From assembly GCF_000829415.1 (NCBI RefSeq), contig NZ_AP014637.1, positions 3,985,001 through 4,049,000 of the forward strand: DNA of 64,000 bases, read 5' to 3'. Numbering within the stretch: position 1 is the stretch's first letter; every line of letters begins with the position of its first letter. Under the pieces are notes generated by a model. It was not told where the DNA came from, did no database searches, and saw nothing but the letters and a program-made list of their open reading frames with translations. Shown here piece by piece: positions 1 through 64,000 of this stretch. This stretch comes from Pseudomonas sp. StFLB209 (GTDB lineage Bacteria; Pseudomonadota; Gammaproteobacteria; Pseudomonadales; Pseudomonadaceae). Both the position numbers and the translations under genes were made by a program.

Positions 1-129
1 GAACAGCACGAACACCACAAACATGCCGATGGCATGCCAGTTCAATGGCCGTGCAGGCGCGTCGGCGGCCAGCGCGTTGGCACTGCACAACAGGCTGCCG
101 AGGGCAGTGACCAGCAGCGAAGGCTTCAT
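1..129 (-). CDS. paaL: PaaL-like sodium/solute symporter, N-terminal fragment
   Basis: Only the first 43 codons are inside the window; the rest lies beyond base 1. The visible part is a signal-like hydrophobic segment (MKPSLLVTALGSLL, ending ANALAADAP) followed by the start of a second hydrophobic stretch (IGMFVVFVLF). Acetate/phenylacetate permeases of the ActP/PaaL family begin this way. Its ATG overlaps the stop of the upstream DUF485 gene in an ATGA, so the two are translationally coupled. In Pseudomonas a DUF485 gene plus a sodium:solute symporter commonly ends the paa cluster, which is why phenylacetate uptake is inferred rather than acetate uptake. The fragment alone cannot decide the substrate. 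Confidence 0.72.
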   Translation of the reverse strand, partial: MKPSLLVTALGSLLCSANALAADAPARPLNWHAIGMFVVFVLF

Positions 130-434
130 GGCTGCACCTGCTGCAACAGTTTTTCGGTCAGCGGATCGAGCACCCGGTTGCTCTGGCGCACATACAGGGC
201 GGTCAACACAAACGACAGGAGGATCACCGCAACGGCCAGCACGATCCCCAGGCTGGTCACCCCACCGCTGAGCGAGCGGCCCAGTGTCTGTGGGTAGAAG
301 GCCATCAATACGACGAAGCCATAGTAAATCCCCAGCATGATCAGGGTCAGCGACCAGGTCAGGCGTTGCTTGCGCTTGACCAGCTCGATGAAGTCGGGGT
401 GGCGCTGTAACTGTTCGATGTCCTGTGGCGTCAT
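126..434 (-). CDS. DUF485 inner-membrane protein, partner of the PaaL symporter
   Basis: A 102-residue protein with two clear transmembrane segments (around residues 28-48, LTLIMLGIYYGFVVLMAF, and 62-86) and a charged N-terminus containing PDFIELVKRKQ. This is the DUF485 (YjcH-type) pattern, a small membrane protein encoded just upstream of ActP-type symporters. Its stop overlaps the symporter start (ATGA). A good ribosome site (AAGAGAGCC) precedes the ATG. It probably helps assembly or stability of the permease; its molecular role is unknown in the family. Confidence 0.85.
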   Translation of the reverse strand: MTPQDIEQLQRHPDFIELVKRKQRLTWSLTLIMLGIYYGFVVLMAFYPQTLGRSLSGGVTSLGIVLAVAVILLSFVLTALYVRQSNRVLDPLTEKLLQQVQP

Positions 435-581
435 GGGGCGGCTCTCTTTTTTGTGATTGTTTTAGAAACGCGGTGTGGCGGGGGCAGGGATGCATCCGCT
501 GCTAACGGGCTCGCAGGCGCAATACCGATCGGTTAGGGTCTGTGTGGTCCGCTGGGCGATCGCCCGGCGGCGCCTATGGGT

Positions 582-1658
582 TCAGCGCTGGTCAAAATCC
601 AGCACCACCTGGTCGCTCAACGGGAAGGCCTGGCACGACAGCACGTAGCCGGCGGCGACTTCGTAATCTTCCAGGGCGAAGTTGCTGTCCATTTCCACCT
701 CGCCGCTGATCACCTTGCATTTGCAGGTCGAGCACACGCCGGCCTTGCACGAATACGGCAGCTCGGCGCCCTGGGCGTTACCGGCTTCGAGCACGCTGAC
801 GCTGTTGCGGGGCAGGGCGAAAGAGAGCTCGCGACCGTCGCTGATCACGGTGATCTGGCTCGTGGCGCTGCCTGCCTGGGCGGCGATCTGGCGGGCCTGG
901 CGGGTGTGGCTGCTGCCCGCTGCGGCGAACAGCTCAAAGTGAATGCGCTCGCTTGGCAGACCGTTGGCCCGAAGCTGCTCGCGCACGGTCTCGGTCATCG
1001 CTTGCGGACCGCAGATAAACGCCGCATCCAGCGCCTTGACGTTGATCCAGCGGCTGAACAACTGGCTGCATTTGTCGGCATCGATGCGCCCGTTGTACAG
1101 CTCGACATCCTGTTGCTCGCGGCTGAACACGAAGATCAGGTTCAGGCGTTGCAGGTAGCGGTTTTTCAAGTCTTCGAGTTGCTCGCGAAACATCGCGGCA
1201 GTGCTGGAGCGGTTGCCGTAGATCAGCGTGACCTGGCTGTGCGGCTCGCTCTGCAGGGTGGTTTTGATGATCGACAGGATCGGGGTGATGCCGCTGCCGG
1301 CGGCCACCGCCAGATAGCGGCCATGGCGCGCCGGGTCGAGTGGCACACTGAAATGCCCGGCCGGTGGCATGACCTCCAGTTGCTGGCCGACCTTGAGACG
1401 GTCGTTGGCCCAGGCCGAGAACATCCCGCCGGCGACCCGCTTGATCGCCACGCGCAGTTCGCCATCGTTGGCGCCGGTGCAGATCGAGTAGGAGCGGCGC
1501 ACTTCTTTGCCGTCCAGATGGGTGCGCATCACCAGATGCTGACCGTGTTCGAAACGAAAGCGCTCGGCCAGTTCAGGCGGAATGTCGAAGGCAATCGATA
1601 CCGCATCACGGGTTTCGGTGCGTACGTCGCTGACGGTCAGGCTGTGGAATTTGCTCAT
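582..1658 (-). CDS. paaE: Phenylacetyl-CoA 1,2-epoxidase reductase subunit PaaE
   Basis: PaaE passes electrons from NADPH through FAD and a [2Fe-2S] cluster to the PaaA di-iron centre, where phenylacetyl-CoA is epoxidised. The 358-residue product has the ferredoxin-NADP reductase part first (FAD motif RRSYSICTG near residue 55, nucleotide motif GSGITPILSI near 120). A plant-type ferredoxin domain follows at the C-terminus with cluster cysteines in SCKAGVCSTCKC and a last Cys in LSCQAF. Length and domain order match the family. It is the last gene of paaABCDE, 24 bases after paaD, with ribosome site GCAGGAG before the ATG. Confidence 0.96.
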   Translation of the reverse strand: MSKFHSLTVSDVRTETRDAVSIAFDIPPELAERFRFEHGQHLVMRTHLDGKEVRRSYSICTGANDGELRVAIKRVAGGMFSAWANDRLKVGQQLEVMPPAGHFSVPLDPARHGRYLAVAAGSGITPILSIIKTTLQSEPHSQVTLIYGNRSSTAAMFREQLEDLKNRYLQRLNLIFVFSREQQDVELYNGRIDADKCSQLFSRWINVKALDAAFICGPQAMTETVREQLRANGLPSERIHFELFAAAGSSHTRQARQIAAQAGSATSQITVISDGRELSFALPRNSVSVLEAGNAQGAELPYSCKAGVCSTCKCKVISGEVEMDSNFALEDYEVAAGYVLSCQAFPLSDQVVLDFDQR

Positions 1659-1682
1659 TATTGTTCTCCTGCAGCAGGCCGC

Positions 1683-2231
1683 TCAGATGCACTTGAAGTA
1701 ATCGAAAGGTTCCAGGCAGTCGCGGCAGCGATACAGCGCTTTGCAGGCTGTGGAACCAAACTCGCTGAGCCGCTCGGTGTGTGCGCTGCCGCACTGCGGA
1801 CAGTTGATCTGTGCTGCCTCGCCCAGCAGGCTGCGTTTGCTGACGCTGCCCTCAGGCGGGGCGATGCCATAACCGCGCAGCCGCTCGCGGCCGCTGGCGC
1901 TGAGCCAGTCGGTGGTCCACGCCGGGGTCAGGCGCCGCTCCAGCTGCGGCGCAGCAAAGCCGGCCTGTTCCAGCGCCGCGGCGATGTCCTGCTCGATCAC
2001 CTCGGTGGCCGGGCAACCCGAGTAGGTTGGGGTCACCACCACATGCAGGTGGCCGCCCTGCCAGCCCAGATCACGGACAATCCCCAGCTCGACCACGCTG
2101 ACCACCGGCACTTCGGGGTCCATGACATTGCCAAGCACCGCCCAGGCATGGGCCAGATCGCCAGGCTGCAGCGGCCGCGCACCACGGTCGCCCGCGATCA
2201 GTTCGGGGCTTGGCTGTTCACCAGGTCGCAT
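1683..2231 (-). CDS. paaD: Phenylacetyl-CoA epoxidase maturation subunit PaaD
   Basis: PaaD is a SufT/MIP18-type (DUF59) protein needed for a functional epoxidase, thought to act in iron-sulfur or di-iron assembly. The 182-residue product begins with the DUF59 region (VMDPEVPVVSVVELGIVRDL, about residues 31-50, then TPTYSGCPATEVIE). It ends with a four-cysteine zinc-ribbon-like tail (CPQCGSAHT ... CRDCLEPFDYFKC). The ATG at 2231 was chosen over an earlier in-frame one because it gives the family length. It overlaps the end of paaC by 14 bases, typical of coupled translation; the longer reading only shadows paaC. Confidence 0.94.
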   Translation of the reverse strand: MRPGEQPSPELIAGDRGARPLQPGDLAHAWAVLGNVMDPEVPVVSVVELGIVRDLGWQGGHLHVVVTPTYSGCPATEVIEQDIAAALEQAGFAAPQLERRLTPAWTTDWLSASGRERLRGYGIAPPEGSVSKRSLLGEAAQINCPQCGSAHTERLSEFGSTACKALYRCRDCLEPFDYFKCI

Positions 2232-2979
2232 CGGGATGACTCCTGTGCAGCGACTGCATTTCTGCCAGCAGCAGGCCCAGATGTTCGCTGTGCAAGCCTT
2301 GCCGGCCACTGAGGTAGAACGGGCTGGCCGGCGCGGGCAGTGGCAGGGTGGCGCGGGCCAACTGGTCGGCCACCGTGCTTTGCCAGGCATCGGCCACTTG
2401 TTGCGGGTTGGCGGCGATACCCGCCTCGAACAGGCGCTGCTCCAGCTCATCAGCGGCGGTCAGCTCGACCGTGAAGCGCCATAGCTGATCAATGGCGTTG
2501 AGCATGCGCCGATGGCTTTCGTCGGTGCCATCGCCCAACCGCTCGACCCATTCGCCGGAGCGGCGCAGGTGATAGGTGACTTCCTTGAACGCTTTGGCGG
2601 CGATGCCGGCGATACGCTCATCACTGGAACTGCTCAGCCCGCGCAGCATCTGTAAATGCCAGGCGTCATACAGAAATTGCTTGGTCATGGTCACGGCATA
2701 ATCGCCGTTGGGTTGTTCGACCAGCAGCAGGTTGCGCAAGGCGCGCTCATCGCGGCGAAACGCCAGATGATCTGCATCGCGGCCGTCGTCCAGCAGCTCG
2801 GCGGCGTACTCCAGCCAGTTGCGCGACTGGCCAATCAGATCCAGGCCCACATTCATCAACGCCAGCTCTTCTTCCAGGGCCGGTGCACTGCCGCACCACT
2901 CGCACAGGCGCTGGCCCTGGATCAGGGCGCTGTCACCCAGACGCAGCAGGTATTCAATAAGGTCGGCAGACGGGTTCAT
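2218..2979 (-). CDS. paaC: Phenylacetyl-CoA epoxidase structural subunit PaaC
   Basis: PaaC pairs with PaaA in the epoxidase core; it has a ferritin-like helical fold but no metal site. The 253-residue product shows the family features LLRLGDSALIQGQRLCEWCG near the N-terminus, then FLYDAWHLQMLRGLSSS and LWRFTVELTAADE. The ATG at 2979 is preceded by TGAGGAACC at good spacing and gives the usual length, so the 18-residue longer reading is rejected. The gene follows paaB by 10 bases and overlaps paaD. Confidence 0.95.
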   Translation of the reverse strand: MNPSADLIEYLLRLGDSALIQGQRLCEWCGSAPALEEELALMNVGLDLIGQSRNWLEYAAELLDDGRDADHLAFRRDERALRNLLLVEQPNGDYAVTMTKQFLYDAWHLQMLRGLSSSSDERIAGIAAKAFKEVTYHLRRSGEWVERLGDGTDESHRRMLNAIDQLWRFTVELTAADELEQRLFEAGIAANPQQVADAWQSTVADQLARATLPLPAPASPFYLSGRQGLHSEHLGLLLAEMQSLHRSHPDATW

Positions 2980-2989
2980 GCTCGGTTCC

Positions 2990-3271
2990 TCACATGTGGC
3001 CGACTTCAGGCGGCAGTTCATAGAAGCTGGCATGCCGGTAGACCTTGTCTTGCGCCGGGTCGAACAACGGGTCTTTCTCGTCTGGCGAGGACGCGGTAAT
3101 CAGCGCCGAAGGCACCACCCACAGGCTCACCCCTTCGTTGCGCCGGGTGTATAGCTCGCGGGCATTCTCGATCGCCATCGCGGCGTCGGCGGCATGCACG
3201 CTGCCAACATGTTTGTGATTGAGTCCATGCTTGCTGCGCACGAACACTTCGAACAGGGTCCATTCGGACAT
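2990..3271 (-). CDS. paaB: Phenylacetyl-CoA epoxidase subunit PaaB
   Basis: PaaB is the small subunit that bridges PaaAC heterodimers in the epoxidase complex. The 93-residue product has the family opening (WTLFEVFVRSKHGLNHKHVG), the central stretch NARELYTRRNEGVSLWVV and the C-terminal KVYRHASFYELP. Length is exactly that expected. A strong ribosome site (GGGAGACACC) lies upstream and the gene starts 15 bases after paaA. There is nothing unusual in it. Confidence 0.96.
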   Translation of the reverse strand: MSEWTLFEVFVRSKHGLNHKHVGSVHAADAAMAIENARELYTRRNEGVSLWVVPSALITASSPDEKDPLFDPAQDKVYRHASFYELPPEVGHM

Positions 3272-3286
3272 GGCGGTGTCTCCCGA

Positions 3287-4279
3287 TCAGGCGGCGGTGT
3301 GCCTGGCGTGTTGTTTTTGCGCGTAGGCCACGGCGGCTTCACGGACCCAGGCGCCGTTTTCAATGGCCTGGCGGCGTTTGGCGACCCGTTCCTGGTTGCA
3401 CGGGCCGTTGCCCTTGAGCACTTCATAGAACTCCTGCCACTGGATTTCGCCGAAGTCATAGTGACCACGTTCGGCGTTCCACTTCAGGTCCGGGTCGGGG
3501 GCTGTGCAGCCGAGCAGTTGCAGTTGCGGCACGGTCTGGTCGACGAAGCGCTGGCGCAACTCGTCGTTGCTCTGGCGCTTGATTTTCCAGGCCATGGACT
3601 GGGCGCTGTTGGGCGAGTCGGCGTCGCTTGGGCCGAACATCATCAGCGCTGGCCACCACAGGCGGTTGATGGCGTCCTGGACCATGTCTTTCTGGGCCTG
3701 GGTGCCTTCTTTCATCATGGTCAGCAGCAGTTGATAGCCCTGGCGCTGGTGGAAGCTTTCTTCCTTGCAGATGCGCACCATGGCCCGTGAGTAGGGACCG
3801 TAGGAGGTGCGTTGCAGGACGACCTGATTGACGATGGCAGCGCCGTCGACCAGCCAGCCCACTGCGCCCATGTCGGCCCAGCTCAAGGTGGGGTAGTTGA
3901 AAATGCTGGAGTACTTGGCCTGGCCGTTGTGCAGTTTGGCGATTTCTTCGTCGCGGTCGGCGCCGAGGGTTTCCATAGCGCTGTAGAGGTACAGGCCGTG
4001 GCCGGCTTCGTCCTGGATCTTGGCCATCAGTTGCAGCTTGCGCTTGAGGGTCGGGGCGCGGGTTAGCCAGTTGCCTTCGGGCAGCATGCCGACGATTTCC
4101 GAATGCGCGTGTTGGGATATTTGCCGGATCAGGGTCTGCCGGTAGGCATCGGGCATCCAGTTCTTTGGCTCGATCTTGATCTCGGCGTCGATTTTTTCCT
4201 GAAACGCCCGTTCCTCGGGCGACATGTCTTGCAGTGCCTTGATGCGCTTGACGCCGGTCTCGACCAGTTGTGCGTACAT
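3287..4279 (-). CDS. paaA: Phenylacetyl-CoA epoxidase catalytic subunit PaaA
   Basis: PaaA carries the di-iron centre that inserts one oxygen atom into the ring of phenylacetyl-CoA to form ring-1,2-epoxyphenylacetyl-CoA. The 330-residue product shows two E-x-x-H iron motifs, [13 protein letters not shown] (about residues 90-102) and [11 protein letters not shown] (about 167-177), with further acidic ligands nearby as in bacterial multicomponent oxygenases. It is the first gene of paaABCDE. Ribosome site GGGAGACGC precedes the ATG. A 570-base spacer with GATAC repeats lies upstream, so it probably has its own PaaX-controlled promoter. Confidence 0.97.
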
Positions 4280-4332
4280 GCTGCGTCTCCCGCGTGTGGT
4301 GGGTAGGTGGTTTGGGCCCTTGAGACAGTTTT

Positions 4333-4491
4333 AAGTGATACACAAAAAAATATCAAACAGAAATTTATGTTTTGTATTTTGGTTTCGTATCGCTTTATAG
4401 GGTTGGTATCAGGTTGCGTATGTTGTTTATGGGCTTTTATGCAGGTTTTTTGGGGTGATTTTCGAGTGCTTGGTTGGTGATAAGTGATACA
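4333..4491. promoter_or_regulatory. Candidate PaaX operator region upstream of paaA
   Basis: This AT-rich stretch has an identical ten-base direct repeat AAGTGATACA at 4333-4342 and 4482-4491. On the minus strand (the paaA direction) there are two more GATAC half-sites: GCGATACGAAA at 4383-4393 and one at 4406-4410. The GCGATACGRAA word recurs in the other paa spacer at 11119-11129. A TATAAA box (about 4394-4399, minus) sits next to the 4383-4393 copy, the layout expected if a repressor covers a promoter. Assignment to PaaX is inferred from context. Confidence 0.5.
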
Positions 4492-4669
4492 GGAAAAATT
4501 TAATTGTCGTTTTTAAGGTTTTTTATGGATGGGCAGCATTGGCTGCGGCGGTGGTGGTTTTTAGTCACCTTTGCGCGTTTACAGCGGGTCACAGCCCGAA
4601 ACAAACACAAGTGCGGCGCAGCCCCTTGCGTAAAGCGAAAGGTCTTCCCGGCTAAAGCCAGTCACAGAT

Positions 4670-4821
4670 TAATGCCGATCAGTTAAGGTCCAGTCGGTCA
4701 ATGTGGGAGGCATCTTTGCTGGCGACAGGGCCAGTAAAACCAACACATCAGCTACTGGTTCGCCGCTGAAGTCGCCAGCAGACCGGGGCGTCGGCCGGCT
4801 CCTCCCGGATGATCGGCATTA
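4670..4821. repeat. REPIN/MITE-like imperfect inverted repeat
   Basis: An 11-base word TAATGCCGATC at 4670-4680 is repeated as its exact reverse complement at 4811-4821, enclosing about 150 bases. Inside, GGGAGG...TTTGCTGGCGAC on the left matches GTCGCCAGCA...CCTCCC on the right, so the whole unit is a long imperfect inverted repeat with no coding capacity. The arms resemble Pseudomonas REP sequences. It lies between paaK (stop) and the paaA promoter region. The bases between 4492 and 4669 hold nothing I can identify. Confidence 0.55.
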
Positions 4822-4850
4822 GTTCGGCAGATTGCCCTGCGCATGAGGGC

Positions 4851-6176
4851 TCACGCGCTGGGCCGCTTGTCAAACACATGACAAGCCTTGCCCTCAGACC
4901 GCTTGAGGGTATGAAACGGCTGGATCAGCACCCGTGAACTGATCCCGATATGGGTCTTGATCCGGCGCCCCAGCTCGTCGGCGACCTGTTGCTGCTGCGG
5001 GGCCGCCAGCCCTTGCAGGTCATGCTTGAGCTCAACATGCACATCGACGCTGTCCAGGTTGCCGTTACGATGCAGATGCAGCTCATAGACCTGGGCCAAC
5101 TGGCCGATCTTGAGAATCTGCTCTTCGATCTGCGTCGGAAACACATTCACCCCGCGAATGATCAACATATCGTCACTGCGCCCTGTGATCTTGTCGATGC
5201 GCCGCATTGGCCGCGCTGTGCCCGGCAGCAACCGGGTCAGGTCGCGGGTGCGGTAGCGGACCATCGGCAGCGCTTCCTTGGACAGTGAGGTGAACACCAG
5301 TTCGCCCATTTCGCCGTCGGGCAACACCGCACCGGTCGCCGGGTCGATGATTTCCGGGTAGAAATGATCTTCCCAGACCGTCGGGCCGTCCTTGGTTTCG
5401 GCGCACTCCATGGCGACGCCCGGCCCCATGATCTCCGACAGGCCGTAGATATCCAGGGCGGTGATGCCCAGACGCTGTTCCATGGCGCGGCGCAGCTCGG
5501 CGGTCCACGGCTCGGCACCGAAAATCCCCAGGCGCAGTTTCAGTTGATGCGGGTCGATGCCCTGGCGTTCGAACTCATCGGCCAGGTTCAGCATGTAGGA
5601 CGGCGTGACCATGATGATGTCGGGCTGGAAGTCCTGAATCAGTTGCACCTGCTTTTCGGTCTGCCCGCCCGACATCGGGATCACCGTGCAGCCCAGCCGC
5701 TCAGCGCCGTAGTGCGCGCCCAGTCCGCCGGTAAACAAACCGTACCCATAAGCGACATGCACTTTGTCGCCACGGCGGCCGCCTGCCGCACGAATCGAGC
5801 GGGCCACCACGTTGGCCCAAGTGTCGATATCGTTCTGGGTGTAGCCGACCACGGTCGGCTTGCCGGTGGTGCCACTGGAGGCATGCAGGCGCACCACCTC
5901 GCTCTGTGGCACGGCAAACATGCCGAAGGGGTAGTTGTCGCGCAGGTCGCTCTTGGCGGTAAACGGAAACTGGCTGAGGTCTTCCAGAGTACCCAAGTCA
6001 TCAGGGTGCACGCCACGTTCGTCAAAGCGCTGGCGGTACAGCGGCACATTGTCGTAGGCGTGCTTGAGACTCCAGCGCAGGCGGTCGAGCTGGTGCTGGC
6101 GCAACTGGTCGATGCTGGCGGTCTCGAGCGGGTCGAGCAAGGCGCTAGCGGGGCTATTGGCGGCGATCATGTTCAT
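4851..6176 (-). CDS. paaK: Phenylacetate-CoA ligase PaaK
   Basis: PaaK activates phenylacetate with ATP and CoA to phenylacetyl-CoA, the committing step of the pathway. The 441-residue product has the adenylate-forming P-loop HASSGTTGKPTVVGYT near residue 90, the aromatic-acid ligase stretch MSGGQTEKQVQLI, DIYGLSEIMGPGVA around 235, and the C-terminal AMP-binding domain ending LKRSEGKACHVFD. Length fits the family. The first ATG has GAGTGA upstream; a second ATG two codons on is possible. It is the last gene of paaFGHIJK, 80 bases after paaJ, with a GAGGAG/CTCCTC hairpin (6212-6227) in the gap. Confidence 0.96.
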   Translation of the reverse strand: MNMIAANSPASALLDPLETASIDQLRQHQLDRLRWSLKHAYDNVPLYRQRFDERGVHPDDLGTLEDLSQFPFTAKSDLRDNYPFGMFAVPQSEVVRLHASSGTTGKPTVVGYTQNDIDTWANVVARSIRAAGGRRGDKVHVAYGYGLFTGGLGAHYGAERLGCTVIPMSGGQTEKQVQLIQDFQPDIIMVTPSYMLNLADEFERQGIDPHQLKLRLGIFGAEPWTAELRRAMEQRLGITALDIYGLSEIMGPGVAMECAETKDGPTVWEDHFYPEIIDPATGAVLPDGEMGELVFTSLSKEALPMVRYRTRDLTRLLPGTARPMRRIDKITGRSDDMLIIRGVNVFPTQIEEQILKIGQLAQVYELHLHRNGNLDSVDVHVELKHDLQGLAAPQQQQVADELGRRIKTHIGISSRVLIQPFHTLKRSEGKACHVFDKRPSA

Positions 6177-6256
6177 GGTTCACTCGGTTATTTTTATGTT
6201 TGAGTGCTGATGAGGAGAAGACTCCTCGCCTGGGTGGCCAATGGTGTTTATCGGTA

Positions 6257-7477
6257 TCAGAGTCTTTCGATAATCAGCGCGATGCCCTGGCCGACGCCGA
6301 TGCACAGGGTGCACAGCGCGTAGCGGCCCTGGCGGTTTTCCAGTTCATACAAGGCCGTGGTGACCAGTCGTGCACCGCTCATGCCCAATGGATGCCCCAG
6401 GGCAATAGCGCCGCCGTTGGGGTTGACCCGCGGGTCGTCGTCGGCCAGCCCCAGTTCGCGCAGCACGGCCAGGCTCTGGGCGGCGAAGGCTTCGTTGAGT
6501 TCGATGATGTCCATGTCGGCCAGGCTCAGGCCGGTCAGTTCCAGCACCTTGCGGGTTGCAGGGACAGGGCCGACGCCCATTATCCGGGGGGCGACGCCTG
6601 CCGTGGCCATTCCTGCCACCCGCCCACGGGCCTTCAGGCCATGGCGGCGCGCCGCTGCCGGGCTGGCCAGCAACAGGGCGCAGGCGCCGTCGTTGACCCC
6701 TGAGGCATTGCCGGCGGTGATGCTGCCACCTTCGCGGAACGGGGTGCCGAGCCTGCTCAGTTGCTCCAGGCTGGTATCGGCGCGGGGATGCTCGTCCTGT
6801 TCAATGAGCCTGGCCGGGCCTTTGCGCTGGCTGATTGCAACTGGGGTGATTTCCTGTGCCAGGCGGCCATTGGCTTGCGCCGCAGCGGCCTTGTGCTGGC
6901 TGCGCAGGGCGAAGGCATCCTGGTCGGCGCGGGAGATATTGAATTGTGCTGCGACGTTCTCGGCGGTTTCCGGCATCGAATCGATACCGAACTGCGCCTT
7001 CAGCAGCGGATTGACGAAGCGCCAGCCAATGGTGGTGTCGAACAGCTCGGCAGCGCGGCCGAAGGCTTGCTCGGACTTGCCCATTACAAAGGGGGCGCGG
7101 GACATTGACTCGACGCCGCCGGCGATCAGTAGACCGGCTTCACCGGCACGAATCGCCCGAGCTGCACTGCCCACCGCATCCAGGCCCGAGCCACACAGGC
7201 GGTTGAGGGTGGTGCCCGCTACGCTGACCGGCAGGCCGGCAAGCAGTGCCGACATGCGCGCGACATTACGGTTGTCTTCACCGGCCTGATTGGCGCAGCC
7301 GTAGAACACGTCGTCGATCTGGCTGAAGTCCAGGTGTGGATGGCGCTGGATCAAGGCGCGAATCGGCACGGCGCCCAGATCGTCGGCGCGCACGCTGGCC
7401 AGCGCGCCGGCGTAGCGGCCAATGGGGGTGCGGATCGCGTCGATGATCAGCGCTTGAGGGTTCTGGGTATCACTCAT
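6257..7477 (-). CDS. paaJ: 3-oxoadipyl-CoA/3-oxo-5,6-dehydrosuberyl-CoA thiolase PaaJ
   Basis: PaaJ cleaves the two beta-ketoacyl-CoA intermediates of the pathway, releasing acetyl-CoA and finally succinyl-CoA. The 406-residue product has the thiolase nucleophile cysteine in [12 protein letters not shown] (about residue 90), the histidine motif [16 protein letters not shown] and the second cysteine in CIGVGQG near the C-terminus. The ATG at 7477 overlaps the paaI stop by 8 bases and opens [18 protein letters not shown], the standard thiolase start. The earlier in-frame ATG would run into paaI. Confidence 0.96.
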
Positions 7478-7916
7478 CAGGAGTCTCCAGGTCGAGCAGG
7501 GTGCCGCGCACCTTGTAGGATTTGCCATGAAACAGGGCAATCAGCTGCCCGTGCTGGTTTTCGATACGCACGTCGTAGTTGCCGGTGCGGCCGCTGCGGC
7601 TCTGTTCACTGGCGCTGGCGGTGAGCAGGTCGTCGAGCTGCGCAGGCGCCACATAGTCGATGCTGCAGCCAATCGCTACGGTGACCGCGTTGTAGGTATT
7701 GCAGGCAAAGGCGAAGGCCGAGTCGGCCAGGGCAAACAGATGACCGCCATGGCAGGTGCCGACGCCCTGCAGCATGTCGGCACGTACCCGCATGCTCAGT
7801 TTTGCGCTGCCGGGGCCGACACTCAGCAGGTGCATGCCCATGGCCTGGCTGGCGGCGTCGCGTTCGTACAAGGTGCTGGCGCAGCGCTGCGCCAGTTGTT
7901 GCGGGTCAAGTGTCAT
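7470..7916 (-). CDS. paaI: Hydroxyphenylacetyl-CoA thioesterase PaaI
   Basis: PaaI is a hotdog-fold thioesterase that hydrolyses (hydroxy)phenylacetyl-CoA derivatives and so frees CoA when the pathway stalls. The 148-residue product has the family motif GVGTCHGGHLFALADSAFAFACN (about residues 50-72), whose HGG and Asp are the expected catalytic region. The ATG at 7916 has GGGAGG upstream and gives the usual length. It overlaps paaH by 11 bases and paaJ by 8, so the three are translated together. Confidence 0.94.
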   Translation of the reverse strand: MTLDPQQLAQRCASTLYERDAASQAMGMHLLSVGPGSAKLSMRVRADMLQGVGTCHGGHLFALADSAFAFACNTYNAVTVAIGCSIDYVAPAQLDDLLTASASEQSRSGRTGNYDVRIENQHGQLIALFHGKSYKVRGTLLDLETPDE

Positions 7917-9426
7917 GCAGGTGCCTCCCTTCGGTGGCGCGGCGGCGCAACAGCAGTGACGGGCGATAGCGTGGCTCAGCATAGGCGGCTTGCAGGTTGT
8001 CGAGGGTCGTCAGCAGCCGTTGCGGGCCGATGGCATCGGCCCAGGCCAGTGGTCCAAGCGGGTAGTTGACGCCAGCGCACATGGCCAAGTCGATGTCCGC
8101 TGCGCTGGCCACCCCGTGCAGCAGGGCATCAGCCGCCTCGTTGGCCAGCATCGCTACAGTACGCAGCACTGCCAGCGCCGGGGTGTCGCTGAGCAGGCTG
8201 ACCTTGAACCCGGCACGCTGCAGCAGCGCCACGACCTGCTGGCAGGCCAGTACCGAGGTGTCGGCAGCGCAACTGATGGCGATGCGTGCGGCGCGGCGGT
8301 AATCCAGTGCCAGGTCGAACAGCAGCAGATTGTCGATGCCTTGTGCCTGGGCGCGCTGGCTGGCCAGCCGTCCGTCACTGAGCGCCAGCGTGGCCGTTCC
8401 GACCCGGATCACTCCGCTGCCGGCGCGTTGGGTGACCTGCACGCCGGCCTGTTGCAGGCGCGTAATCAGCGGCGCGGCAATGCCCAGATCGCCCTCCACT
8501 GCGCAGCTGTCAATGTGCAGCGGGCTGCTGATTTCCTGCGGCTGGGGGCGCTCTGCCGTCTCGCTGTAGTCATAGAAGCCGCGACCGCTTTTGCGTCCCA
8601 GATGGCCGGCATCGACCAGCTCCTTCTGGACCAGTGAAGGCTGGAAGCGCATGTCGCCGTGGTAAGCGTCGAACACCGAGCAGGTCACCGCGTAATTGAC
8701 ATCATGGCCGATCAGGTCGGTCAGCTCGAAGGCGCCCATGCGAAAGCCACCGGCATCGCGCAGCAGCGCGTCGAGGGTGGCGCAGTCGGCGGCGCCTTCC
8801 TGGAGCAGGCGCAGGCTTTCGGCATAAAACGGGCGTGCTACCCGGTTGACGATAAAGCCGGGTGTCGAGCGGGTGTGCACAGGCTGTTTGCCCCAGGCGT
8901 CGGCGGTGTCATACAGGCGCGCTGCCAGTTGCGGGTCGCTGGCCAGGCCCGAGACAATTTCGACCAGCGCCATGAGCGGTGCCGGATTGAAAAAGTGCAT
9001 GCCGAGTATCCGCTGAGGATGCTTGAGGCCGGCCGCCAGCCGGGTGAGCGACAATGACGACGTGTTGCTGGCCAGGATGCAGTGGGCGCTGCAGATGCTT
9101 TCCAGTTGCTCGAACAGCTGGCGCTTGAGGTCGAGGTTTTCCACGATCGCTTCGATCACCAGCGCGGCGTCGGCCAGCGCTTGGAGGCTGTCTGCCGGTT
9201 GCAGGCGCGCGGCAATCACGCGGCGCTGCGAGGCATCCAGTTGGCCTTTGTCGACCAGCCGCGCCAGTTGCCGGTCAATCCCGCTGATGGCCTGGGCGGC
9301 GGCGCCCTGGTGGGTATCGAATAGCCAGACGCGATGACCGGCCTGCGCGGCCACTTGGGCAATCCCTGCGCCCATGGCGCCGGCGCCAATCACCGCGACG
9401 ATGCTGCTGGTGTCCAGTGCGGTCAT
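7906..9426 (-). CDS. paaH: 3-hydroxyadipyl-CoA dehydrogenase PaaH
   Basis: PaaH oxidises 3-hydroxyadipyl-CoA to 3-oxoadipyl-CoA with NAD. The 506-residue product has a Rossmann motif AVIGAGAMGAGIAQVAAQAG at residues 12-31, the 3-hydroxyacyl-CoA dehydrogenase signature with the catalytic His in MHFFNPAPLM (about 143), and TPGFIVNRVARPFYAE. A second, C-terminal 3HCDH domain contains MLANEAADALLHGVA and CAGVNYPLGPLAWAD. The two-domain length is normal for PaaH. It starts three bases after paaG. Confidence 0.96.
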   Translation of the reverse strand: MTALDTSSIVAVIGAGAMGAGIAQVAAQAGHRVWLFDTHQGAAAQAISGIDRQLARLVDKGQLDASQRRVIAARLQPADSLQALADAALVIEAIVENLDLKRQLFEQLESICSAHCILASNTSSLSLTRLAAGLKHPQRILGMHFFNPAPLMALVEIVSGLASDPQLAARLYDTADAWGKQPVHTRSTPGFIVNRVARPFYAESLRLLQEGAADCATLDALLRDAGGFRMGAFELTDLIGHDVNYAVTCSVFDAYHGDMRFQPSLVQKELVDAGHLGRKSGRGFYDYSETAERPQPQEISSPLHIDSCAVEGDLGIAAPLITRLQQAGVQVTQRAGSGVIRVGTATLALSDGRLASQRAQAQGIDNLLLFDLALDYRRAARIAISCAADTSVLACQQVVALLQRAGFKVSLLSDTPALAVLRTVAMLANEAADALLHGVASAADIDLAMCAGVNYPLGPLAWADAIGPQRLLTTLDNLQAAYAEPRYRPSLLLRRRATEGRHLHDT

Positions 9427-9429
9427 TGT

Positions 9430-10221
9430 TCAGCGTCCTTTGAAAGTCGCAGTGCGTTTGTTGATGAATGCCGATACGCCTTCGCGGTAATCCTCGCTGC
9501 GTCCGGCCAGGCGTTGCAGGTCGCGCTCCAGTTCCAGTTGCGCATCAAGGCTGTTGTGCGCACTGGCGTTGAGCGCGCGTTTGATCAGGGCCAGGCCGTA
9601 GGTGGGCTGGGTCGCCAGATGCCGGGCCAGCTTGAGGGCTTCGTCGCGCAGATCGGCATCGTCGTGTACCTGATAAATCAGCCCCCATTGCTCGGCCTGC
9701 TCGGCGCTCAGTTTGTTGCCAAGCAGGGCCAGTGCCTTGGCCCTTGCCATGCCCACCAGGCGCGGCAGGTGCCAGGTGCCACCGGAGTCGGGCACCAGGC
9801 CGATTTTGCAAAACGCCTGGATAAAGCTTGCCGAGCGGGCGGCCAGCACCAGGTCGCAAGCCAGCGGGATATTCGCCCCGGCACCGGCGGCCACGCCGTT
9901 GACCGCGCAGATCACCGGTAATGGCAGGTCGCGCAGACTGCGGATCAGCGGGTTATAGAATGTGTCGATGGACTCGCCCAGATCCGGCATCGCGCTGCCC
10001 GGTGCGACATTGCGGTCAGACAGGTCCTGGCCGGCACAAAAGCCCCGGCCTTCACCGGTGAGCAGCAGCACCCGTGCTGTGCTGCTTTGGCGAACCTGTT
10101 TGAGTGCTTCGCGCACTTGCAGATGCATGGCGGCATTGAAGCTATTGAGTTGCTCGGGGCGGTTGAGACTAAGGAAGGCAACGCCGTCCTCGATGGAAAA
10201 CAGGATGTGCTCAAAGTCCAT
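9430..10221 (-). CDS. paaG: Ring-1,2-epoxyphenylacetyl-CoA isomerase PaaG
   Basis: PaaG converts the epoxide made by PaaABCE into the seven-membered oxepin-CoA and also shifts a double bond later in the pathway. The 263-residue crotonase-fold protein shows LNRPEQLNSFNAAM near the start, the oxyanion-hole stretch GRGFCAGQDLSDRN (about 57-70) and the acidic motif KIGLVPDSGGTWHLPRLVG (about 140-158). In that motif an Asp replaces the Glu of ordinary hydratases, as expected for this isomerase. It lies 29 bases after paaF. Confidence 0.94.
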   Translation of the reverse strand: MDFEHILFSIEDGVAFLSLNRPEQLNSFNAAMHLQVREALKQVRQSSTARVLLLTGEGRGFCAGQDLSDRNVAPGSAMPDLGESIDTFYNPLIRSLRDLPLPVICAVNGVAAGAGANIPLACDLVLAARSASFIQAFCKIGLVPDSGGTWHLPRLVGMARAKALALLGNKLSAEQAEQWGLIYQVHDDADLRDEALKLARHLATQPTYGLALIKRALNASAHNSLDAQLELERDLQRLAGRSEDYREGVSAFINKRTATFKGR

Positions 10222-10250
10222 GGCTGGAGCTCTCTGTGCAGGACGAAGGA

Positions 10251-11024
10251 TTACCGGCCGGTGAACGCCGGAGCGCGTTTTGCCTGAAAAGCCTGAATGC
10301 CTTCGTTGCGGTCGGCGGTGCCGGCCAGCAAGGTGAAGGCATGGCGTTCGAAGCGCAGGCCGCTGGCCAGGTCAAGGTCCTGGGCCTTGAGCACGGCCTC
10401 CCTGGCCAGGCGGACCGCCAGCGGCGCTTTGCTGGCGATGACGCGGGCGATCTCCAGGGCCCGGTCAACGGTGAACTCCGGCTGGGTGAGCTCGCTGACC
10501 AGCCCGGCGCGCCGGGCGTGACGGGCATCGATCGGCAGGCCGGTAAGCACCATCTGCATCGCCAGTGACTTGCCCACCGCGTGCAGCAGGCGTTGGGTGC
10601 CGCCGGCGCCGGGCATGATGCCAAGGTTGATTTCCGGTTGCCCGAAACGGGCATCTTCACCGGCGATGATCACGTCGGCATGCATCGCCAGTTCACAGCC
10701 AGCGCCGAGGCAGAAGCCGTTGACGGCGGCGATCAGCGGTTTGCTAAAGGCGCCGATGCGTTGCCAGTGTGCCTGGCGTGGGTCGTCAAGGATGCCGACC
10801 ATGTCGCGCTCTGCCATTTCGTGGATATCGGCGCCAGCGGCAAACGCTTTGCGGCTGCCGGTGATGACCACCGCCCGGATGTCAGGGTCTGCCGCTGCCA
10901 CCTCAAGCGCCTCGGCCAGGTCACCCAGCAGCGCGGTGTTCAGGGCGTTCAGCGCCTCGGGCCGGTGCAGGGTCAGCAGCCGCACACCGGTCATCGGCGT
11001 GGTCATGACAAGGGTCTGAGGCAT
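10251..11024 (-). CDS. paaF: 2,3-dehydroadipyl-CoA hydratase PaaF
   Basis: PaaF adds water to 2,3-dehydroadipyl-CoA. The 257-residue product is a crotonase with LHRPEALNALNTALL, the oxyanion-hole motif AFAAGADIHEMAE (about 61-73), NGFCLGAGCELAMHADVI and the catalytic-Glu motif PEINLGIMPGAGGTQRL (about 130-146), as in true enoyl-CoA hydratases. The ATG at 11024 follows GGAGGACTGCCCC; a start 12 codons earlier lacks such a site. It is the first gene of the paaFGHIJK unit and is divergent from paaY. Confidence 0.95.
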   Translation of the reverse strand: MPQTLVMTTPMTGVRLLTLHRPEALNALNTALLGDLAEALEVAAADPDIRAVVITGSRKAFAAGADIHEMAERDMVGILDDPRQAHWQRIGAFSKPLIAAVNGFCLGAGCELAMHADVIIAGEDARFGQPEINLGIMPGAGGTQRLLHAVGKSLAMQMVLTGLPIDARHARRAGLVSELTQPEFTVDRALEIARVIASKAPLAVRLAREAVLKAQDLDLASGLRFERHAFTLLAGTADRNEGIQAFQAKRAPAFTGR

Positions 11025-11354
11025 GGGGCAGTCCTCCGGCAGCAAGGGCGGTGTGAGCACCGCTGATTATTGGAAAGGCGCGCTCTGTGAGGCGGGCTGA
11101 AATGAGTATAGGCATAACGCGATACGGAAAAACAGATTTGTGTATTTGTTTTTGTGTCTAGTGTGTTTGTTTTTATCCGGTTTTTTTTAGTAAAAGCATT
11201 ATTTATCAGGCGTTTGTATTAGTTTTTTCCTGTATTTTTCAGATCTTTATACGATACGTTTATCAATAATTTTCATTGATTTAAGGGTTGTTTTTATAGG
11301 AAGGTGGTGTGTCTGCAGCCCACCTGCCGGGCGTTCCCGGCCAGAGGATTACCC
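11025..11354. promoter_or_regulatory. Divergent paaF / paaY promoter region with GATAC operator motifs
   Basis: This 330-base spacer separates two divergently transcribed units and is strikingly AT-rich from 11100 to 11295. It contains GCGATACGGAAA at 11119-11130, matching the minus-strand GCGATACGAAA at 4383-4393 in the paaA spacer. A second ACGATACGTT lies at 11251-11260. Shared words in front of two co-regulated units make them candidate PaaX operators for paaF and paaY. Core promoter boxes are not clear enough to mark. Confidence 0.55.
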
Positions 11355-11948
11355 ATGACCTGCTACAGCCTTGATGGCCTGACTCCGGTGGTTCATCCCA
11401 CCGCTTATGTGCATCCTTCTGCGGTATTGATTGGTGATGTGATCATTGGCCCTGGCTGCTATGTCGGGCCGCTGGCCAGCCTGCGCGGCGATTTCGGGCG
11501 CATCGTGCTGGAGGAGGGCGCCAACCTGCAGGACACCTGCGTCATGCATGGTTTCCCTGACAGCGACACGGTGGTGGGGCGCAACGGCCATATCGGCCAC
11601 GGCGCCGTGCTGCACGGTTGCCGTATCGGCGCGGATGTTCTGGTGGGTATCAATGCCGTGGTAATGGATGCAGCCCAAATCGGTGCGCGGTCGTTTGTCG
11701 CCGCCGCCAGCCTGGTCAAGGCGAATTTCAGTTGCGCCGAGCAATCGCTGGTGATGGGCTCTCCGGCCAGCGTCAAACGCCTGCTCAGTGATGACGAGGT
11801 TGCCTGGAAACAGGCCGGTACCCGTGAGTATCAGGCGCTTGCCCGGCGCTGCCAGCACAGTCTGGTGGCGTGTGAACCGTTGCTGGAGGCCGAGCCAGAC
11901 CGGCCCCGTATCAGTGCCAGTGCCCATCGGCCCAAGGCTGCCGGTTGA
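11355..11948 (+). CDS. paaY: PaaY thioesterase / gamma-carbonic-anhydrase-fold protein
   Basis: PaaY is a hexapeptide-repeat protein of the gamma-carbonic-anhydrase fold that acts as a thioesterase on pathway by-products such as 2-hydroxycyclohepta-1,4,6-triene-formyl-CoA. The 197-residue product has repeated hexapeptides ([42 protein letters not shown]) and the metal-site histidines seen in VMHGF and [12 protein letters not shown]. The ATG at 11355 follows AGAGGATTACCC and gives the family length; the ORF could extend 17 codons upstream without such a site. paaX follows 67 bases later. Confidence 0.93.
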
Positions 11949-12015
11949 TGGGCAGACTCGCGGCGATCGGTGGCGGGCGGTATATTCGGCATCCTTTTCG
12001 TTGTCCGGTAAGCCC

Positions 12016-12939
12016 ATGTCGTCCCTTGCCCCGCTGAATCACCTTATCCAGCGCTTCCAGGAGCGCACCCCGATCCGCGCCAGTTCGTTGATCATCACCC
12101 TGTACGGCGATGCCATCGAACCTCATGGCGGCACGGTCTGGCTGGGCAGCCTGATCCAGTTGCTGGAGCCGGTGGGGATCAATGAGCGGCTGATCCGCAC
12201 CTCGATCTTTCGCCTGAGCAAAGAGGGCTGGCTGAGCGCCGAAAAAGTCGGGCGCCGCAGCTATTACAGCCTAACCGGCACCGGGCGGCGGCGCTTCGAG
12301 CAAGCCTTCAAACGGGTGTACAGCGCCAGCGTCCCGGCCTGGGACGGTGTCTGGTGCCTGGTGATGCTGTCGCAATTGAGCGCCGATAAACGCAAACAGG
12401 TGCGTGAAGAGCTGGAGTGGCAGGGCTTTGCCGCTATCTCTACGACGGTGCTGGCCAGCCCGCGCTGTGACAAGGCGGAGCTCAATGCCAGCCTGCAAGC
12501 GCTCGATGCATTGGACGACAGTATCGTGTTCGAGACCAAGGCGCAGGATGTGCTGGCGTCCAGAGCGCTGCGCATGCAGGTGCGCGAGAGCTGGAATATT
12601 GACGAACTGGGCCGCCATTACAGTGAGTTCATCCAGCTGTTCCGGCCGTTGTGGCAGGCGCTGCGCGAGCAAGACAACCTCAGCGGCGCAGACTGCTTCC
12701 TGGCCCGGACCCTGTTGGTCCATGAATACCGTCGCCTGCTGCTGCGCGACCCGCAGTTGCCCGACCAGTTGCTGCCCGGCGACTGGGAAGGCCGCGCGGC
12801 GCGTCAGTTGTGCCGCAATATCTACCGGCTGGTCTGCGGCAAGGCCGAAGAATGGCTGGCCGGTGTACTGGAAACCGCCGACGGCCCGTTGCCGGATGTG
12901 GGAGAAAATTTCTGGCAGCGCTTTGGCGGCTTGCGCTGA
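12016..12939 (+). CDS. paaX: Phenylacetate pathway repressor PaaX
   Basis: PaaX represses the paa promoters and is released by phenylacetyl-CoA. The 307-residue product has an N-terminal winged-helix region (SSLIITLYGDAIEPHGGTVWLGSL, then NERLIRTSIFRLSKEGWLSAEKVGRRSYY at about 52-80) with the PaaX family spacing, a central domain containing WDGVWCLVML, and the C-terminal domain with LLVHEYRRLLLRDPQLPDQLLPGDWEG. Length matches Pseudomonas PaaX. It follows paaY in the same direction, probably in one operon. Candidate target sites are described in both paa spacers. Confidence 0.95.
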   Translation: MSSLAPLNHLIQRFQERTPIRASSLIITLYGDAIEPHGGTVWLGSLIQLLEPVGINERLIRTSIFRLSKEGWLSAEKVGRRSYYSLTGTGRRRFEQAFKRVYSASVPAWDGVWCLVMLSQLSADKRKQVREELEWQGFAAISTTVLASPRCDKAELNASLQALDALDDSIVFETKAQDVLASRALRMQVRESWNIDELGRHYSEFIQLFRPLWQALREQDNLSGADCFLARTLLVHEYRRLLLRDPQLPDQLLPGDWEGRAARQLCRNIYRLVCGKAEEWLAGVLETADGPLPDVGENFWQRFGGLR

Positions 12940-13097
12940 GCCAACGATATTGTTGAAACGCTCTGATTCGGTATTGGCTGCGCATCAACGCCTTGCAAAC
13001 GAGTGGATTGTCTTTGCCAGCGCACGCTTTTTCTCGTAGCGTGCTGCTGTCGTCCTGCCTGTCGCCAGAGCGGCACCTTACATCGGGACTTCACGCC

Positions 13098-15182
13098 TTG
13101 ACCGACCACCCAATCCAGAGCCTGCGCAACCGGCTGCAGAGCCTCGAAGACGAAAATGCCCGCCTGCGCCAGCAGATGGCGATCCTTGACCAGCAAGCCC
13201 AAAGCGCCCTGGCCCAGTCCCGAGAGCGCTATCGCTTTCTGTTCGACTCGATGGACGAGGGCTTTTGCATCATCGAGTTCTTCGACGGCCCGCACGGCCC
13301 GCTCAGCGACTACATCCACATTGAGGCCAACGCGGCCTACGCCTTTCACGCCGGGATCAGCAATGTGGTCGGCCAGAAAGTGCGCGAGATGGTCGGTGCC
13401 GAAGCCGATGGCTGGGTGCAGTTGTACGGTGAAGTGCTGCGCACCGGCGAGCCGATCCGCTTCGAGCGCGAACTGGTCGCCACCGGGCGCTACCTGGCAT
13501 TGGCGGCGTTTCGTATCGAACCGGCCAGTTGCCGGCAGGTTGCCGTGCTATTTCAGGACATCACCGCCCGCAGACGTGCCGAGCTGGCCCTGCAGCAGTT
13601 GAACGAGACCCTGGAAAGCCGCGTGCGTGATGCGGTGGCCGAGCGCAATGTGCTGGCCGATGTGGTCAATGGCACTGACGCGCGCATCCATGTGATTGAT
13701 CGGAACTATCGCTGGCTGGCAATCAACGCGGTGGCGGTCTGGGAGTTTGAGCGGCTGTACGGCGTCAAACCCCAGGTTGGCGAGAGTATTCTTGACGCGC
13801 TGCAGGGCCAGCCTGAGGTGCGCGAAAAGGTGCGCAAGCTCTGGGGCCGGGTGCTGGCGGGCGAGGAATTCATTGAGATCACCCACTTCGGTGAACCACA
13901 CCGTCACTATGAAATTCGCTACAGCTCCTTGCGCGACGCTGACGGGCAACCGGTGGGCGCCTACCTGTTTGCCTATGACATCAGTGAGCGACTGCGCGAG
14001 CAGGAGCGTTTGAAGCAGGCCGAGGAAGCGCTGCGCCAGTCACAGAAAATGGAAGCGGTCGGTCAGTTGACCGGCGGCATCGCGCATGACTTCAACAACC
14101 TGCTGACCGGTATCAACGGCGCGCTGGAACTGTTGCGTACGCGCCTGACCCAGGGGCGCTATAACGATATTGATCGCTATGCGGCCACTGCCCAGGACGC
14201 CGCTCGCCGTGCGGCCTCGCTGACTCACCGTTTACTGGCTTTTTCCAGGCGCCAGACGCTGGACCCCAAAGCGGTGGACGTAAATCGTCTGGTCAGCAGC
14301 ATGGAAGAGCTGGTGCGGCGTTCGGTCGGGCCGCACATTGCCGTGGAAGTGGTGACCGCCATCGGTCTGTGGTCGACGTTCATTGATGCACCGCAGCTGG
14401 AAAATGCCTTGCTCAATCTGTGTCTCAACGCCCGGGATGCGATGCCGAACGGCGGCCGGATTACCATTGAGACGGCCAATAAGTGGATCGATGAGCGCGA
14501 ATCGAGGGTTCGTGACCTGTCGCCTGGGCAGTACTTGTCGTTATGTGTGACCGACACCGGGACCGGCATGACTCCAGAGATCATCTCGCGGGCCTTCGAC
14601 CCGTTTTTCACCACCAAGCCGCTGGGGCAGGGCACTGGGCTGGGGCTGTCGATGGTCTATGGCTTTGTCCGCCAGTCGGGCGGCCAGGTGCGGATTTATT
14701 CCGAGCCCGGTCAGGGCACGACCATGTGCCTGTACTTGCCGCGTCACTATCAGGATGAGGTGGCGGATGAGCCTGACGAGCAGGCCAGTGAGGTCGCTCA
14801 GGCACCGTCGCTGCGCACGGTGATGATCGTTGACGATGAACCGACCATTCGCATGCTGGTCAGCGAAGTGCTCGAAGACCGCGGCTACGCGGTGATCGAG
14901 GCGCCGGAAGGCGCCAGCGCATTGCGGTTACTGGAAAGTGATATCCGGGTCGATCTGCTGGTTACCGATGTCGGCTTGCCGGGCGGCATGAATGGCCGGC
15001 AGTTGGCCGATGCGGCACGCTCGCTGCGCCCGCAGCTGAGCGTGCTGTTCATCACCGGTTATGCGGAAAACGCCATTATCGGCAATGGCCACCTCGACCC
15101 CGGCATGTGGATCATGACCAAACCCTTCACCATGGAGGCCTTCGCGGCGCGTATTTTCGACATGCTGGAGCGCGAGGGTTAA
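13098..15182 (+). CDS. Hybrid PAS sensor histidine kinase with C-terminal receiver
   Basis: A soluble hybrid sensor kinase: a short coiled-coil (SLEDENARLRQQMAILDQQ), a first PAS-like domain (YRFLFDSMDEGFCIIEFF), a second PAS region after a coiled coil (VNGTDARIHVIDRNYRWLAIN), then HisKA with the phospho-acceptor His near residue 330 (GGIAHDFNNLLTG). The ATPase domain (LCLNARDAMPNGG, TDTGTGM, GTGLGLSMVYGF) and a receiver with Asp near 624 (LLVTDVGLPGG) follow. No transmembrane segment is seen. There is no ATG at the N-terminus: TTG at 13098 is preferred and TTG at 12993 would add 35 residues. The signal is unknown; it lies 158 bases after paaX with no response regulator gene beside it. Confidence 0.85.
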   Translation: MTDHPIQSLRNRLQSLEDENARLRQQMAILDQQAQSALAQSRERYRFLFDSMDEGFCIIEFFDGPHGPLSDYIHIEANAAYAFHAGISNVVGQKVREMVGAEADGWVQLYGEVLRTGEPIRFERELVATGRYLALAAFRIEPASCRQVAVLFQDITARRRAELALQQLNETLESRVRDAVAERNVLADVVNGTDARIHVIDRNYRWLAINAVAVWEFERLYGVKPQVGESILDALQGQPEVREKVRKLWGRVLAGEEFIEITHFGEPHRHYEIRYSSLRDADGQPVGAYLFAYDISERLREQERLKQAEEALRQSQKMEAVGQLTGGIAHDFNNLLTGINGALELLRTRLTQGRYNDIDRYAATAQDAARRAASLTHRLLAFSRRQTLDPKAVDVNRLVSSMEELVRRSVGPHIAVEVVTAIGLWSTFIDAPQLENALLNLCLNARDAMPNGGRITIETANKWIDERESRVRDLSPGQYLSLCVTDTGTGMTPEIISRAFDPFFTTKPLGQGTGLGLSMVYGFVRQSGGQVRIYSEPGQGTTMCLYLPRHYQDEVADEPDEQASEVAQAPSLRTVMIVDDEPTIRMLVSEVLEDRGYAVIEAPEGASALRLLESDIRVDLLVTDVGLPGGMNGRQLADAARSLRPQLSVLFITGYAENAIIGNGHLDPGMWIMTKPFTMEAFAARIFDMLEREG

Positions 15183-15207
15183 GTCACGGTAGCATTCCCG
15201 ATGGAAA

Positions 15208-15259
15208 GTAAGCTTTACATCTGGCAGTCTCTGAGGCAGGGTGTAAAGCGTGCTTTACA
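15208..15259. promoter_or_regulatory. Two palindromic operator-like sites (GCTTTACA)
   Basis: A perfect palindrome TGTAAAGC-GT-GCTTTACA occupies 15242-15259, 16 bases before the ATG of the small membrane protein gene. A weaker related palindrome, GTAAGCTTTACA, lies at 15208-15219 and shares the GCTTTACA half-site. The next gene but one encodes an Xre-type regulator, so these are likely its autoregulatory operators. The inference rests on position and symmetry only. Confidence 0.6.
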
Positions 15260-15275
15260 TTGACGAGGTTTTTTC

Positions 15276-15647
15276 ATGAGTCCCTACTTGCGCGAGTTTG
15301 GCCTGGCCATGGGCTGCTATATGCTGGTTTTGCTGATTTCTCTGCTGATGTTGACCGTCGATGGCCTGGGCGCTGCGACCCGCATCGCCATCAGTGTCGC
15401 ACCGGTATTGCCTTGCCTGTTGGTGTGTTGGGCAGTGGTCCGGCAACTGCGGCGGATGGATGAGCTGCAACTGCGCATTCAGTTCGAGGCACTGGGTTTT
15501 GCTTTTGCGGCCAGCGCATTACTGACCTTCAGCTACGGTTTTCTGGAAAACGTCGGCCTGCCAAAGCTGTCACTGTTTGTGGTCTGGCCACTGATGGCGG
15601 CGATGTGGATGCTGGGCCTGTTGATCGCTTCGCGGCGCTACCGGTGA
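15276..15647 (+). CDS. Small four-helix membrane protein, partner of an Xre regulator
   Basis: A 123-residue hydrophobic protein with about four transmembrane segments: residues 8-28 (LAMGCYMLVLLISLLMLTV), 34-54, 71-90 (FAFAASALLTFSYGF) and 97-118 (LFVVWPLMAAMWMLGLLIAS). A charged loop RQLRRMDELQLRIQFE lies between the second and third. No enzymatic motif is visible. Its stop overlaps the GTG start of the following regulator gene (GTGA), so production of the two is coupled. It may sense membrane state for the regulator, but this is only a guess from the arrangement. GACGAGG serves as ribosome site. Confidence 0.8.
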   Translation: MSPYLREFGLAMGCYMLVLLISLLMLTVDGLGAATRIAISVAPVLPCLLVCWAVVRQLRRMDELQLRIQFEALGFAFAASALLTFSYGFLENVGLPKLSLFVVWPLMAAMWMLGLLIASRRYR

Positions 15648-15853
15648 ACAATCGGCTCAAGGTGCTGCGCGCCGAGCGGCGCTGGTCTCAGGAGGATCTG
15701 GCCAGCCGCCTGGGCGTATCGCGGCAGACCGTCAACGCCATCGAGAATGGCCGCTACGACCCCAGCCTGCCCCTGGCGTTCCAGATATCGCGGGTATTTG
15801 GCCTGCCCATCGAGGCGATTTTCCAAGATCAGGACGCTGTGCCGACCAACTGA
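15644..15853 (+). CDS. Small Xre-family helix-turn-helix regulator
   Basis: A 69-residue protein that is almost entirely a Cro/CI-type helix-turn-helix: RLKVLRAERRWSQEDLASRLGVSRQTVNAIENGRYDPS is the classical pattern with the recognition helix SRQTVNAIE. It ends IEAIFQDQD, as in short YgzD/YozG-like regulators. Translation is taken to start at the GTG at 15644, which overlaps the stop of the membrane protein gene. A longer reading from 15605 would lie wholly inside that gene. It probably binds the palindromes at 15208-15259. Confidence 0.85.
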   Translation: MNNRLKVLRAERRWSQEDLASRLGVSRQTVNAIENGRYDPSLPLAFQISRVFGLPIEAIFQDQDAVPTN

Positions 15854-15854
15854 G

Positions 15855-16790
15855 CTAACCCGCCTGCCCAGGCCGGCTGGCCGGCTGGGTGGCCTGGGTC
15901 CGTGGTGTGGGGGTGCGCAGCAGCGCCTGGAGGGCTTCGCTGTAGGCCTGACGGCCCAGGCGCATGCTGTTGTTGTGGCTGCCGCCGGGCACCAGCAAGA
16001 GTTTTTTCGGCTCTACGGCGGCGGCATAGAGTTGCTCACTGAAGCGCGGCGGCACGTAGCGGTCGTCCGTGCCGTGGACGATCAGCACCGGCATGTGGAT
16101 GTCAGCGATCTTGTCTTGCGAGTCGAACTTCTGCGACAGCAGCCAGCGCACCGGCAGTGAGGTATAGCTGCTGGCGATCGCGGTAGCGACGTCGGCAAGG
16201 TTGGTGAAGGTCGACTCGATGACCAGTGCCCGAGCTTGTGGCAGATCTTCCTGGCCCAGTTCTGCGGCCAGGTCCACGGCCACCGCGCCACCGAGCGAGT
16301 GGCCGTAGATCAGGCGGCGGTCAGGGTCCGGTTGCAGCAGTTTGAGCCGCTGCCAGGCAATGCGTGCGTCTTCATATACGCTTTTCTCCGATGGCAGCTC
16401 GCCTTTGCTCTGGCCGAAACCGCGGTAGTCGATGGCCAATACCGAGAAGCCCAAGGCACGCAGTTGCTCGATACGGAACAACTGACCGGTCAGGTTCCAG
16501 CGCGAGCCATGCAGGTAAAGCACGGCCGGGGCATCCTTGCGCGGCGCGGGCCACCACCAGGCGTGAATGTTTTGTGCAGGACCGAAGTCGGGGGCCTTGA
16601 GTTCCAGTTCCTGAACCCCGGCTGGCAGGCCGCCGTACCAACTGGCGGTGCCCGGTTCGATACGAAACACCAGTTCGCGCTCTTTGCGTTCGAGCAGGGT
16701 GCAACCTACGGGCAGGCCGATGATGATCAGGGTCATCAACACCCAGGTCAGGCGACGAAGTCCGCGACGGGCAGGCAAGTCTGAAGGCAT
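15855..16790 (-). CDS. Alpha/beta hydrolase, probable lipoprotein or membrane-anchored
   Basis: A 311-residue serine hydrolase. The N-terminus (LTWVLMTLIIIGLPVGCTLLERK) is a signal/anchor with a possible lipobox GLPVGC, so the enzyme is probably exported or membrane-held. The fold markers are the oxyanion stretch YLHGSRWNLTG, IDYRGFGQSKG, the nucleophile GHSLGG (about residue 170), the acid HGTDDRYVP and the catalytic His in GGSHNNSM. Substrate is unknown. The ATG at 16790 is chosen to place the signal at the N-terminus. The gene is convergent with the Xre gene, one base between stops. Confidence 0.82.
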   Translation of the reverse strand: MPSDLPARRGLRRLTWVLMTLIIIGLPVGCTLLERKERELVFRIEPGTASWYGGLPAGVQELELKAPDFGPAQNIHAWWWPAPRKDAPAVLYLHGSRWNLTGQLFRIEQLRALGFSVLAIDYRGFGQSKGELPSEKSVYEDARIAWQRLKLLQPDPDRRLIYGHSLGGAVAVDLAAELGQEDLPQARALVIESTFTNLADVATAIASSYTSLPVRWLLSQKFDSQDKIADIHMPVLIVHGTDDRYVPPRFSEQLYAAAVEPKKLLLVPGGSHNNSMRLGRQAYSEALQALLRTPTPRTQATQPASRPGQAG

Positions 16791-17244
16791 GTTGAATCCC
16801 GTAACCAAAATGACATAGATGCCGTTTATAGGGTGGCATTGCACGATAGTGCAGGAAAGATCGGTTACAGAATATTGCTTATTGCCCAGTACGCCCCGCT
16901 GTCAGGCAATCAATGGGCGGTGCAGGTGGCAGCTCCCGGTCTTGTTATCGACCGGTTAGCCGACAGACAGATGCGCGCAGGTGGCCAGAGGGTGCTGTAC
17001 TGACAGGTGCGCAGGCAGAGCGAAAGTGGTCCGCACGCGGGCTTGGCTGATTGCCACCCGACGGGGTTGTGAAAGGCCTGGCACGCTCACTCAGGCCGGT
17101 TGAGCGTTCGGCGCATGCTAAGCGGGCAGTGATTTCGAGCGGCCATAAAGCTGCTCAGTGATAAGGCACAATGCAACTGCGCACCCGACCGTTGGCACAA
17201 TGCGCTATGGTGCACCCTCCAGTTTCTTCAAGAGGTTATTGCCC
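16791..17244. other. Intergenic spacer without recognised gene
   Basis: This 454-base gap separates the divergent hydrolase and GNAT genes and should hold both promoters. I see a small inverted pair CCGGTC/GACCGG near 16936-16956 but no reading frame with a ribosome site, no RNA gene and no repeat. Short frames here lack coding character. Confidence 0.5.
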
Positions 17245-17724
17245 ATGCTGCTTTACCGTGCTCTGGAAGAGAAAGACGTCGCCGCCGTCTGCGCCTTGCC
17301 ACAGAATGCCGACGAACTGTTCTACATGTTCCCCCGGGCGAGCTGGCCGCTGACCGCGGCGCAATTGCACGAATCGCTTGAGCAGCGTTCAGACCCGACG
17401 GTGATCGAGAACAACGGTGAAGTGGTGGGCTACGCCAACTTTGTGCGCTGTGATTTTCGCGGTCGCTGCACGTTGGGCAATGTCATCATCGCTGCCCGCG
17501 CACGCAGTAAAGGCGTAGGCCGTTATCTGATCGGCTGCATGGCTGAAATTGCGTTCGATAAACACGAGGCCAAGGAAATGACCGCTTCGTGCTTCAACCA
17601 CAACGTCACCGGCCTGCTGTTTTACTCCCGTCTGGGGCTGCGTCCTTTTGCGATTGAAGAGCGCCGCGACAAGCAGGGCGCTTCGGTGGCGTTGATTCAT
17701 TTAAGGTTGTTGCGGCCGGAGTGA
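17245..17724 (+). CDS. GNAT-family N-acetyltransferase
   Basis: A 159-residue single-domain GNAT protein. Acetyl-CoA binding is suggested by NVIIAARARSKGVGRYLIGCM (about residues 81-101), the R-x-x-G-x-G/A pattern of motif A. It is followed by NHNVTGLLFYSRLGLRPF, the motif B region. The ATG at 17245 follows AAGAGGTTATTGCCC; the in-frame ATG 29 codons earlier has no such site. Substrate is unknown and neighbours give no hint. Confidence 0.85.
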   Translation: MLLYRALEEKDVAAVCALPQNADELFYMFPRASWPLTAAQLHESLEQRSDPTVIENNGEVVGYANFVRCDFRGRCTLGNVIIAARARSKGVGRYLIGCMAEIAFDKHEAKEMTASCFNHNVTGLLFYSRLGLRPFAIEERRDKQGASVALIHLRLLRPE

Positions 17725-18061
17725 TGAGGCCGTGTGTTGGATGGCGGTCTTAAAGACCGCCTGCTTGATAGTTTTTAACAACTCAGGTTCATTGTTTAAC
17801 AAGGTGTATTCGAACCGTTGTTCAATAAAACGGTGAAACGATTTTTCAATGACCCACTGTCGGATAAGTAGCATAATGCTGGCTCGTTAGTCGGATGTTG
17901 ATTGCTCCACTTTCGGGCGGCGCGTATAAGGGTTGAAGATCGCCGCTGGTTTGGCGGTAATCCTTAAAGTCAGAATATTTTCTGATTATAACTTTTGATT
18001 GGACAATAAGCGTAAGTGTGCAGGGTTAAACCTGTTGTGCTTGCAAATAAGGAGATGGCTA
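17725..18061. other. Intergenic spacer with terminator-like hairpin
   Basis: Just after the GNAT gene a perfect 8-base stem GGCGGTCT/AGACCGCC (17743-17761, loop TAA) is followed by a loosely T-rich stretch and may end transcription. The remaining 300 bases are AT-rich up to the DUF1652 gene. They should contain that gene's promoter and leader, but no clear boxes, frame or RNA structure stand out. Confidence 0.5.
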
Positions 18062-18328
18062 ATGATCGCTTGTGGACTGTCTACTCTTGAGCTGAGAAGT
18101 ATCGTGGAAGGCGCTTTTCTGCCTTTGAACTGCACCTGCACCATTGCGCAGGATCAGTCGATGACCGTACAGATCACTGAACCCAGTACCGGCCAGGTCA
18201 ATCTGTTCGTCACCGGCATTTCCCTGGGCCGGTTGAATACCAGTCGTGAGATCAGCAACCTGGTGGCTGAACTGCGCGACGAATTGCACAGTGTCGCCCA
18301 GCCCCAACTCTACTCGCGCATGGCCTGA
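18062..18328 (+). CDS. DUF1652 family small protein
   Basis: An 88-residue protein of the Pseudomonas DUF1652 type: STLELRSIVEGAFLPLNCTCTI at the N-terminus, then NLFVTGISLGRLNTSREISNLVAELRDEL. No membrane segment or enzymatic motif is present; function is unknown for the family. The ATG at 18062 follows a strong ribosome site AAGGAGATGGCTA, so the 21-residue longer reading is rejected. A hairpin follows at 18351-18374. Confidence 0.82.
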   Translation: MIACGLSTLELRSIVEGAFLPLNCTCTIAQDQSMTVQITEPSTGQVNLFVTGISLGRLNTSREISNLVAELRDELHSVAQPQLYSRMA

Positions 18329-18350
18329 GTAACCGTTACGGCTGTGCTTC

Positions 18351-18374
18351 GGTCGACGCCTGTGTGCGTCGACC
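18351..18374 (+). terminator. Stem-loop after the DUF1652 gene
   Basis: A perfect 9-base stem GGTCGACGC/GCGTCGACC with loop CTGTGT begins 22 bases after the stop codon. Only a weak T-rich stretch follows, so it may be an RNA-end stabiliser as much as a terminator. Confidence 0.5.
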
Positions 18375-18827
18375 GTCAGGTTTACGGCGTCGGTTCTCTG
18401 CGCCGTGCTTGCCGGGTGATTAGTAAATACTACTTATCGACCTTTTTTCGTGGTCTGGTCCTGAACAGCGCCCAATGGACCCGATCTTACGATTTTCTCC
18501 AGCCAGTCAATCACTGGATCCTGCCTGATTCAATCTTGCATCCGCTGCGGTTTATTTGACTCTTTTTACGTTGTTTGAAATTATTCGCCCAGCTCGCCAT
18601 TTAACTGGCGGCGGCTTGCTTCTCTCCCTCTCGGCGTTTTATTGCCCTGCATTCAACAGGTCGGCGGTAGCGTGGCCGGCGGTTTTGTTTGAATCGAGTT
18701 TCATATCGGAAAGTCCGCAACTATCTCCCGGTCCGGTCAGGCCGTTGTGGCGGGATGGCGTCTGTCTTTAATTTCTCCACCGACCTGTATGCAGACAACT
18801 TGTAACAGGTCAGACAAGGAAGCCATT
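18375..18827. other. Intergenic spacer ahead of the FAD oxidoreductase gene
   Basis: About 450 bases without a supported gene. Short open frames on the plus strand (18344-18559, 18556-18771) lack ribosome sites and family resemblance. The segment presumably contains the promoter and a long leader for the oxidoreductase gene; no repeat, RNA gene or operator palindrome was recognised. Confidence 0.5.
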
Positions 18828-20252
18828 ATGTTCGAAGATCATTTAGACACTGAGTGTGCCTGCGTCGTGGGCGGCGCCGGGTTGGCGGGCATGGGCTTTT
18901 TATTCAATGCGTTGAAGACCGGAGTGCTGCCACAGTTGTGTCGCGACGGTCTGATTGTCGTCGACGCCAGTGACCGCCCCGGTGTCGGCAGCCTGGGGCA
19001 GTACCGGATTACCGCCAATTCGGTCGGCGATGTTTTCATTGATTGCCTGCGCGATCCCCGCCTGGCGAGCATTTTCGAGCCACTGGAATACTCGCCGGCC
19101 TATTGGCGGATCCGCCGTCAGGCTGACAGCGCGCCGCCGTTGGCTGAGGTCGGCGAACTGATGGCCGAGGCCCACCGGCTGGTGCTTGAGCATATCGTCA
19201 AGCATTTCGGGGTCAGGATATGGCACAGCACCGCTATTACCGCCGTCACCTGGCAGCCTGGCGAGGTCCACCTGCTGGTTGAAACCGCCGGTTTTGAACG
19301 GCGTATCCGCTGCCGTGCACTGGTGCTCAATCTGGGCGGCCGGCAAACGCCGCAGCATCTGTGTGCGGGCCTGGCTGCGCATGGCTTGAGCCTGCCTGCG
19401 GCAGCCGACGTGCTGGGGTCAGATGTGCTGTTGCGCATGAACGCGGTGCAGATTCGCGAGCGGTTGGTGCCGGTGCTGGCTGCCGGGCGACGCATCAGTG
19501 TGATCGGCGGTTCGCACAGTGCGTTCTCGGTTCTGGAAAACCTTGCCGATGCGCTGGAGTTCGCCGGCCTGCAGGAACTGACCCTGATTCACCGCAACCC
19601 TGTGCGGTTGTTCTATGAATGCGCCGAACAGGCCCACGCGCAAGGTTATGACTTCGATGCGCAACGTGATGTCTGCCCGGTCTCGGGGCGTATCAATCGC
19701 TCCGGCGGGTTACGTTACCGGGCCCAGCAAATCGGTCGTGAGGTGCTGCACAACGGCCGGGTCGGCAAAACCGGGGTGACCGTCCGGCGTGCCCAGTTGC
19801 AAGGTGGTGCACCGGCTGATCTGGAGCTGGCGGCTCAGGCACTGGGCGAGTCTGGTGCGGTGATCCAGTGCACCGGTTATCAGCCGGTATTGCCGCAGCT
19901 GTATCATGCCGACGACACCTCGATTCAATTGCGTCAGGCCAATGGCGGGCTGGATGCCAACGCTCAAGGCTGCCCACAGGATCAGGACGGACGACGGCTG
20001 GACGGCATCTATCTGTTCGGCATCGGTGCCGGTCTGGCGCCAGACCCGCAACTGGGCAGCGAGCAGGCGTTTGAAGGGCGTATCTACGGTGTCTGGCAGT
20101 TCCACCACACCGCCAGCAGCGCCGTGCTCGAAGCGGTGCTGGCACGTGTGCAGCGCCTGGCCCGCAAGCCGGAGCCAGCACGACCGTCGTTGGTGCAGAC
20201 CCTCGATGAGCGCATGCACCTGCTATTACCGGGGCTGTCCGGGAAAGTCTGA
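18828..20252 (+). CDS. FAD/NAD(P)-binding oxidoreductase, SidA/PvdA-like monooxygenase fold
   Basis: A 474-residue flavoprotein. Residues 10-30 (CVVGGAGLAGMGFLFNALKTG) form an FAD Rossmann loop, and GVGSLGQYRITANSVGDVF resembles the FAD-contact region of lysine/ornithine N-hydroxylases. A second dinucleotide motif, SVIGGSHSAFSVLENLADAL (about 224-243), should hold NADPH. The C-terminal IYLFGIGAGLAP and VIQCTGYQP fit the group. Start chosen at 18828 with AAGGAAGCC upstream. It stands alone, with no siderophore or amino-acid partner gene, so the substrate is open; it may act on a carrier-bound or free amino acid. Confidence 0.72.
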   Translation: MFEDHLDTECACVVGGAGLAGMGFLFNALKTGVLPQLCRDGLIVVDASDRPGVGSLGQYRITANSVGDVFIDCLRDPRLASIFEPLEYSPAYWRIRRQADSAPPLAEVGELMAEAHRLVLEHIVKHFGVRIWHSTAITAVTWQPGEVHLLVETAGFERRIRCRALVLNLGGRQTPQHLCAGLAAHGLSLPAAADVLGSDVLLRMNAVQIRERLVPVLAAGRRISVIGGSHSAFSVLENLADALEFAGLQELTLIHRNPVRLFYECAEQAHAQGYDFDAQRDVCPVSGRINRSGGLRYRAQQIGREVLHNGRVGKTGVTVRRAQLQGGAPADLELAAQALGESGAVIQCTGYQPVLPQLYHADDTSIQLRQANGGLDANAQGCPQDQDGRRLDGIYLFGIGAGLAPDPQLGSEQAFEGRIYGVWQFHHTASSAVLEAVLARVQRLARKPEPARPSLVQTLDERMHLLLPGLSGKV

Positions 20253-20356
20253 GAGGCTGCTGGCTGTTTCAGGTGCGGACCTGATCGGGTTGTGCAGGCT
20301 TTTTCCAGCGATTGGCTACTATTAGGCTTTCAGTTTTCTACCGAGGAGGCCTGTTC

Positions 20357-20599
20357 ATGCCAGTCAAACATGATTTATTCGCGGACCTGAATCTGGATAA
20401 AGAAGCGGTGCTGGCACGTGGCAAGGCCGATGAGCGCTTACAGCAGCTCCTCGACGACTACCGGCATGCCGACCTGCAGGTCGTGGATGCCGAGAAGGGC
20501 ATCGCCGGCGGGATTGGCGATGACCAACTGAAAAAACTCAAGGAGCATCGACTGCTGATCAAGGACCGGATCGTCCAGCGCCTTGAACTGCATGGCTGA
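20357..20599 (+). CDS. DUF465 (YdcH-like) small protein
   Basis: An 80-residue, highly charged protein with the DUF465 features: a heptad-like helical region (DERLQQLLDDYRHADLQVVDAEKG) and the ending QLKKLKEHRLLIKDRIVQRLE, which forms a short coiled coil. Function in the family is unknown. The ATG at 20357 is preceded by GAGGAGGCC. It is convergent with the DUF3618 gene, separated by a strong hairpin. Confidence 0.82.
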   Translation: MPVKHDLFADLNLDKEAVLARGKADERLQQLLDDYRHADLQVVDAEKGIAGGIGDDQLKKLKEHRLLIKDRIVQRLELHG

Positions 20600-20605
20600 G
20601 AGCCG

Positions 20606-20632
20606 GCGGCCCTGCCTGGCGAGCAGGGCCGC
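20606..20632. terminator. Bidirectional stem-loop between convergent genes
   Basis: A perfect 10-base stem GCGGCCCTGC/GCAGGGCCGC with a 7-base loop lies between the convergent DUF465 and DUF3618 genes. There is no T-run on either side, so it is a weak intrinsic terminator or a transcript-end hairpin. Confidence 0.5.
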
Positions 20633-20640
20633 GAGGCGGT

Positions 20641-21195
20641 TCAGAGTGCCGCGCCGCGCGCCGGTGAGGCAGGAAGCTGGCGCGCCCATTGCCGCTCGCC
20701 GGGCGGCAGGTTTTGGCCAATCGCGGCGCCCAGAGCGATTGCGACACCGGCCAGGGCCAGGGGTTGCTGGTGCATCAAGTCAGTCATCCCCGATTGCAAC
20801 CGCTGCCCCTGCTGACGCAGATTCAGGTCACCCAACTGGCTGGCCTTGTCTTTGAGGTTCGAAGCGCCGGCCTGGAGTTTGTCTTTCAGGCTGTCCACAC
20901 CGTTACCCACCGTGCTGGCTGACGAACGGTCTGCGGTACTGCGCTGGCCGAGCATCAGCCAGGCGATGCTGACCGACAGCAAGACCGCGGGCAGGGGATT
21001 TTGCTTGATGTTCTGACCCAGATTGCCGGCAAGCTCGCCGCCGTTTTCCCGGGCGTAGGCGATGGTCTGATCAATCCACTGGCCGGGTGACATTTTTTTT
21101 TCCAGCGCTTCGACAATCTGATCGATGCTGGAGCGTTGTTCATCGACTTCGCGCTGGAGCTGCTCAGGGCTGCCGGTGCTGTTGTTTGTGCTCAT
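20641..21195 (-). CDS. DUF3618 membrane-associated protein
   Basis: A 184-residue protein with the DUF3618 N-terminal motif (SPEQLQREVDEQRSSIDQIVEALEKKMSPGQW), a central hydrophobic stretch (PAVLLSVSIAWLML, about residues 68-81) and a long amphipathic region rich in Lys, Gln and Ser. A second hydrophobic stretch (LALAGVAIALGAAIGQNLPPGER) comes near the end. It is the third gene of a tight three-gene unit; its ATG overlaps the stop of the holin-like gene (ATGA). Such units are common in Pseudomonas and are usually linked to osmotic or envelope stress; this role is inferred. Confidence 0.8.
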   Translation of the reverse strand: MSTNNSTGSPEQLQREVDEQRSSIDQIVEALEKKMSPGQWIDQTIAYARENGGELAGNLGQNIKQNPLPAVLLSVSIAWLMLGQRSTADRSSASTVGNGVDSLKDKLQAGASNLKDKASQLGDLNLRQQGQRLQSGMTDLMHQQPLALAGVAIALGAAIGQNLPPGERQWARQLPASPARGAAL

Positions 21196-21608
21196 GATGC
21201 TTTCCTCTGGATAACATCTTTGTCTTTGTTAAACGCCTCGACCGTGCGCTCCGGGGTCAGGCTGGTCAGTTTGAGCTGACGGTTGCCGCCCTTGAGCATC
21301 ATCATGCCGCCGGCCATTGCCGCGATCCCGACCAGTAGCGCTGCCAGCCAGGACGCGAGCCACCAGGCCAGGATCTGGACCACGCCCAGCAGCAGGATCA
21401 CCAGGCCTGCGAGCATCAGCATGATGCCGCCGGCAATCTCCTTACCGCCGGCCTGGGCCGTATTTAACGATTCACGGAACTCGGCCTTGGCCAGTGCGAT
21501 TTCCTTGCTTATCAGTACCGGCACTTCATGCACCAACTGGCCGACCAGGCCAAGGATCGAGGTGTCGTTGTCAGGACCGGGTGCTTGTGGGGTGTCAGTC
21601 ATCGTCAT
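21192..21608 (-). CDS. Phage-holin-family (YqjE-like) membrane protein
   Basis: A 138-residue protein of the holin_3_6/YqjE type: an amphipathic N-terminus (LVGQLVHEVPVLISKEIALAKAEFRE), then two adjacent transmembrane helices (IAGGIMLMLAGLVILLLGVV and LAALLVGIAAMAGGMMML), then a charged tail. Despite the name the family is chromosomal and not a phage lysis gene here; no phage genes are nearby. It overlaps both neighbours by four bases (ATGA at each junction), indicating one operon. Confidence 0.82.
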   Translation of the reverse strand: MTMTDTPQAPGPDNDTSILGLVGQLVHEVPVLISKEIALAKAEFRESLNTAQAGGKEIAGGIMLMLAGLVILLLGVVQILAWWLASWLAALLVGIAAMAGGMMMLKGGNRQLKLTSLTPERTVEAFNKDKDVIQRKAS

Positions 21609-22051
21609 GCTCCTTGCGGACCTTCGCCGCCATCGCGAAGCTGGCCGTTCGGCTCAAGCGGGTCATGGGGGAACAGCGTGTTGTCGGTCGCACCGGTTGG
21701 CAGCGGGTCGAAGGGCGGCTGCTCATCCGGGCTCTGGTCCTTGAGGACTCGCGACAGGCCGAAGCCCAGCGCCAAGCTGCCAAGCAGGAACAGCGCCGGG
21801 TTTTCACGGGCCATGCTGCCAGCCTGTTGCAGTGCTTCATCGGCATTTTGATGACGCAGGTTATCGGCCAGCTGACTGATGCCTTGCGCCAGCTCTTCGA
21901 CATAGTGCGCCAGGCTTTGGGTGTGGCTGTCGGTGCCTTGAGAGTTGCGCAAGCTGTCGTCTTGCAGGGTATCGAGAGGATCGTGCAGGGGCGAGTCAGA
22001 TGTGCGAGCAGCACCGCCCGCCAGGTTTTCGTAGGGAGTTGCCATGGTCAT
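21605..22051 (-). CDS. YqjD/ElaB-like hypothetical membrane-anchored protein
   Basis: A 148-residue acidic protein with an extended, low-complexity N-terminus, a helical region (LAHYVEELAQGISQLADNLRHQNADEALQQAG) and one hydrophobic helix (NPALFLLGSLALGFGLSRVL, about residues 85-104), then a Pro-rich tail. The layout resembles YqjD/ElaB stress proteins, which sit in the membrane and bind ribosomes in E. coli, but sequence similarity by eye is limited. It is the first gene of the unit; ATG at 22051 or two codons later are both possible. Confidence 0.7.
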   Translation of the reverse strand: MTMATPYENLAGGAARTSDSPLHDPLDTLQDDSLRNSQGTDSHTQSLAHYVEELAQGISQLADNLRHQNADEALQQAGSMARENPALFLLGSLALGFGLSRVLKDQSPDEQPPFDPLPTGATDNTLFPHDPLEPNGQLRDGGEGPQGA

Positions 22052-22222
22052 TCACCGTTGAGTTGACGGATAAAATGCCCGGCTCACTGCTCACTTCGGG
22101 GCAGGCATGTGTGATGGACTGACGCTGCTCATGGCATGTTCCAGCTGGATGACCAGTGGGCATTTACGGGTTTTTGACGAAAACGGCCTGCGCTCGGCCA
22201 TGCTGCGTTAAACACCGGCCAC

Positions 22223-22264
22223 AAACGAAAACGGCACCGCCAAGGGTGTCCCTGGGGCGCCGTG
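22223..22264 (-). terminator. Rho-independent terminator of csrA
   Basis: On the minus strand ACGGCGCC pairs with GGTGCCGT (8 pairs, one G-T) around a 14-base loop and is followed by TTTTCGTTT. It lies about 55 bases after the csrA stop. Confidence 0.7.
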
Positions 22265-22317
22265 CACAGCTTCTTGCGTCGTGAAAAAGCCGTTCGAATC
22301 GAGGGTGGCAGCAATAA

Positions 22318-22506
22318 TTATTGGGAGTTCTGGTTCGGCGCCAGTTCTGCCTGGATGCGCTTGTAGATTTCTTCGCGATGCACGGAGACATTCTTGGGGG
22401 CGTTGATGCCCAGGCGCACTTGCAGCCCTTGAACACCAAGAATGGTGACGGTGATGTCGTCACCGATGTTTATGCTTTCGCCTACTTTGCGGGTCAGTAT
22501 CAACAT
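22318..22506 (-). CDS. rsmE: Carbon storage regulator CsrA family (RsmE-type)
   Basis: CsrA/Rsm proteins are small dimeric RNA-binding regulators that block translation at GGA motifs and are titrated by RsmX/Y/Z RNAs. The 62-residue product begins [17 protein letters not shown] and contains [17 protein letters not shown] with the conserved RNA-contact Arg. The [12 protein letters not shown] opening resembles Pseudomonas RsmE more than RsmA (RRVGETLMVGDD). Start at 22506 follows AAGGAAAAG; 29 upstream in-frame codons are leader. The leader has a GCCTCT/AGAGGC hairpin (22535-22550) just before the AAGGA site, a plausible target for self-control. Confidence 0.93.
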
Positions 22507-22550
22507 AATCTTTTCCTTGATGGCCTCTTTTGACGCCTCTCTCAAGAGGC

Positions 22551-23019
22551 TGGCATGTGCCTTTGCGTGGTGATTGTTGCCGAGTGCATCCAAATGCGTC
22601 CATCAATATGACGTTGCAGCGGTGAATTTAATTCCCTCGGTTCATTTTCTTGTCACCTTGATTTGCATCAGCGCGGTGACGAGCCTGCCAATTCTGCCCG
22701 TTTTGTCCTGCAAATGCCCGTATTTACTGGCAAAAGATTGAAAAAGACCAGATTGGATCCTGATTGACCCGTAGACCACGCATTAGTTGCCTTGCAGGAT
22801 GGCTAATCCTGATTTGTAGTCCTTTACCGAGTTGTAGCGTAGGCGTTCTCCTGAAAATTTGCCTGAAGATTCTGATATTTCAAATGGAAAGTAGGAAAGA
22901 GGCTGTAGGACATTGATTCGTAAAAGCACAGCAGCGCTTTTTTTGGGTGCACAAGAAGCACCCTCAGCCTATACAGGCTGAGGGGGTACTAGACAATGCG
23001 TTGAAATGTCGCAGGCAGT
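22551..23019. other. Intergenic region between csrA and gntP, with a strong hairpin
   Basis: This stretch contains the csrA promoter region and no supported gene. A perfect 10-base stem CCCTCAGCCT/AGGCTGAGGG with loop ATAC lies at 22961-22984, preceded on the plus strand by an eight-T run. No T-run follows on either strand, so its role is unclear. A small non-coding RNA cannot be excluded but no promoter is evident. Confidence 0.45.
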
Positions 23020-23043
23020 GTTCGCCGTTTTCCTACGGCGAAC
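23020..23043 (-). terminator. Stem-loop after gntP
   Basis: A perfect 9-base stem GTTCGCCGT/ACGGCGAAC with a 6-base loop starts ten bases beyond the gntP stop on the minus strand. The following sequence is not T-rich, so termination would be weak or Rho-assisted. Confidence 0.55.
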
Positions 23044-23052
23044 CCGGAAGGG

Positions 23053-24405
23053 TCATACCACAGTAGCAAGTAGCAGGATAAAGATAAGGCCGACCACCGA
23101 AAGAATGGTTTCCATCACGGTCCAGGTCTTGAATGTTTCGCTGACGGTCATATTGAAGTACTGCTTGACCAGCCAGAAACCGGCGTCGTTGACGTGGGAG
23201 AGAATCAGCGAGCCGGCGCCGGTGGCCAGCACCAGCAGTTCGCGGTTGACGCCCGGGATCAGCCCGACCACCGGCGCCACGATGCCCGCGCCGGTAATGG
23301 TTGCCACGGTGGCGGAACCGGTGGCAATGCGGATCACCGCCGCGACCAGCCAGGCCAGCAGAATCGGGTTGAGCTGCGCCTGCACGGCCATGTGACCGAT
23401 TACATCACCCACGCCGCTGGCCACCAGCATCTGCTTGAAGCCGCCGCCGGCACCGACGATAAGCACGATGGCCGCGACCGGTGTCAGGCTCTGATCGAGC
23501 ATTTTCATGATTTGGCTGCGGTCAAAACCGCGCGCCGCACCAAAGGTGTAGAACGCCAGCAGCAGGGCGGCGAGCAGGGCGCTGATCGGATGGCCGATGA
23601 AGTCCATCCAGATACGGAAGATGTTGGTCTCCGGCAGCACCACGTCGGCAAAGGTCTTGAGCAGCATCAGGAGCACTGGCAGCAGGATGGTTACCAGAGT
23701 GATGCCGAAACCTGGCAGGTTCTGCGCGCTGGACTCCTTGCCGATTTGCGCCATCAGTTCTGCCGATGGGCTGCCGGGGATGTATCGCGAGATCCACATG
23801 CCGTAGATCGGGCCGGCAATAACGGCGGTAGGCAGGGCAATCAGCAGGCCGTAGAAAATGGTTTTGCCGATGTCGGCGCCGAAAATGCCGATGGCCAGCA
23901 ACGGACCCGGGTGCGGCGGAACCAGGCCATGGACCGCCGACAGGCCGGCCAGCAACGGGATGCCGATGCGGATAATCGAGATGCCGGTGCGCCGGGCCAC
24001 GATATAGACCAGCGGAATCAGCAACACGAAGCCGATTTCAAAGAACAGCGGGATGCCCACCAGAAAGGCGGAGAACATCATCGCCCAGTGGACCTTCTGT
24101 TTACCGAAGGTGCGGATCAGTGTCTGGGCTATCTGATCGGCACCGCCGGAGTCGGCCATCAGCTTGCCGAGCATGGTGCCCAGGCCAAGGATGATACCGA
24201 CAAAGCCCAGTACGCCACCGAAGCCGTCCTGGAATGCCTTCATTACTTTTTCCACCGGCATGCCCGAGGTCAGGCCGAGAAAACCGGCAGCCACGGTCAA
24301 CGCGATGAACGGGTGAACCTTAAACTGTGTGATCAGCAGAATCAGGCCGACGATGGTGACCAGGGCGTCGACCAACAGATAGGTCTCGTGGGTCATTCCG
24401 AACAT
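23053..24405 (-). CDS. gntP: Gluconate permease, GntP family
   Basis: Imports gluconate across the inner membrane in symport with protons. The 450-residue product is almost entirely hydrophobic with about a dozen membrane helices and GntP family stretches such as GFGGVLGFVGIILGLGTMLGKLMADSGGA, LSAVHGLVPPHPGPLLAIGIFGADIG and SHVNDAGFWLVKQYFNM. The first ATG is used (GGAGAACACCC upstream). A GntR-type operator lies at 24469-24489 between it and gntK, so it has its own regulated promoter while following gntK. Confidence 0.95.
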   Translation of the reverse strand: MFGMTHETYLLVDALVTIVGLILLITQFKVHPFIALTVAAGFLGLTSGMPVEKVMKAFQDGFGGVLGFVGIILGLGTMLGKLMADSGGADQIAQTLIRTFGKQKVHWAMMFSAFLVGIPLFFEIGFVLLIPLVYIVARRTGISIIRIGIPLLAGLSAVHGLVPPHPGPLLAIGIFGADIGKTIFYGLLIALPTAVIAGPIYGMWISRYIPGSPSAELMAQIGKESSAQNLPGFGITLVTILLPVLLMLLKTFADVVLPETNIFRIWMDFIGHPISALLAALLLAFYTFGAARGFDRSQIMKMLDQSLTPVAAIVLIVGAGGGFKQMLVASGVGDVIGHMAVQAQLNPILLAWLVAAVIRIATGSATVATITGAGIVAPVVGLIPGVNRELLVLATGAGSLILSHVNDAGFWLVKQYFNMTVSETFKTWTVMETILSVVGLIFILLLATVV

Positions 24406-24468
24406 GGGTGTTCTCCAGTTGTCATTTTTTCATTGTTGTATGGAGCGGCCGCCGAGGGCGGAGTTCTT

Positions 24469-24489
24469 CTAAGACAGCGCTATCTTTAG
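24469..24489. promoter_or_regulatory. GntR operator in front of gntP
   Basis: CTAAGACAGCGCTATCTTTAG is near-palindromic around AGCGCT and matches two further copies at 25063-25081 and 25192-25210. This fits the published Pseudomonas GntR box (AC-N-AAG-N-TAGCGCT) and lies 64 bases upstream of the gntP start. Confidence 0.8.
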
Positions 24490-24500
24490 CGGGTATGGTT

Positions 24501-25040
24501 TTATTCCCCACGTGAAGCGTCCCACCAGTCGGCGGCCTGGCGGCCCAACTGCTCGATGCTTTGCGTGGCGTCGACGATCAGGGTGCGTGGCTCATCGTGA
24601 GGGACTTCAAGGGTGTTGAACTGGCTGTCGACCAGGCTGGCCGGCATGAAATGCCCGCGGCGATGGGCGCAGCGTTGCCGCGCAGTTTCCTTCGACAATT
24701 GCAGGAACACGAAGCCTAGCCCGGGTACTGCCTGGCGCAGGCAGTCGCGGTAGCTGCGCTTGAGCGCCGAGCAGGCAAGAATCGGTCGCTCGCCGCGTGC
24801 CACGGCCTCAGCCAGCTCCTGGCCCAGGCGGGTCAGCCAGCCGGCGCGGTCTTCGTCATCAAGGGGAATGCCGGCGCTCATCTTGTCGATGTTGGCTTGG
24901 GGGTGGAAGGCGTCGCCTTCGATCAGTTGACCGCTGGTGTGCAGGGCGATGCACTGACCGACCTCACTCTTGCCGCAGCCGGAAACGCCCATCACCACGA
25001 GGGCAGAAATCTTGGTTGTTGCTGTTGTCACGTTAGCCAC
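24501..25040 (-). CDS. gntK: Gluconokinase
   Basis: Phosphorylates gluconate to 6-phosphogluconate, feeding the Entner-Doudoroff pathway. The 179-residue product has the P-loop VVMGVSGCGKSEVG (residues 15-28), GDAFHPQANIDKMSAGIPLDDEDRAGWL (gluconate-binding region) and ACSALKRSYRDCLR, all hallmarks of GntK. Length matches the family. Divergent from gntR, with operator palindromes in the spacer. Confidence 0.96.
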   Translation of the reverse strand: MANVTTATTKISALVVMGVSGCGKSEVGQCIALHTSGQLIEGDAFHPQANIDKMSAGIPLDDEDRAGWLTRLGQELAEAVARGERPILACSALKRSYRDCLRQAVPGLGFVFLQLSKETARQRCAHRRGHFMPASLVDSQFNTLEVPHDEPRTLIVDATQSIEQLGRQAADWWDASRGE

Positions 25041-25062
25041 CTTGCTTTTAGCCTAGTCGCTC

Positions 25063-25210
25063 TGAGACAGCGCTGTCTTTGCTCGATAGGCCTACCGGCT
25101 GCTGCGCTGTTTCAGCTCTTGTCATTATTCTGGAGTGCTCAGTCACCATGCTCGGGTGCTCCGCGGGCAGTTCAGGCATTGCCACGGATGATGGGACAGC
25201 GCTACCTTAG
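25063..25210. promoter_or_regulatory. Two GntR operators in the gntK/gntR divergent spacer
   Basis: TGAGACAGCGCTGTCTTTG at 25063-25081 contains a perfect 14-base palindrome AGACAGCGCTGTCT and lies 23 bases upstream of the gntK start. TGGGACAGCGCTACCTTAG at 25192-25210 lies 47 bases upstream of gntR. Together with the gntP site they suggest that GntR controls all three genes, including itself. Confidence 0.8.
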
Positions 25211-25256
25211 TGCCGTCTCATTCCTCTGGCAACCCCTTCTATTCAGTTGGCAACAC

Positions 25257-26276
25257 ATGGCACGTATTGGTTCCCGCTCCACCGGCCGGCCGACGCTCAA
25301 TGAAGTAGCGAAACTGGCTGGCGTCTCTCCCATTACCGCATCCAGGGCCTTGCGTGGCGTGGCGACGGTGGCTCCCGAGCTGGTCGAGAAGGTCCGCGCC
25401 GCTGCCCAGCGCCTGGGTTATGTGGCCAACCCGGCAGCTCGTGCCCTGGCGTCATCCAGCAGCCCGACGGTGGTGGTGCTGGTGCCGTCGCTGTCCAACC
25501 AGTTGTTCATCGAACCTCTGGAGGCGATTCAGAATGTGCTGCGCCCGCGTGGTCTGGAAGTGGTGATCGGCAACTACCATTACGACCCCAAAGAAGAAGA
25601 GACATTGCTGCGTAACCACCTGATCAACCGGCCGCGTGGTTTGCTGTTGACCGGGCTGGATCACACCCCGTCGGTCCGTCAGTTACTGGCCGACAGCGAG
25701 ATCCCGTGCGTGCACATGATGGAGCTGGATATCACCGAGCAGACCCATTGCGTCGGCTTTTCCCAACATCAGGCCGGGGCCGGTGCGGCCAAACACTTGC
25801 TTGGTCGCGGCCGCAAACGGCTGGCCTACATTGCCGCGCAGCTTGACCCTCGTGTATTGCAGCGCGGCGCCGGGTTTCGTCAGGTGCTGGTCGAGGCGGG
25901 CATGGACGACCCGCAACTGCATGTAATGTCGCCGTTACCTTCATCCATCGGCCTGGGCTGCGAGCTGTTCGCCAGGCTGCTGGTAGAGCACCCGGATGTC
26001 GATGGGGTGTTCTTCTGCAATGACGACCTGGCCCAGGGCGCGGCGCTGGAGGCCCTGCGCCTGGGTATCAAGATTCCCGAGCAGGTGGCGCTGGTAGGTT
26101 TCAACGACCTGCCAGGCTCTGCCCACATGGTTCCGCGTCTGACCTCGATCCGCACGCCGCGCGCCGCAGTAGGCCAGCATGCGGCGCAGATGCTGCTGGC
26201 GTTGCTCGACGATCAGTTGCCTGAGTCGCAACAGCTGGATCTGGGCTTCGAGCTGGTGGTGCGCGAGAGTTCCTGA
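25257..26276 (+). CDS. gntR: LacI-family gluconate repressor GntR
   Basis: Represses gluconate genes until gluconate or 6-phosphogluconate binds. The 339-residue product opens with a LacI helix-turn-helix (RPTLNEVAKLAGVSPITASRALRG) and hinge (RLGYVANPAARALASS), followed by a periplasmic-binding-like sensor domain (VVVLVPSLSNQLFIEPLEAI, FFCNDDLAQGAALEALRLG, VGFNDLPGSA). The ATG at 25257 gives the family length; its ribosome site is weak. Divergent from gntK and convergent with the malate-synthase-like gene. Confidence 0.93.
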   Translation: MARIGSRSTGRPTLNEVAKLAGVSPITASRALRGVATVAPELVEKVRAAAQRLGYVANPAARALASSSSPTVVVLVPSLSNQLFIEPLEAIQNVLRPRGLEVVIGNYHYDPKEEETLLRNHLINRPRGLLLTGLDHTPSVRQLLADSEIPCVHMMELDITEQTHCVGFSQHQAGAGAAKHLLGRGRKRLAYIAAQLDPRVLQRGAGFRQVLVEAGMDDPQLHVMSPLPSSIGLGCELFARLLVEHPDVDGVFFCNDDLAQGAALEALRLGIKIPEQVALVGFNDLPGSAHMVPRLTSIRTPRAAVGQHAAQMLLALLDDQLPESQQLDLGFELVVRESS

Positions 26277-26299
26277 GCGCCCCTGGCTGACGCCATCAG

Positions 26300-27946
26300 T
26301 CACGCTATCGGCTGACTGCAGCACTCATCCAGCAGGCTCGCACAGTGCTGCTGCAGGTTGTCCTGCTCAATAGCCCGCTGCACCTCAGCCACGTCGACCT
26401 GATGATGGTGCAGGGCATGCAGCGTGGCAGCGATGGGCGTGCACACCAGCATGCCGCTGGCGCCCTGCTGCAGCGGCTCAATACCTGCTTCGAGCAGCGC
26501 CGCCATGTGTTCTGGCTGGCTCCATAGCCCTTTGCTGATCTGTGCCCGGCCACGCAGGCCGCAGGCCAGGGCTACCGGCACGGTGCGTCGCTCGGCCAGG
26601 CGCTGCCAGGGTGTGGTCGCGAGGGCGTTTCGCCAATCAACCGCGCCGCTGTGCAGCAGGGCAGTGCGGGCCGCAGCGGCATGGATACAGGCTTCCAGAT
26701 TGAGGCTGGTGCGCCAGTGTTCGTCGGTCAGGCCCAGCTTGAGCGTTTGCGCTGCCAGCCCGAGCAGGGTTTCGATCCGCCCGAACAGCAGGTCGACGAA
26801 TGCCACTTCCTGCACGCCCTCAAGGCCGGGCACGCTGAGATAGATGCTGCCGCTGCGCGAGTTGCCACGCCGCTGCAGGTCATGCAGGGCAATCAGGCTA
26901 CCCAGTACCGCGTCGAGAATCAGCTGTGCAACTGGCTGGCCGTGGGCATCGAGCAGTGCCGGGTTGTGTCTGGCCAGGCCGTTGATATGCAACAGCGACA
27001 AGGCGCGGCCGGGCAGTTTCAATTCACCGCCAGCCGCGCCTTGCCAGGTCTGGTCTGGCTGCAGCGCCTGGCCTTTCATCAGGCTCAGCCAGTTTGCGTA
27101 GCCGTCCAGCTCGCGGGTGCGCAGCGGTGTGCTGATGTCGATCCAGGCGGTCAGTGCTGCTTCAAGCAGCACGTCGCTGATCCCGGCCACATCACAGCCA
27201 CCGGCGCGGCTTTGCGGATCGATACGGACATCTACATGCAGCCGGTGATGGCCGAACAGCAAGGCATTGGGTTGCAACGCCTGGCCTTGATGGCCGAGAA
27301 ACTGCTCCGGGCGTTGCAGGCCGGTTTCCTCGCCATTGGCCAGGGTGACGCTCAACTGACCATGACGCACCCGATAGTGCCGGGCATTGACGTGGCTGCC
27401 ACTGCTCAGGGGAATGACCTGATCAAACCACTCGCGCACTTGCACCACCACTTTGGCGCCGCGTTGCGGATTGTACTGAGCGTCGAGTTCATAACCTTGC
27501 TGCTGGGCAACCGCATCGCTGTAATACAGTGCGTCGTATAGCGAACCCCACCGGGCACTGGCCGCATTCACGACCGCTTGCGCATCGTGACCGGCGGCCA
27601 GCAACTGAGGACCGGACTGATCGCTGATTTCCATGTCGACACTGGCGGTACTGATCCGCACCGGTTGGGAGCAGGCTTGCGGGTAGCCCAGTTGCTCCAG
27701 AAAACTGCGCCAGGCGCCCGGCTCAGGGGGGCAATGGGCCTTGTGCCATTCGCTGAGCGCCAGTTGCACGCGCTCGCGCTCGGCCAGCAGGTCGCGGTGC
27801 AGCGGGGCCAGGTCCTGGAGCAGGTCGTCCAGGCCTTCCCAGAACGTCTCGCGGTCGATCAGTGTGCCGGGCAGCACCTGTTGTTCGATGAACTGGTGCA
27901 GCGCGGCGGTGACTCTCAGACGATTACAGCGAAGGTAGTCCGTCAT
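26300..27946 (-). CDS. Truncated, degenerate malate synthase G-like protein
   Basis: A 548-residue protein clearly related to malate synthase G (usual length about 725): ARWGSLYDALY, GSHVNARHYRV, NWLSLMKG, RSGSIYLSVPG, EVAFVDLLFGR, ACGLRGRAQISKGLW and PIAATLHALHHHQVDV follow the GlcB order. It departs where the enzyme acts: the MDCEDS motif is IDISTP, the arginine in LFVRNVGHLM is replaced (LLHINGLAR), and the C-terminal domain with the catalytic Asp is absent. Metal-ligand positions in QEVAF and TDEHWRT appear kept. The frame is intact. It follows a GlcG-like gene by 77 bases with ribosome site AAGGAACC. Probably not a normal malate synthase; role unknown. Confidence 0.8.
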   Translation of the reverse strand: MTDYLRCNRLRVTAALHQFIEQQVLPGTLIDRETFWEGLDDLLQDLAPLHRDLLAERERVQLALSEWHKAHCPPEPGAWRSFLEQLGYPQACSQPVRISTASVDMEISDQSGPQLLAAGHDAQAVVNAASARWGSLYDALYYSDAVAQQQGYELDAQYNPQRGAKVVVQVREWFDQVIPLSSGSHVNARHYRVRHGQLSVTLANGEETGLQRPEQFLGHQGQALQPNALLFGHHRLHVDVRIDPQSRAGGCDVAGISDVLLEAALTAWIDISTPLRTRELDGYANWLSLMKGQALQPDQTWQGAAGGELKLPGRALSLLHINGLARHNPALLDAHGQPVAQLILDAVLGSLIALHDLQRRGNSRSGSIYLSVPGLEGVQEVAFVDLLFGRIETLLGLAAQTLKLGLTDEHWRTSLNLEACIHAAAARTALLHSGAVDWRNALATTPWQRLAERRTVPVALACGLRGRAQISKGLWSQPEHMAALLEAGIEPLQQGASGMLVCTPIAATLHALHHHQVDVAEVQRAIEQDNLQQHCASLLDECCSQPIA

Positions 27947-28023
27947 GGCGGTTCCTTGAGATTGTCAGTGAACTGCAATCCTGAAGGCGGTTCCGCCACG
28001 GCCCGGCTGCGGTGCGCTTCAGG

Positions 28024-28431
28024 TCAATCGGCGTTGAGGGCGGCAATCCCGGCTTTGGCGATTTGCGCATCCTGATCGGAACGAACCCCGGAGACGCCGA
28101 CAGCGCCGATCACCTGGCCATCGACGATGACAGGTACGCCGCCTTCCAGGGAGGTCAGCAGTGGCGCGCTGAGAAACGCCGTACGGCCACCGTTGACCAC
28201 CTCTTCATAGCTTTTGGATTCGCGCCGGCCCAGCGCCGAGGTGCGGGCTTTCTCGGTGCTGATGTAGCTGCTGCTCGGGCTGGCATTGTCCAGGCGCTCG
28301 AAGGCCAGCAGGTGGCCGCCGTCATCGACAATGGCAATCGACACGGCCCATTCGTTGTGCAGGGCTTCCTGACGGGCGGCGGCGAGAATCTGGCTGACTT
28401 CAGCCTGGGTCAGAACGGCTTTTATTTTCAT
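28024..28431 (-). CDS. GlcG/HbpS-family heme-binding-like protein
   Basis: A 135-residue protein of the GlcG/HbpS (DUF336) fold: ILAAARQEALHNEWAVSIAIVDDGGHLLAFERLDNA, then EVVNGGRTAFLSAPLLTSLEGGVPVIVDGQVIGAVGVSG, closely following the family pattern. GlcG genes usually sit in glycolate-oxidase operons next to malate synthase glcB. Here it precedes a malate-synthase-like gene but no glcDEF is present. The ATG at 28431 (AAGGACC upstream) gives the family length; the 33 extra upstream codons are rejected. Molecular function is unproven. Confidence 0.85.
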   Translation of the reverse strand: MKIKAVLTQAEVSQILAAARQEALHNEWAVSIAIVDDGGHLLAFERLDNASPSSSYISTEKARTSALGRRESKSYEEVVNGGRTAFLSAPLLTSLEGGVPVIVDGQVIGAVGVSGVRSDQDAQIAKAGIAALNAD

Positions 28432-28559
28432 GCGAGGTCCTTGGCGGATGGGGGGAGGCGTCCCGGCAACGCTCAGCAAGCGCCCCTCGGGTCTGGCAGG
28501 ATAGCGGCTGACGACAGATTTTTCATGCATGGGCTGACAAGCCGGGCTAGGCTCAATGC

Positions 28560-28643
28560 ATGAACACCTCAGCCTTGCAGTTACTCATCGGGGATTTTCT
28601 TGCGCGCAGTGTGCGTGGCATTCCCTGCGCGCCGCCTGCGTGA
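28560..28643 (+). other. Short open frame upstream of hpd, possible leader peptide
   Basis: An ATG at 28560 opens a 27-codon frame ending TGA (MNTSALQLLIGDFLARSVRG...). It ends 48 bases before hpd. There is no good ribosome site and no recognised family; it could be a leader peptide, a gene remnant or chance. Confidence 0.2.
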
Positions 28644-28691
28644 ACTGATCGCGATTGCCGCCATTTTCAGTTTCCTGCAAGGAGCCATACC

Positions 28692-29780
28692 ATGGCTGAT
28701 CTATACGACAACCCGATGGGGTTGATGGGGTTTGAGTTCATCGAGCTGGCCGCGCCGGTGGCGGGTGTGCTTGAGCCGGTGCTGCAGATGCTCGGCTTTA
28801 CCAGGGTGGCCGTGCACCGCTCCAAGGCGGTGGCCCTGTATCGTCAGGGTGATATCAACCTGATCCTCAATAACGAGCCGCACAGCCTGGCGTCTTATTT
28901 TGCGGCCGAGCATGGCCCCTCGGTCTGCGGCATGGCCTTTCGGGTCAAGGACTCGCATCTGGCCTACCAGCGTGCACTGGAACTCGGTGCGCAGCCGCTG
29001 GAGATTCCGGTCGGGCCGATGGAGCTGCGGCTACCGGCGATCAAGGGCATCGGTGGTGCGCCGTTGTACCTGATCGACCGTTTCGGCGAAGGTACGTCCA
29101 TCTACGATATCGATTTCAATTTCATCGAGGGCGTCGATCGTCACCCGCCGGGCGCTGGCCTGAAATTCATCGATCACCTGACTCACAACGTTTATCGCGG
29201 ACGTATGGCCTACTGGGCCGGGTTCTACGAGAAACTGTTCAACTTTCGTGAGATTCGTTACTTCGACATCAAGGGTGAATACACCGGCCTGACCTCCCGT
29301 GCGATGACCGCGCCGGACGGGCTGATCCGTATTCCGCTCAACGAGGAGTCGTCCAGAGGCGCAGGGCAGATCGAAGAGTTCCTCATGCAGTTCAACGGCG
29401 AGGGTATCCAGCACGTGGCGTTCTGCACGGACGACCTGATTGCCACCTGCGATGCTCTCAAGGCGCTGGGGCTGCCATTCATGACCGCGCCCCCCGAGAC
29501 CTATTACGAGATGCTCCCGGAGCGCTTGCCGGACCATGGTGAGCCTGTCGCCGAGCTCAAGGCACGGGGCATTTTGCTCGACGGCAGCAATGAGGGCGGC
29601 CAGCGGCGCCTGCTGCTGCAGATATTTTCCGGGACGCTGTTAGGGCCGGTGTTTTTCGAGTTTATCCAGCGCAAGGGGGATGAGGGCTTCGGTGAGGGCA
29701 ATTTCAAGGCGCTGTTCGAGTCCATCGAACGTGATCAGATCCGCCGTGGCGTGCTGACCCAGGCACCGGCTGATGGCTGA
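28692..29780 (+). CDS. hpd: 4-hydroxyphenylpyruvate dioxygenase
   Basis: Converts 4-hydroxyphenylpyruvate to homogentisate, an Fe(II) dioxygenase step of tyrosine degradation. The 362-residue product has the two VOC domains of bacterial HPPD. Iron ligands fit His in [11 protein letters not shown] (about residue 161), His in [11 protein letters not shown] (about 240) and Glu in [12 protein letters not shown] (about 322). The C-terminal [25 protein letters not shown] is characteristic. Ribosome site AAGGAGCC precedes the ATG. hmgA follows 53 bases later. Confidence 0.97.
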
Positions 29781-29833
29781 TAACGCATGCGCGCTTGCCC
29801 GCCATTGACTTGCCTCAGGCTAAGGAAACCCGC

Positions 29834-31111
29834 ATGTATCAGTCAGGCTTCGGTAATCATTTCACCAGCGAGGCAATCCCCGGTGCCGTGCCGGTGGGGC
29901 AGAACTCGCCACAGCGGCACCCCTTTGGGTTGTACACAGAGCAACTGTCCGGCACTGCATTCACAGTGCCGCGCAGTGAGTCACGACGTACCTGGTTGTA
30001 CCGGATCATGCCGTCGGCAGCGCATCCGCCTTTCCAGCGCTTGGCGCAGCAGTTATGCGGCATGCAGCCGGGGCCGCTGAACCCCAACCGCATGCGCTGG
30101 AACCCGTTTTTGGTGCCTGCCCAGGACACGGATTTTCTCGATGGACTCATCGGTCTGGCACGCACCGCCGCCGCTGAGCAGGCCGACGGCGTGAGCATCT
30201 ATGTGTATGCCGCCAACCGGTCAATGAAACGGGTATTTTTCAATGCCGACGGTGAGTTGTTGATCGTGCCGCAACTAGGCCGATTGCGTATCGTCACAGA
30301 GCTTGGGGTGCTGGAGGTGGCGCCGCAGCAAATCGTGGTACTGCCTCGCGGTCTGAGGTTCAGTGTCGAGCTGCTCGACCGCGAAGTCAGGGGCTATGTC
30401 TGCGAAAATCACGGCAGCCTGCTGCGTCTGCCCGATCTGGGGCCGATCGGCAGCAATGGCTTGGCCAATGCCAGGGACTTCCTTGCGCCTTGTGCCGCGT
30501 TTCAGGACAGCCAGGAGCCGGTTGAGCTGGTGCAGAAGTTCCTTGGCGAACTGTGGGGTACTACGCTGAGTCACTCGCCGTTCGATGTGGTGGGGTGGCA
30601 TGGCAATAACGTGCCGTACCTTTATGACCTGCGCCACTTCAATACCCTGGGGACGGTGAGCTTCGACCACCCGGACCCATCGATCTTTACCGTATTGACC
30701 TCGCCCGGTGCAGTGGCTGGTCAGGCCAATGTGGACCTGGTAATTTTTCCGCCGCGCTGGATGGTGGCGCAAAACACCTTTCGCCCACCGTGGTTCCACC
30801 GCAACCTGATGAACGAGTTCATGGGCTTGATCGAGGGTGTCTACGATGCCAAGGCCGCAGGTTTCCTGCCTGGCGGGGCGTCGCTGCACAACTGCATGAG
30901 TGCCCACGGGCCGGACAACGCCACAGCGCAGGCCGCCATGGCTGCAGAGCTTGCACCGCATAAGATCGCAGGCACCCTGGCGTTCATGTTCGAGACCGGC
31001 CAGGTATTGCGCCCGACCCGCCATGCGCTCGATTGCGCACAGTTGCAGCGTGACTACGATCATTGCTGGGATGGCATGCGCCGATTGTTCAGGAGCTCTG
31101 ACGATGAGTGA
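29834..31111 (+). CDS. hmgA: Homogentisate 1,2-dioxygenase
   Basis: Opens the ring of homogentisate to maleylacetoacetate. The 425-residue product starts [17 protein letters not shown] and contains [58 protein letters not shown] (iron ligands His/Glu) and [10 protein letters not shown], all HmgA landmarks. Ribosome site AAGGAAACCC sits before the ATG at 29834, so 13 upstream codons are excluded. It overlaps fahA by 8 bases. Confidence 0.97.
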
Positions 31112-32390
31112 TGAACGTCAGCGCCGCAGTTGGCTGGCATCGGCCAACGGACATGCGGATTTCCCTTTGCAGAATCTGCCGTTGGGCATCTTCAGTCATG
31201 ATGATGGGCGCAAGCGTGGTGGTGTGGCGATCGGTGAGCGCATTCTGGATCTGCAGGGAGCGCTGCAGGCAGGTGTGTTTCAGGGCCTGGCCAGGCAGGC
31301 CGCCGAGGCCGCCAGTACGGATTGCCTCAATGACTACTTTGCCCTGGGCAGCACCGCACGCCAGGCCTTGCGCGCCGCGTTACTGGCCTTGCTTGATGTC
31401 TCCAGTCAGCAGCGAGAGGCGCTTGAGCCATTGCTGTTGCGCAGCGATGAGTGCCAGATGCATTTACCTGCACGGGTAGGCGATTACACCGATTTTTACG
31501 TCGGTATTCATCACGCGCACAATGTGGGCAAGCTGTTTCGTCCCGACCAGCCGCTGCTGGCCAACTACAAGTACTTGCCCATTGCCTACCACGGTCGGGC
31601 TTCGACCCTGTGTGTGTCCGGCACCCCGGTGCACAGGCCGCAGGGACAGATTCGCCCGGATCCATCGCAGCCGCCGACTCTCGCGCCGTCGCAGCGCCTG
31701 GACTTCGAGCTGGAAGCGGGCATCTGGATCGGTCCGGGCAACGCTCAGGGGCAATCCATTGGCATTGCGGCCGCGCCGGCCCACATTGCCGGTTTCTGTC
31801 TGCTCAACGACTGGTCGGCGCGCGATATTCAGGCCTGGGAATACCAGCCGCTGGGACCGTTTCTGTCCAAGAGCTTCGCCACCAGCCTGTCGCCCTGGGT
31901 GGTCAGCCCCGAGGCGCTGGCGCCGTTCCGCTGCGCCCAGCCAACACGCCCGGCCGGTGATCCGCAGCCATTGCCTTACCTGTTCGACAGCGCCGATCAA
32001 CAAAACGGGGCATTGGATATCGAACTGCAGGTGCTACTGCTCACCGAGCGCATGCGCAGCGCGGGTCAGCCGCCGCAGTCACTGGCAGTGAGCAACACGT
32101 TGTTCATGTACTGGAGCGCGGCACAGATGGTTGCCCATCACAGCGTCAACGGTTGTAAGCTGCAGCCTGGCGACCTGTTCGGCACGGGGACGTTATCGGG
32201 GCCGCAGCCGGGGCAGTATGGCAGCCTGCTGGAAATCACCGGCGGTGGCCGCCAGCCGCTGGTGCTGGACAATGGCGAGCAGCGCAGCTTTCTTGAATGC
32301 GGCGATGAGGTGATTCTGCGTGCCCGTTGCCGTGCCGAGGGGCAGGTGTCAATCGGCTTTGGCGAGTGTCGCGGCCGGGTGCTGGACTGA
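31104..32390 (+). CDS. fahA: Fumarylacetoacetase
   Basis: Hydrolyses fumarylacetoacetate to fumarate and acetoacetate, ending tyrosine degradation. The 428-residue product shows [37 protein letters not shown] (catalytic His region), [11 protein letters not shown], and the metal/active-site stretch [35 protein letters not shown]. The C-terminus [10 protein letters not shown] completes the FAH fold. The start lies within the hmgA end and uses AGGAGCTCTG inside it. Maleylacetoacetate isomerase (maiA), which often follows in Pseudomonas, is missing here. Confidence 0.96.
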
Positions 32391-32395
32391 GCGGC

Positions 32396-33142
32396 TCAGT
32401 TCAGCAGCAAGGTGGGTTCAGCAACGAGCGGCAGGGTCTTGAGGGTAAAGCCCTGTTCGTCGACCTGCAGCATCCAGCCCTGGCGATCCCAGTCGCCCAG
32501 CACGATGCGCTGTGCGGTGTGCTCGCCGATCTGCAACTTATGAATGGCAGGACGGTGAGTGTGGCCATGGATCAGGGTGCGCACGCCGAACGCCTGCATG
32601 ATGCGTGGGACTTCGTCAGGGGTGACGTCGACGATGTCATTGGCTTTCATGCGGGTTTTGGCCTGGCTCTGGTTGCGCAGCTTGCGCGCCAGTTTGTGGC
32701 GGGTGGCCAGTGGCAGGTTGCGCAGGATGAACCGGCTCAGCGGGTTGCGTAACAACCGGCGCATCTTCTGGTAGCCCACGTCCCGGGTGCACAGGCTGTC
32801 GCCGTGCATCAGCAGCACTGGCTCGTCGTTCATGACCACCAGACTGGGTTCGCGCAGCAGGGTGCAGCCGGCGGCCTTGCAGAATTTGCGGCCCACCATG
32901 AAGTCCCGGTTGCCGTGCATCAGAAATACTCGCGTGCCGCTGTCGCTGAGTGCACGCAATGCCTGGCAGATCGAAAGCTGGAACGGCGACATGGCATCGT
33001 CGCCGATCCAGACTTCGAAGAAATCCCCGAGGATATACAGCGCCTGGGCCTGGCGGGCAGGCCCGGCCAGCAGATCCAGAAACGCCCGGCTGATGTCCGG
33101 ACGCTCCTCTTCAAGATGCAGATCGGAGATCAGCAGAATCAC
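32396..33142 (-). CDS. lpxH: UDP-2,3-diacylglucosamine hydrolase
   Basis: Cleaves UDP-2,3-diacylglucosamine to lipid X in lipid A synthesis at the inner membrane. The 248-residue calcineurin-like phosphoesterase has the metal motifs [11 protein letters not shown] (residues 5-15), [35 protein letters not shown] and [11 protein letters not shown]. Length fits LpxH. Its ATG overlaps the ppiB stop (ATGA), so the two are coupled. Convergent with fahA. Confidence 0.96.
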
Positions 33143-33642
33143 TCAATGATCTCTGCTTTTTCAATGATCACGTCTTCTACAGGCACATCCTGGTGACCGG
33201 CCTTGCTGGTGGTGGCGACGGCTTTGATCTTGTCGACCACGTCCTGGCCTTCGGTCACTTCACCGAACACGGCATAGCCCCAACCCTGGGTGGTCGGTGC
33301 GGTGTGGTTCAGGAAGCTGTTGTCCGCGACGTTGATGAAAAACTGTGCCGACGCCGAATGCGGGTCCATGGTGCGGGCCATGGCGATGCTGTACTTCTTG
33401 TTCGGCAGGCCGTTGTTGGCTTCGTTCTGGATGCTTGGGCGCTTGTCTTTCTTTTCTTTCATGCCCGGCTCGAAGCCACCACCCTGGATCATGAAATTGC
33501 CGATCACGCGGTGGAAGATCAGGTTGCTGTAATGGCCGGCGTTGACGTACTCGATGAAGTTGGCGACGGTCAGCGGCGCCTTTTCAGCGTTGAGTTGCAG
33601 CACGATGTCACCGTGGTTGGTGGTCAGCTTTACCTTGGACAT
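33139..33642 (-). CDS. ppiB: Cytoplasmic peptidyl-prolyl isomerase B (cyclophilin)
   Basis: Catalyses cis-trans isomerisation of prolyl bonds. The 167-residue cyclophilin has [22 protein letters not shown], the active-site region [18 protein letters not shown] (about residues 45-62) and [24 protein letters not shown] (about 90-113). No signal peptide is present, so it is the cytoplasmic type. The ATG at 33642 has AGAGCGAG upstream. It heads a two-gene unit with lpxH and is divergent from glnS. Confidence 0.95.
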
Positions 33643-33871
33643 AAAAACTCGCTCTCTTGGCATTCATTGATAGGTGCAAAAACACCCTGACGCGCAGTTT
33701 ACCGTGCGCGATACATCTTTCAGGGCTTTTTTCTGCATTTGCCAGGGCAACCTTGGGTGGCAACCGGCAGTTTTCGCACAGTCTGTTGTCAGGGACTTGA
33801 CAGCATCGGCTATGATAGGCGCTTTGATTTGCCGGCCCATCCTGGTCGCGCGCTAGAAGTTCAAGGATCCT

Positions 33872-35566
<1,695 letters not shown>

Positions 35567-35620
35567 AAGCGTTCGGGCTTCGGCCCGCAGGCTTTCAGGA
35601 ACAACAAGGGTAGGAACAAC

Positions 35621-37003
35621 GTGCTTTCCATCTACAACACGCTCACCAAGAGCAAAGAAGTCTTCAAGCCACTCAATGGCAATCAGGTACGTATGTATGT
35701 CTGCGGCATGACCGTGTACGACTACTGTCATCTGGGCCATGGGCGCAGCATGGTTGCCTTTGATCTGGTGACCCGCTGGTTGCGTTTCAGTGGTTATGAC
35801 CTGACCTATGTGCGCAACATCACTGATATCGACGACAAGATCATCAACAGGGCCAGGGAAAACGGCGAGTCGTTCGACGCGCTGACCGAGCGCATGATCG
35901 CCGCCATGCATGAGGACGAGGCGCGGCTGAACATCCTCAAGCCGGACATGGAGCCGCGTGCCACCGATCATATTCCGGGCATGCATGCCATGATCCAGAC
36001 CCTGATCGACAAGGGCTACGCCTACGCACCGGGCAACGGTGACGTTTACTACCGGGTCGGCAAGTTCCAGGGGTATGGCAAGCTGTCGCGCAAGAAAATC
36101 GAAGACCTGCGCATCGGTGCGCGGATCGAGGTCGACGAATCCAAGCAGGATCCGCTGGACTTCGTTCTGTGGAAAGGCGCCAAACCGGGCGAGCCCAGTT
36201 GGGACTCGCCGTGGGGCGCCGGGCGTCCGGGCTGGCATATCGAGTGTTCGGTGATGTCCACCTGCTGCCTGGGTGACACCTTTGATATTCACGGTGGCGG
36301 CAGCGACCTGGAATTTCCGCACCACGAGAACGAGATCGCCCAGAGCGAGGCGGCCACCGGCCAGACCTATGCCAATGCCTGGCTGCATTGCGGGATGATC
36401 CGTATCAATGGCGAGAAGATGTCCAAGTCGTTGAACAACTTCTTCACCATTCGTGATGTGCTGGACAAATATCACCCGGAAGTGGTGCGCTACCTGTTGG
36501 TGTCGAGTCATTACCGCAGCGCGATCAACTACTCCGAAGACAGCCTGCGTGAGTCCAAGGGCGCGCTGGAGCGTTTCTATCATGCCCTCAAAGGCCTGCC
36601 GGCGGTTGAACCGGCAGGTGGTGAGGCGTTTGTCGAGCGCTTCAAGGCGGCCATGGATGACGATTTCGGCACGCCGGAAGCCTGCGCGGTGCTGTTCGAG
36701 ATGGTTCGTGAGATCAACCGCCTGCGTGACAGCGATCCAGCCACCGCCGCTGGCCTTGCGGCGCGGCTCAAGCAACTGGCCAGCGTGCTGGGCGTGCTGC
36801 AACTCGAAGCTGACGAGTTCCTGCGTGCCGGTGCCGAAGGCAAGGTGGATGCCGCTGAGGTAGAGGCCTTGATCCAGGCGCGTCTGGAGGCTCGGGCCAA
36901 CAAGGACTGGGCTGAATCCGACCGTATCCGCGACCAGATCACCGCCATGGGCGTGATTCTGGAAGATGGCAAGGGCGGCACGACCTGGCGTCTGGCTGAC
37001 TGA
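35621..37003 (+). CDS. cysS: Cysteinyl-tRNA synthetase
   Basis: Charges tRNA-Cys. The 460-residue product has the zinc cysteine and HIGH region [19 protein letters not shown] (about residues 26-44), further zinc ligands in HIECSVMST and [13 protein letters not shown], and [10 protein letters not shown] (about 267). Translation starts with GTG at 35621 (AGGAACAAC upstream). It is followed by a strong terminator shared with folD. The neighbour order glnS-cysS-folD is usual in Pseudomonas. Confidence 0.97.
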
Positions 37004-37030
37004 CGGGCACCCTGACGTTGCTGGGTAAAC

Positions 37031-37059
37031 AAAAAACGGCACCTCGGGTGCCGTTTTTT
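37031..37059. terminator. Bidirectional terminator between cysS and folD
   Basis: AAAAAACGGCACC-TCG-GGTGCCGTTTTTT is a perfect stem with A-tract and T-tract on opposite sides, so it can end transcription of cysS (plus) and folD (minus). Confidence 0.93.
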
Positions 37060-37081
37060 GTGGGTGTATGCCAGCCAGAAA

Positions 37082-37936
37082 TCAGTTGTGCAAGGTTTCT
37101 GCTGCGTACAGGGTGTTTTCCAGCAGGCAGGCGCGAGTCATCGGGCCAACGCCGCCCGGTACTGGCGTGATCCAGCCGGCGCGGGGCAGGGCGGTCTCGT
37201 AGACCACGTCGCCGACCAGTCGGCCGTCGGCCTGCCGGTTGATACCGACGTCAATCACGATCGCGCCGGGCTTGATCCACTCACCTTTCACCAGGCCAGG
37301 CTTGCCGGCGGCGACGACCACCAGGTCGGCACGGCCTACATGAGCGGCCAGGTCCTGGGTGAAGCGGTGAGTCACGGTTACGGTGCAGCCGCCCAGCAGC
37401 AGTTCCATGGCCATCGGCCGGCCGACGATGTTCGAGGCGCCGACAACCACCGCATCCATACCGTACAGATCGGCGCCGGTGCTCTCCAGCAGGGTCATGA
37501 TGCCCTTGGGGGTGCAGGGGCGCAGCAGCGGGATGCGCTGAGCGAGGCGACCGATGTTATAGGGATGGAACCCGTCGACGTCCTTGTCCGGACGAATGCG
37601 CTCCAGCAGCAAGGAGGCATCCAGATGCGCCGGCAGCGGCAGTTGCAGCAGAATGCCGTCAACCTGGGCGTCTTCATTAAGGCGGTCGATCAGTGCGGTC
37701 AGGTCTGCCTGGGACGTGCTGGCCGGCAGGTCATAGGCCTGGGACAGGAAGCCTACTTCTTCACAATCCTTGCGTTTGTGCGAGACATAGACCTGGGAGG
37801 CGGGATCGCTGCCGACCAGGATCACCGCGAGGCCCGGGGTGCGCAGGCCTTGCTGGCGGCGTTCGGCGACACGTTGGGCGATCTGCTGGCGCAGGTTCGC
37901 GGCGATCGCTTTGCCGTCGATTAGTTTTGCAGTCAT
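37082..37936 (-). CDS. folD: Methylenetetrahydrofolate dehydrogenase/cyclohydrolase
   Basis: Bifunctional enzyme interconverting 5,10-methylene- and 10-formyl-tetrahydrofolate. The 284-residue product has the catalytic Lys in [14 protein letters not shown] (about residue 54), [23 protein letters not shown] and the NADP site [20 protein letters not shown]. The C-terminal [10 protein letters not shown] is a family signature. The ATG at 37936 gives the standard length; the 77 codons of open frame upstream have no support. Stands alone on the minus strand. Confidence 0.96.
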
Positions 37937-38067
37937 GCGGGTGATTAACCATCGAGAAGGATTAAAAAGAGTGCGTATTCTCTCATGACATGGCTTCAGG
38001 GCAAAGGCGCTCGCTGCGCCTAATAAGCTAACTCCTTTATCTGCCTGAATTTTTTTTAAAAAAAGTG

Positions 38068-38094
38068 TTGACGACCTTCGGGGTCGTCTATAAG
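38068..38094 (+). promoter_or_regulatory. Probable sigma-70 promoter of the tRNA cluster
   Basis: TTGACG (38068-38073) and TATAAG (38089-38094) are separated by 15 bases containing GACC/GGTC symmetry. The tRNA-Arg gene starts about 140 bases downstream, implying a processed leader. Confidence 0.65.
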
Positions 38095-38235
38095 ATTCGC
38101 ACCACTTGCCGGGCAGAGCCCAGCGCCGAAGACCTCGGTACTGGATAATGCTAGTCAGATTGAACAAGGTTAACGCCCGGTTCGAGATGATCTAAAGCCT
38201 GTAATTTGTAATCGTTAAAGATGCAGATTATATAA

Positions 38236-38312
38236 GTGCCCGTAGCTCAGCTGGATAGAGCATCCGCCTTCTAAGCGGATGGTCGCAGGTTCGAGTCCTG
38301 CCGGGTGCGCCA
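38236..38312 (+). tRNA. tRNA-Arg (anticodon TCT)
   Basis: A 77-base cloverleaf: acceptor GTGCCCG/CGGGTGC with two G-T pairs, D-arm GCTCAGCTGGATAGAGC, anticodon loop CTTCTAA giving TCT (reads AGA), T-arm GCAGGTTCGAGTCCTGC, and encoded CCA. First of three tRNAs. Confidence 0.95.
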
Positions 38313-38347
38313 TTCAAGGCAGCTTTGGCACAAGTAAATGCAATATG

Positions 38348-38423
38348 GTGGGCGTAGCTCAGTTGGTAGAGCACAGGATTGTGACTCCTGTTGTCGTGGG
38401 TTCGATCCCCATCGTCCACCCCA
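38348..38423 (+). tRNA. tRNA-His (anticodon GTG)
   Basis: Acceptor GTGGGCG/CGTCCAC with the extra G at 38347 able to pair with discriminator C (position -1 of tRNA-His), D-arm GCTCAGTTGGTAGAGC, anticodon loop TTGTGAC giving GTG, T-arm GTGGGTTCGATCCCCAT, encoded CCA. Confidence 0.95.
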
Positions 38424-38481
38424 TATTCGAGAGAGGCGCCGGATTTAAAAGTCTGGCGCCTTTGCTTTAAAAGCTGGTTGC

Positions 38482-38566
38482 GCGGAAGTGGCGAAATTGG
38501 TAGACGCACTGGATTTAGGTTCCAGCGCCGCAAGGTGTAAGAGTTCGAGTCTCTTCTTCCGCACCA
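38482..38566 (+). tRNA. tRNA-Leu (anticodon TAG)
   Basis: An 85-base type II tRNA: acceptor GCGGAAG/CTTCCGC, anticodon loop TTTAGGT giving TAG, a long variable arm (CGCCGCAAGGTG), T-arm AGAGTTCGAGTCTCT and encoded CCA. Last of the cluster. Confidence 0.95.
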
Positions 38567-38610
38567 TGAAACAAGCAGGTATTGGCTACATGTCTTTATC
38601 CTGTTAAATG

Positions 38611-38636
38611 AAAAAGCCGCTCTAGAGCGGCTTTTT
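38611..38636. terminator. Terminator of the tRNA cluster
   Basis: AAAAAGCCGCTCT/AGAGCGGCTTTTT is a perfect 26-base palindrome ending in T5, 44 bases after the tRNA-Leu CCA. Confidence 0.92.
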
Positions 38637-38934
38637 CTGTTTTGGCAAACTGGTTTTTGGTTTCCCGGACTGATGCCGTCGGTCTGGTGAAACGCAGTAT
38701 CCGGATGGAATCGGTGCTGCCCGGTCCGGTAGCTCCTCATGGGGGCAGGGCGGGGTAGACGGGTTGCCGGGGAAGCGGCCAGTTGCATCAGTCCTTTCAT
38801 CGGCGATTCGATAACATCCTCTTAAAACTGCCCTTTTTCAGTAGGGTGACTTCTTGAGTTCGACCCACTAGAATGCATGCCCTTGATTCTAGGGTCGGAA
38901 ACGCCGGCTAACGTCTGTGCAACGAGGAATATCC
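38637..38934. other. Spacer upstream of tig
   Basis: About 300 bases between the tRNA terminator and tig, presumably holding the tig promoter. No convincing promoter pair, frame or RNA gene was recognised. Confidence 0.45.
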
Positions 38935-40245
38935 ATGCAAGTTTCTGTTGAAAACACTTCTGCTCTCGAACGCCGCATGACCATTGGCGTGCCTGCCGAG
39001 CGCATCGAGACCGAAGTCAACAAGCGTCTGCAACAGACTGCGCGCAGGGCCAAAATCCCGGGCTTCCGCCCAGGCAAAGTGCCAATGAGCGTGATCCGTC
39101 AGCGTTTTGAAGAGGGTGCTCGTCAGGAGGCTCTGGGTGAGCTGATCCAGGCGACCTTCTACGAAGCTGTGGTTGAGCAGAAGCTGAACCCGGCTGGCTC
39201 GCCTGCTGTTGAGCCAAAGTCTTTCGAGAAAGGCAAGGATCTGGAATACGTCGCCACTTTCGAAGTTTTCCCTGAATTCACTGTTTCCGGCTTTGAAACC
39301 ATCGCTGTCGAGCGCCTGTCTGCTGACGTGGCTGATGGCGATCTGGACAACATGCTGGACATCCTGCGCAAGCAGAACGTGCGTTTTGAAGAGGCTGACC
39401 GTGCCGCTCAGAACGACGATCAGGTCAACATCGATTTCGTTGGCAAGGTCGACGGCGAAGCGTTCGCTGGCGGCTCCGCCACCGGCACTCAGCTGGTACT
39501 GGGCTCCGGTCGCATGATTCCTGGCTTCGAAGACGGCCTGGTCGGTGCCAAGGCCGGTGAAGAGCGCGTTCTGAACGTGACCTTCCCTGAGGACTATCAG
39601 AACCTTGAGTTGGCTGGCAAGGCCGCTGAGTTCACTGTGACCGTCAACAGCGTTTCCGAGCCTAAGCTGCCTGAGCTGAACGAAGAGTTCTTCAAGCTGT
39701 TCGGCATCAAGGAAACCGGTCTGGACGGCTTCCGCACCGAAGTTCGCAAGAACATGGAGCGTGAACTGCGTCAGGCGATCAAATCCAAGGTCAAGAACCA
39801 GGTCATGGACGGTCTGCTGGCTGCCAACCCGATCGAAGTGCCAAAAGCGCTGCTGGAAAACGAAGTCAACCGTCTGCGCGTTCAGGCTGTTCAGCAGTTC
39901 GGCGGCAACATCAAGCCTGACCAACTGCCGGCCGAGCTGTTCCAGGAGCAGGCCAAGCGCCGCGTTGAGCTGGGTCTGATCGTTGCTGAAGTGGTCAAGC
40001 AGTTCGATCTCAAGCCTGATGAAGATCGCGTTCGCGAGCTGATCCAGGAAATGGCTTCGGCCTACCAGGAGCCAGAGCAGGTCGTGGCCTGGTACCTGAA
40101 GAACGAACAGCAGATGAACGAAGTTCGTTCGGTTGTGCTGGAAGAGCAAGTTGTAGATACTGTTTTGCAGAAAGCTAGCGTGACCGACAAATCGGTCTCC
40201 TACGAAGAAGCGGTCAAGCCGGTAGAAGCTCCACAAGCCGACTGA
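38935..40245 (+). CDS. tig: Trigger factor
   Basis: Ribosome-bound chaperone and prolyl isomerase that meets nascent chains. The 436-residue product has the ribosome-docking signature [12 protein letters not shown] (about residues 43-54), the FKBP-type isomerase domain ([38 protein letters not shown]) and a helical C-terminal domain. The ATG at 38935 follows ACGAGGAATATCC. The order tig-clpP-clpX-lon-hupB is the classic proteobacterial arrangement. Confidence 0.97.
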
Positions 40246-40270
40246 TTTCGTTGTTTCGTTCGAAAACACT

Positions 40271-40298
40271 CACAAGCCAGCCTTCGCGCTGGCTTGTG
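40271..40298 (+). terminator. Stem-loop between tig and clpP
   Basis: A perfect 11-base stem CACAAGCCAGC/GCTGGCTTGTG with loop CTTCGC lies 25 bases after tig. No T-run follows, so partial termination or mRNA stabilisation is more likely than a full stop. Confidence 0.6.
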
Positions 40299-40337
40299 CG
40301 TATTCAAGACTCGACTATTTGGGAGTGAGTGCAGGAC

Positions 40338-40979
40338 ATGTCCCGCAATTCTTATTTTCAGCACAACTCTGACATCCAGGCTGCTGGCGGCCTGGTCCCG
40401 ATGGTTATCGAGCAGTCCGCCCGTGGCGAACGCGCGTACGACATCTATTCGCGCCTTCTCAAGGAGCGGGTGATTTTCATGGTGGGTCCGGTAGAAGACT
40501 ACATGGCCAACCTGATCGCGGCGCAGCTCCTGTTCCTGGAAGCGGAAAACCCGGACAAGGATATCCATCTCTACATCAACTCACCTGGCGGTTCGGTGAC
40601 AGCAGGCATGTCGATCTACGACACCATGCAGTTCATCAAGCCGGACGTGTCCACCATCTGCATCGGCCAAGCCTGCAGCATGGGTGCATTCCTGCTCGCA
40701 GGTGGTGCCAAGGGCAAGCGGCATTGTCTGCCCAACTCGCGGATGATGATTCACCAGCCACTGGGAGGTTTCCAGGGCCAGGCTTCGGATATCGATATCC
40801 ATGCCCGTGAAATTCTGCATATCCGTCACCGCCTGAACAGCCTGTTGGCCGAGCATACCGGCCAAAGCCTTGAAACCATTGAACGTGACACAGAGCGCGA
40901 CAATTTCATGAGTGCGGATCGCGCAGCCGAATACGGCCTGATCGACTCCGTCATCACCAAGCGTGAAATGCCTGCCTGA
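40338..40979 (+). CDS. clpP: ATP-dependent Clp protease proteolytic subunit
   Basis: Serine protease that forms the 14-mer chamber used by ClpX and ClpA. The 213-residue product has the active Ser in [14 protein letters not shown] (about residue 113), His in [11 protein letters not shown] (about 138) and a downstream Asp in the TERDNFM region. [19 protein letters not shown] is characteristic. The ATG at 40338 is preferred over a GTG three codons earlier. clpX follows 105 bases later. Confidence 0.97.
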
Positions 40980-41084
40980 GTAACCCGGGATGTGGGCGGT
41001 CCTGCAACTGACCGCCTGCGGACTTGAAAAAGCCCGCAAGAGCCTTCATCTTGTGTTGCAAGCCTATCGGACTGGATCGATCGA

Positions 41085-42368
41085 ATGACTGACACCCGCA
41101 ACGGCGAGGACAACGGTAAATTGCTCTATTGCTCCTTCTGCGGCAAAAGCCAGCATGAAGTGCGTAAATTGATTGCCGGCCCCTCGGTCTTTATCTGCGA
41201 CGAGTGCGTCGACCTGTGCAATGACATCATCCGTGAGGAGGTGCAGGAAGCACAGGCCGAAAGCAGCGCACATAAACTGCCTTCGCCTAAAGAAATCAGC
41301 GGCATCCTTGACCAGTACGTCATCGGTCAGGAGCGCGCCAAGAAGGTTCTCGCAGTAGCGGTGTACAACCACTACAAGCGCTTGAACCAACGCGACAAAA
41401 AAAATGACGACGTTGAACTGGGCAAGAGCAACATCCTGCTGATCGGGCCTACCGGCTCGGGCAAGACCCTGCTCGCCGAAACCCTGGCTCGCCTGCTCAA
41501 CGTGCCGTTCACCATCGCCGACGCCACCACCCTGACCGAAGCCGGTTATGTGGGCGAGGACGTGGAGAACATTATTCAGAAGCTGTTGCAGAAATGTGAT
41601 TACGACGTAGAGAAGGCCCAGATGGGTATTGTCTACATCGACGAAATCGACAAGATTTCGCGCAAATCCGACAACCCTTCCATCACTCGCGACGTGTCCG
41701 GCGAAGGTGTTCAGCAGGCTCTGCTGAAGCTGATCGAAGGCACTGTGGCTTCCGTACCGCCACAAGGCGGTCGCAAGCACCCGCAGCAGGAATTCCTGCA
41801 GGTTGATACCCGCAATATCCTGTTCATCTGCGGTGGCGCGTTCTCGGGTCTGGAGAAAGTCATCCAGAACCGCTCGACCCGCGGCGGCATCGGCTTCAAT
41901 GCTGAGGTGCGCAGCAAGGAAGAGGGCAAGAAGGTCGGTGAGTCGCTGCGTGAAGTCGAGCCGGACGATCTGGTCAAGTTTGGCCTGATCCCCGAGTTCG
42001 TCGGTCGTTTGCCGGTATTGGCAACACTGGACGAACTGGATGAGCCGGCGCTGATCCAGATTCTGACCGAGCCAAAGAACGCCTTGACCAAGCAGTACGG
42101 CAAGCTGTTCGAGATGGAAGGCGTTGACCTGGAGTTCCGTTCCGATGCACTCAAGGCCGTGGCTCGCCGCGCCCTGGAGCGCAAGACCGGTGCTCGTGGC
42201 CTGCGCTCGATTCTCGAAGGCGTGCTGCTCGACACCATGTACGAAATCCCGTCGCAAAACGACGTGAGCAAGGTGGTGATCGACGAGAGCGTCATCGAAG
42301 GCACCTCCAAGCCGCTGCTGATCTATGAAAACAGCGAGCCTGCCGCCAAAGCTGCACCCGATGCCTGA
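41085..42368 (+). CDS. clpX: ATP-dependent Clp protease unfoldase subunit ClpX
   Basis: AAA+ unfoldase that feeds substrates to ClpP. The 427-residue product starts with the four-cysteine zinc finger ([11 protein letters not shown] ... [10 protein letters not shown]), then Walker [16 protein letters not shown] (about residues 117-131), Walker [11 protein letters not shown], and the pore region [19 protein letters not shown]. The ClpP-docking loop region is seen as [14 protein letters not shown] terminator follows. Confidence 0.97.
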
Positions 42369-42441
42369 CGCCTGTGCGTGAGTGCTGACAAGGGGGTGTA
42401 CGAAACGTCGGCGAATGCAGGCAGTTTTCGTGCAAAACCCA

Positions 42442-42470
42442 AGAAGGGGCCCTTGTGGCCCCTTCTGCAT
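42442..42470 (+). terminator. Terminator after clpX
   Basis: AGAAGGGGCC/GGCCCCTTCT (10-base perfect stem, loop CTTGT) followed by GCATTTT, 73 bases past the clpX stop. Confidence 0.85.
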
Positions 42471-42576
42471 TTTGGGGTTATGCGCCGCCAGCAGTGCGGC
42501 GTTCGTCGTTGGTCGGGCAAGCCCTGCCGGATCCGGGAAATAAAATCGTAACTATTTCCTGATCGGGCCGCTAAGG

Positions 42577-42605
42577 CTTGTATTTTTGCAACGCAGACCC
42601 CATCT
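42577..42605 (+). promoter_or_regulatory. Sigma-32 (heat-shock) promoter of lon
   Basis: CTTGTAT (42577-42583) and CCCCATCT (42598-42605) are separated by 14 bases, closely matching the RpoH consensus CTTGAAA-N13/14-CCCCATNT. The lon ATG lies 57 bases downstream. Heat induction of lon is known in enterobacteria. Confidence 0.8.
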
Positions 42606-42662
42606 TGGTTTCAAGCACATTCAATCTGTCCACGGCCAATTGGCCGCTGTAGAGGCGAAATC

Positions 42663-45059
42663 ATGAAAGCCACCATCGAATTGCCTCTTTTGCCATTGCG
42701 TGATGTTGTGGTTTATCCGCATATGGTTATCCCGCTGTTCGTGGGGCGCGAGAAGTCTATCGAAGCCCTTGAGGCGGCGATGACCGGTGACAAGCAGATT
42801 CTCCTGCTCGCGCAGAGAAACCCGGCTGACGACGATCCGGGCGAAGAAGCCCTCTATGGTGTCGGTACTGTCGCCACTGTCCTGCAACTGCTCAAACTGC
42901 CTGATGGTACTGTCAAAGTGCTGGTTGAAGGCGAGCAGCGCGGCAGCGTTGAGCGCTTCATGGAAGTCGACGGTCATTGCCGCGCCGAAGTTGCGCTGAT
43001 CGATGAAACTGCCGCGCCGGACCGTGAGTCCGAGGTCTTTGTACGCAGCTTGCTCGGCCAGTTCGAGCAATATGTGCAATTGGGTAAAAAAGTCCCTGCC
43101 GAAGTCCTGTCCTCGCTCAACAGCATCGAAGAACCAGGTCGCCTGGTCGATACCATGGCGGCGCATATGGCGCTGAAGATCGAGCAGAAGCAGGAAATCC
43201 TCGAAATCATCGACCTGTCTGCACGTGTCGAGCATGTGCTCGCTCTGCTGGATGCTGAAATCGACCTGTTGCAGGTCGAGAAGCGCATTCGTGGCCGGGT
43301 CAAGAAACAAATGGAGCGCAGCCAGCGCGAGTACTATCTGAATGAGCAGATGAAGGCCATTCAGAAAGAACTGGGTGATGGTGATGAAGGCCACAACGAG
43401 ATCGAAGAGCTGAAAAAGCGCATCGACGCTGCTGGTCTGCCTAAAGATGCTCTCACCAAAGCCACCGCCGAGCTGAACAAGCTCAAGCAGATGTCGCCGA
43501 TGTCCGCTGAAGCGACCGTGGTGCGTTCGTACATCGACTGGCTGGTACAGGTGCCCTGGAAGGCGCAGAGCAAGGTGCGTCTGGACCTGGCCCGTGCCGA
43601 AGAGATTCTTGACTCTGATCACTACGGTCTGGAAGAGGTCAAGGAGCGCATCCTTGAGTACCTCGCCGTGCAGAAACGGGTGAAAAAGATCCGTGGTCCG
43701 GTGCTGTGTCTGGTCGGCCCGCCGGGTGTCGGCAAGACATCGCTGGCCGAGTCGATTGCCAGTGCGACCAATCGCAAGTTCGTGCGCATGGCCTTGGGTG
43801 GCGTGCGTGATGAAGCAGAAATACGCGGTCACCGTCGTACTTACATTGGCTCGATGCCGGGTAGATTGATACAAAAGATGACCAAGGTCGGGGTCCGCAA
43901 TCCACTGTTCCTGCTCGATGAGATCGACAAGATGGGCAGTGACATGCGTGGCGATCCGGCTTCGGCGCTGCTCGAAGTGCTCGACCCCGAGCAAAACCAC
44001 AATTTCAACGATCATTATCTAGAGGTTGATTACGACCTTTCGGACGTGATGTTCCTGTGCACCTCCAACTCGATGAATATCCCGCCGGCGCTGCTCGACC
44101 GTATGGAAGTCATCCGTTTGCCAGGCTACACCGAAGACGAAAAGATCAACATCTCCGTCAAGTACCTCGCGCCCAAACAGATCCAGGCCAATGGCCTGAA
44201 AAAGGCCGAGCTGGAGTTCGACGAGAGCGCCATTCGCGACATCATCCGCTACTACACCCGTGAAGCGGGCGTGCGCGGCCTTGAGCGGCAGATTGCCAAA
44301 GTCTGCCGCAAGGTAGTCAAGGAGCACGCCAAGGAGCGTAAATTCGCCATCAAGGTCACCTCGGACAATCTTGAGCATTATCTGGGCGTGCGTAAATTCC
44401 GCTACGGACTGGCCGAGCAGCAGGATCAGATCGGTCAGGTGACCGGCCTTGCGTGGACCCAGGTGGGCGGCGAACTGCTGACCATCGAGTCGGCAGTGAT
44501 TCCGGGTAAAGGCCAGTTGATCAAGACCGGTTCGCTGGGCGACGTAATGGTCGAGTCGATCACCGCCGCACAGACGGTTGTACGTAGCCGTGCCAAGAGC
44601 CTGGGGATTGCGTCGGACTTCCATGAGAAGCACGATACGCACATCCACATGCCTGAAGGGGCAACCCCCAAGGATGGCCCGAGCGCCGGTATCGGCATGT
44701 GCACCGCGCTGGTGTCGGCCCTGACCCAGATCCCGGTGCGCGCCGATGTGGCGATGACCGGTGAGATCACCCTGCGTGGTCAGGTACTGGCGATTGGCGG
44801 TCTGAAGGAAAAGTTACTCGCCGCACATCGTGGCGGGATCAAGACTGTAATCATTCCCGAAGAAAACGTACGCGATTTGAAGGAAATTCCTGACAACATA
44901 AAGCAAGACTTGCAGATCAAGCCCGTTAAATGGATTGACGAAGTCCTGCAAATTGCGCTGCAATACGCCCCTGAGCCCTTGCCGGATGTAGCTCCCGACA
45001 GGGTGGCGAAGGACGAAAAGCGCGAGTCTGACTCTAAGGAAAGAATTAGCACGCATTAA
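42663..45059 (+). CDS. lon: ATP-dependent protease Lon
   Basis: Homohexameric AAA+ serine protease degrading misfolded and regulatory proteins. The 798-residue product has the LON substrate domain ([20 protein letters not shown]), Walker [16 protein letters not shown] (about residues 352-366), [12 protein letters not shown], and a protease domain with the Ser in [11 protein letters not shown] (about 675) and the Lys in [16 protein letters not shown]. Length is normal. Its own sigma-32-like promoter separates it from clpX. Confidence 0.97.
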
Positions 45060-45075
45060 GTCTGAGTGGGCTTTC

Positions 45076-45105
45076 TTGACAGCTTTTTGGAGCGCTTGTT
45101 ATAAA
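45076..45105 (+). promoter_or_regulatory. Sigma-70 promoter of hupB
   Basis: Consensus TTGACA (45076-45081) and TATAAA (45100-45105) with an 18-base spacer lie about 100 bases upstream of the hupB start, consistent with the very high expression of HU. Confidence 0.85.
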
Positions 45106-45204
45106 GCGGCTCTTTCAGGCCAGTATTTGAAGACCCTCAGCGCTCGTTTTGCTTAACACCAAAAACTTAGAAACATACTCCATATAGAGATAAGGGGACT
45201 TAGA

Positions 45205-45477
45205 GTGAACAAGTCGGAACTGATTGATGCTATCGCTGCATCTGCTGATATCCCGAAAGCTGCTGCTGGCCGTGCGCTGGATGCAGTGATCGAATCCGTC
45301 ACTGGCGCTCTGAAGGCTGGCGACTCGGTTGTTCTGGTTGGCTTTGGTACGTTCTCCGTTACTGACCGTCCTGCCCGTGTAGGTCGTAACCCGCAGACTG
45401 GCAAGACCCTGGAAATTCCAGCGGCCAAGAAGCCAGTATTCAAAGCCGGCAAGGCTCTGAAAGAAGCTGTCAACTAA
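45205..45477 (+). CDS. hupB: DNA-binding protein HU-beta
   Basis: Nucleoid protein that bends and compacts DNA as a dimer. The 90-residue product has the HU body ([25 protein letters not shown]) and the DNA-binding arm [29 protein letters not shown] with the Pro at its tip region. Translation starts with GTG (TAAGGGGAC upstream). A consensus promoter precedes it and three hairpins follow. Confidence 0.97.
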
Positions 45478-45501
45478 GTTTCTTTCAAGCCTTGACGCGC
45501 T

Positions 45502-45595
45502 GGTTCGCGTGCATTCGCGAACCGGTCGCGGAAGGTTCGAGACCTTCCGCTACGCGATTTACGGGAAGGCGCATCCTCGGATGCGCCTTTCTTCT
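45502..45595 (+). terminator. Triple stem-loop ending in the hupB terminator
   Basis: Three perfect hairpins follow hupB in a row: GGTTCGCG/CGCGAACC (45502-45523), GCGGAAGGT/ACCTTCCGC (45528-45550) and AAGGCGCATC-CTCG-GATGCGCCTT (45566-45589). The last is followed by TCTTCT and is the likely terminator. The first two may protect or regulate the mRNA. Confidence 0.75.
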
Positions 45596-45654
45596 ATCCG
45601 CTTTCTACCCACGCTCCGCGGTTGGTTCGTGAGTTCAACCGTTCTGGGGGACGC

Positions 45655-47538
45655 ATGCTGCAGAACATCAGGGACAATTCCCAAGGCTGGATTGCCAAAA
45701 CCATTATCGGGATCATCGTTGCGCTGATGGCCCTGACGGGCATCGAAGCGATGTTCACCTCTTCGAGCAGCAAGCAGAATGCTGCCGAGGTGAATGGCGA
45801 AGAGGTGACCCAAAACGAATTGAGTCAAGCGGTCGATATGCAACGTCGCCAACTGGCTCAGCAATTGGCTCAGCAGTTGGGCAAGGACTTCGATCCTGCG
45901 CTGCTGGACGAAAAGCTGCTGCGTGAATCGGCTCTCAAGGGCCTGATCGAGCGCAAACTGCTGTTGCAGGCAGCCGCAGACGACAAGTTCGCCTTTTCCG
46001 AAGCCGCCGTTGACCAGCAACTGTTGATGACGCCTGAGTTCCAGGTCGATGGCAAATTCAGTGCCGACCGGTTTGATCAGGTCATTCGTCAATTGGGCTA
46101 TAGCCGTCTGCAGTTCCGGCAGATGCTGACCCAGGAAATGCTCATCGCTCAGACCCGTGCCGGTATCGCTGGCAGCGCGTTCGTGACCGATGCCCAGGTC
46201 GAGGCGTTTGCCCGACTGGAGAAGCAGACCCGTGATTCGGCCACCCTGACCATTGCTGCCAATACAGCTGGCGTTTCGGTAAGCGATGACGAGGTCAAGG
46301 CCCACTACGATCAGCACGCCAAGGAGTTCATGAGCCCCGAGCAAGTGGTTCTGGACTATATCGAGCTGAAGAAGTCGGCGTTCTTTGACAAGGTTCAGGT
46401 CAAGGATGCAGACCTGCAGGCCGCTTACCAGCAGGAAATAGCCAATCTGACCGAACAGCGTCGGGCTGCGCACATCCTGATCGAAGTCGGCGACAAGGTG
46501 AACGATCAGCAGGCCAAGGCCAAACTGGAAGAAATCCAGCAGCGCCTGGCCAAAGGTGAAGACTTTGCCGCCCTGGCCAAAGAGTTCTCTCAGGATCCGG
46601 GTTCGTCCACCAAGGGCGGTGATCTGGGTTACGCCGGCAAGGGGGTATACGACCCGGCTTTCGAAGATGCCCTGTACGCGCTGAACAAGGACCAGGTCTC
46701 GCAGCCGGTACGCAGCGATTACGGCTGGCACCTGATCAAGCTGCTGGGCGTTGAAGCACCTTCGGTGCCGAGCTTCGCCAGCCTCAAGGACAAGCTGACC
46801 GCCGACCTGAAATCGCAACAGGTTGAGCAGAAGTTCGTCGAAGTCACCAAGCAACTGCAGGACGCGGCATTTGAGTCTGCCGATCTGAGCCAGCCGGCTC
46901 AGGATCTGGGGCTCAAGGTCCAGACCACCGCGGCGTTCGGGCGTGAAGGTGGTGAAGGTCTGACAGCCAACCGTGCGGTGATCCAGGCAGCGTTCAGTCC
47001 GCAAGTGCTGGAAGAGGGTTCCAACAGCAACGTGCTGGAACTTGATCCTGACACCGTGCTGGTGGTGCGCGCCAAGGAGCACCTGCAGCCTCAGCAACTG
47101 CCACTGGAACAAGTGGCCGGCGCCATTCGTAACCAGTTGGTCCATGACAAGGCTGCCGCTGCGGCCAAAGCCAAGGGCGAGGCGCTGCTCGCGGGCCTGC
47201 GCGATGGCAAGGTTGCGCTGGCTGCGCGCCAGGACGGTATCGAGTGGAAGGTTCTGGAAGCGGTCAGCCGCGGTCAGGACGGTGTCGATCCGGCTGTGTT
47301 GCAGACCCTGTTCCGTATGCCCAAGCCTGAAGGCCAGGACAAGTCCGAGTACGCCAGCCTGAGCGCTCGTGACGGCAGCTTCGTGATTGTGCGCCTCAAG
47401 GGCGTCAACCAGGCCGCTGCGCCGTCTGAAGAGGAAAAGGCCCAGTACCGCCGCTTCCTGGCATCGCGTGCCGGGCAGCAGGATTTCTCGGCCTATCGTG
47501 CCGAGCTGGAGCACAAGGCCAAGATCGAGAAGTACTAA
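45655..47538 (+). CDS. ppiD: Periplasmic membrane-anchored chaperone PpiD
   Basis: Folding helper near the Sec translocon. The 627-residue product has one N-terminal membrane anchor (IAKTIIGIIVALMALTGIEAMF, about residues 12-33), a SurA-like chaperone region and a parvulin domain (RRAAHILIEVGDKV ... FAALAKEFSQDPGSSTKGGDLGY, about 270-330). The catalytic pattern of the parvulin domain is partial, as usual for PpiD. The ATG at 45655 follows GGGGGACGC. Preceded by hupB as in E. coli. Confidence 0.95.
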   Translation: MLQNIRDNSQGWIAKTIIGIIVALMALTGIEAMFTSSSSKQNAAEVNGEEVTQNELSQAVDMQRRQLAQQLAQQLGKDFDPALLDEKLLRESALKGLIERKLLLQAAADDKFAFSEAAVDQQLLMTPEFQVDGKFSADRFDQVIRQLGYSRLQFRQMLTQEMLIAQTRAGIAGSAFVTDAQVEAFARLEKQTRDSATLTIAANTAGVSVSDDEVKAHYDQHAKEFMSPEQVVLDYIELKKSAFFDKVQVKDADLQAAYQQEIANLTEQRRAAHILIEVGDKVNDQQAKAKLEEIQQRLAKGEDFAALAKEFSQDPGSSTKGGDLGYAGKGVYDPAFEDALYALNKDQVSQPVRSDYGWHLIKLLGVEAPSVPSFASLKDKLTADLKSQQVEQKFVEVTKQLQDAAFESADLSQPAQDLGLKVQTTAAFGREGGEGLTANRAVIQAAFSPQVLEEGSNSNVLELDPDTVLVVRAKEHLQPQQLPLEQVAGAIRNQLVHDKAAAAAKAKGEALLAGLRDGKVALAARQDGIEWKVLEAVSRGQDGVDPAVLQTLFRMPKPEGQDKSEYASLSARDGSFVIVRLKGVNQAAAPSEEEKAQYRRFLASRAGQQDFSAYRAELEHKAKIEKY

Positions 47539-47546
47539 CGTTAGCT

Positions 47547-47606
47547 GTGTAGGAGCGGCTTCAGCCGCGAATGGTGCCAAGGCCTTCGTTGCTGAAGCAG
47601 CTCCAA
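47547..47606. repeat. REP doublet (REPIN) after ppiD
   Basis: TGTAGGAGCGGCTTCAGCCGCGAA at 47547-47570 is a typical Pseudomonas REP. An inverted, diverged copy (GCTGAAGCAGCTCCAAC, 47590-47606) faces it across a short spacer. The pair lies immediately before the terminator. Confidence 0.8.
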
Positions 47607-47612
47607 CAGCGC

Positions 47613-47651
47613 AAAAAAGAAGGCCGCCCCTAGGGGCGGCCTTCTTTTTTT
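47613..47651. terminator. Bidirectional terminator between ppiD and fabI
   Basis: A perfect stem AGAAGGCCGCCCC/GGGGCGGCCTTCT with loop TA, flanked by A6 and T7 tracts, can end both ppiD (plus) and fabI (minus). Confidence 0.93.
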
Positions 47652-47675
47652 GCGTCTGAGTAAGCGGCTTGCCGA

Positions 47676-48470
47676 TTACTCTTCGATGTTGCCCATCGCA
47701 GTGGTGTTGAAGCCACCGTCGACGTACATGATTTCACCGCTGATGCCCGATGCCAGGTCCGAGCACAGGAAGGCGGCGGCGTTGCCGACTTCTTCGATGG
47801 TCACGTTGCGGCGCAGTGGGGTCTGGGCCTCGTTGGCGGCCAGCATCTTGCGGAAGTTCTTGATGCCGGAAGCGGCCAGGGTGCGGATCGGGCCAGCCGA
47901 CACGGCGTTGACGCGAGTGCCTTCAGCGCCCAGGCTGCCGGCCAGGTAACGTACGCCGGCTTCCAGGCTGGCCTTGGCCATGCCCATCACGTTGTAGTTT
48001 GGCATGGTGCGCTCGGCGCCCAGGTACGACAGGGTCAGCAGGCTGCCATTGCGGCCTTTCATCAGCTCACGACCGCCTTTGGCCAGTGCCACGAAGCTGT
48101 AAGCGCTGATGTCGTGAGCGATGCGGAAACCTTCACGGGTGGTGGCGTCGGTGAAGTCGCCATCGAGCTGGTCGCCCGGGGCGTAGCCAACCGAGTGCAC
48201 GATCACGTCCAGACCATCCCACTTCTTGCCCAGCTCTTCAAAGACCTTGGCGATTTCTTCATCGCTGGCCACATCGCAAGGGAAGCACAGCTCGGCGCTC
48301 GAACCCCAGCCAGCGGCGAATTCTTCGACACGGCCCTTGAGCTTGTCGTTCTGATAAGTGAAGGCAAGCTCTGCACCTTCCCGGTGCATGGCGGCAGCGA
48401 TGCCGGATGCGATGGACAGTTTACTGGCGACACCGACGATCAGGACGCGCTTACCGGCGAGAAAACCCAT
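47676..48470 (-). CDS. fabI: Enoyl-[acyl-carrier-protein] reductase FabI
   Basis: Last reduction of the fatty-acid elongation cycle, NADH-dependent, the target of triclosan. The 264-residue short-chain dehydrogenase has [31 protein letters not shown] and the Tyr-x6-Lys catalytic pair in [15 protein letters not shown] (about residues 155-169). Length is exactly FabI. It lies 18 bases after yejF with GAAGAGGAAC as ribosome site, so it is probably co-transcribed with the transporter operon. Confidence 0.97.
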
Positions 48471-48488
48471 GTGTTGTTCCTCTTCAGG

Positions 48489-50099
48489 TTAATCGACAGC
48501 TACTGGTGCCATGAAGGCGGCTTCCAGCAGCTGCTGTGTGTAAGGATGTTGCGGTGCGGCGAAAACAGCCTCTGCTGCACCTTGTTCGACCACTTTGCCT
48601 TGCTTGACCACCATCAGTTGATGGCTCAGCGCCTTGACCACAGCCAGGTCATGACTGATGAACAGATAGGTCAGGTTGTACTTGGCTTGCAGCGAGCGTA
48701 GCAGCTCGACTACCTGGCGCTGGACGGTCCGGTCGAGCGCCGAAGTGGGCTCGTCCAGCAGAATCAGCGCCGGTTTTAACACCAATGCCCGGGCAATGGC
48801 GATTCTTTGTCGTTGCCCGCCGGAGAACTCGTGGGGGTAGCGGTGCCGGGTTTCCGGGTCCAGGCCTACCTCTTTGAGTGCTTCGACGATCGCGACCTGT
48901 TGTTCCTGGGCGCTGCCGATGTTGTGAATGCGTAAACCTTCACCCACGATTTCAGCCACTGACATGCGCGGGCTCAGGCTGCCAAACGGGTCCTGGAACA
49001 CCACCTGCATCTGCCGCCGCAACGGACGAACCTGCTGCTGCGTCAGCCCGTTCAGGGGCTGCCCTTGAAACCGTATGGCGCCTTCGCTGCTCAATAGCCG
49101 CAAAATCGCCAGGCCCAGCGTGGACTTGCCTGATCCGCTTTCCCCGACGATCCCCAGTGTCTGCCCCTGCGGCAGGCTGAAGTCTACGCCATCGACTGCT
49201 CTGACGTGATCAACAGTGCGTTTGAACAAGCCTTTTTTGATCGGGAACCAGACCCGCAGGTTCTCGACTTCCAGTAATGGCTTGCCTGGCACATTGGCCA
49301 CCGGGCGACCACTGGGCTCGGCATTGATCAGCATTTGGGTGTACGGGTGCCGGGGCGAACGGAACAATTGTTCGCACGATGCCTGTTCGACGATGGAACC
49401 GCGCTGCATGACACATACCCGATGGGCTATTTGTCGAACCACGTTCAGATCGTGGCTGATCAGCAGCAGCGCCATGCCCAGGCGGGCCTGCAACTGCTTG
49501 AGCAGTTCGAGGATTTTCAGCTGCACCGTGACGTCCAGCGCGGTGGTCGGTTCGTCGGCGATCAGTAGCTCCGGCTCGTTGGCCAGCGCCATGGCAATCA
49601 TGACTCGTTGGCGCTGGCCGCCAGACAGCTCATGGGGCAAGGCCTTGAGTCGCTTGTGCGGCTCGCTGATACCCACCAGCTCCAGCAGCTCCAGCGTCCG
49701 TTTACGCGCCGCCTGACCGGTCAGCCCCTTGTGCAGGGCGAGCACCTCATTGATCTGCTTCTCCACCGAATGCAGCGGATTGAGCGAGGTCATCGGCTCC
49801 TGGAAGATCATCGCGATGCGGTTGCCGCGCAGGCCGCGCAGGCGTTTTTCACTGAGGCTCAGCAGGTCTTCGCCGGCATAGCGGATGCTGCCTTTGGGAT
49901 GGCTGGCGATAGGGTAGGGCAGCAGGCGCAGAATCGAATGCGCGGTGACTGACTTGCCCGAGCCGCTTTCGCCGACCAACGCCAGGGTTTCACCCCGGCG
50001 GATATCCAGATTAACGCCTTCGACCACGCGCTGACGGTTATCACCGGTGGTGAATTCGACCGCCAGGTCGCGGATTTCGATCAGATTGTCCTGGCTCAT
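48489..50099 (-). CDS. yejF: Peptide ABC transporter, fused double ATPase (YejF-like)
   Basis: Two complete ABC ATPase domains in one 536-residue chain: Walker [14 protein letters not shown] with signature [14 protein letters not shown] in the N half, and [13 protein letters not shown] with [14 protein letters not shown] in the C half. Each half ends in HPYTQ, the oligopeptide-transporter signature. It powers uptake through YejB/YejE. The ATG at 50099 begins one base after the yejE stop; the longer frame overlaps yejE. In E. coli YejF has the same fused form and the operon takes up microcin C-like peptides. Confidence 0.93.
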
Positions 50100-50100
50100 G

Positions 50101-51120
50101 TCATTTCCTTGGGTCGAAGGCGTCGCGGGCCGATTCACCGATGAACACCAGCAGGCTGAGCATGATCGCCAGTACCGCAAAGGCGCTGATGCCCAGCCAG
50201 GGGGCCTGCAGGTTGGCCTTGCCCTGGGCGACCAGCTCGCCGAGCGACGGTGCGCCGGCTGGCAGGCCGAAGCCGAGAAAATCCAATGCGGTCAGGGTGC
50301 CGATGGCGCCGGTGAGGATAAACGGCATGAAGGTCATGGTCGAGATCATCGCGTTGGGCAGAATGTGCCGGAACATGATTTCGCCATCGCGCATGCCCAG
50401 TGCCCGGGCTGCACGCACGTATTCAAGATTGCGGCCGCGCAGAAACTCGGCGCGCACCACGTCAACCAGGCTCATCCACGAAAATAGCAGCATGATGCCC
50501 AGCAGCCACCAGAAGTTGGGTTGTACGAAGCTGGCAAGAATGATCAGCAGGTAAAGCACCGGCAGGCCCGACCAGACTTCCAGAAACCGCTGGCCCAGCA
50601 GGTCGACCCAGCCGCCATAGAAGCCTTGCAGCGCACCGGCAATCACGCCGATGACCGAGCTGAGTAGCGTCAGGGTCAATGCGAACAGCACCGAAATACG
50701 AAAGCCATAGATGACCCGGGCCAGTACATCGCGGCCCTGGTCATCGGTGCCCAGCCAGTTGTCCGGTGACGGCGGAGCCGGGGCGGGGACTTTCAGGTCG
50801 TAGTTGATGCTCTGGTAGCTGTAGGGGATCGGTGCCCAAAGCGTCCAGCCATCTTTGGCGGCGAGCAGGTCCTGGATATAGGGGCTTTTGTAATTGGCTT
50901 CCAGCGGAAACTCGCCGCCGAAGGTGGTTTCCGGGTAGCGCTCGAACACCGGAAAGTACCACTGGCCGTCGTAACGCACTGCCAGCGGTTTGTCATTGGC
51001 GATCAATTCAGCGCCCAGGCTGAGGACGAACAGGGCCATGAACAGCCACAGAGACCACCAGCCACGGCGGTTGGCCTTGAAGCGCTCGAAGCGGCGGCGA
51101 TTGAGGGGGGACAACGGCAT
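50101..51120 (-). CDS. yejE: Peptide ABC transporter permease (YejE-like)
   Basis: A 339-residue inner-membrane permease: one N-terminal helix (WSLWLFMALFVLSLGAELIA), a periplasmic segment with RYDGQWYFPVFERYPETTFGG typical of YejE, then five helices including the EAA-loop stretch EYVRAARALGMRDGEIMFRHILPNA that contacts the ATPase. Start and stop are within two bases of its neighbours, so it is part of a tight operon. Confidence 0.94.
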   Translation of the reverse strand: MPLSPLNRRRFERFKANRRGWWSLWLFMALFVLSLGAELIANDKPLAVRYDGQWYFPVFERYPETTFGGEFPLEANYKSPYIQDLLAAKDGWTLWAPIPYSYQSINYDLKVPAPAPPSPDNWLGTDDQGRDVLARVIYGFRISVLFALTLTLLSSVIGVIAGALQGFYGGWVDLLGQRFLEVWSGLPVLYLLIILASFVQPNFWWLLGIMLLFSWMSLVDVVRAEFLRGRNLEYVRAARALGMRDGEIMFRHILPNAMISTMTFMPFILTGAIGTLTALDFLGFGLPAGAPSLGELVAQGKANLQAPWLGISAFAVLAIMLSLLVFIGESARDAFDPRK

Positions 51121-51121
51121 A

Positions 51122-52195
51122 TCAATGCTCCCTGCTTTCGAAGTCGATGCGCGGGTCGACCAGGGTATAGGTCAGATCGCCGATCAGTTTCACCACCAGG
51201 CCCAGCAGGGTGAAGATGAACAGGGTGCCGAACACCACCGGATAGTCGCGGTTGATGGCCGACTCGAAACTCATCAGGCCCAGACCGTCGAGCGAGAAGA
51301 TCACCTCGACCAGCAAGGAACCGGTGAAAAATATGCCAATGAATGCCGCCGGAAAACCGGCAATCACCAGCAACATGGCGTTGCGGAATACATGGCCGTA
51401 CAGCACCCGGTTGTTACTCAGGCCCTTGGCCTTGGCGGTGATCACGTATTGCTTGCTGATTTCGTCGAGGAAGCTGTTTTTGGTCAGCAGGGTCAGGGTC
51501 GCGAAGTTACCAATGACCAGAGCGGTGATCGGCAGCACCAGATGCCAGAAGTAATCCAGCAATTTGCCGGTGGTGCTCAGCTCATCGAAGTTGTTCGAGG
51601 TCAGGCCGCGTAGCGGGAACCAGTCCAGATAACTGCCACCGGCGAACAGCACGATCAACAGAATCGCGAACAGGAACGCCGGAATTGCATACCCCACGAC
51701 GATGGCCGAACTGGTCCACACGTCGAATTGGCTGCCGTGCCGGGTGGCCTTGGCGATCCCCAGCGGGATCGACACCAGGTACATGATCAGGGTGCTCCAT
51801 AACCCCAGCGAAATTGAAACCGGCATCTTTTCCAGAATCAGGTCGGTGACCTTGGCGTCGCGGAAGAAACTGGTGCCGAAGTCCAGTTGGGCGTAGTTCT
51901 TGATCATGATCCACAAGCGTTCCGGCGCCGGTTTGTCGAAGCCGTACATACGCTCGATTTCTTCGATCAAAGCCGGGTCCAGGCCTTGTGCACCCCGGTA
52001 GCTGGAGCCGGCCACGCCGACCTCCGAGCCACCGCCGCCGATGCGGCTGGTGGCGCCGTCGAAGCCTTCGAGCTTGGCGATCGTCTGTTCCACCGGCCCG
52101 CCAGGGGCGGCCTGGACGATAATGAAGTTGATGATCAGGATGCCCAGTAGGGTCGGAATGATCAGCAGCAGGCGCCGCAGGATATAAGCCAGCAT
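51122..52195 (-). CDS. yejB: Peptide ABC transporter permease (YejB-like)
   Basis: A 357-residue permease starting [20 protein letters not shown], with a periplasmic insert rich in Gly ([19 protein letters not shown]), [13 protein letters not shown], and the EAA loop [25 protein letters not shown]. These are typical of YejB/DppB-type subunits. The ATG at 52195 lies one base after the preceding binding-protein stop; the longer frame would overlap that gene. Forms the channel with YejE. Confidence 0.94.
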
Positions 52196-52196
52196 T

Positions 52197-54071
52197 TCAG
52201 CGTTCCTCGTTGCCGGTGGCGGTGTCGCCGGTGCTGTCATCTTCACTGACTGGCGGCTGGCTTGGCGGTGCAGGCTGGACATCTGGCTTGGCCCACCAAC
52301 TGCTTAGGCCGATGTCCGACAGCGCCTTGGCTTGCGGATGCGCCAAGTGGTCCCAGTAAGCGATGCGCCAGCTCTTGATATGCCAGTTGGGCACCACGTA
52401 AAAGCCCCACAGCAGCACCCGGTCCAGGGCACGGGTATGGGCCACCAGGCTTTCGCGCGAGTCGGCGCGGATCAGGCCGTCAACCAATGCATCGACTGCC
52501 GGATCGTTCAGGCCCATGTAGTTACGGCTGCCGGGACGGTCGGCGCTGACCGAGTGGAAGAATTCGCGCTGTTCATTGCCAGGCGAGCTGGACTGCGGGA
52601 AGCTGCTGACGATCATGTCGAAGTCCCGTGAGCGCAGGCGGTTCATGTATTCGGCGACATCGACCCGACGGATCGACAGTTCAATCCCCAGATCCTTGAG
52701 GTTGCGCTTGTAGGGCAGCATGACCCGCTCGAAGGCGGTCTGCACCATCAGGAACTCAAGCTTCACCGGGTTGCCCTGGGCGTCGGTCATGCGATCATCC
52801 TTGATCTGCCAGCCAGCCTCCTGCAACAGCTGGTAGGCGCGGCGCAATTGCGGGCGGATCATGCCGCTGCCGTCGTTGACCGGCAGCGTGAAGGGCTCGG
52901 TGAATACCCGCTCAGGAATCTTGCCGCGCAGCGCTTCAAGCAGTTTCAGCTCTTCACCGGTGGGCAGTCCGCTGGAGGCCATTTCCGAGTTGTCGAAGTA
53001 GCTGCGGGTACGGGTGTAGGAGCCGCTGAATAGCTGCTTGTTGGTCCACTCGAAATCGAACAGCAAGGTCAGTGCTTCGCGCACCCTTGGGTCCTGGAAC
53101 ACCGGGCGACGCAGGTTGAGGATGAAGCCCTGCATGCCTTGCGGGTTGCCGTTGGGCAGCTCTTCCTTGATCAGGCGTCCGTCACGCACCGCCGGCACGT
53201 CATAGGCGCTGGCCCAGTTCTTTGCAGTGTTTTCTTCGCGGTAGTCATACTGCCCGGCCTTGAGCGCCTCCAGGGCCACATCGGGGTCGCGGTAGTAGTC
53301 AACGGTCATCACATCGAAGTTGTAAAGCCCACGGTTAACCGGCAGATCCTTGGCCCAGTAGTCCTTGACCCGCTCGAAGCGCAGCGAGCGACCGGCCTTG
53401 ACCTGGGTGACCTTGTACGGCCCGTTGCCCAGCGGCAATTCAAGATTGCCCTTGGTGAAGTCGCGCGTCGCCCAGAAATGCTTGGGCAATACCGGCAACT
53501 GGCCGATGATCAGTGGCAGCTCACGGCTGTGGCTGTCCTTGAAGACGAATTTGACTCGCAACGGGTCTTCGACGATGACCTTGTCGATGCCGGCATAGTA
53601 GGCGCGGTACAGCGGCGCACCGTCCTTGATCAGGGTATTGAAGGTGAACTCGACGTCTTCGGCACGAATCGGGTGGCCATCGTGAAAGCGCGCCTGAGGG
53701 CGCAGATAGAAACGCACCCACATGTTGTCAGGGGCTTTTTCGATTTTTTCAGCGATCAGGCCATATTCGGTGAGCGGCTCATCGAGGCTGGAGCGCGCCA
53801 GAGTGTCGTAGATCATGCTGATATCGGCGGCGGCTGTGCCCTTGCTGATGAAGGGGTTGAGGCTGTCGAAGCTGCCGAACCCGGCCTGGCGAAAGGTCCC
53901 GCCCTTGGGCGCATCGGGGTTCACGTAATCGAAATGCTTGAAGTTCGCCGGGTACTTGGGCGCTTCGTCGTACAGGGTCACGGCATGCTGGGGAGCAGCC
54001 TGGGCGGTGCAGGCCAGGGCCACCAGCAACAGGCTGCCGGCGCTGGCCAACAGCGTACGCATCGGGTTCAT
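52197..54071 (-). CDS. Periplasmic peptide-binding protein, second copy (YejA-like)
   Basis: A 624-residue extracellular solute-binding protein of family 5 with a signal peptide ([23 protein letters not shown]). Landmarks are [71 protein letters not shown] and [24 protein letters not shown]. It is paralogous to the gene immediately upstream, and its ATG overlaps that gene's stop (ATGA). Two binding proteins feeding one permease would widen the range of peptides imported. Its C-terminal tail is longer and Pro/Ser/Asp-rich. Confidence 0.92.
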
Positions 54072-55906
54072 CGGGTGTTCTCCTGAGGCTTGAGCCACCA
54101 CGCGCGCAAGCCCAGGGTATAGGGCGGCGTGGTGACCATGGCGAAGCGATTGCGCCAGGCCAGGCGGTGGTTGTTCAGATACCAGTTGGGAATCATGTAG
54201 TGCTCTGACAGCAAAACCCGGTCAAGTGCCCTGGCTGCGGCGACCTGATCTTCGCGGCTGGAGGCGGCGAGCAACTGGTTGAGCAGGCCGTCGACCACCG
54301 GGCTGCTAATGCCCGCGTAGTTCTTGCTGCCATTCACGGCGGCCTGGCTGGAATGAAAGTACTGCCACTGTTCCAGGCCCGGACTCAGGGTCTGCGACAG
54401 GGTCATGAGGATCATGTCGAAATCGAAACGGTCCAGGCGCTGCTTGTACTGGGCGCGGTCCACGGTTCGCAGCCCTGCGTCGATGCCGATGCGCCGCAGA
54501 TCCTCTACATAAGGCTGCAGGATGCGCTCCAGGTTGGGATTGACCAGCAGGATTTCGAAGCGCAGCGGTTGCTGTTGGGCGTTGACCAGGCGTTGCCCGG
54601 AGAATGTCCAGCCGGCTTCGCCGAGCAGCGCCAGAGCCTTGCGCAGTGTCTCGCGCGGGAGGCCGCCACCGTCGCTGGCAGGCAGGCTGAACGGCTGGCT
54701 GAACAGGCTGGCCGGCAGACGCTCGCGGTACTGGGATAGCATCAGCCATTCGCGGCCACTGGGCAGCCCGCTGGCGGAAAACTCGCTGTTGGGGTAATAG
54801 CTGGTCGAGCGCTGGTAGGCGTTGCTGAACAGTGCCCGGTTGGTCCACTCGAAATTGAACATCAGCCCCAGTGCTTCGCGCACCCGCACGTCGCTGAAGG
54901 TGCTGCGCCGGGTGTTCATGAACAGACCCTGGGTCTGGGTCGGGATCTGGTGGGCTATGGCAGCCCTGACGACCTCGCCACGTTGCAACGCTGCGAAGTT
55001 GTAGCCGTTGGCCCAGTTCTTGGCCTGGTGCTCGATATAAATGTCGAACTCACCGGCTTTGAAGGCTTCGAAGGCCACCTCACTGTCGCGGTAGAACTCC
55101 ACTTCGACCCGGTCGAAATTGTATTTGCCGCGATTGACCGGCAGGTCTTTAGCCCAGTAATCCTTGACCCGCTCGAAGATCAACTGGCGACCGGGCTGGA
55201 CGTTGCTGATCCGGTACGGGCCGCTGCCCAGCGGCGGGTCGAAGGTGGTGGCCTTGAAGTCGCGGTCTTTCCAGTAATGCTGGGGCAGCACCGGCATCTC
55301 GCCCAGGCGCATGATCAGCAGTGGATTGCCGACCCGTTTGAACACGAAGCGGATGCGGTGACGGTTGAGAATGTCGACCCGCTGCACTTCCTGCAAGGCG
55401 GTGCGGTACTGTGGGTGGCCGTCCTTGAGCAGGGTGCGATAAGAGAACGCCACATCATAAGCCGTGATCGGCTGGCCATCATGAAAACGGGCTTGCGGGC
55501 GCAGGTTGTAGACCACCCAGCTACGGTCCTCGCTGTACTCGACACTGCGGGCTATCAGCCCGTAACTGGAGGTCGGCTCATCGCCGGATGGGTCGTAAGC
55601 ACCGGTGCCCACCATCAGCGGTTCATTCAGCTCATTGACGCCGTACTGCAGGAAGTTGCCGGTCTCGACCGGGCTGGTGCCCTTGAAGGTATAAGGGTTC
55701 AGGGTGTCGAAGGTGCCGAATGCCATGATCCGTAAGGTGCCGTTTTTCGGCGCCTCGGGATTGACCCAGTCGAAGTGGGTAAAGCTGGCCGGGTACTTGA
55801 GCGCGCCAAACTGCGCGTAGCCATGGCTTTCGCTGATGGCGGCGCTGGCATTGGAGCTCAAGCCCAGGCTGATGGCTAACAGGATGGGACGAATCACATT
55901 GCGCAC
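54068..55906 (-). CDS. yejA: Periplasmic peptide-binding protein, first copy (YejA-like)
   Basis: A 612-residue family 5 solute-binding protein with a signal peptide (IRPILLAISLGLSSNASAA). The same landmarks as its neighbour occur in the same order ([71 protein letters not shown]), so the two arose by tandem duplication. It is the first gene of the five-gene transporter operon, with about 90 bases to mltD upstream that should hold the promoter. Confidence 0.92.
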   Translation of the reverse strand: MRNVIRPILLAISLGLSSNASAAISESHGYAQFGALKYPASFTHFDWVNPEAPKNGTLRIMAFGTFDTLNPYTFKGTSPVETGNFLQYGVNELNEPLMVGTGAYDPSGDEPTSSYGLIARSVEYSEDRSWVVYNLRPQARFHDGQPITAYDVAFSYRTLLKDGHPQYRTALQEVQRVDILNRHRIRFVFKRVGNPLLIMRLGEMPVLPQHYWKDRDFKATTFDPPLGSGPYRISNVQPGRQLIFERVKDYWAKDLPVNRGKYNFDRVEVEFYRDSEVAFEAFKAGEFDIYIEHQAKNWANGYNFAALQRGEVVRAAIAHQIPTQTQGLFMNTRRSTFSDVRVREALGLMFNFEWTNRALFSNAYQRSTSYYPNSEFSASGLPSGREWLMLSQYRERLPASLFSQPFSLPASDGGGLPRETLRKALALLGEAGWTFSGQRLVNAQQQPLRFEILLVNPNLERILQPYVEDLRRIGIDAGLRTVDRAQYKQRLDRFDFDMILMTLSQTLSPGLEQWQYFHSSQAAVNGSKNYAGISSPVVDGLLNQLLAASSREDQVAAARALDRVLLSEHYMIPNWYLNNHRLAWRNRFAMVTTPPYTLGLRAWWLKPQENTR

Positions 55907-55994
55907 GGCTTGGGCTCTGGGCCGCTAACAGTAGCAGTTTGTCCTGTCTGGAAAAAGACTGCGGCACAGCACGACGCCTGACCGTCGTGGCTGA

Positions 55995-57596
55995 TCAACG
56001 CGGCAGGTAGACCGTCAGGGTCTGGCCGGGGCGCAGTGCCTGGCCACTGCGTGGATTCCAGCGCTTGAGATGCTTCATCTCGACATTGAAGCGTTTGGCC
56101 ACTAGGTACATGGAATCGCCTTTCTGGATCTTGTACTGCACCGGCTTGCCTTCGGCGGTCTTGGCGCTGGCCGCCGCAACGGCTTTGCCGGCTGCCCGGC
56201 TATTGTCCTGAATGACCAGCGACTGGCCGATTTGCAGGCGATGACCAGAGAGCTTGTTCCAGCGTTGCAGGGCTTCGACATCGACCTTGTTGGCGCGGGC
56301 GATGCTCGACAGGTTGTCACCGCTCTTGACCCGGTAGGTGCGTGAACGGCTCGGTTTGTCTTCACTGGCGACCAGCTCGAAGGCCGGTTTCGCTGTGCCG
56401 CCCGGTTGCAGCGGGATATTCAGTGACTGGCCGACCTTCAGGCTGTTGCCTGACAACTGGTTGTTGCCTTTGAGTGAACTGACCGATACCTGATAACGCT
56501 TGGCCAGGCTGTCCAGGGTGTCGCCGCGACGGACCCGGTAATGCTGCCATTGCATCAGCTCGGCCGGCTGCAGGTTGGGCAGGTTGGCAGCCAGCAGCTG
56601 TGCCTTGGAGGTCGGCACCAGCAGGTGCTGTGGGCCATCAACTGTCAGGCGCTTCTTGAACGCCGGATTGAGCTGGATCAGTTCGTCTTCGTCGATGTCG
56701 GCCAGGCTCGCGACCTTGGACAGGTCGACGCGCTTGTTCAGCTCGACGACTTCAAAGTAGGGTTCGTTGGCGATCGGCGTGAGGTTCACACCATAGGCCG
56801 CCGGGGTCAGGACCACCTGTGAGAGGGCCAGCAGTTTGGGCACATAGTCACGGGTTTCCTGCGGTAGGGGCAGGTTCCAGTAATCGGTGGGCAGGTTGAG
56901 CTTGTCGTTGCGCTCAATGGCCCGGCTGACCGTGCCTTCACCGGCGTTATAGGCCGCCAGGGCCAGCAGCCAGTCACCGTTGAACATGTCATGCAGGCGG
57001 GTCAGGTAGTCGAGCGCCGCATTGGTCGAAGCCTGGATGTCGCGGCGGCCATCATAAAAGCTGGTCTGGCGCAGGTTGAAGTAACGCCCGGTGGACGGGA
57101 TGAACTGCCACAGGCCGACCGCCTGGGCGCGGGAAATCGCCATCGGGTTGTAGGCGCTTTCAATCACCGGCAGCAGCGCCAGCTCAAGCGGCATGTTGCG
57201 TTCTTCGAGGCGCTCGACAATGTAGTGCATGTACAGGCTGCCACGCTCACCGGCAGTCTCAAGGAACGACGGGTTGTTGGCGAACCACAGGCGCTGCTGA
57301 TCGATGCGCGGGTTCAGGTTGTCGCCTTGTTGCAACTGGAAACCCAGCCGCATCCGCTCCCATACATCTTGCGGCTCGGCCTGGGCGGCGGGGGTCGGAT
57401 TGACGAAGATCGGCTTCTGCTTGATGCCCGTCGCCAGGTTGGCCTTGCTGCGGTAGGTGCCGTCGTGCTCGACCTGACCAGTCGTCTGGCCGGTGCTTTG
57501 GCAGCCTGCCAACAGTGCGCTGGCGGTCACCGCGATGGCCTGTGCCAGGCGCGTCAAGGTGGCGGAATTCGCGGGTTTTCCAGTAGATGACGACAT
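55995..57596 (-). CDS. mltD: Membrane-bound lytic murein transglycosylase D with three LysM repeats
   Basis: Cleaves peptidoglycan glycan strands with anhydro-end formation. The 533-residue product has a lipoprotein signal (SALLAGCQSTG), a family 1D transglycosylase domain with the catalytic Glu in LPVIESAYNPMAISRAQAVGLWQFIPSTG (about residue 146) and LALAAYNAGEGTV. Three LysM motifs follow (HYRVRRGDTLDSLAKRY, TYRVKSGDNLSSIARAN, QYKIQKGDSMYLVAKRF). Outer-membrane location is inferred from the lipobox. Upstream lies gloB, as in E. coli. Confidence 0.95.
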   Translation of the reverse strand: MSSSTGKPANSATLTRLAQAIAVTASALLAGCQSTGQTTGQVEHDGTYRSKANLATGIKQKPIFVNPTPAAQAEPQDVWERMRLGFQLQQGDNLNPRIDQQRLWFANNPSFLETAGERGSLYMHYIVERLEERNMPLELALLPVIESAYNPMAISRAQAVGLWQFIPSTGRYFNLRQTSFYDGRRDIQASTNAALDYLTRLHDMFNGDWLLALAAYNAGEGTVSRAIERNDKLNLPTDYWNLPLPQETRDYVPKLLALSQVVLTPAAYGVNLTPIANEPYFEVVELNKRVDLSKVASLADIDEDELIQLNPAFKKRLTVDGPQHLLVPTSKAQLLAANLPNLQPAELMQWQHYRVRRGDTLDSLAKRYQVSVSSLKGNNQLSGNSLKVGQSLNIPLQPGGTAKPAFELVASEDKPSRSRTYRVKSGDNLSSIARANKVDVEALQRWNKLSGHRLQIGQSLVIQDNSRAAGKAVAAASAKTAEGKPVQYKIQKGDSMYLVAKRFNVEMKHLKRWNPRSGQALRPGQTLTVYLPR

Positions 57597-57694
57597 TGTC
57601 CGGGGGTGTTTCCAGGAAAAAATGTCGGGCGATTCTAGGAAGGGACCCCGCGATGGTCAACCTTTACGGGGTTTTCCGTACATGAGCGGGTGTG

Positions 57695-58474
57695 TCAGAA
57701 CTTGTTTTTCCAGTCGCGCAGGCTGGCAAATACCTCACTGGGCGAGGCATTGTCACGGCCGTTCCACTCGTCCGCTTTTTCTTTAACGGATGTTACATGG
57801 ACCCGGATAAATGGGTTTGTCAGGCGCTCCAGACCCAGTTGTGACGGCAGGCTGATGCGGTCCATGCTCCGCCATTGGCTGACCTGCGCCAGACGCTGGG
57901 TGATGTCAGCGTTGTCCGGTTCCACGGCGTGGGCGAAGCGCAGGTTACTCAGGGTATATTCATGGGCGCAGTAGATGGCCGTGTGGTCGGGCAGGGCGGC
58001 CAGCCGGCTCAGCGAGGTGTGCATCTGCTCGGGGGTGCCCTCGAACAACCGGCCACAACCGGCGGCAAACAGGGTGTCGCCGCTGAACAGCAGGGGCTTT
58101 TCAGGGCCTTCATGATAGAAGGCGATATGCCCGGCGGTGTGACCTGGGACCAGAATGACCTGCAGCGCCAACCCCAGTACCTCGATACGGTCGTTGTCGT
58201 GCAGCGCGACATCGCGCGCCGGAATCGTCTCGCCGGCCGGCCCATAGACCCGTGCATCAGTGATCGCCTTGATCGCCGCCACGCCGCCGACATGATCGTT
58301 ATGATGATGAGTGATCAGGATGTCACTCAGTTGGTAGTCAGGGTTGGCCTTTAGCCAGCCAAGCACCGGTGCGGCGTCACCCGGATCGACCACTGCACAG
58401 CGTCGGGTCGAAAGGTCTTGTAACAACCAGATGTAGTTGTCACTGAAAGCGGGCAGGGCGTGGATCTGTATCAT
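57695..58474 (-). CDS. gloB: Hydroxyacylglutathione hydrolase (glyoxalase II)
   Basis: Hydrolyses S-lactoylglutathione to lactate and glutathione. The 259-residue metallo-beta-lactamase-fold protein has the binuclear metal motif [11 protein letters not shown] (residues 54-64), [30 protein letters not shown] and the C-terminal glutathione-contact region NPFIRV. The ATG at 58474 gives the family start [17 protein letters not shown]; 73 upstream codons fall in a repeat. Divergent from the methyltransferase gene. Confidence 0.95.
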
Positions 58475-58512
58475 GGCGCAATTCGCTTGGCGGGAAACAA
58501 TAGTGCATCTTA

Positions 58513-58652
58513 GGGGCTGTATACAAAATAGGCGAATGAAGGCAATACAAGGCGAGGTCAGGCGAAAAAGCGCAGCGTACATAACGTACATGAGCATCTT
58601 GAGGCTGATTTCAACGCAATATTGCCGAGTGCAGCCATTTTGTAGGCCACCC
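58513..58652. repeat. MITE-like element, copy A
   Basis: A 140-base non-coding unit whose ends are inverted (GGGGCTGTATACAAAAT at the left, reverse complement of GGGTGGCCTACAAAAT at the right). Its core shares words in order (CAGGCGAAAAA, GTACATGAGCAT-TTGA, CTGATTTCAAC) with the element at 60016-60224 in reverse. It lies in the gloB/methyltransferase spacer. Confidence 0.65.
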
Positions 58653-58759
58653 TTAGACACACGTATTGATGCCCGTCGAGCAAGCGGCCACAAGCCATGC
58701 CTGCCCTGTATCGCTCAAAGCGTCCAGCTGGCGCTGCGAGTCCCGGAGGAACATATCCC

Positions 58760-59518
58760 ATGATCGATCAATCCTTCGCCCAGGCCGATCCGCAATGGCT
58801 GGAGCTGACCTGTGTGGCCCGTGAGTGGCTGGACGGACCGTTGGGGCGCATGCTGATTGAAGAAGAGCGGCGTGCTCTGGAAGAAGAACTGGCGCGGTTT
58901 TTCGGCGGTTATCTGGTGCATTACGGGCCGGCGCAACAGACGCCGCCGCAGGCCGTGCAAATCCAGCGCACCGTGCGTCTCGGTGCGCCCTTGCCGGGGA
59001 TGGAAATCGTCTGCGAAGAGCAGGCCTGGCCGTTATGCGAGCACGCGGCTGATGTGGTGGTGCTGCAACATGGCCTGGATTTCTGCCTGTCTCCCCATGG
59101 CTTGTTGCGTGAGGCGGCCAGCAGTGTGCGTCCCGGCGGACATTTGCTGATCGTCGGTATCAACCCCTGGAGCAGTTGGGGCATGCGCCGGGTGTTTGCC
59201 CGCGACGCCTTGCGCAAAGCGCGCTGTATTGCGCCGACAAGGGTGGCCGACTGGCTCAACCTGCTGGGCTTTGCGCTGGAGAAGCGCCGCTTCGGGTGTT
59301 ATCGTCCGCCGTTTGCATCGGCCAAGTGGCAGACGCGCTTGCAAGGCATGGAGCGCTGGAGCACCAGCGGTCAGGCATTGGGTGGCGGCTTTTACCTGCT
59401 GGTGGCGCGCAAGCTGGTGGTCGGCCTGCGGCCATTGCGCCAGCCACGCCGCGAGCCCATGGGCAAGCTGATTCCGTTGCCGCTGGCCAAGGTCAACCGT
59501 GACGGTTGTGAGCCTTGA
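58760..59518 (+). CDS. Class I SAM-dependent methyltransferase-like protein
   Basis: A 252-residue protein with a partial methyltransferase fold: ADVVVLQHGLDFCLSPHGLLREAASSVRPGGHLLIVGINPWSSWGMRRVF (motif IV-V region, about residues 94-143) is clear. The usual N-terminal G-x-G-x-G of motif I is not, being replaced by an unusual N-terminal half. The ATG follows GGAGGAACATATCCC. It sits between gloB and rnhA, as yafS does in E. coli; the substrate is unknown. Confidence 0.75.
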   Translation: MIDQSFAQADPQWLELTCVAREWLDGPLGRMLIEEERRALEEELARFFGGYLVHYGPAQQTPPQAVQIQRTVRLGAPLPGMEIVCEEQAWPLCEHAADVVVLQHGLDFCLSPHGLLREAASSVRPGGHLLIVGINPWSSWGMRRVFARDALRKARCIAPTRVADWLNLLGFALEKRRFGCYRPPFASAKWQTRLQGMERWSTSGQALGGGFYLLVARKLVVGLRPLRQPRREPMGKLIPLPLAKVNRDGCEP

Positions 59519-59567
59519 GCGGTTACTGGCTGCCGATGCCCAGGTTTTTTGAATTCGGAATACAGCC

Positions 59568-60014
59568 ATGAGTGAACGCATAGAACTTTTTACCGACGGC
59601 GCCTGCAAGGGCAACCCTGGCCCTGGGGGCTGGGGCGCGCTGCTGGTTTACAAGGGCCAGGAAAAGGAACTTTGGGGTGGCGAAGCCAACACCACCAACA
59701 ACCGCATGGAACTGACTGGCGCGATTCGCGGCCTCGAAGCGCTCAAGCGCCCCTGCGAAGTGACCCTGGTCACCGACTCGCAGTATGTGATGAAAGGCAT
59801 CACCGAGTGGATGGTCAACTGGAAAAAACGCGGCTGGAAGACGGCAGCCAAAGAGCCTGTGAAAAATGCCGACCTCTGGCAGCAACTCGATGAGCAGGTC
59901 AGCCGTCATCAGGTGGAGTGGAAATGGGTGCGCGGCCACATCGGCCACCCCGGCAACGAGCGTGCCGACCAGCTCGCCAATCGTGGCGTGGATGAGGTGC
60001 GCGGCAAGGCCTGA
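59568..60014 (+). CDS. rnhA: Ribonuclease HI
   Basis: Degrades the RNA strand of RNA-DNA hybrids. The 148-residue product has the four catalytic carboxylates: Asp in [18 protein letters not shown] (about residue 8), Glu in [10 protein letters not shown] (about 46), Asp in [11 protein letters not shown] (about 68) and Asp in [12 protein letters not shown]. Length is normal. dnaQ follows on the same strand after a MITE-like insertion. Confidence 0.97.
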
Positions 60015-60015
60015 C

Positions 60016-60224
60016 GGGCACCTCTAAAAACTACCTGCTGGCTGGGCGCCTGCGGCGTTACGCGCGCCATCGCGTTGTTGAAATCAGGCTCGTGCGCGAG
60101 TCCGACGGAGTGCCGCCCAATCAAAATGCTCATGTACAACCCGTAAAGTCGAGCGCGACTCCGACCGTTTTTCGCCTGATTTCGCCTAGCGCTGACTGCC
60201 TCGCCTACGTTTTTAGAGGTACCC
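60016..60224. repeat. MITE-like element, copy B, between rnhA and dnaQ
   Basis: A 209-base non-coding unit with terminal inverted repeats: GGGCACCTCTAAAAAC at the left and the reverse complement of GGGTACCTCTAAAAAC at the right (15 of 16 bases). Inner inverted words GAAATCAGGC (60080-60089) and GCCTGATTTC (60174-60183) allow a long hairpin. Its reverse complement shares the core of the 58513-58652 element. It starts one base after the rnhA stop region and separates rnhA from the dnaQ promoter. Confidence 0.7.
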
Positions 60225-60309
60225 TTGAAGTGCTGCCGGGGCAGTGCTGCCAACCGCGCACTGTCTGAACCCATGCTAATATTCGGGCCTGCACAAGAGG
60301 CAACAGAAT

Positions 60310-61077
60310 ATGTCATCGCAAAACCTTGATAATCGTTCGATCGTGCTCGATACCGAAACCACCGGCATGCCGGTGACTGAAGGTCACCGGATCATCGAGA
60401 TCGGTTGTGTCGAGTTGATTGGCCGGCGCCTGACCGGCCGGCACTTTCACGTCTACCTGCAACCTGACCGCGAAAGCGATGAGGGGGCAATTGGCGTGCA
60501 CGGTATCACCGACCAATTCCTGGTCGGCAAGCCGCGGTTTGCCGAGGTCGCCGACGAGTTCTACGAGTTCATTCGCGGCGCACAGCTGATCATTCACAAC
60601 GCGACGTTCGACGTTGGCTTCATCAATAACGAATTCGCCTTGCTGGGGCAGCAGGATCGAGCCGACGTCAGCCGTTACTGCACGGTACTCGATACCCTGG
60701 CCATGGCCCGTGAGCGCCACCCCGGCCAGCGCAACAGTCTTGATGCACTGTGCAAACGCTATGACGTAGACAACTCTGGCCGTGACCTGCACGGCGCATT
60801 GCTCGACTCGGAAATTCTGGCCGACGTCTACCTGGCCATGACTGGCGGGCAGACCACGCTGTCGTTGTCGGGGCAGGGCGCCGATGGCGGTGAAGGAGGC
60901 TCGGATCGCCCAAGTGAAATTCGTCGTCTGCCAGCCGACCGGCCTGCCGGGCGCATCTTGCGTGCCAGCGCCGATGAACTGGCGGCTCACGAGGCGCGCA
61001 TGGCAATCATCGCCAAGGCCGCCGGCGCTCCGGCGCTGTGGGTGCAGATGCAGGAAGCCGGGCAGTCGGCCAACTGA
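60310..61077 (+). CDS. dnaQ: DNA polymerase III epsilon (proofreading) subunit
   Basis: The 3'-5' exonuclease of the replicase. The 255-residue product has Exo I VLDTETTGMP (residues 12-21), Exo II HNATFDVGFINNEF (about 97-110) and Exo III HGALLDSEILADVYLAMTGGQ (about 161-181). The C-terminal part (GEGGSDRPSEIRRL onward) should contact the polymerase. The ATG at 60310 is in standard position with AAGAGGCAACAG upstream. Confidence 0.96.
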   Translation: MSSQNLDNRSIVLDTETTGMPVTEGHRIIEIGCVELIGRRLTGRHFHVYLQPDRESDEGAIGVHGITDQFLVGKPRFAEVADEFYEFIRGAQLIIHNATFDVGFINNEFALLGQQDRADVSRYCTVLDTLAMARERHPGQRNSLDALCKRYDVDNSGRDLHGALLDSEILADVYLAMTGGQTTLSLSGQGADGGEGGSDRPSEIRRLPADRPAGRILRASADELAAHEARMAIIAKAAGAPALWVQMQEAGQSAN

Positions 61078-61098
61078 CCAGCCTCTGAGCCGACCCGT

Positions 61099-61653
61099 AT
61101 GAAAATCCATCCGGCCCTGGCGATTCGTCCCGCCGACGAGCAGTTCGAGGACTACCTGCTCAACGGTGTGTTCACCTTCATGGTGCGCAGTTTCGCCACG
61201 GTTCGGCTCGGTGAGCCGGTGGCTGACTGGCCGCTTGAGCAGGTCAAGCCGTTTGAAAAAAACTACGGGATTGACTCAGAAGAGTTCAGCCAGCGGCGCG
61301 AATCGACCAACGCCACTGTGCTGGTGGCCTGGCTGGATGATCAGCCGGTCGGCCATCTGGCGATCCGGCCACACTGGAATGGCTTTGCCTATATAGATGA
61401 ACTGGCGGTGGACGCGCCTGCCCGCCGCAATGGCGTGGCCCGCTCGCTGCTGGAAAGTGCCAGAGGCTGGAGCGAGAAGCACAACCTGGCAGGCATCATG
61501 CTTGAAACCCAGAACAACAATCTGGACGCCTGCCGGTTGTATGAGAAATTCGGTTTTGTGGTGGGTGGAGTCGACCATCTGAGTTATCGCGCAATTGATC
61601 CGCAGACCCGCGAAGTGGCGATTTTCTGGTACCTGATCTTTCCCGCAGGCTAA
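61099..61653 (+). CDS. GNAT-family N-acetyltransferase
   Basis: A 184-residue GNAT protein. The fold is visible in VLVAWLDDQPVGHLAIRP, IDELAVDAPARRNGVARSLLESARGWSE (acetyl-CoA binding, about residues 98-125) and NNNLDACRLYEKFGFVVGGVDHLSY. This arrangement resembles streptothricin-type acetyltransferases, but resistance cannot be claimed from sequence alone. It starts 21 bases after dnaQ in the same direction, so it may share its transcript. Confidence 0.85.
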   Translation: MKIHPALAIRPADEQFEDYLLNGVFTFMVRSFATVRLGEPVADWPLEQVKPFEKNYGIDSEEFSQRRESTNATVLVAWLDDQPVGHLAIRPHWNGFAYIDELAVDAPARRNGVARSLLESARGWSEKHNLAGIMLETQNNNLDACRLYEKFGFVVGGVDHLSYRAIDPQTREVAIFWYLIFPAG

Positions 61654-61660
61654 GACGCCC

Positions 61661-61873
61661 TCAAGGGATGCGGGTCATCTTCACGCCATTTTGTACCAGT
61701 TCGAACTCGTCGCCGCCCAGGTGATTGACCCGGTCGCCAATCGCCAACCGATACGTGGTCACCACAGTTGCGCCACCGACCCCATCAATCTGCGCCTCCT
61801 GAAATTCATGCACCGGATAGACGCGACCCTCGGCATCTCTTGCTTGAAACTGCCCGACCAGAACTGAAGCCAT
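61661..61873 (-). CDS. Small conserved hypothetical protein
   Basis: A 70-residue protein (ASVLVGQFQARDAEGRVYPVHEFQEAQIDG..., ending VQNGVKMTRIP) with alternating beta-strand character, reminiscent of small beta-barrel proteins. No membrane segment or enzyme motif. The ATG at 61873 has AAGGC upstream; the longer reading adds 14 unlikely residues. Convergent with the GNAT gene. Confidence 0.7.
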   Translation of the reverse strand: MASVLVGQFQARDAEGRVYPVHEFQEAQIDGVGGATVVTTYRLAIGDRVNHLGGDEFELVQNGVKMTRIP

Positions 61874-62070
61874 TTGCCTTGAACCTCTGAAAATAACCGC
61901 ATAATTGCCTGTCAATCGCGGCTGTAGACCATCAAATCGGCGACTGGTTCGCTCTCTGCCCGAGCATCAAGGTGCAGCAAGGCTTAAAGAAAAAAGCACA
62001 GGCTTCATACATTCAACGCGGGCGCTGGTCTATAACTCAAGTTTCCTTGAACCCAGCGCCGGAGTTTTTT

Positions 62071-62631
62071 ATGAGTCAGGTCCATCGCATTGCCGTACTG
62101 GTCGGCAGCCTGAGAAAAGAGTCGATCAACCGCAAGATTGCCCTGGCCCTGGCCGGGCTGGCACCGCCGAGCCTGGAGTTGAAGATCGTCGAGATCGGTG
62201 ATCTGCCGCTGTATAACGAAGATATCGACGGTGCCAGCCCGCCAGCAGCCTACACCCGTTTTCGCGATGAGCTGGCCGCTGCCGATGGCCTGCTGTTCGT
62301 GACCCCGGAGTACAACCGCTCGGTGCCCGGTGCCCTGAAAAATGCCATCGACGTCGGTTCGCGCCCTTACGGCCAGAGCAAGATGAGCGGCAAGCCAGGC
62401 GCGGTGATCAGTGCCTCGCCGGGTGCCATTGGCGGCTTTGGTGCCAACCATCACCTGCGTCAGTCACTGGTGTTCCTCGATGTAGCGACCTTGCAGCAGC
62501 CAGAATCCTACCTGGGTAACATCGGCGCCAGCTTTGATGAAAATGGCGAGCTCAACGAGCGCACCACGGCCTTCCTGAAAACCTTCATCGAGACCTTCGC
62601 CGCCTGGGTCGAGAAAACCCGCAAATTCTGA
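62071..62631 (+). CDS. NADPH-dependent FMN reductase (ChrR/azoreductase-like)
   Basis: A 186-residue flavodoxin-fold quinone/FMN reductase: VLVGSLRKESINRKIALALAG (phosphate-binding loop, residues 9-29), FVTPEYNRSVPGALKNAIDVGSRPYG (flavin and dimer contacts, about 76-101) and ISASPGAIGGFGANHHLRQSLVFL. This matches the NADPH-dependent FMN reductase family that includes ChrR and YieF. It could reduce quinones, chromate or azo dyes. GGAG lies six bases before the ATG at 62071. Confidence 0.88.
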   Translation: MSQVHRIAVLVGSLRKESINRKIALALAGLAPPSLELKIVEIGDLPLYNEDIDGASPPAAYTRFRDELAAADGLLFVTPEYNRSVPGALKNAIDVGSRPYGQSKMSGKPGAVISASPGAIGGFGANHHLRQSLVFLDVATLQQPESYLGNIGASFDENGELNERTTAFLKTFIETFAAWVEKTRKF

Positions 62632-62643
62632 GTCAGTCAGTGC

Positions 62644-62671
62644 AGGGATTGCCATATGTATGGCAGTCCCT
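62644..62671 (+). terminator. Stem-loop after the FMN reductase gene
   Basis: AGGGATTGCCATA/TATGGCAGTCCCT is a near-perfect 13-base stem with one T-G mismatch position and a two-base centre. The following TCGTCACACT is not a T-run, so termination strength is uncertain. Confidence 0.55.
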
Positions 62672-62760
62672 CGTCACACTCTGGTTACGCTCCTTTTCCA
62701 TTTGATGCATTACCGGCACCTGTTGTGTCCGGTGATGCCTTGTGCAAAAGGAAATTTGCC

Positions 62761-64000
62761 ATGTCGCCCACACCTTATTTTCACCCTGAGCCGCTACGTC
62801 AGCGGTTCATGCAGCATGTGCAGGCTGCACAAGCTGCACAGCGTATCGATGCCGATCAAGCACACTGGCTACAGCGATTTTCCGATATCGAGCAGCCTCT
62901 GCTCAGCGATGATCCGCCGGTTTTGCACTGCCTGATTCTGGAGGACGGCTCGCCGGTACCGTTGGCACTGGCCTCGGCGATTCTGATCGTGCGTCGTCAT
63001 GCGACGGGCGAGACCCTGTACCTGGACAGCCTGGCGCACGGGCTTGAGTGTTTCACCGAGCGTAGTCAGCTGGCGAGCTGGTTGAGGCAACGCTTCGCGA
63101 TTCGCAGCGGGCTCAATCCGGAGTTCGAGTATCAGGTTCTTGAAGGCTCGCTGTTTGAGCAGCGCATGCTGTTGATCGTCGATCACCAGGTGCAGGCCTT
63201 GAACGGGCTGTTGGCTACGCTGCAAAAGCTGCCGTCGCTACAGCAGGCCATCGGCCGGATGCTCAAGCCCAGACTGCAAGCGATCTGGCCCGCAACAGCG
63301 ATCGACCCTCAAGCGCTTACGGTGCAGATTGTCGAGACCGAGCCTGGCAAGTCTGGAGCTGATGCTCAGACCATCGTTCGGGTACTGCCCCCTGAGCAGG
63401 CGGTACTTGGCCTTCTGACTGGCGAGGCATTGCCGGACAACCAGCAGTTGCGCTTTCTGGACCGGCATGGTGAGGAACTGGGTTCACTTGGGGATGCACA
63501 GTTCAAGTGGCAGCTCAATGAGTTGACCGGTGATTATGAAGCGTTGCTTGCCGACTACTGGGCGATTGCCGATGAACAGCGAGTGAGTCGCCGCGAGCGT
63601 GTAGCTCAACTACTGGCTGACGGCTTTACCCATCAGGCATTGGCGCTGCAAGCGTTATCGCCAACAGATACGCAGGTGTTGCTCAGATTGGGTGTGCAGC
63701 CGCTCGGGACAGAGCCCGCGGTGGCGGTCAAGCGGCTTTCGTTGAGCGCCGCCCAGCAGGGGCCGTTCAAGCTGGTCAGTCTTTATCTTGTTCATCTGGA
63801 GGGCGGCTACGCGCTTTATTCGCCGGGCAAGGGCCTGCGCCTTGTCGGCAACTGGCAAGCCTTGATGCAACTGGCCAACAGCTCTGCCGGGCGCAGCGAA
63901 CTGCGCGATTATCTGTCGCTGGACGACCAGCGCCTGTTCACCGCAAGCACCGGCCTGCAACTGCACAGCCACGACCTGGCCCGGCCGTTGTTCCTCGACT
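62761..64000 (+). CDS. DUF6543/dermonecrotic-toxin-like large protein, N-terminal part
   Basis: The frame from the ATG at 62761 (AAAGGAAATTTGCC upstream) stays open to the window end, giving at least 413 residues; the C-terminus is outside. The visible part contains VPLALASAILIVRRHATGETLYLDSLAHGLECFTERSQLASWLRQRF, NPEFEYQVLEGSLFEQRMLLIVDHQV and LYSPGKGLRLVGNW, the pattern of Pseudomonas proteins annotated with DUF6543 or a dermonecrotic-toxin domain, usually well over 1000 residues. No signal peptide is seen. A toxin or effector role is inferred from family annotation only. It stands alone behind a hairpin. Confidence 0.7.
   Translation, partial: MSPTPYFHPEPLRQRFMQHVQAAQAAQRIDADQAHWLQRFSDIEQPLLSDDPPVLHCLILEDGSPVPLALASAILIVRRHATGETLYLDSLAHGLECFTERSQLASWLRQRFAIRSGLNPEFEYQVLEGSLFEQRMLLIVDHQVQALNGLLATLQKLPSLQQAIGRMLKPRLQAIWPATAIDPQALTVQIVETEPGKSGADAQTIVRVLPPEQAVLGLLTGEALPDNQQLRFLDRHGEELGSLGDAQFKWQLNELTGDYEALLADYWAIADEQRVSRRERVAQLLADGFTHQALALQALSPTDTQVLLRLGVQPLGTEPAVAVKRLSLSAAQQGPFKLVSLYLVHLEGGYALYSPGKGLRLVGNWQALMQLANSSAGRSELRDYLSLDDQRLFTASTGLQLHSHDLARPLFLD

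Follow-up and report, generated by a model that had tools for sequence, protein, structure and literature searches.

A shortened malate synthase G homolog beside glcG in Pseudomonas sp. StFLB209: a candidate pseudoenzyme in a remnant glc operon

Malate synthase G (MSG) carries a C-terminal domain spanning residues 585-722, and the accessible text of PMC3112382 names R338, E427, L454, D455, W534, V119, P538 and D631 as its sites; the same text records unmeasurable activity for D631N and a reduction to 6.6% for R338K. It also describes haloarchaeal malate synthase isoform H, whose C-terminal domain is reduced and which retains the Arg, the Mg ligands and the catalytic Asp. In Pseudomonas umsongensis GO16, glcC, D, E, F, G and B stand under consecutive locus numbers, with GlcG described as uncharacterised (PMC8601165, portion available). 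GlcG has been named as a relative of EfgA, the DUF336 formaldehyde sensor of Methylorubrum, for which direct formaldehyde binding is reported and K57, S114 and D121 are proposed as ligand residues (PMC8153426, portion available). That portion gives EfgA no malate synthase partner, which sets it apart from the locus considered here. In the open-licence literature, no paper on a malate synthase as a pseudoenzyme was found, and among the malate synthase G papers listed no title addresses the subject.

A short MSG gene next to glcG

The window, the whole stretch of DNA that was analysed, comprises 64,000 nucleotides of the Pseudomonas sp. StFLB209 genome. Between gntR and hpd it holds a two-gene pair on the reverse strand:

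25257..26276, plus strand: gntR (gluconate regulator), one flank of the slot; NCBIfam NF052440, 518 bits, cut-off 400
26300..27946, minus strand: short MSG homolog of 548 aa, made up of N-terminal, insertion and TIM-barrel domains; C-terminal domain absent
27947..28023, minus strand: 77-bp spacer from glcG to the short gene; SD-like AAGGAA ahead of the short-gene ATG
28024..28431, minus strand: glcG (DUF336/HbpS-like), 135 aa, with the start placed at the ATG in agreement with other GlcG proteins
28432..28691, no strand: divergent glcG/hpd spacer; site of maiA, glcC, glcD, glcE and glcF in the related genome G018
28692..29780, plus strand: hpd (4-hydroxyphenylpyruvate dioxygenase), opposite flank; TIGR01263, 393.7 bits, cut-off 277

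The start of gntR was placed at the ATG giving MARIGSRSTG, the NF052440 scan having begun at 25266, and the GlcG-like frame of the mechanical ORF list runs from 28024 to 28530 on the minus strand. A preliminary description of the DNA had seen an open frame with a good ribosome site, a product tracking MSG over most of its length, and loss of the C-terminal domain with the catalytic Asp, all of which hold. The 548-aa frame is open, with AAGGAA 5 nt ahead of its ATG. HMMER aligns the product to E. coli MSG (1d8c) over chain residues 5-582 of 723, and the catalytic base, D631, lies past the end of the alignment, gone together with its domain; an alignment end at ~582 against a domain that begins at 585 places the cut at the domain border. 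Pfam matches comprise MS_N, MSG_insertion and MS_TIM-barrel, the C-terminal MSG domain being absent from them, and the protein falls under the cut-offs of both MSG family models (NF002825, 497.9 bits against 565; TIGR01345, 476.3 bits against 989.15).

A search for a full-length glcB elsewhere, proposed in the same description, located a second MSG, 741 aa long and containing MDCEDS, RNVGHLM and MEDRAT, and a genome devoid of any full-length MSG was accordingly dismissed. Sequencing or assembly error, raised there as an alternative source of the short form, was likewise rejected: the genome is a single contig, and a second genome (G180) plus four further protein clusters carry the same form. 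A consensus scan of 26200-28760 returned no promoter-like site (expected 0.2) and one terminator-like site (expected 2.0).

Just upstream of hpd, at 28560-28643 on the plus strand, lies a 27-aa ORF, MNTSALQLLIGDFLARSVRGIPCAPPA. A 27-29-aa version occurs in 27 of 43 sequences (42 loci plus the window), the same 27 that have the hpd start in the stretch, and bases deviating from the majority number 44, 15 and 206 at codon positions 1, 2 and 3, as in translated sequence. In the window, a TANNNT motif about 6 nt before its ATG suggests that the ORF might be a leader peptide of hpd translated from a leaderless transcript.

The hpd-gntR slot and the origin of the short form

In relatives the slot from hpd to gntR holds glcDEFG followed by an intact MSG gene (glcB2), mostly plus glcC; in G018 the order is maiA, glcC, glcD, glcE, glcF, glcG and a 725-aa glcB. 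This is the arrangement with glcDEF and intact glcB that had been put forward as normal for GlcG, and its presence in the relatives' slot explains the glcG-short gene pair as a remnant of the operon. The slot comparison covered 31 loci plus the window (11 taken from a set of 20 stretches because they lie in the slot, and 20 retrieved through similarity to gntR), while 11 loci with a glcG-MSG pair away from hpd and gnt genes fell outside it. Intact GlcB2 was present at 21 of the 31 loci, glcDEFG without intact glcB2 at four, gntR alone at five (one interrupted by a contig end) and a short form at one. glcG occurs in all 27 sequences that have any glc gene, the window included, and at 22 of 22 loci examined it immediately precedes the MSG gene.

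The window and G180 both lack glcC and glcDEF in the slot, retain glcG and carry the MSG gene as a short form; of 398 genus genomes, G180 is also the one closest to the window by GntR (88%; runner-up 82%). Glycolate oxidase elsewhere in these genomes was considered and rejected in a genome-wide search restricted to GlcD: no GlcD exceeded the cut-off of 567.9 in the window genome (G000; best 351.8) or in G180 (best 297.8), and GlcD above the cut-off was found in G018, G312 and G191. The genomic context of the short form described here is that of these two genomes only. In G180, LysR-like and MFS-like ORFs, named from sequence, occupy about 9436-11837 of locus L046 between the short gene and gntR, where the window has a gap of 23 bp. 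Loss in the reverse direction was also observed, in L069 (G325), L074 (G211), L078 (G191) and L079 (G094), where glcDEFG stays and glcB2 is not found or, in L069, survives as a C-terminal piece only.

The short form is rare. Among the matches listed, 98 of the 398 genus genomes match the window protein at 436 bits or more, and two of these are short, G000 (554-aa frame) and G180 (567), the other 96 frames being at least 725; a copy in G076 went uncounted (425.5 bits, a 526-aa frame running to the contig end). No extra short form came from a family draw of 398 genomes or from another genus draw of 331 genomes, both of which overlap the first draw. Among 5.8 billion proteins, five short-form clusters were recovered: P0001 (98% identical to the window protein), P0002 (82%), P0003 (53%), and P0014 and P0049 (both 52%). 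Proteins of P0001, P0002, P0003 and P0014 are 533-559 aa long, and the G180 protein, nearly equal to P0049, groups with that cluster. A profile search with these clusters produced no new short form among the best 120 of 8000 scored candidates; their top rank and the gap of 941 to 697 bits arise partly by construction, the five clusters being rows of the profile. A scan of genome contigs gave two relatives at 47% identity.

In a tree of 35 proteins, the six short forms compose one clade (100/100) nested among slot GlcB2s, so that several independent origins are not needed. The stem of the clade measures 0.8 changes per site and the end branch of P0003 0.84; this long branch, together with the deviating letter make-up of five short forms, leaves the exact neighbour of the clade unsure. 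The short protein remains close to its GlcB2 relatives in slot, in adjoining glcG and in predicted fold over 1-581, with 51% identity to G018 GlcB2 in the aligned part. It differs from them in lacking the C-terminal domain, in altered V118, R125, Y126, C271-S274, R338 and W534, and in a genome without GlcD above the cut-off. Outside the clade, the 588-aa MSG P0051, from an ENA contig, also lacks the C-terminal domain, ends near the same border and has IGDEDP for IMDCEDS; it retains R338, E427, D455, W534, V118, R125 and Y126, with Pro at S274 and Gly at D270. P0051 might represent an earlier stage, or an independent instance, of a similar change.

Altered functional sites in a constrained frame

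Sites were compared on the numbering of E. coli MSG. To those named in the literature we added V118, R125, Y126, S274, P536 and F453, which we take to be MSG sites from the UniProt entry (V118, R125, Y126 and S274 presumably forming the acetyl-CoA site), and C271-D273, motif sites adopted from the preliminary description. The losses claimed there of the MDCEDS motif and of the key Arg are confirmed: DCEDS at 270-274 reads D-I-S-T-P, and R338 is His (H320). In total, V118, V119, R125, Y126, C271-S274, R338, F453, L454, W534 and P536 are altered in the window, and D270, E427, D455 and P538 are unaltered. All six short forms are altered at V118, R125, Y126, S274, E272 and W534, the Trp of the glyoxylate pocket. 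V119 is retained in three of the six, and the pocket residues D270 and P538, the latter of the adenine pocket, in all six. Because V118, R125, Y126 and S274 are altered throughout the clade, another acyl-CoA reaction, one of the roles suggested earlier, is unlikely, even though P538 persists.

In the window, 13 of the 17 listed sites are altered, compared with 87 of 254 other columns (p 0.001), 9 of 13 when the motif taken from the earlier description is removed (p 0.018) and 4 of 7 for the seven paper-named sites alone (p 0.43); over all six short forms the corresponding values are 0.021, 0.14 and 0.26. Targeted loss at functional sites is thus plain residue by residue and modest in statistics. 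With D631 missing and His in place of R338, and given the effects of D631N and R338K, the window protein should not make malate. Isoform H shows that a reduced C-terminal domain can suffice for a malate synthase, and a residual activity of this other kind might be imagined for the short protein, yet isoform H still has its Arg, its Mg ligands and its catalytic Asp, whereas the short protein ends at ~582 with R338 and W534 altered, making such an activity very improbable.

The acidic metal-site positions were said to remain, and they do so in the window and its sub-branch: E427 and D455 persist as E409 and D437 in the window and are Glu and Glu in P0002 and P0003, and the window, P0001, P0002 and P0003 all have H320, E409 and Asp or Glu at 437. 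The claim fails for the sister sub-branch, P0014 and P0049, which has Arg (as at R338), Gln and a gap at these three places. A new metal-dependent enzyme, in which D270, E409 (E427) and D/E437 (D455) plus H320 could hold a metal for aldolase, lyase or hydratase chemistry independent of CoA, would draw on this pattern in its four members, on H410-W411 next to E409, invariant across the six short forms and replaced by E-R in the long ones (45 and 44 of 45), and on the placement of residues 301-430 among the best-conserved parts across short forms. The substitutions in P0014 and P0049 speak against it, as does the D455 loop region (431-503), one of the stretches that vary most between short forms and the one where pLDDT is lowest; we consider such an enzyme unlikely.

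The AlphaFold2 model, built on 53 sequences, has a mean pLDDT of 84.4 and a pTM of 0.87, with pLDDT below 50 at residues 471-498, the part missing in P0014 and P0049. All 50 listed structure matches from each aligner are MSG. The short protein is thus predicted to share the fold of MSG residues 1-581, a likeness that is expected from an alignment of MSG relatives and carries no independent weight.

Between the window and G180, the short gene has dN 0.354 and dS 0.986, for a dN/dS of about 0.36, approximate at dS near 1, and no stops. Its six compared neighbours, with dN/dS of 0.06-0.25, all lie lower: GlcG (dN 0.105, dS 0.766), HPPD (0.058, 0.91), GntR (0.078, 0.811), GntK (0.185, 0.744), GntP (0.039, 0.558) and HmgA (0.136, 1.126). 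The short gene is therefore constrained, yet less than its neighbours, and glcG is under ordinary constraint. The check for orthologs and dN/dS proposed with the earlier description accordingly gave orthologous short forms and, between the window and G180, a constraint that is relaxed relative to the six neighbours. A neutral simulation that began with the window gene and allowed no change but substitutions, with 500 runs at each level, gave mean stop counts of 3.5, 7.2, 11.1 and 14.2 at 0.1, 0.25, 0.5 and 1.0 substitutions per site; stop-free runs occurred at 0.1 (15 of 500) and at no higher level. Against a column reference of 45 long forms selected from listed hits, 271 columns are invariant, of which the window retains 171 and all six short forms 103. 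In 14 columns, H410-W411 among them, the six short forms agree on a residue unlike that of at least 90% of long forms; as the rows include close relatives, the six represent about three deep lineages.

These data bear on a slowly decaying remnant, in which the gene would have drifted after glcDEF loss with GlcG alone selected and the short gene there by chance. Rapid evolution on the stem and the P0003 end branch, a dN/dS above that of the neighbours and occurrence in 2 of 398 genus genomes would suit such drift. A frame free of stops in both genomes at dS about 1, where simulated drift gives 11-14 stops at 0.5-1.0, coding-like GC1/2/3, the clade-specific fixed residues and the similar lengths of four clusters all argue otherwise, and decay appears improbable, slightly more so than a new metal enzyme. 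The earlier suggestion that the pair has been kept for a different role is sustained by the single clade, the dN/dS, the stop-free frames and the fixed residues, which together suggest that an MSG-derived short gene was re-used for a new job.

A putative non-catalytic neighbour of GlcG

Window GlcG is the sole PF03928 match in its genome (124.3 bits, cut-off 25) and shares 87% identity with the GlcG encoded by the intact glc operon in G018. Its score of 193.3 bits against NCBIfam NF007275 (PRK09732, labelled hypothetical protein), which we take to be the GlcG model, is under the cut-off of 246. The protein aligns to EfgA (6bws) at E 1e-12, with Lys, Ser and Asp at the equivalents of K57, S114 and D121; native EfgA numbers were obtained as chain number minus 20, which fits G49, T60 and G65 in the available text of PMC8153426. 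GlcG thus resembles EfgA as a homolog and putative ligand binder with the three proposed ligand residues retained.

We favour, with a probability of about one half, a reading from sequence in which the pair would be what selection has preserved of a glc operon, with the short protein as a pseudoenzyme beside GlcG. Comparison of the loci supports a course in which the slot would have held glcDEFG-glcB2, mostly with glcC, as in relatives; the window/G180 branch would then have lost glcC and glcDEF from the slot, and glcB2 would have shed its C-terminal domain and most CoA- and glyoxylate-binding residues once, on the long stem. The frame of the barrel protein would afterwards have stayed open and constrained, beside a GlcG under ordinary constraint. 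From here the short protein, unable to make malate, might with roughly even odds act non-catalytically as a binding or scaffold protein. Retention of E427 and D/E455 in the window's sub-branch, not needed by a pure scaffold, counts against a pseudoenzyme, as do that of P538 and D270 throughout the clade and the relaxed constraint on the short gene.

GlcG would be the likeliest partner of the short protein, but such a partnership is less probable than not, inherited operon order being the sole link between them. Given the homology to EfgA and the three retained ligand residues, a possible role of the pair would be to detect or bind some small aldehyde or oxo-acid rather than to consume glyoxylate. 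The fullest version of this proposal, a malate synthase turned dedicated non-catalytic GlcG partner in a small aldehyde/oxo-acid sensing or buffering module, now read from the spacer shared with hpd, a gene of tyrosine catabolism, instead of a glc promoter, is a doubtful extension.

No role has been assigned to GlcG in glycolate operons, and its survival in two genomes without recognisable GlcD, under ordinary constraint and beside an apparently inactive enzyme, indicates that it is separable from glycolate oxidation. If the proposal is true, a GlcG-partner module would include a pseudoenzyme of the malate synthase family, and the locus offers a two-gene system for testing both what GlcG does and how a malate synthase could give rise to a pseudoenzyme.
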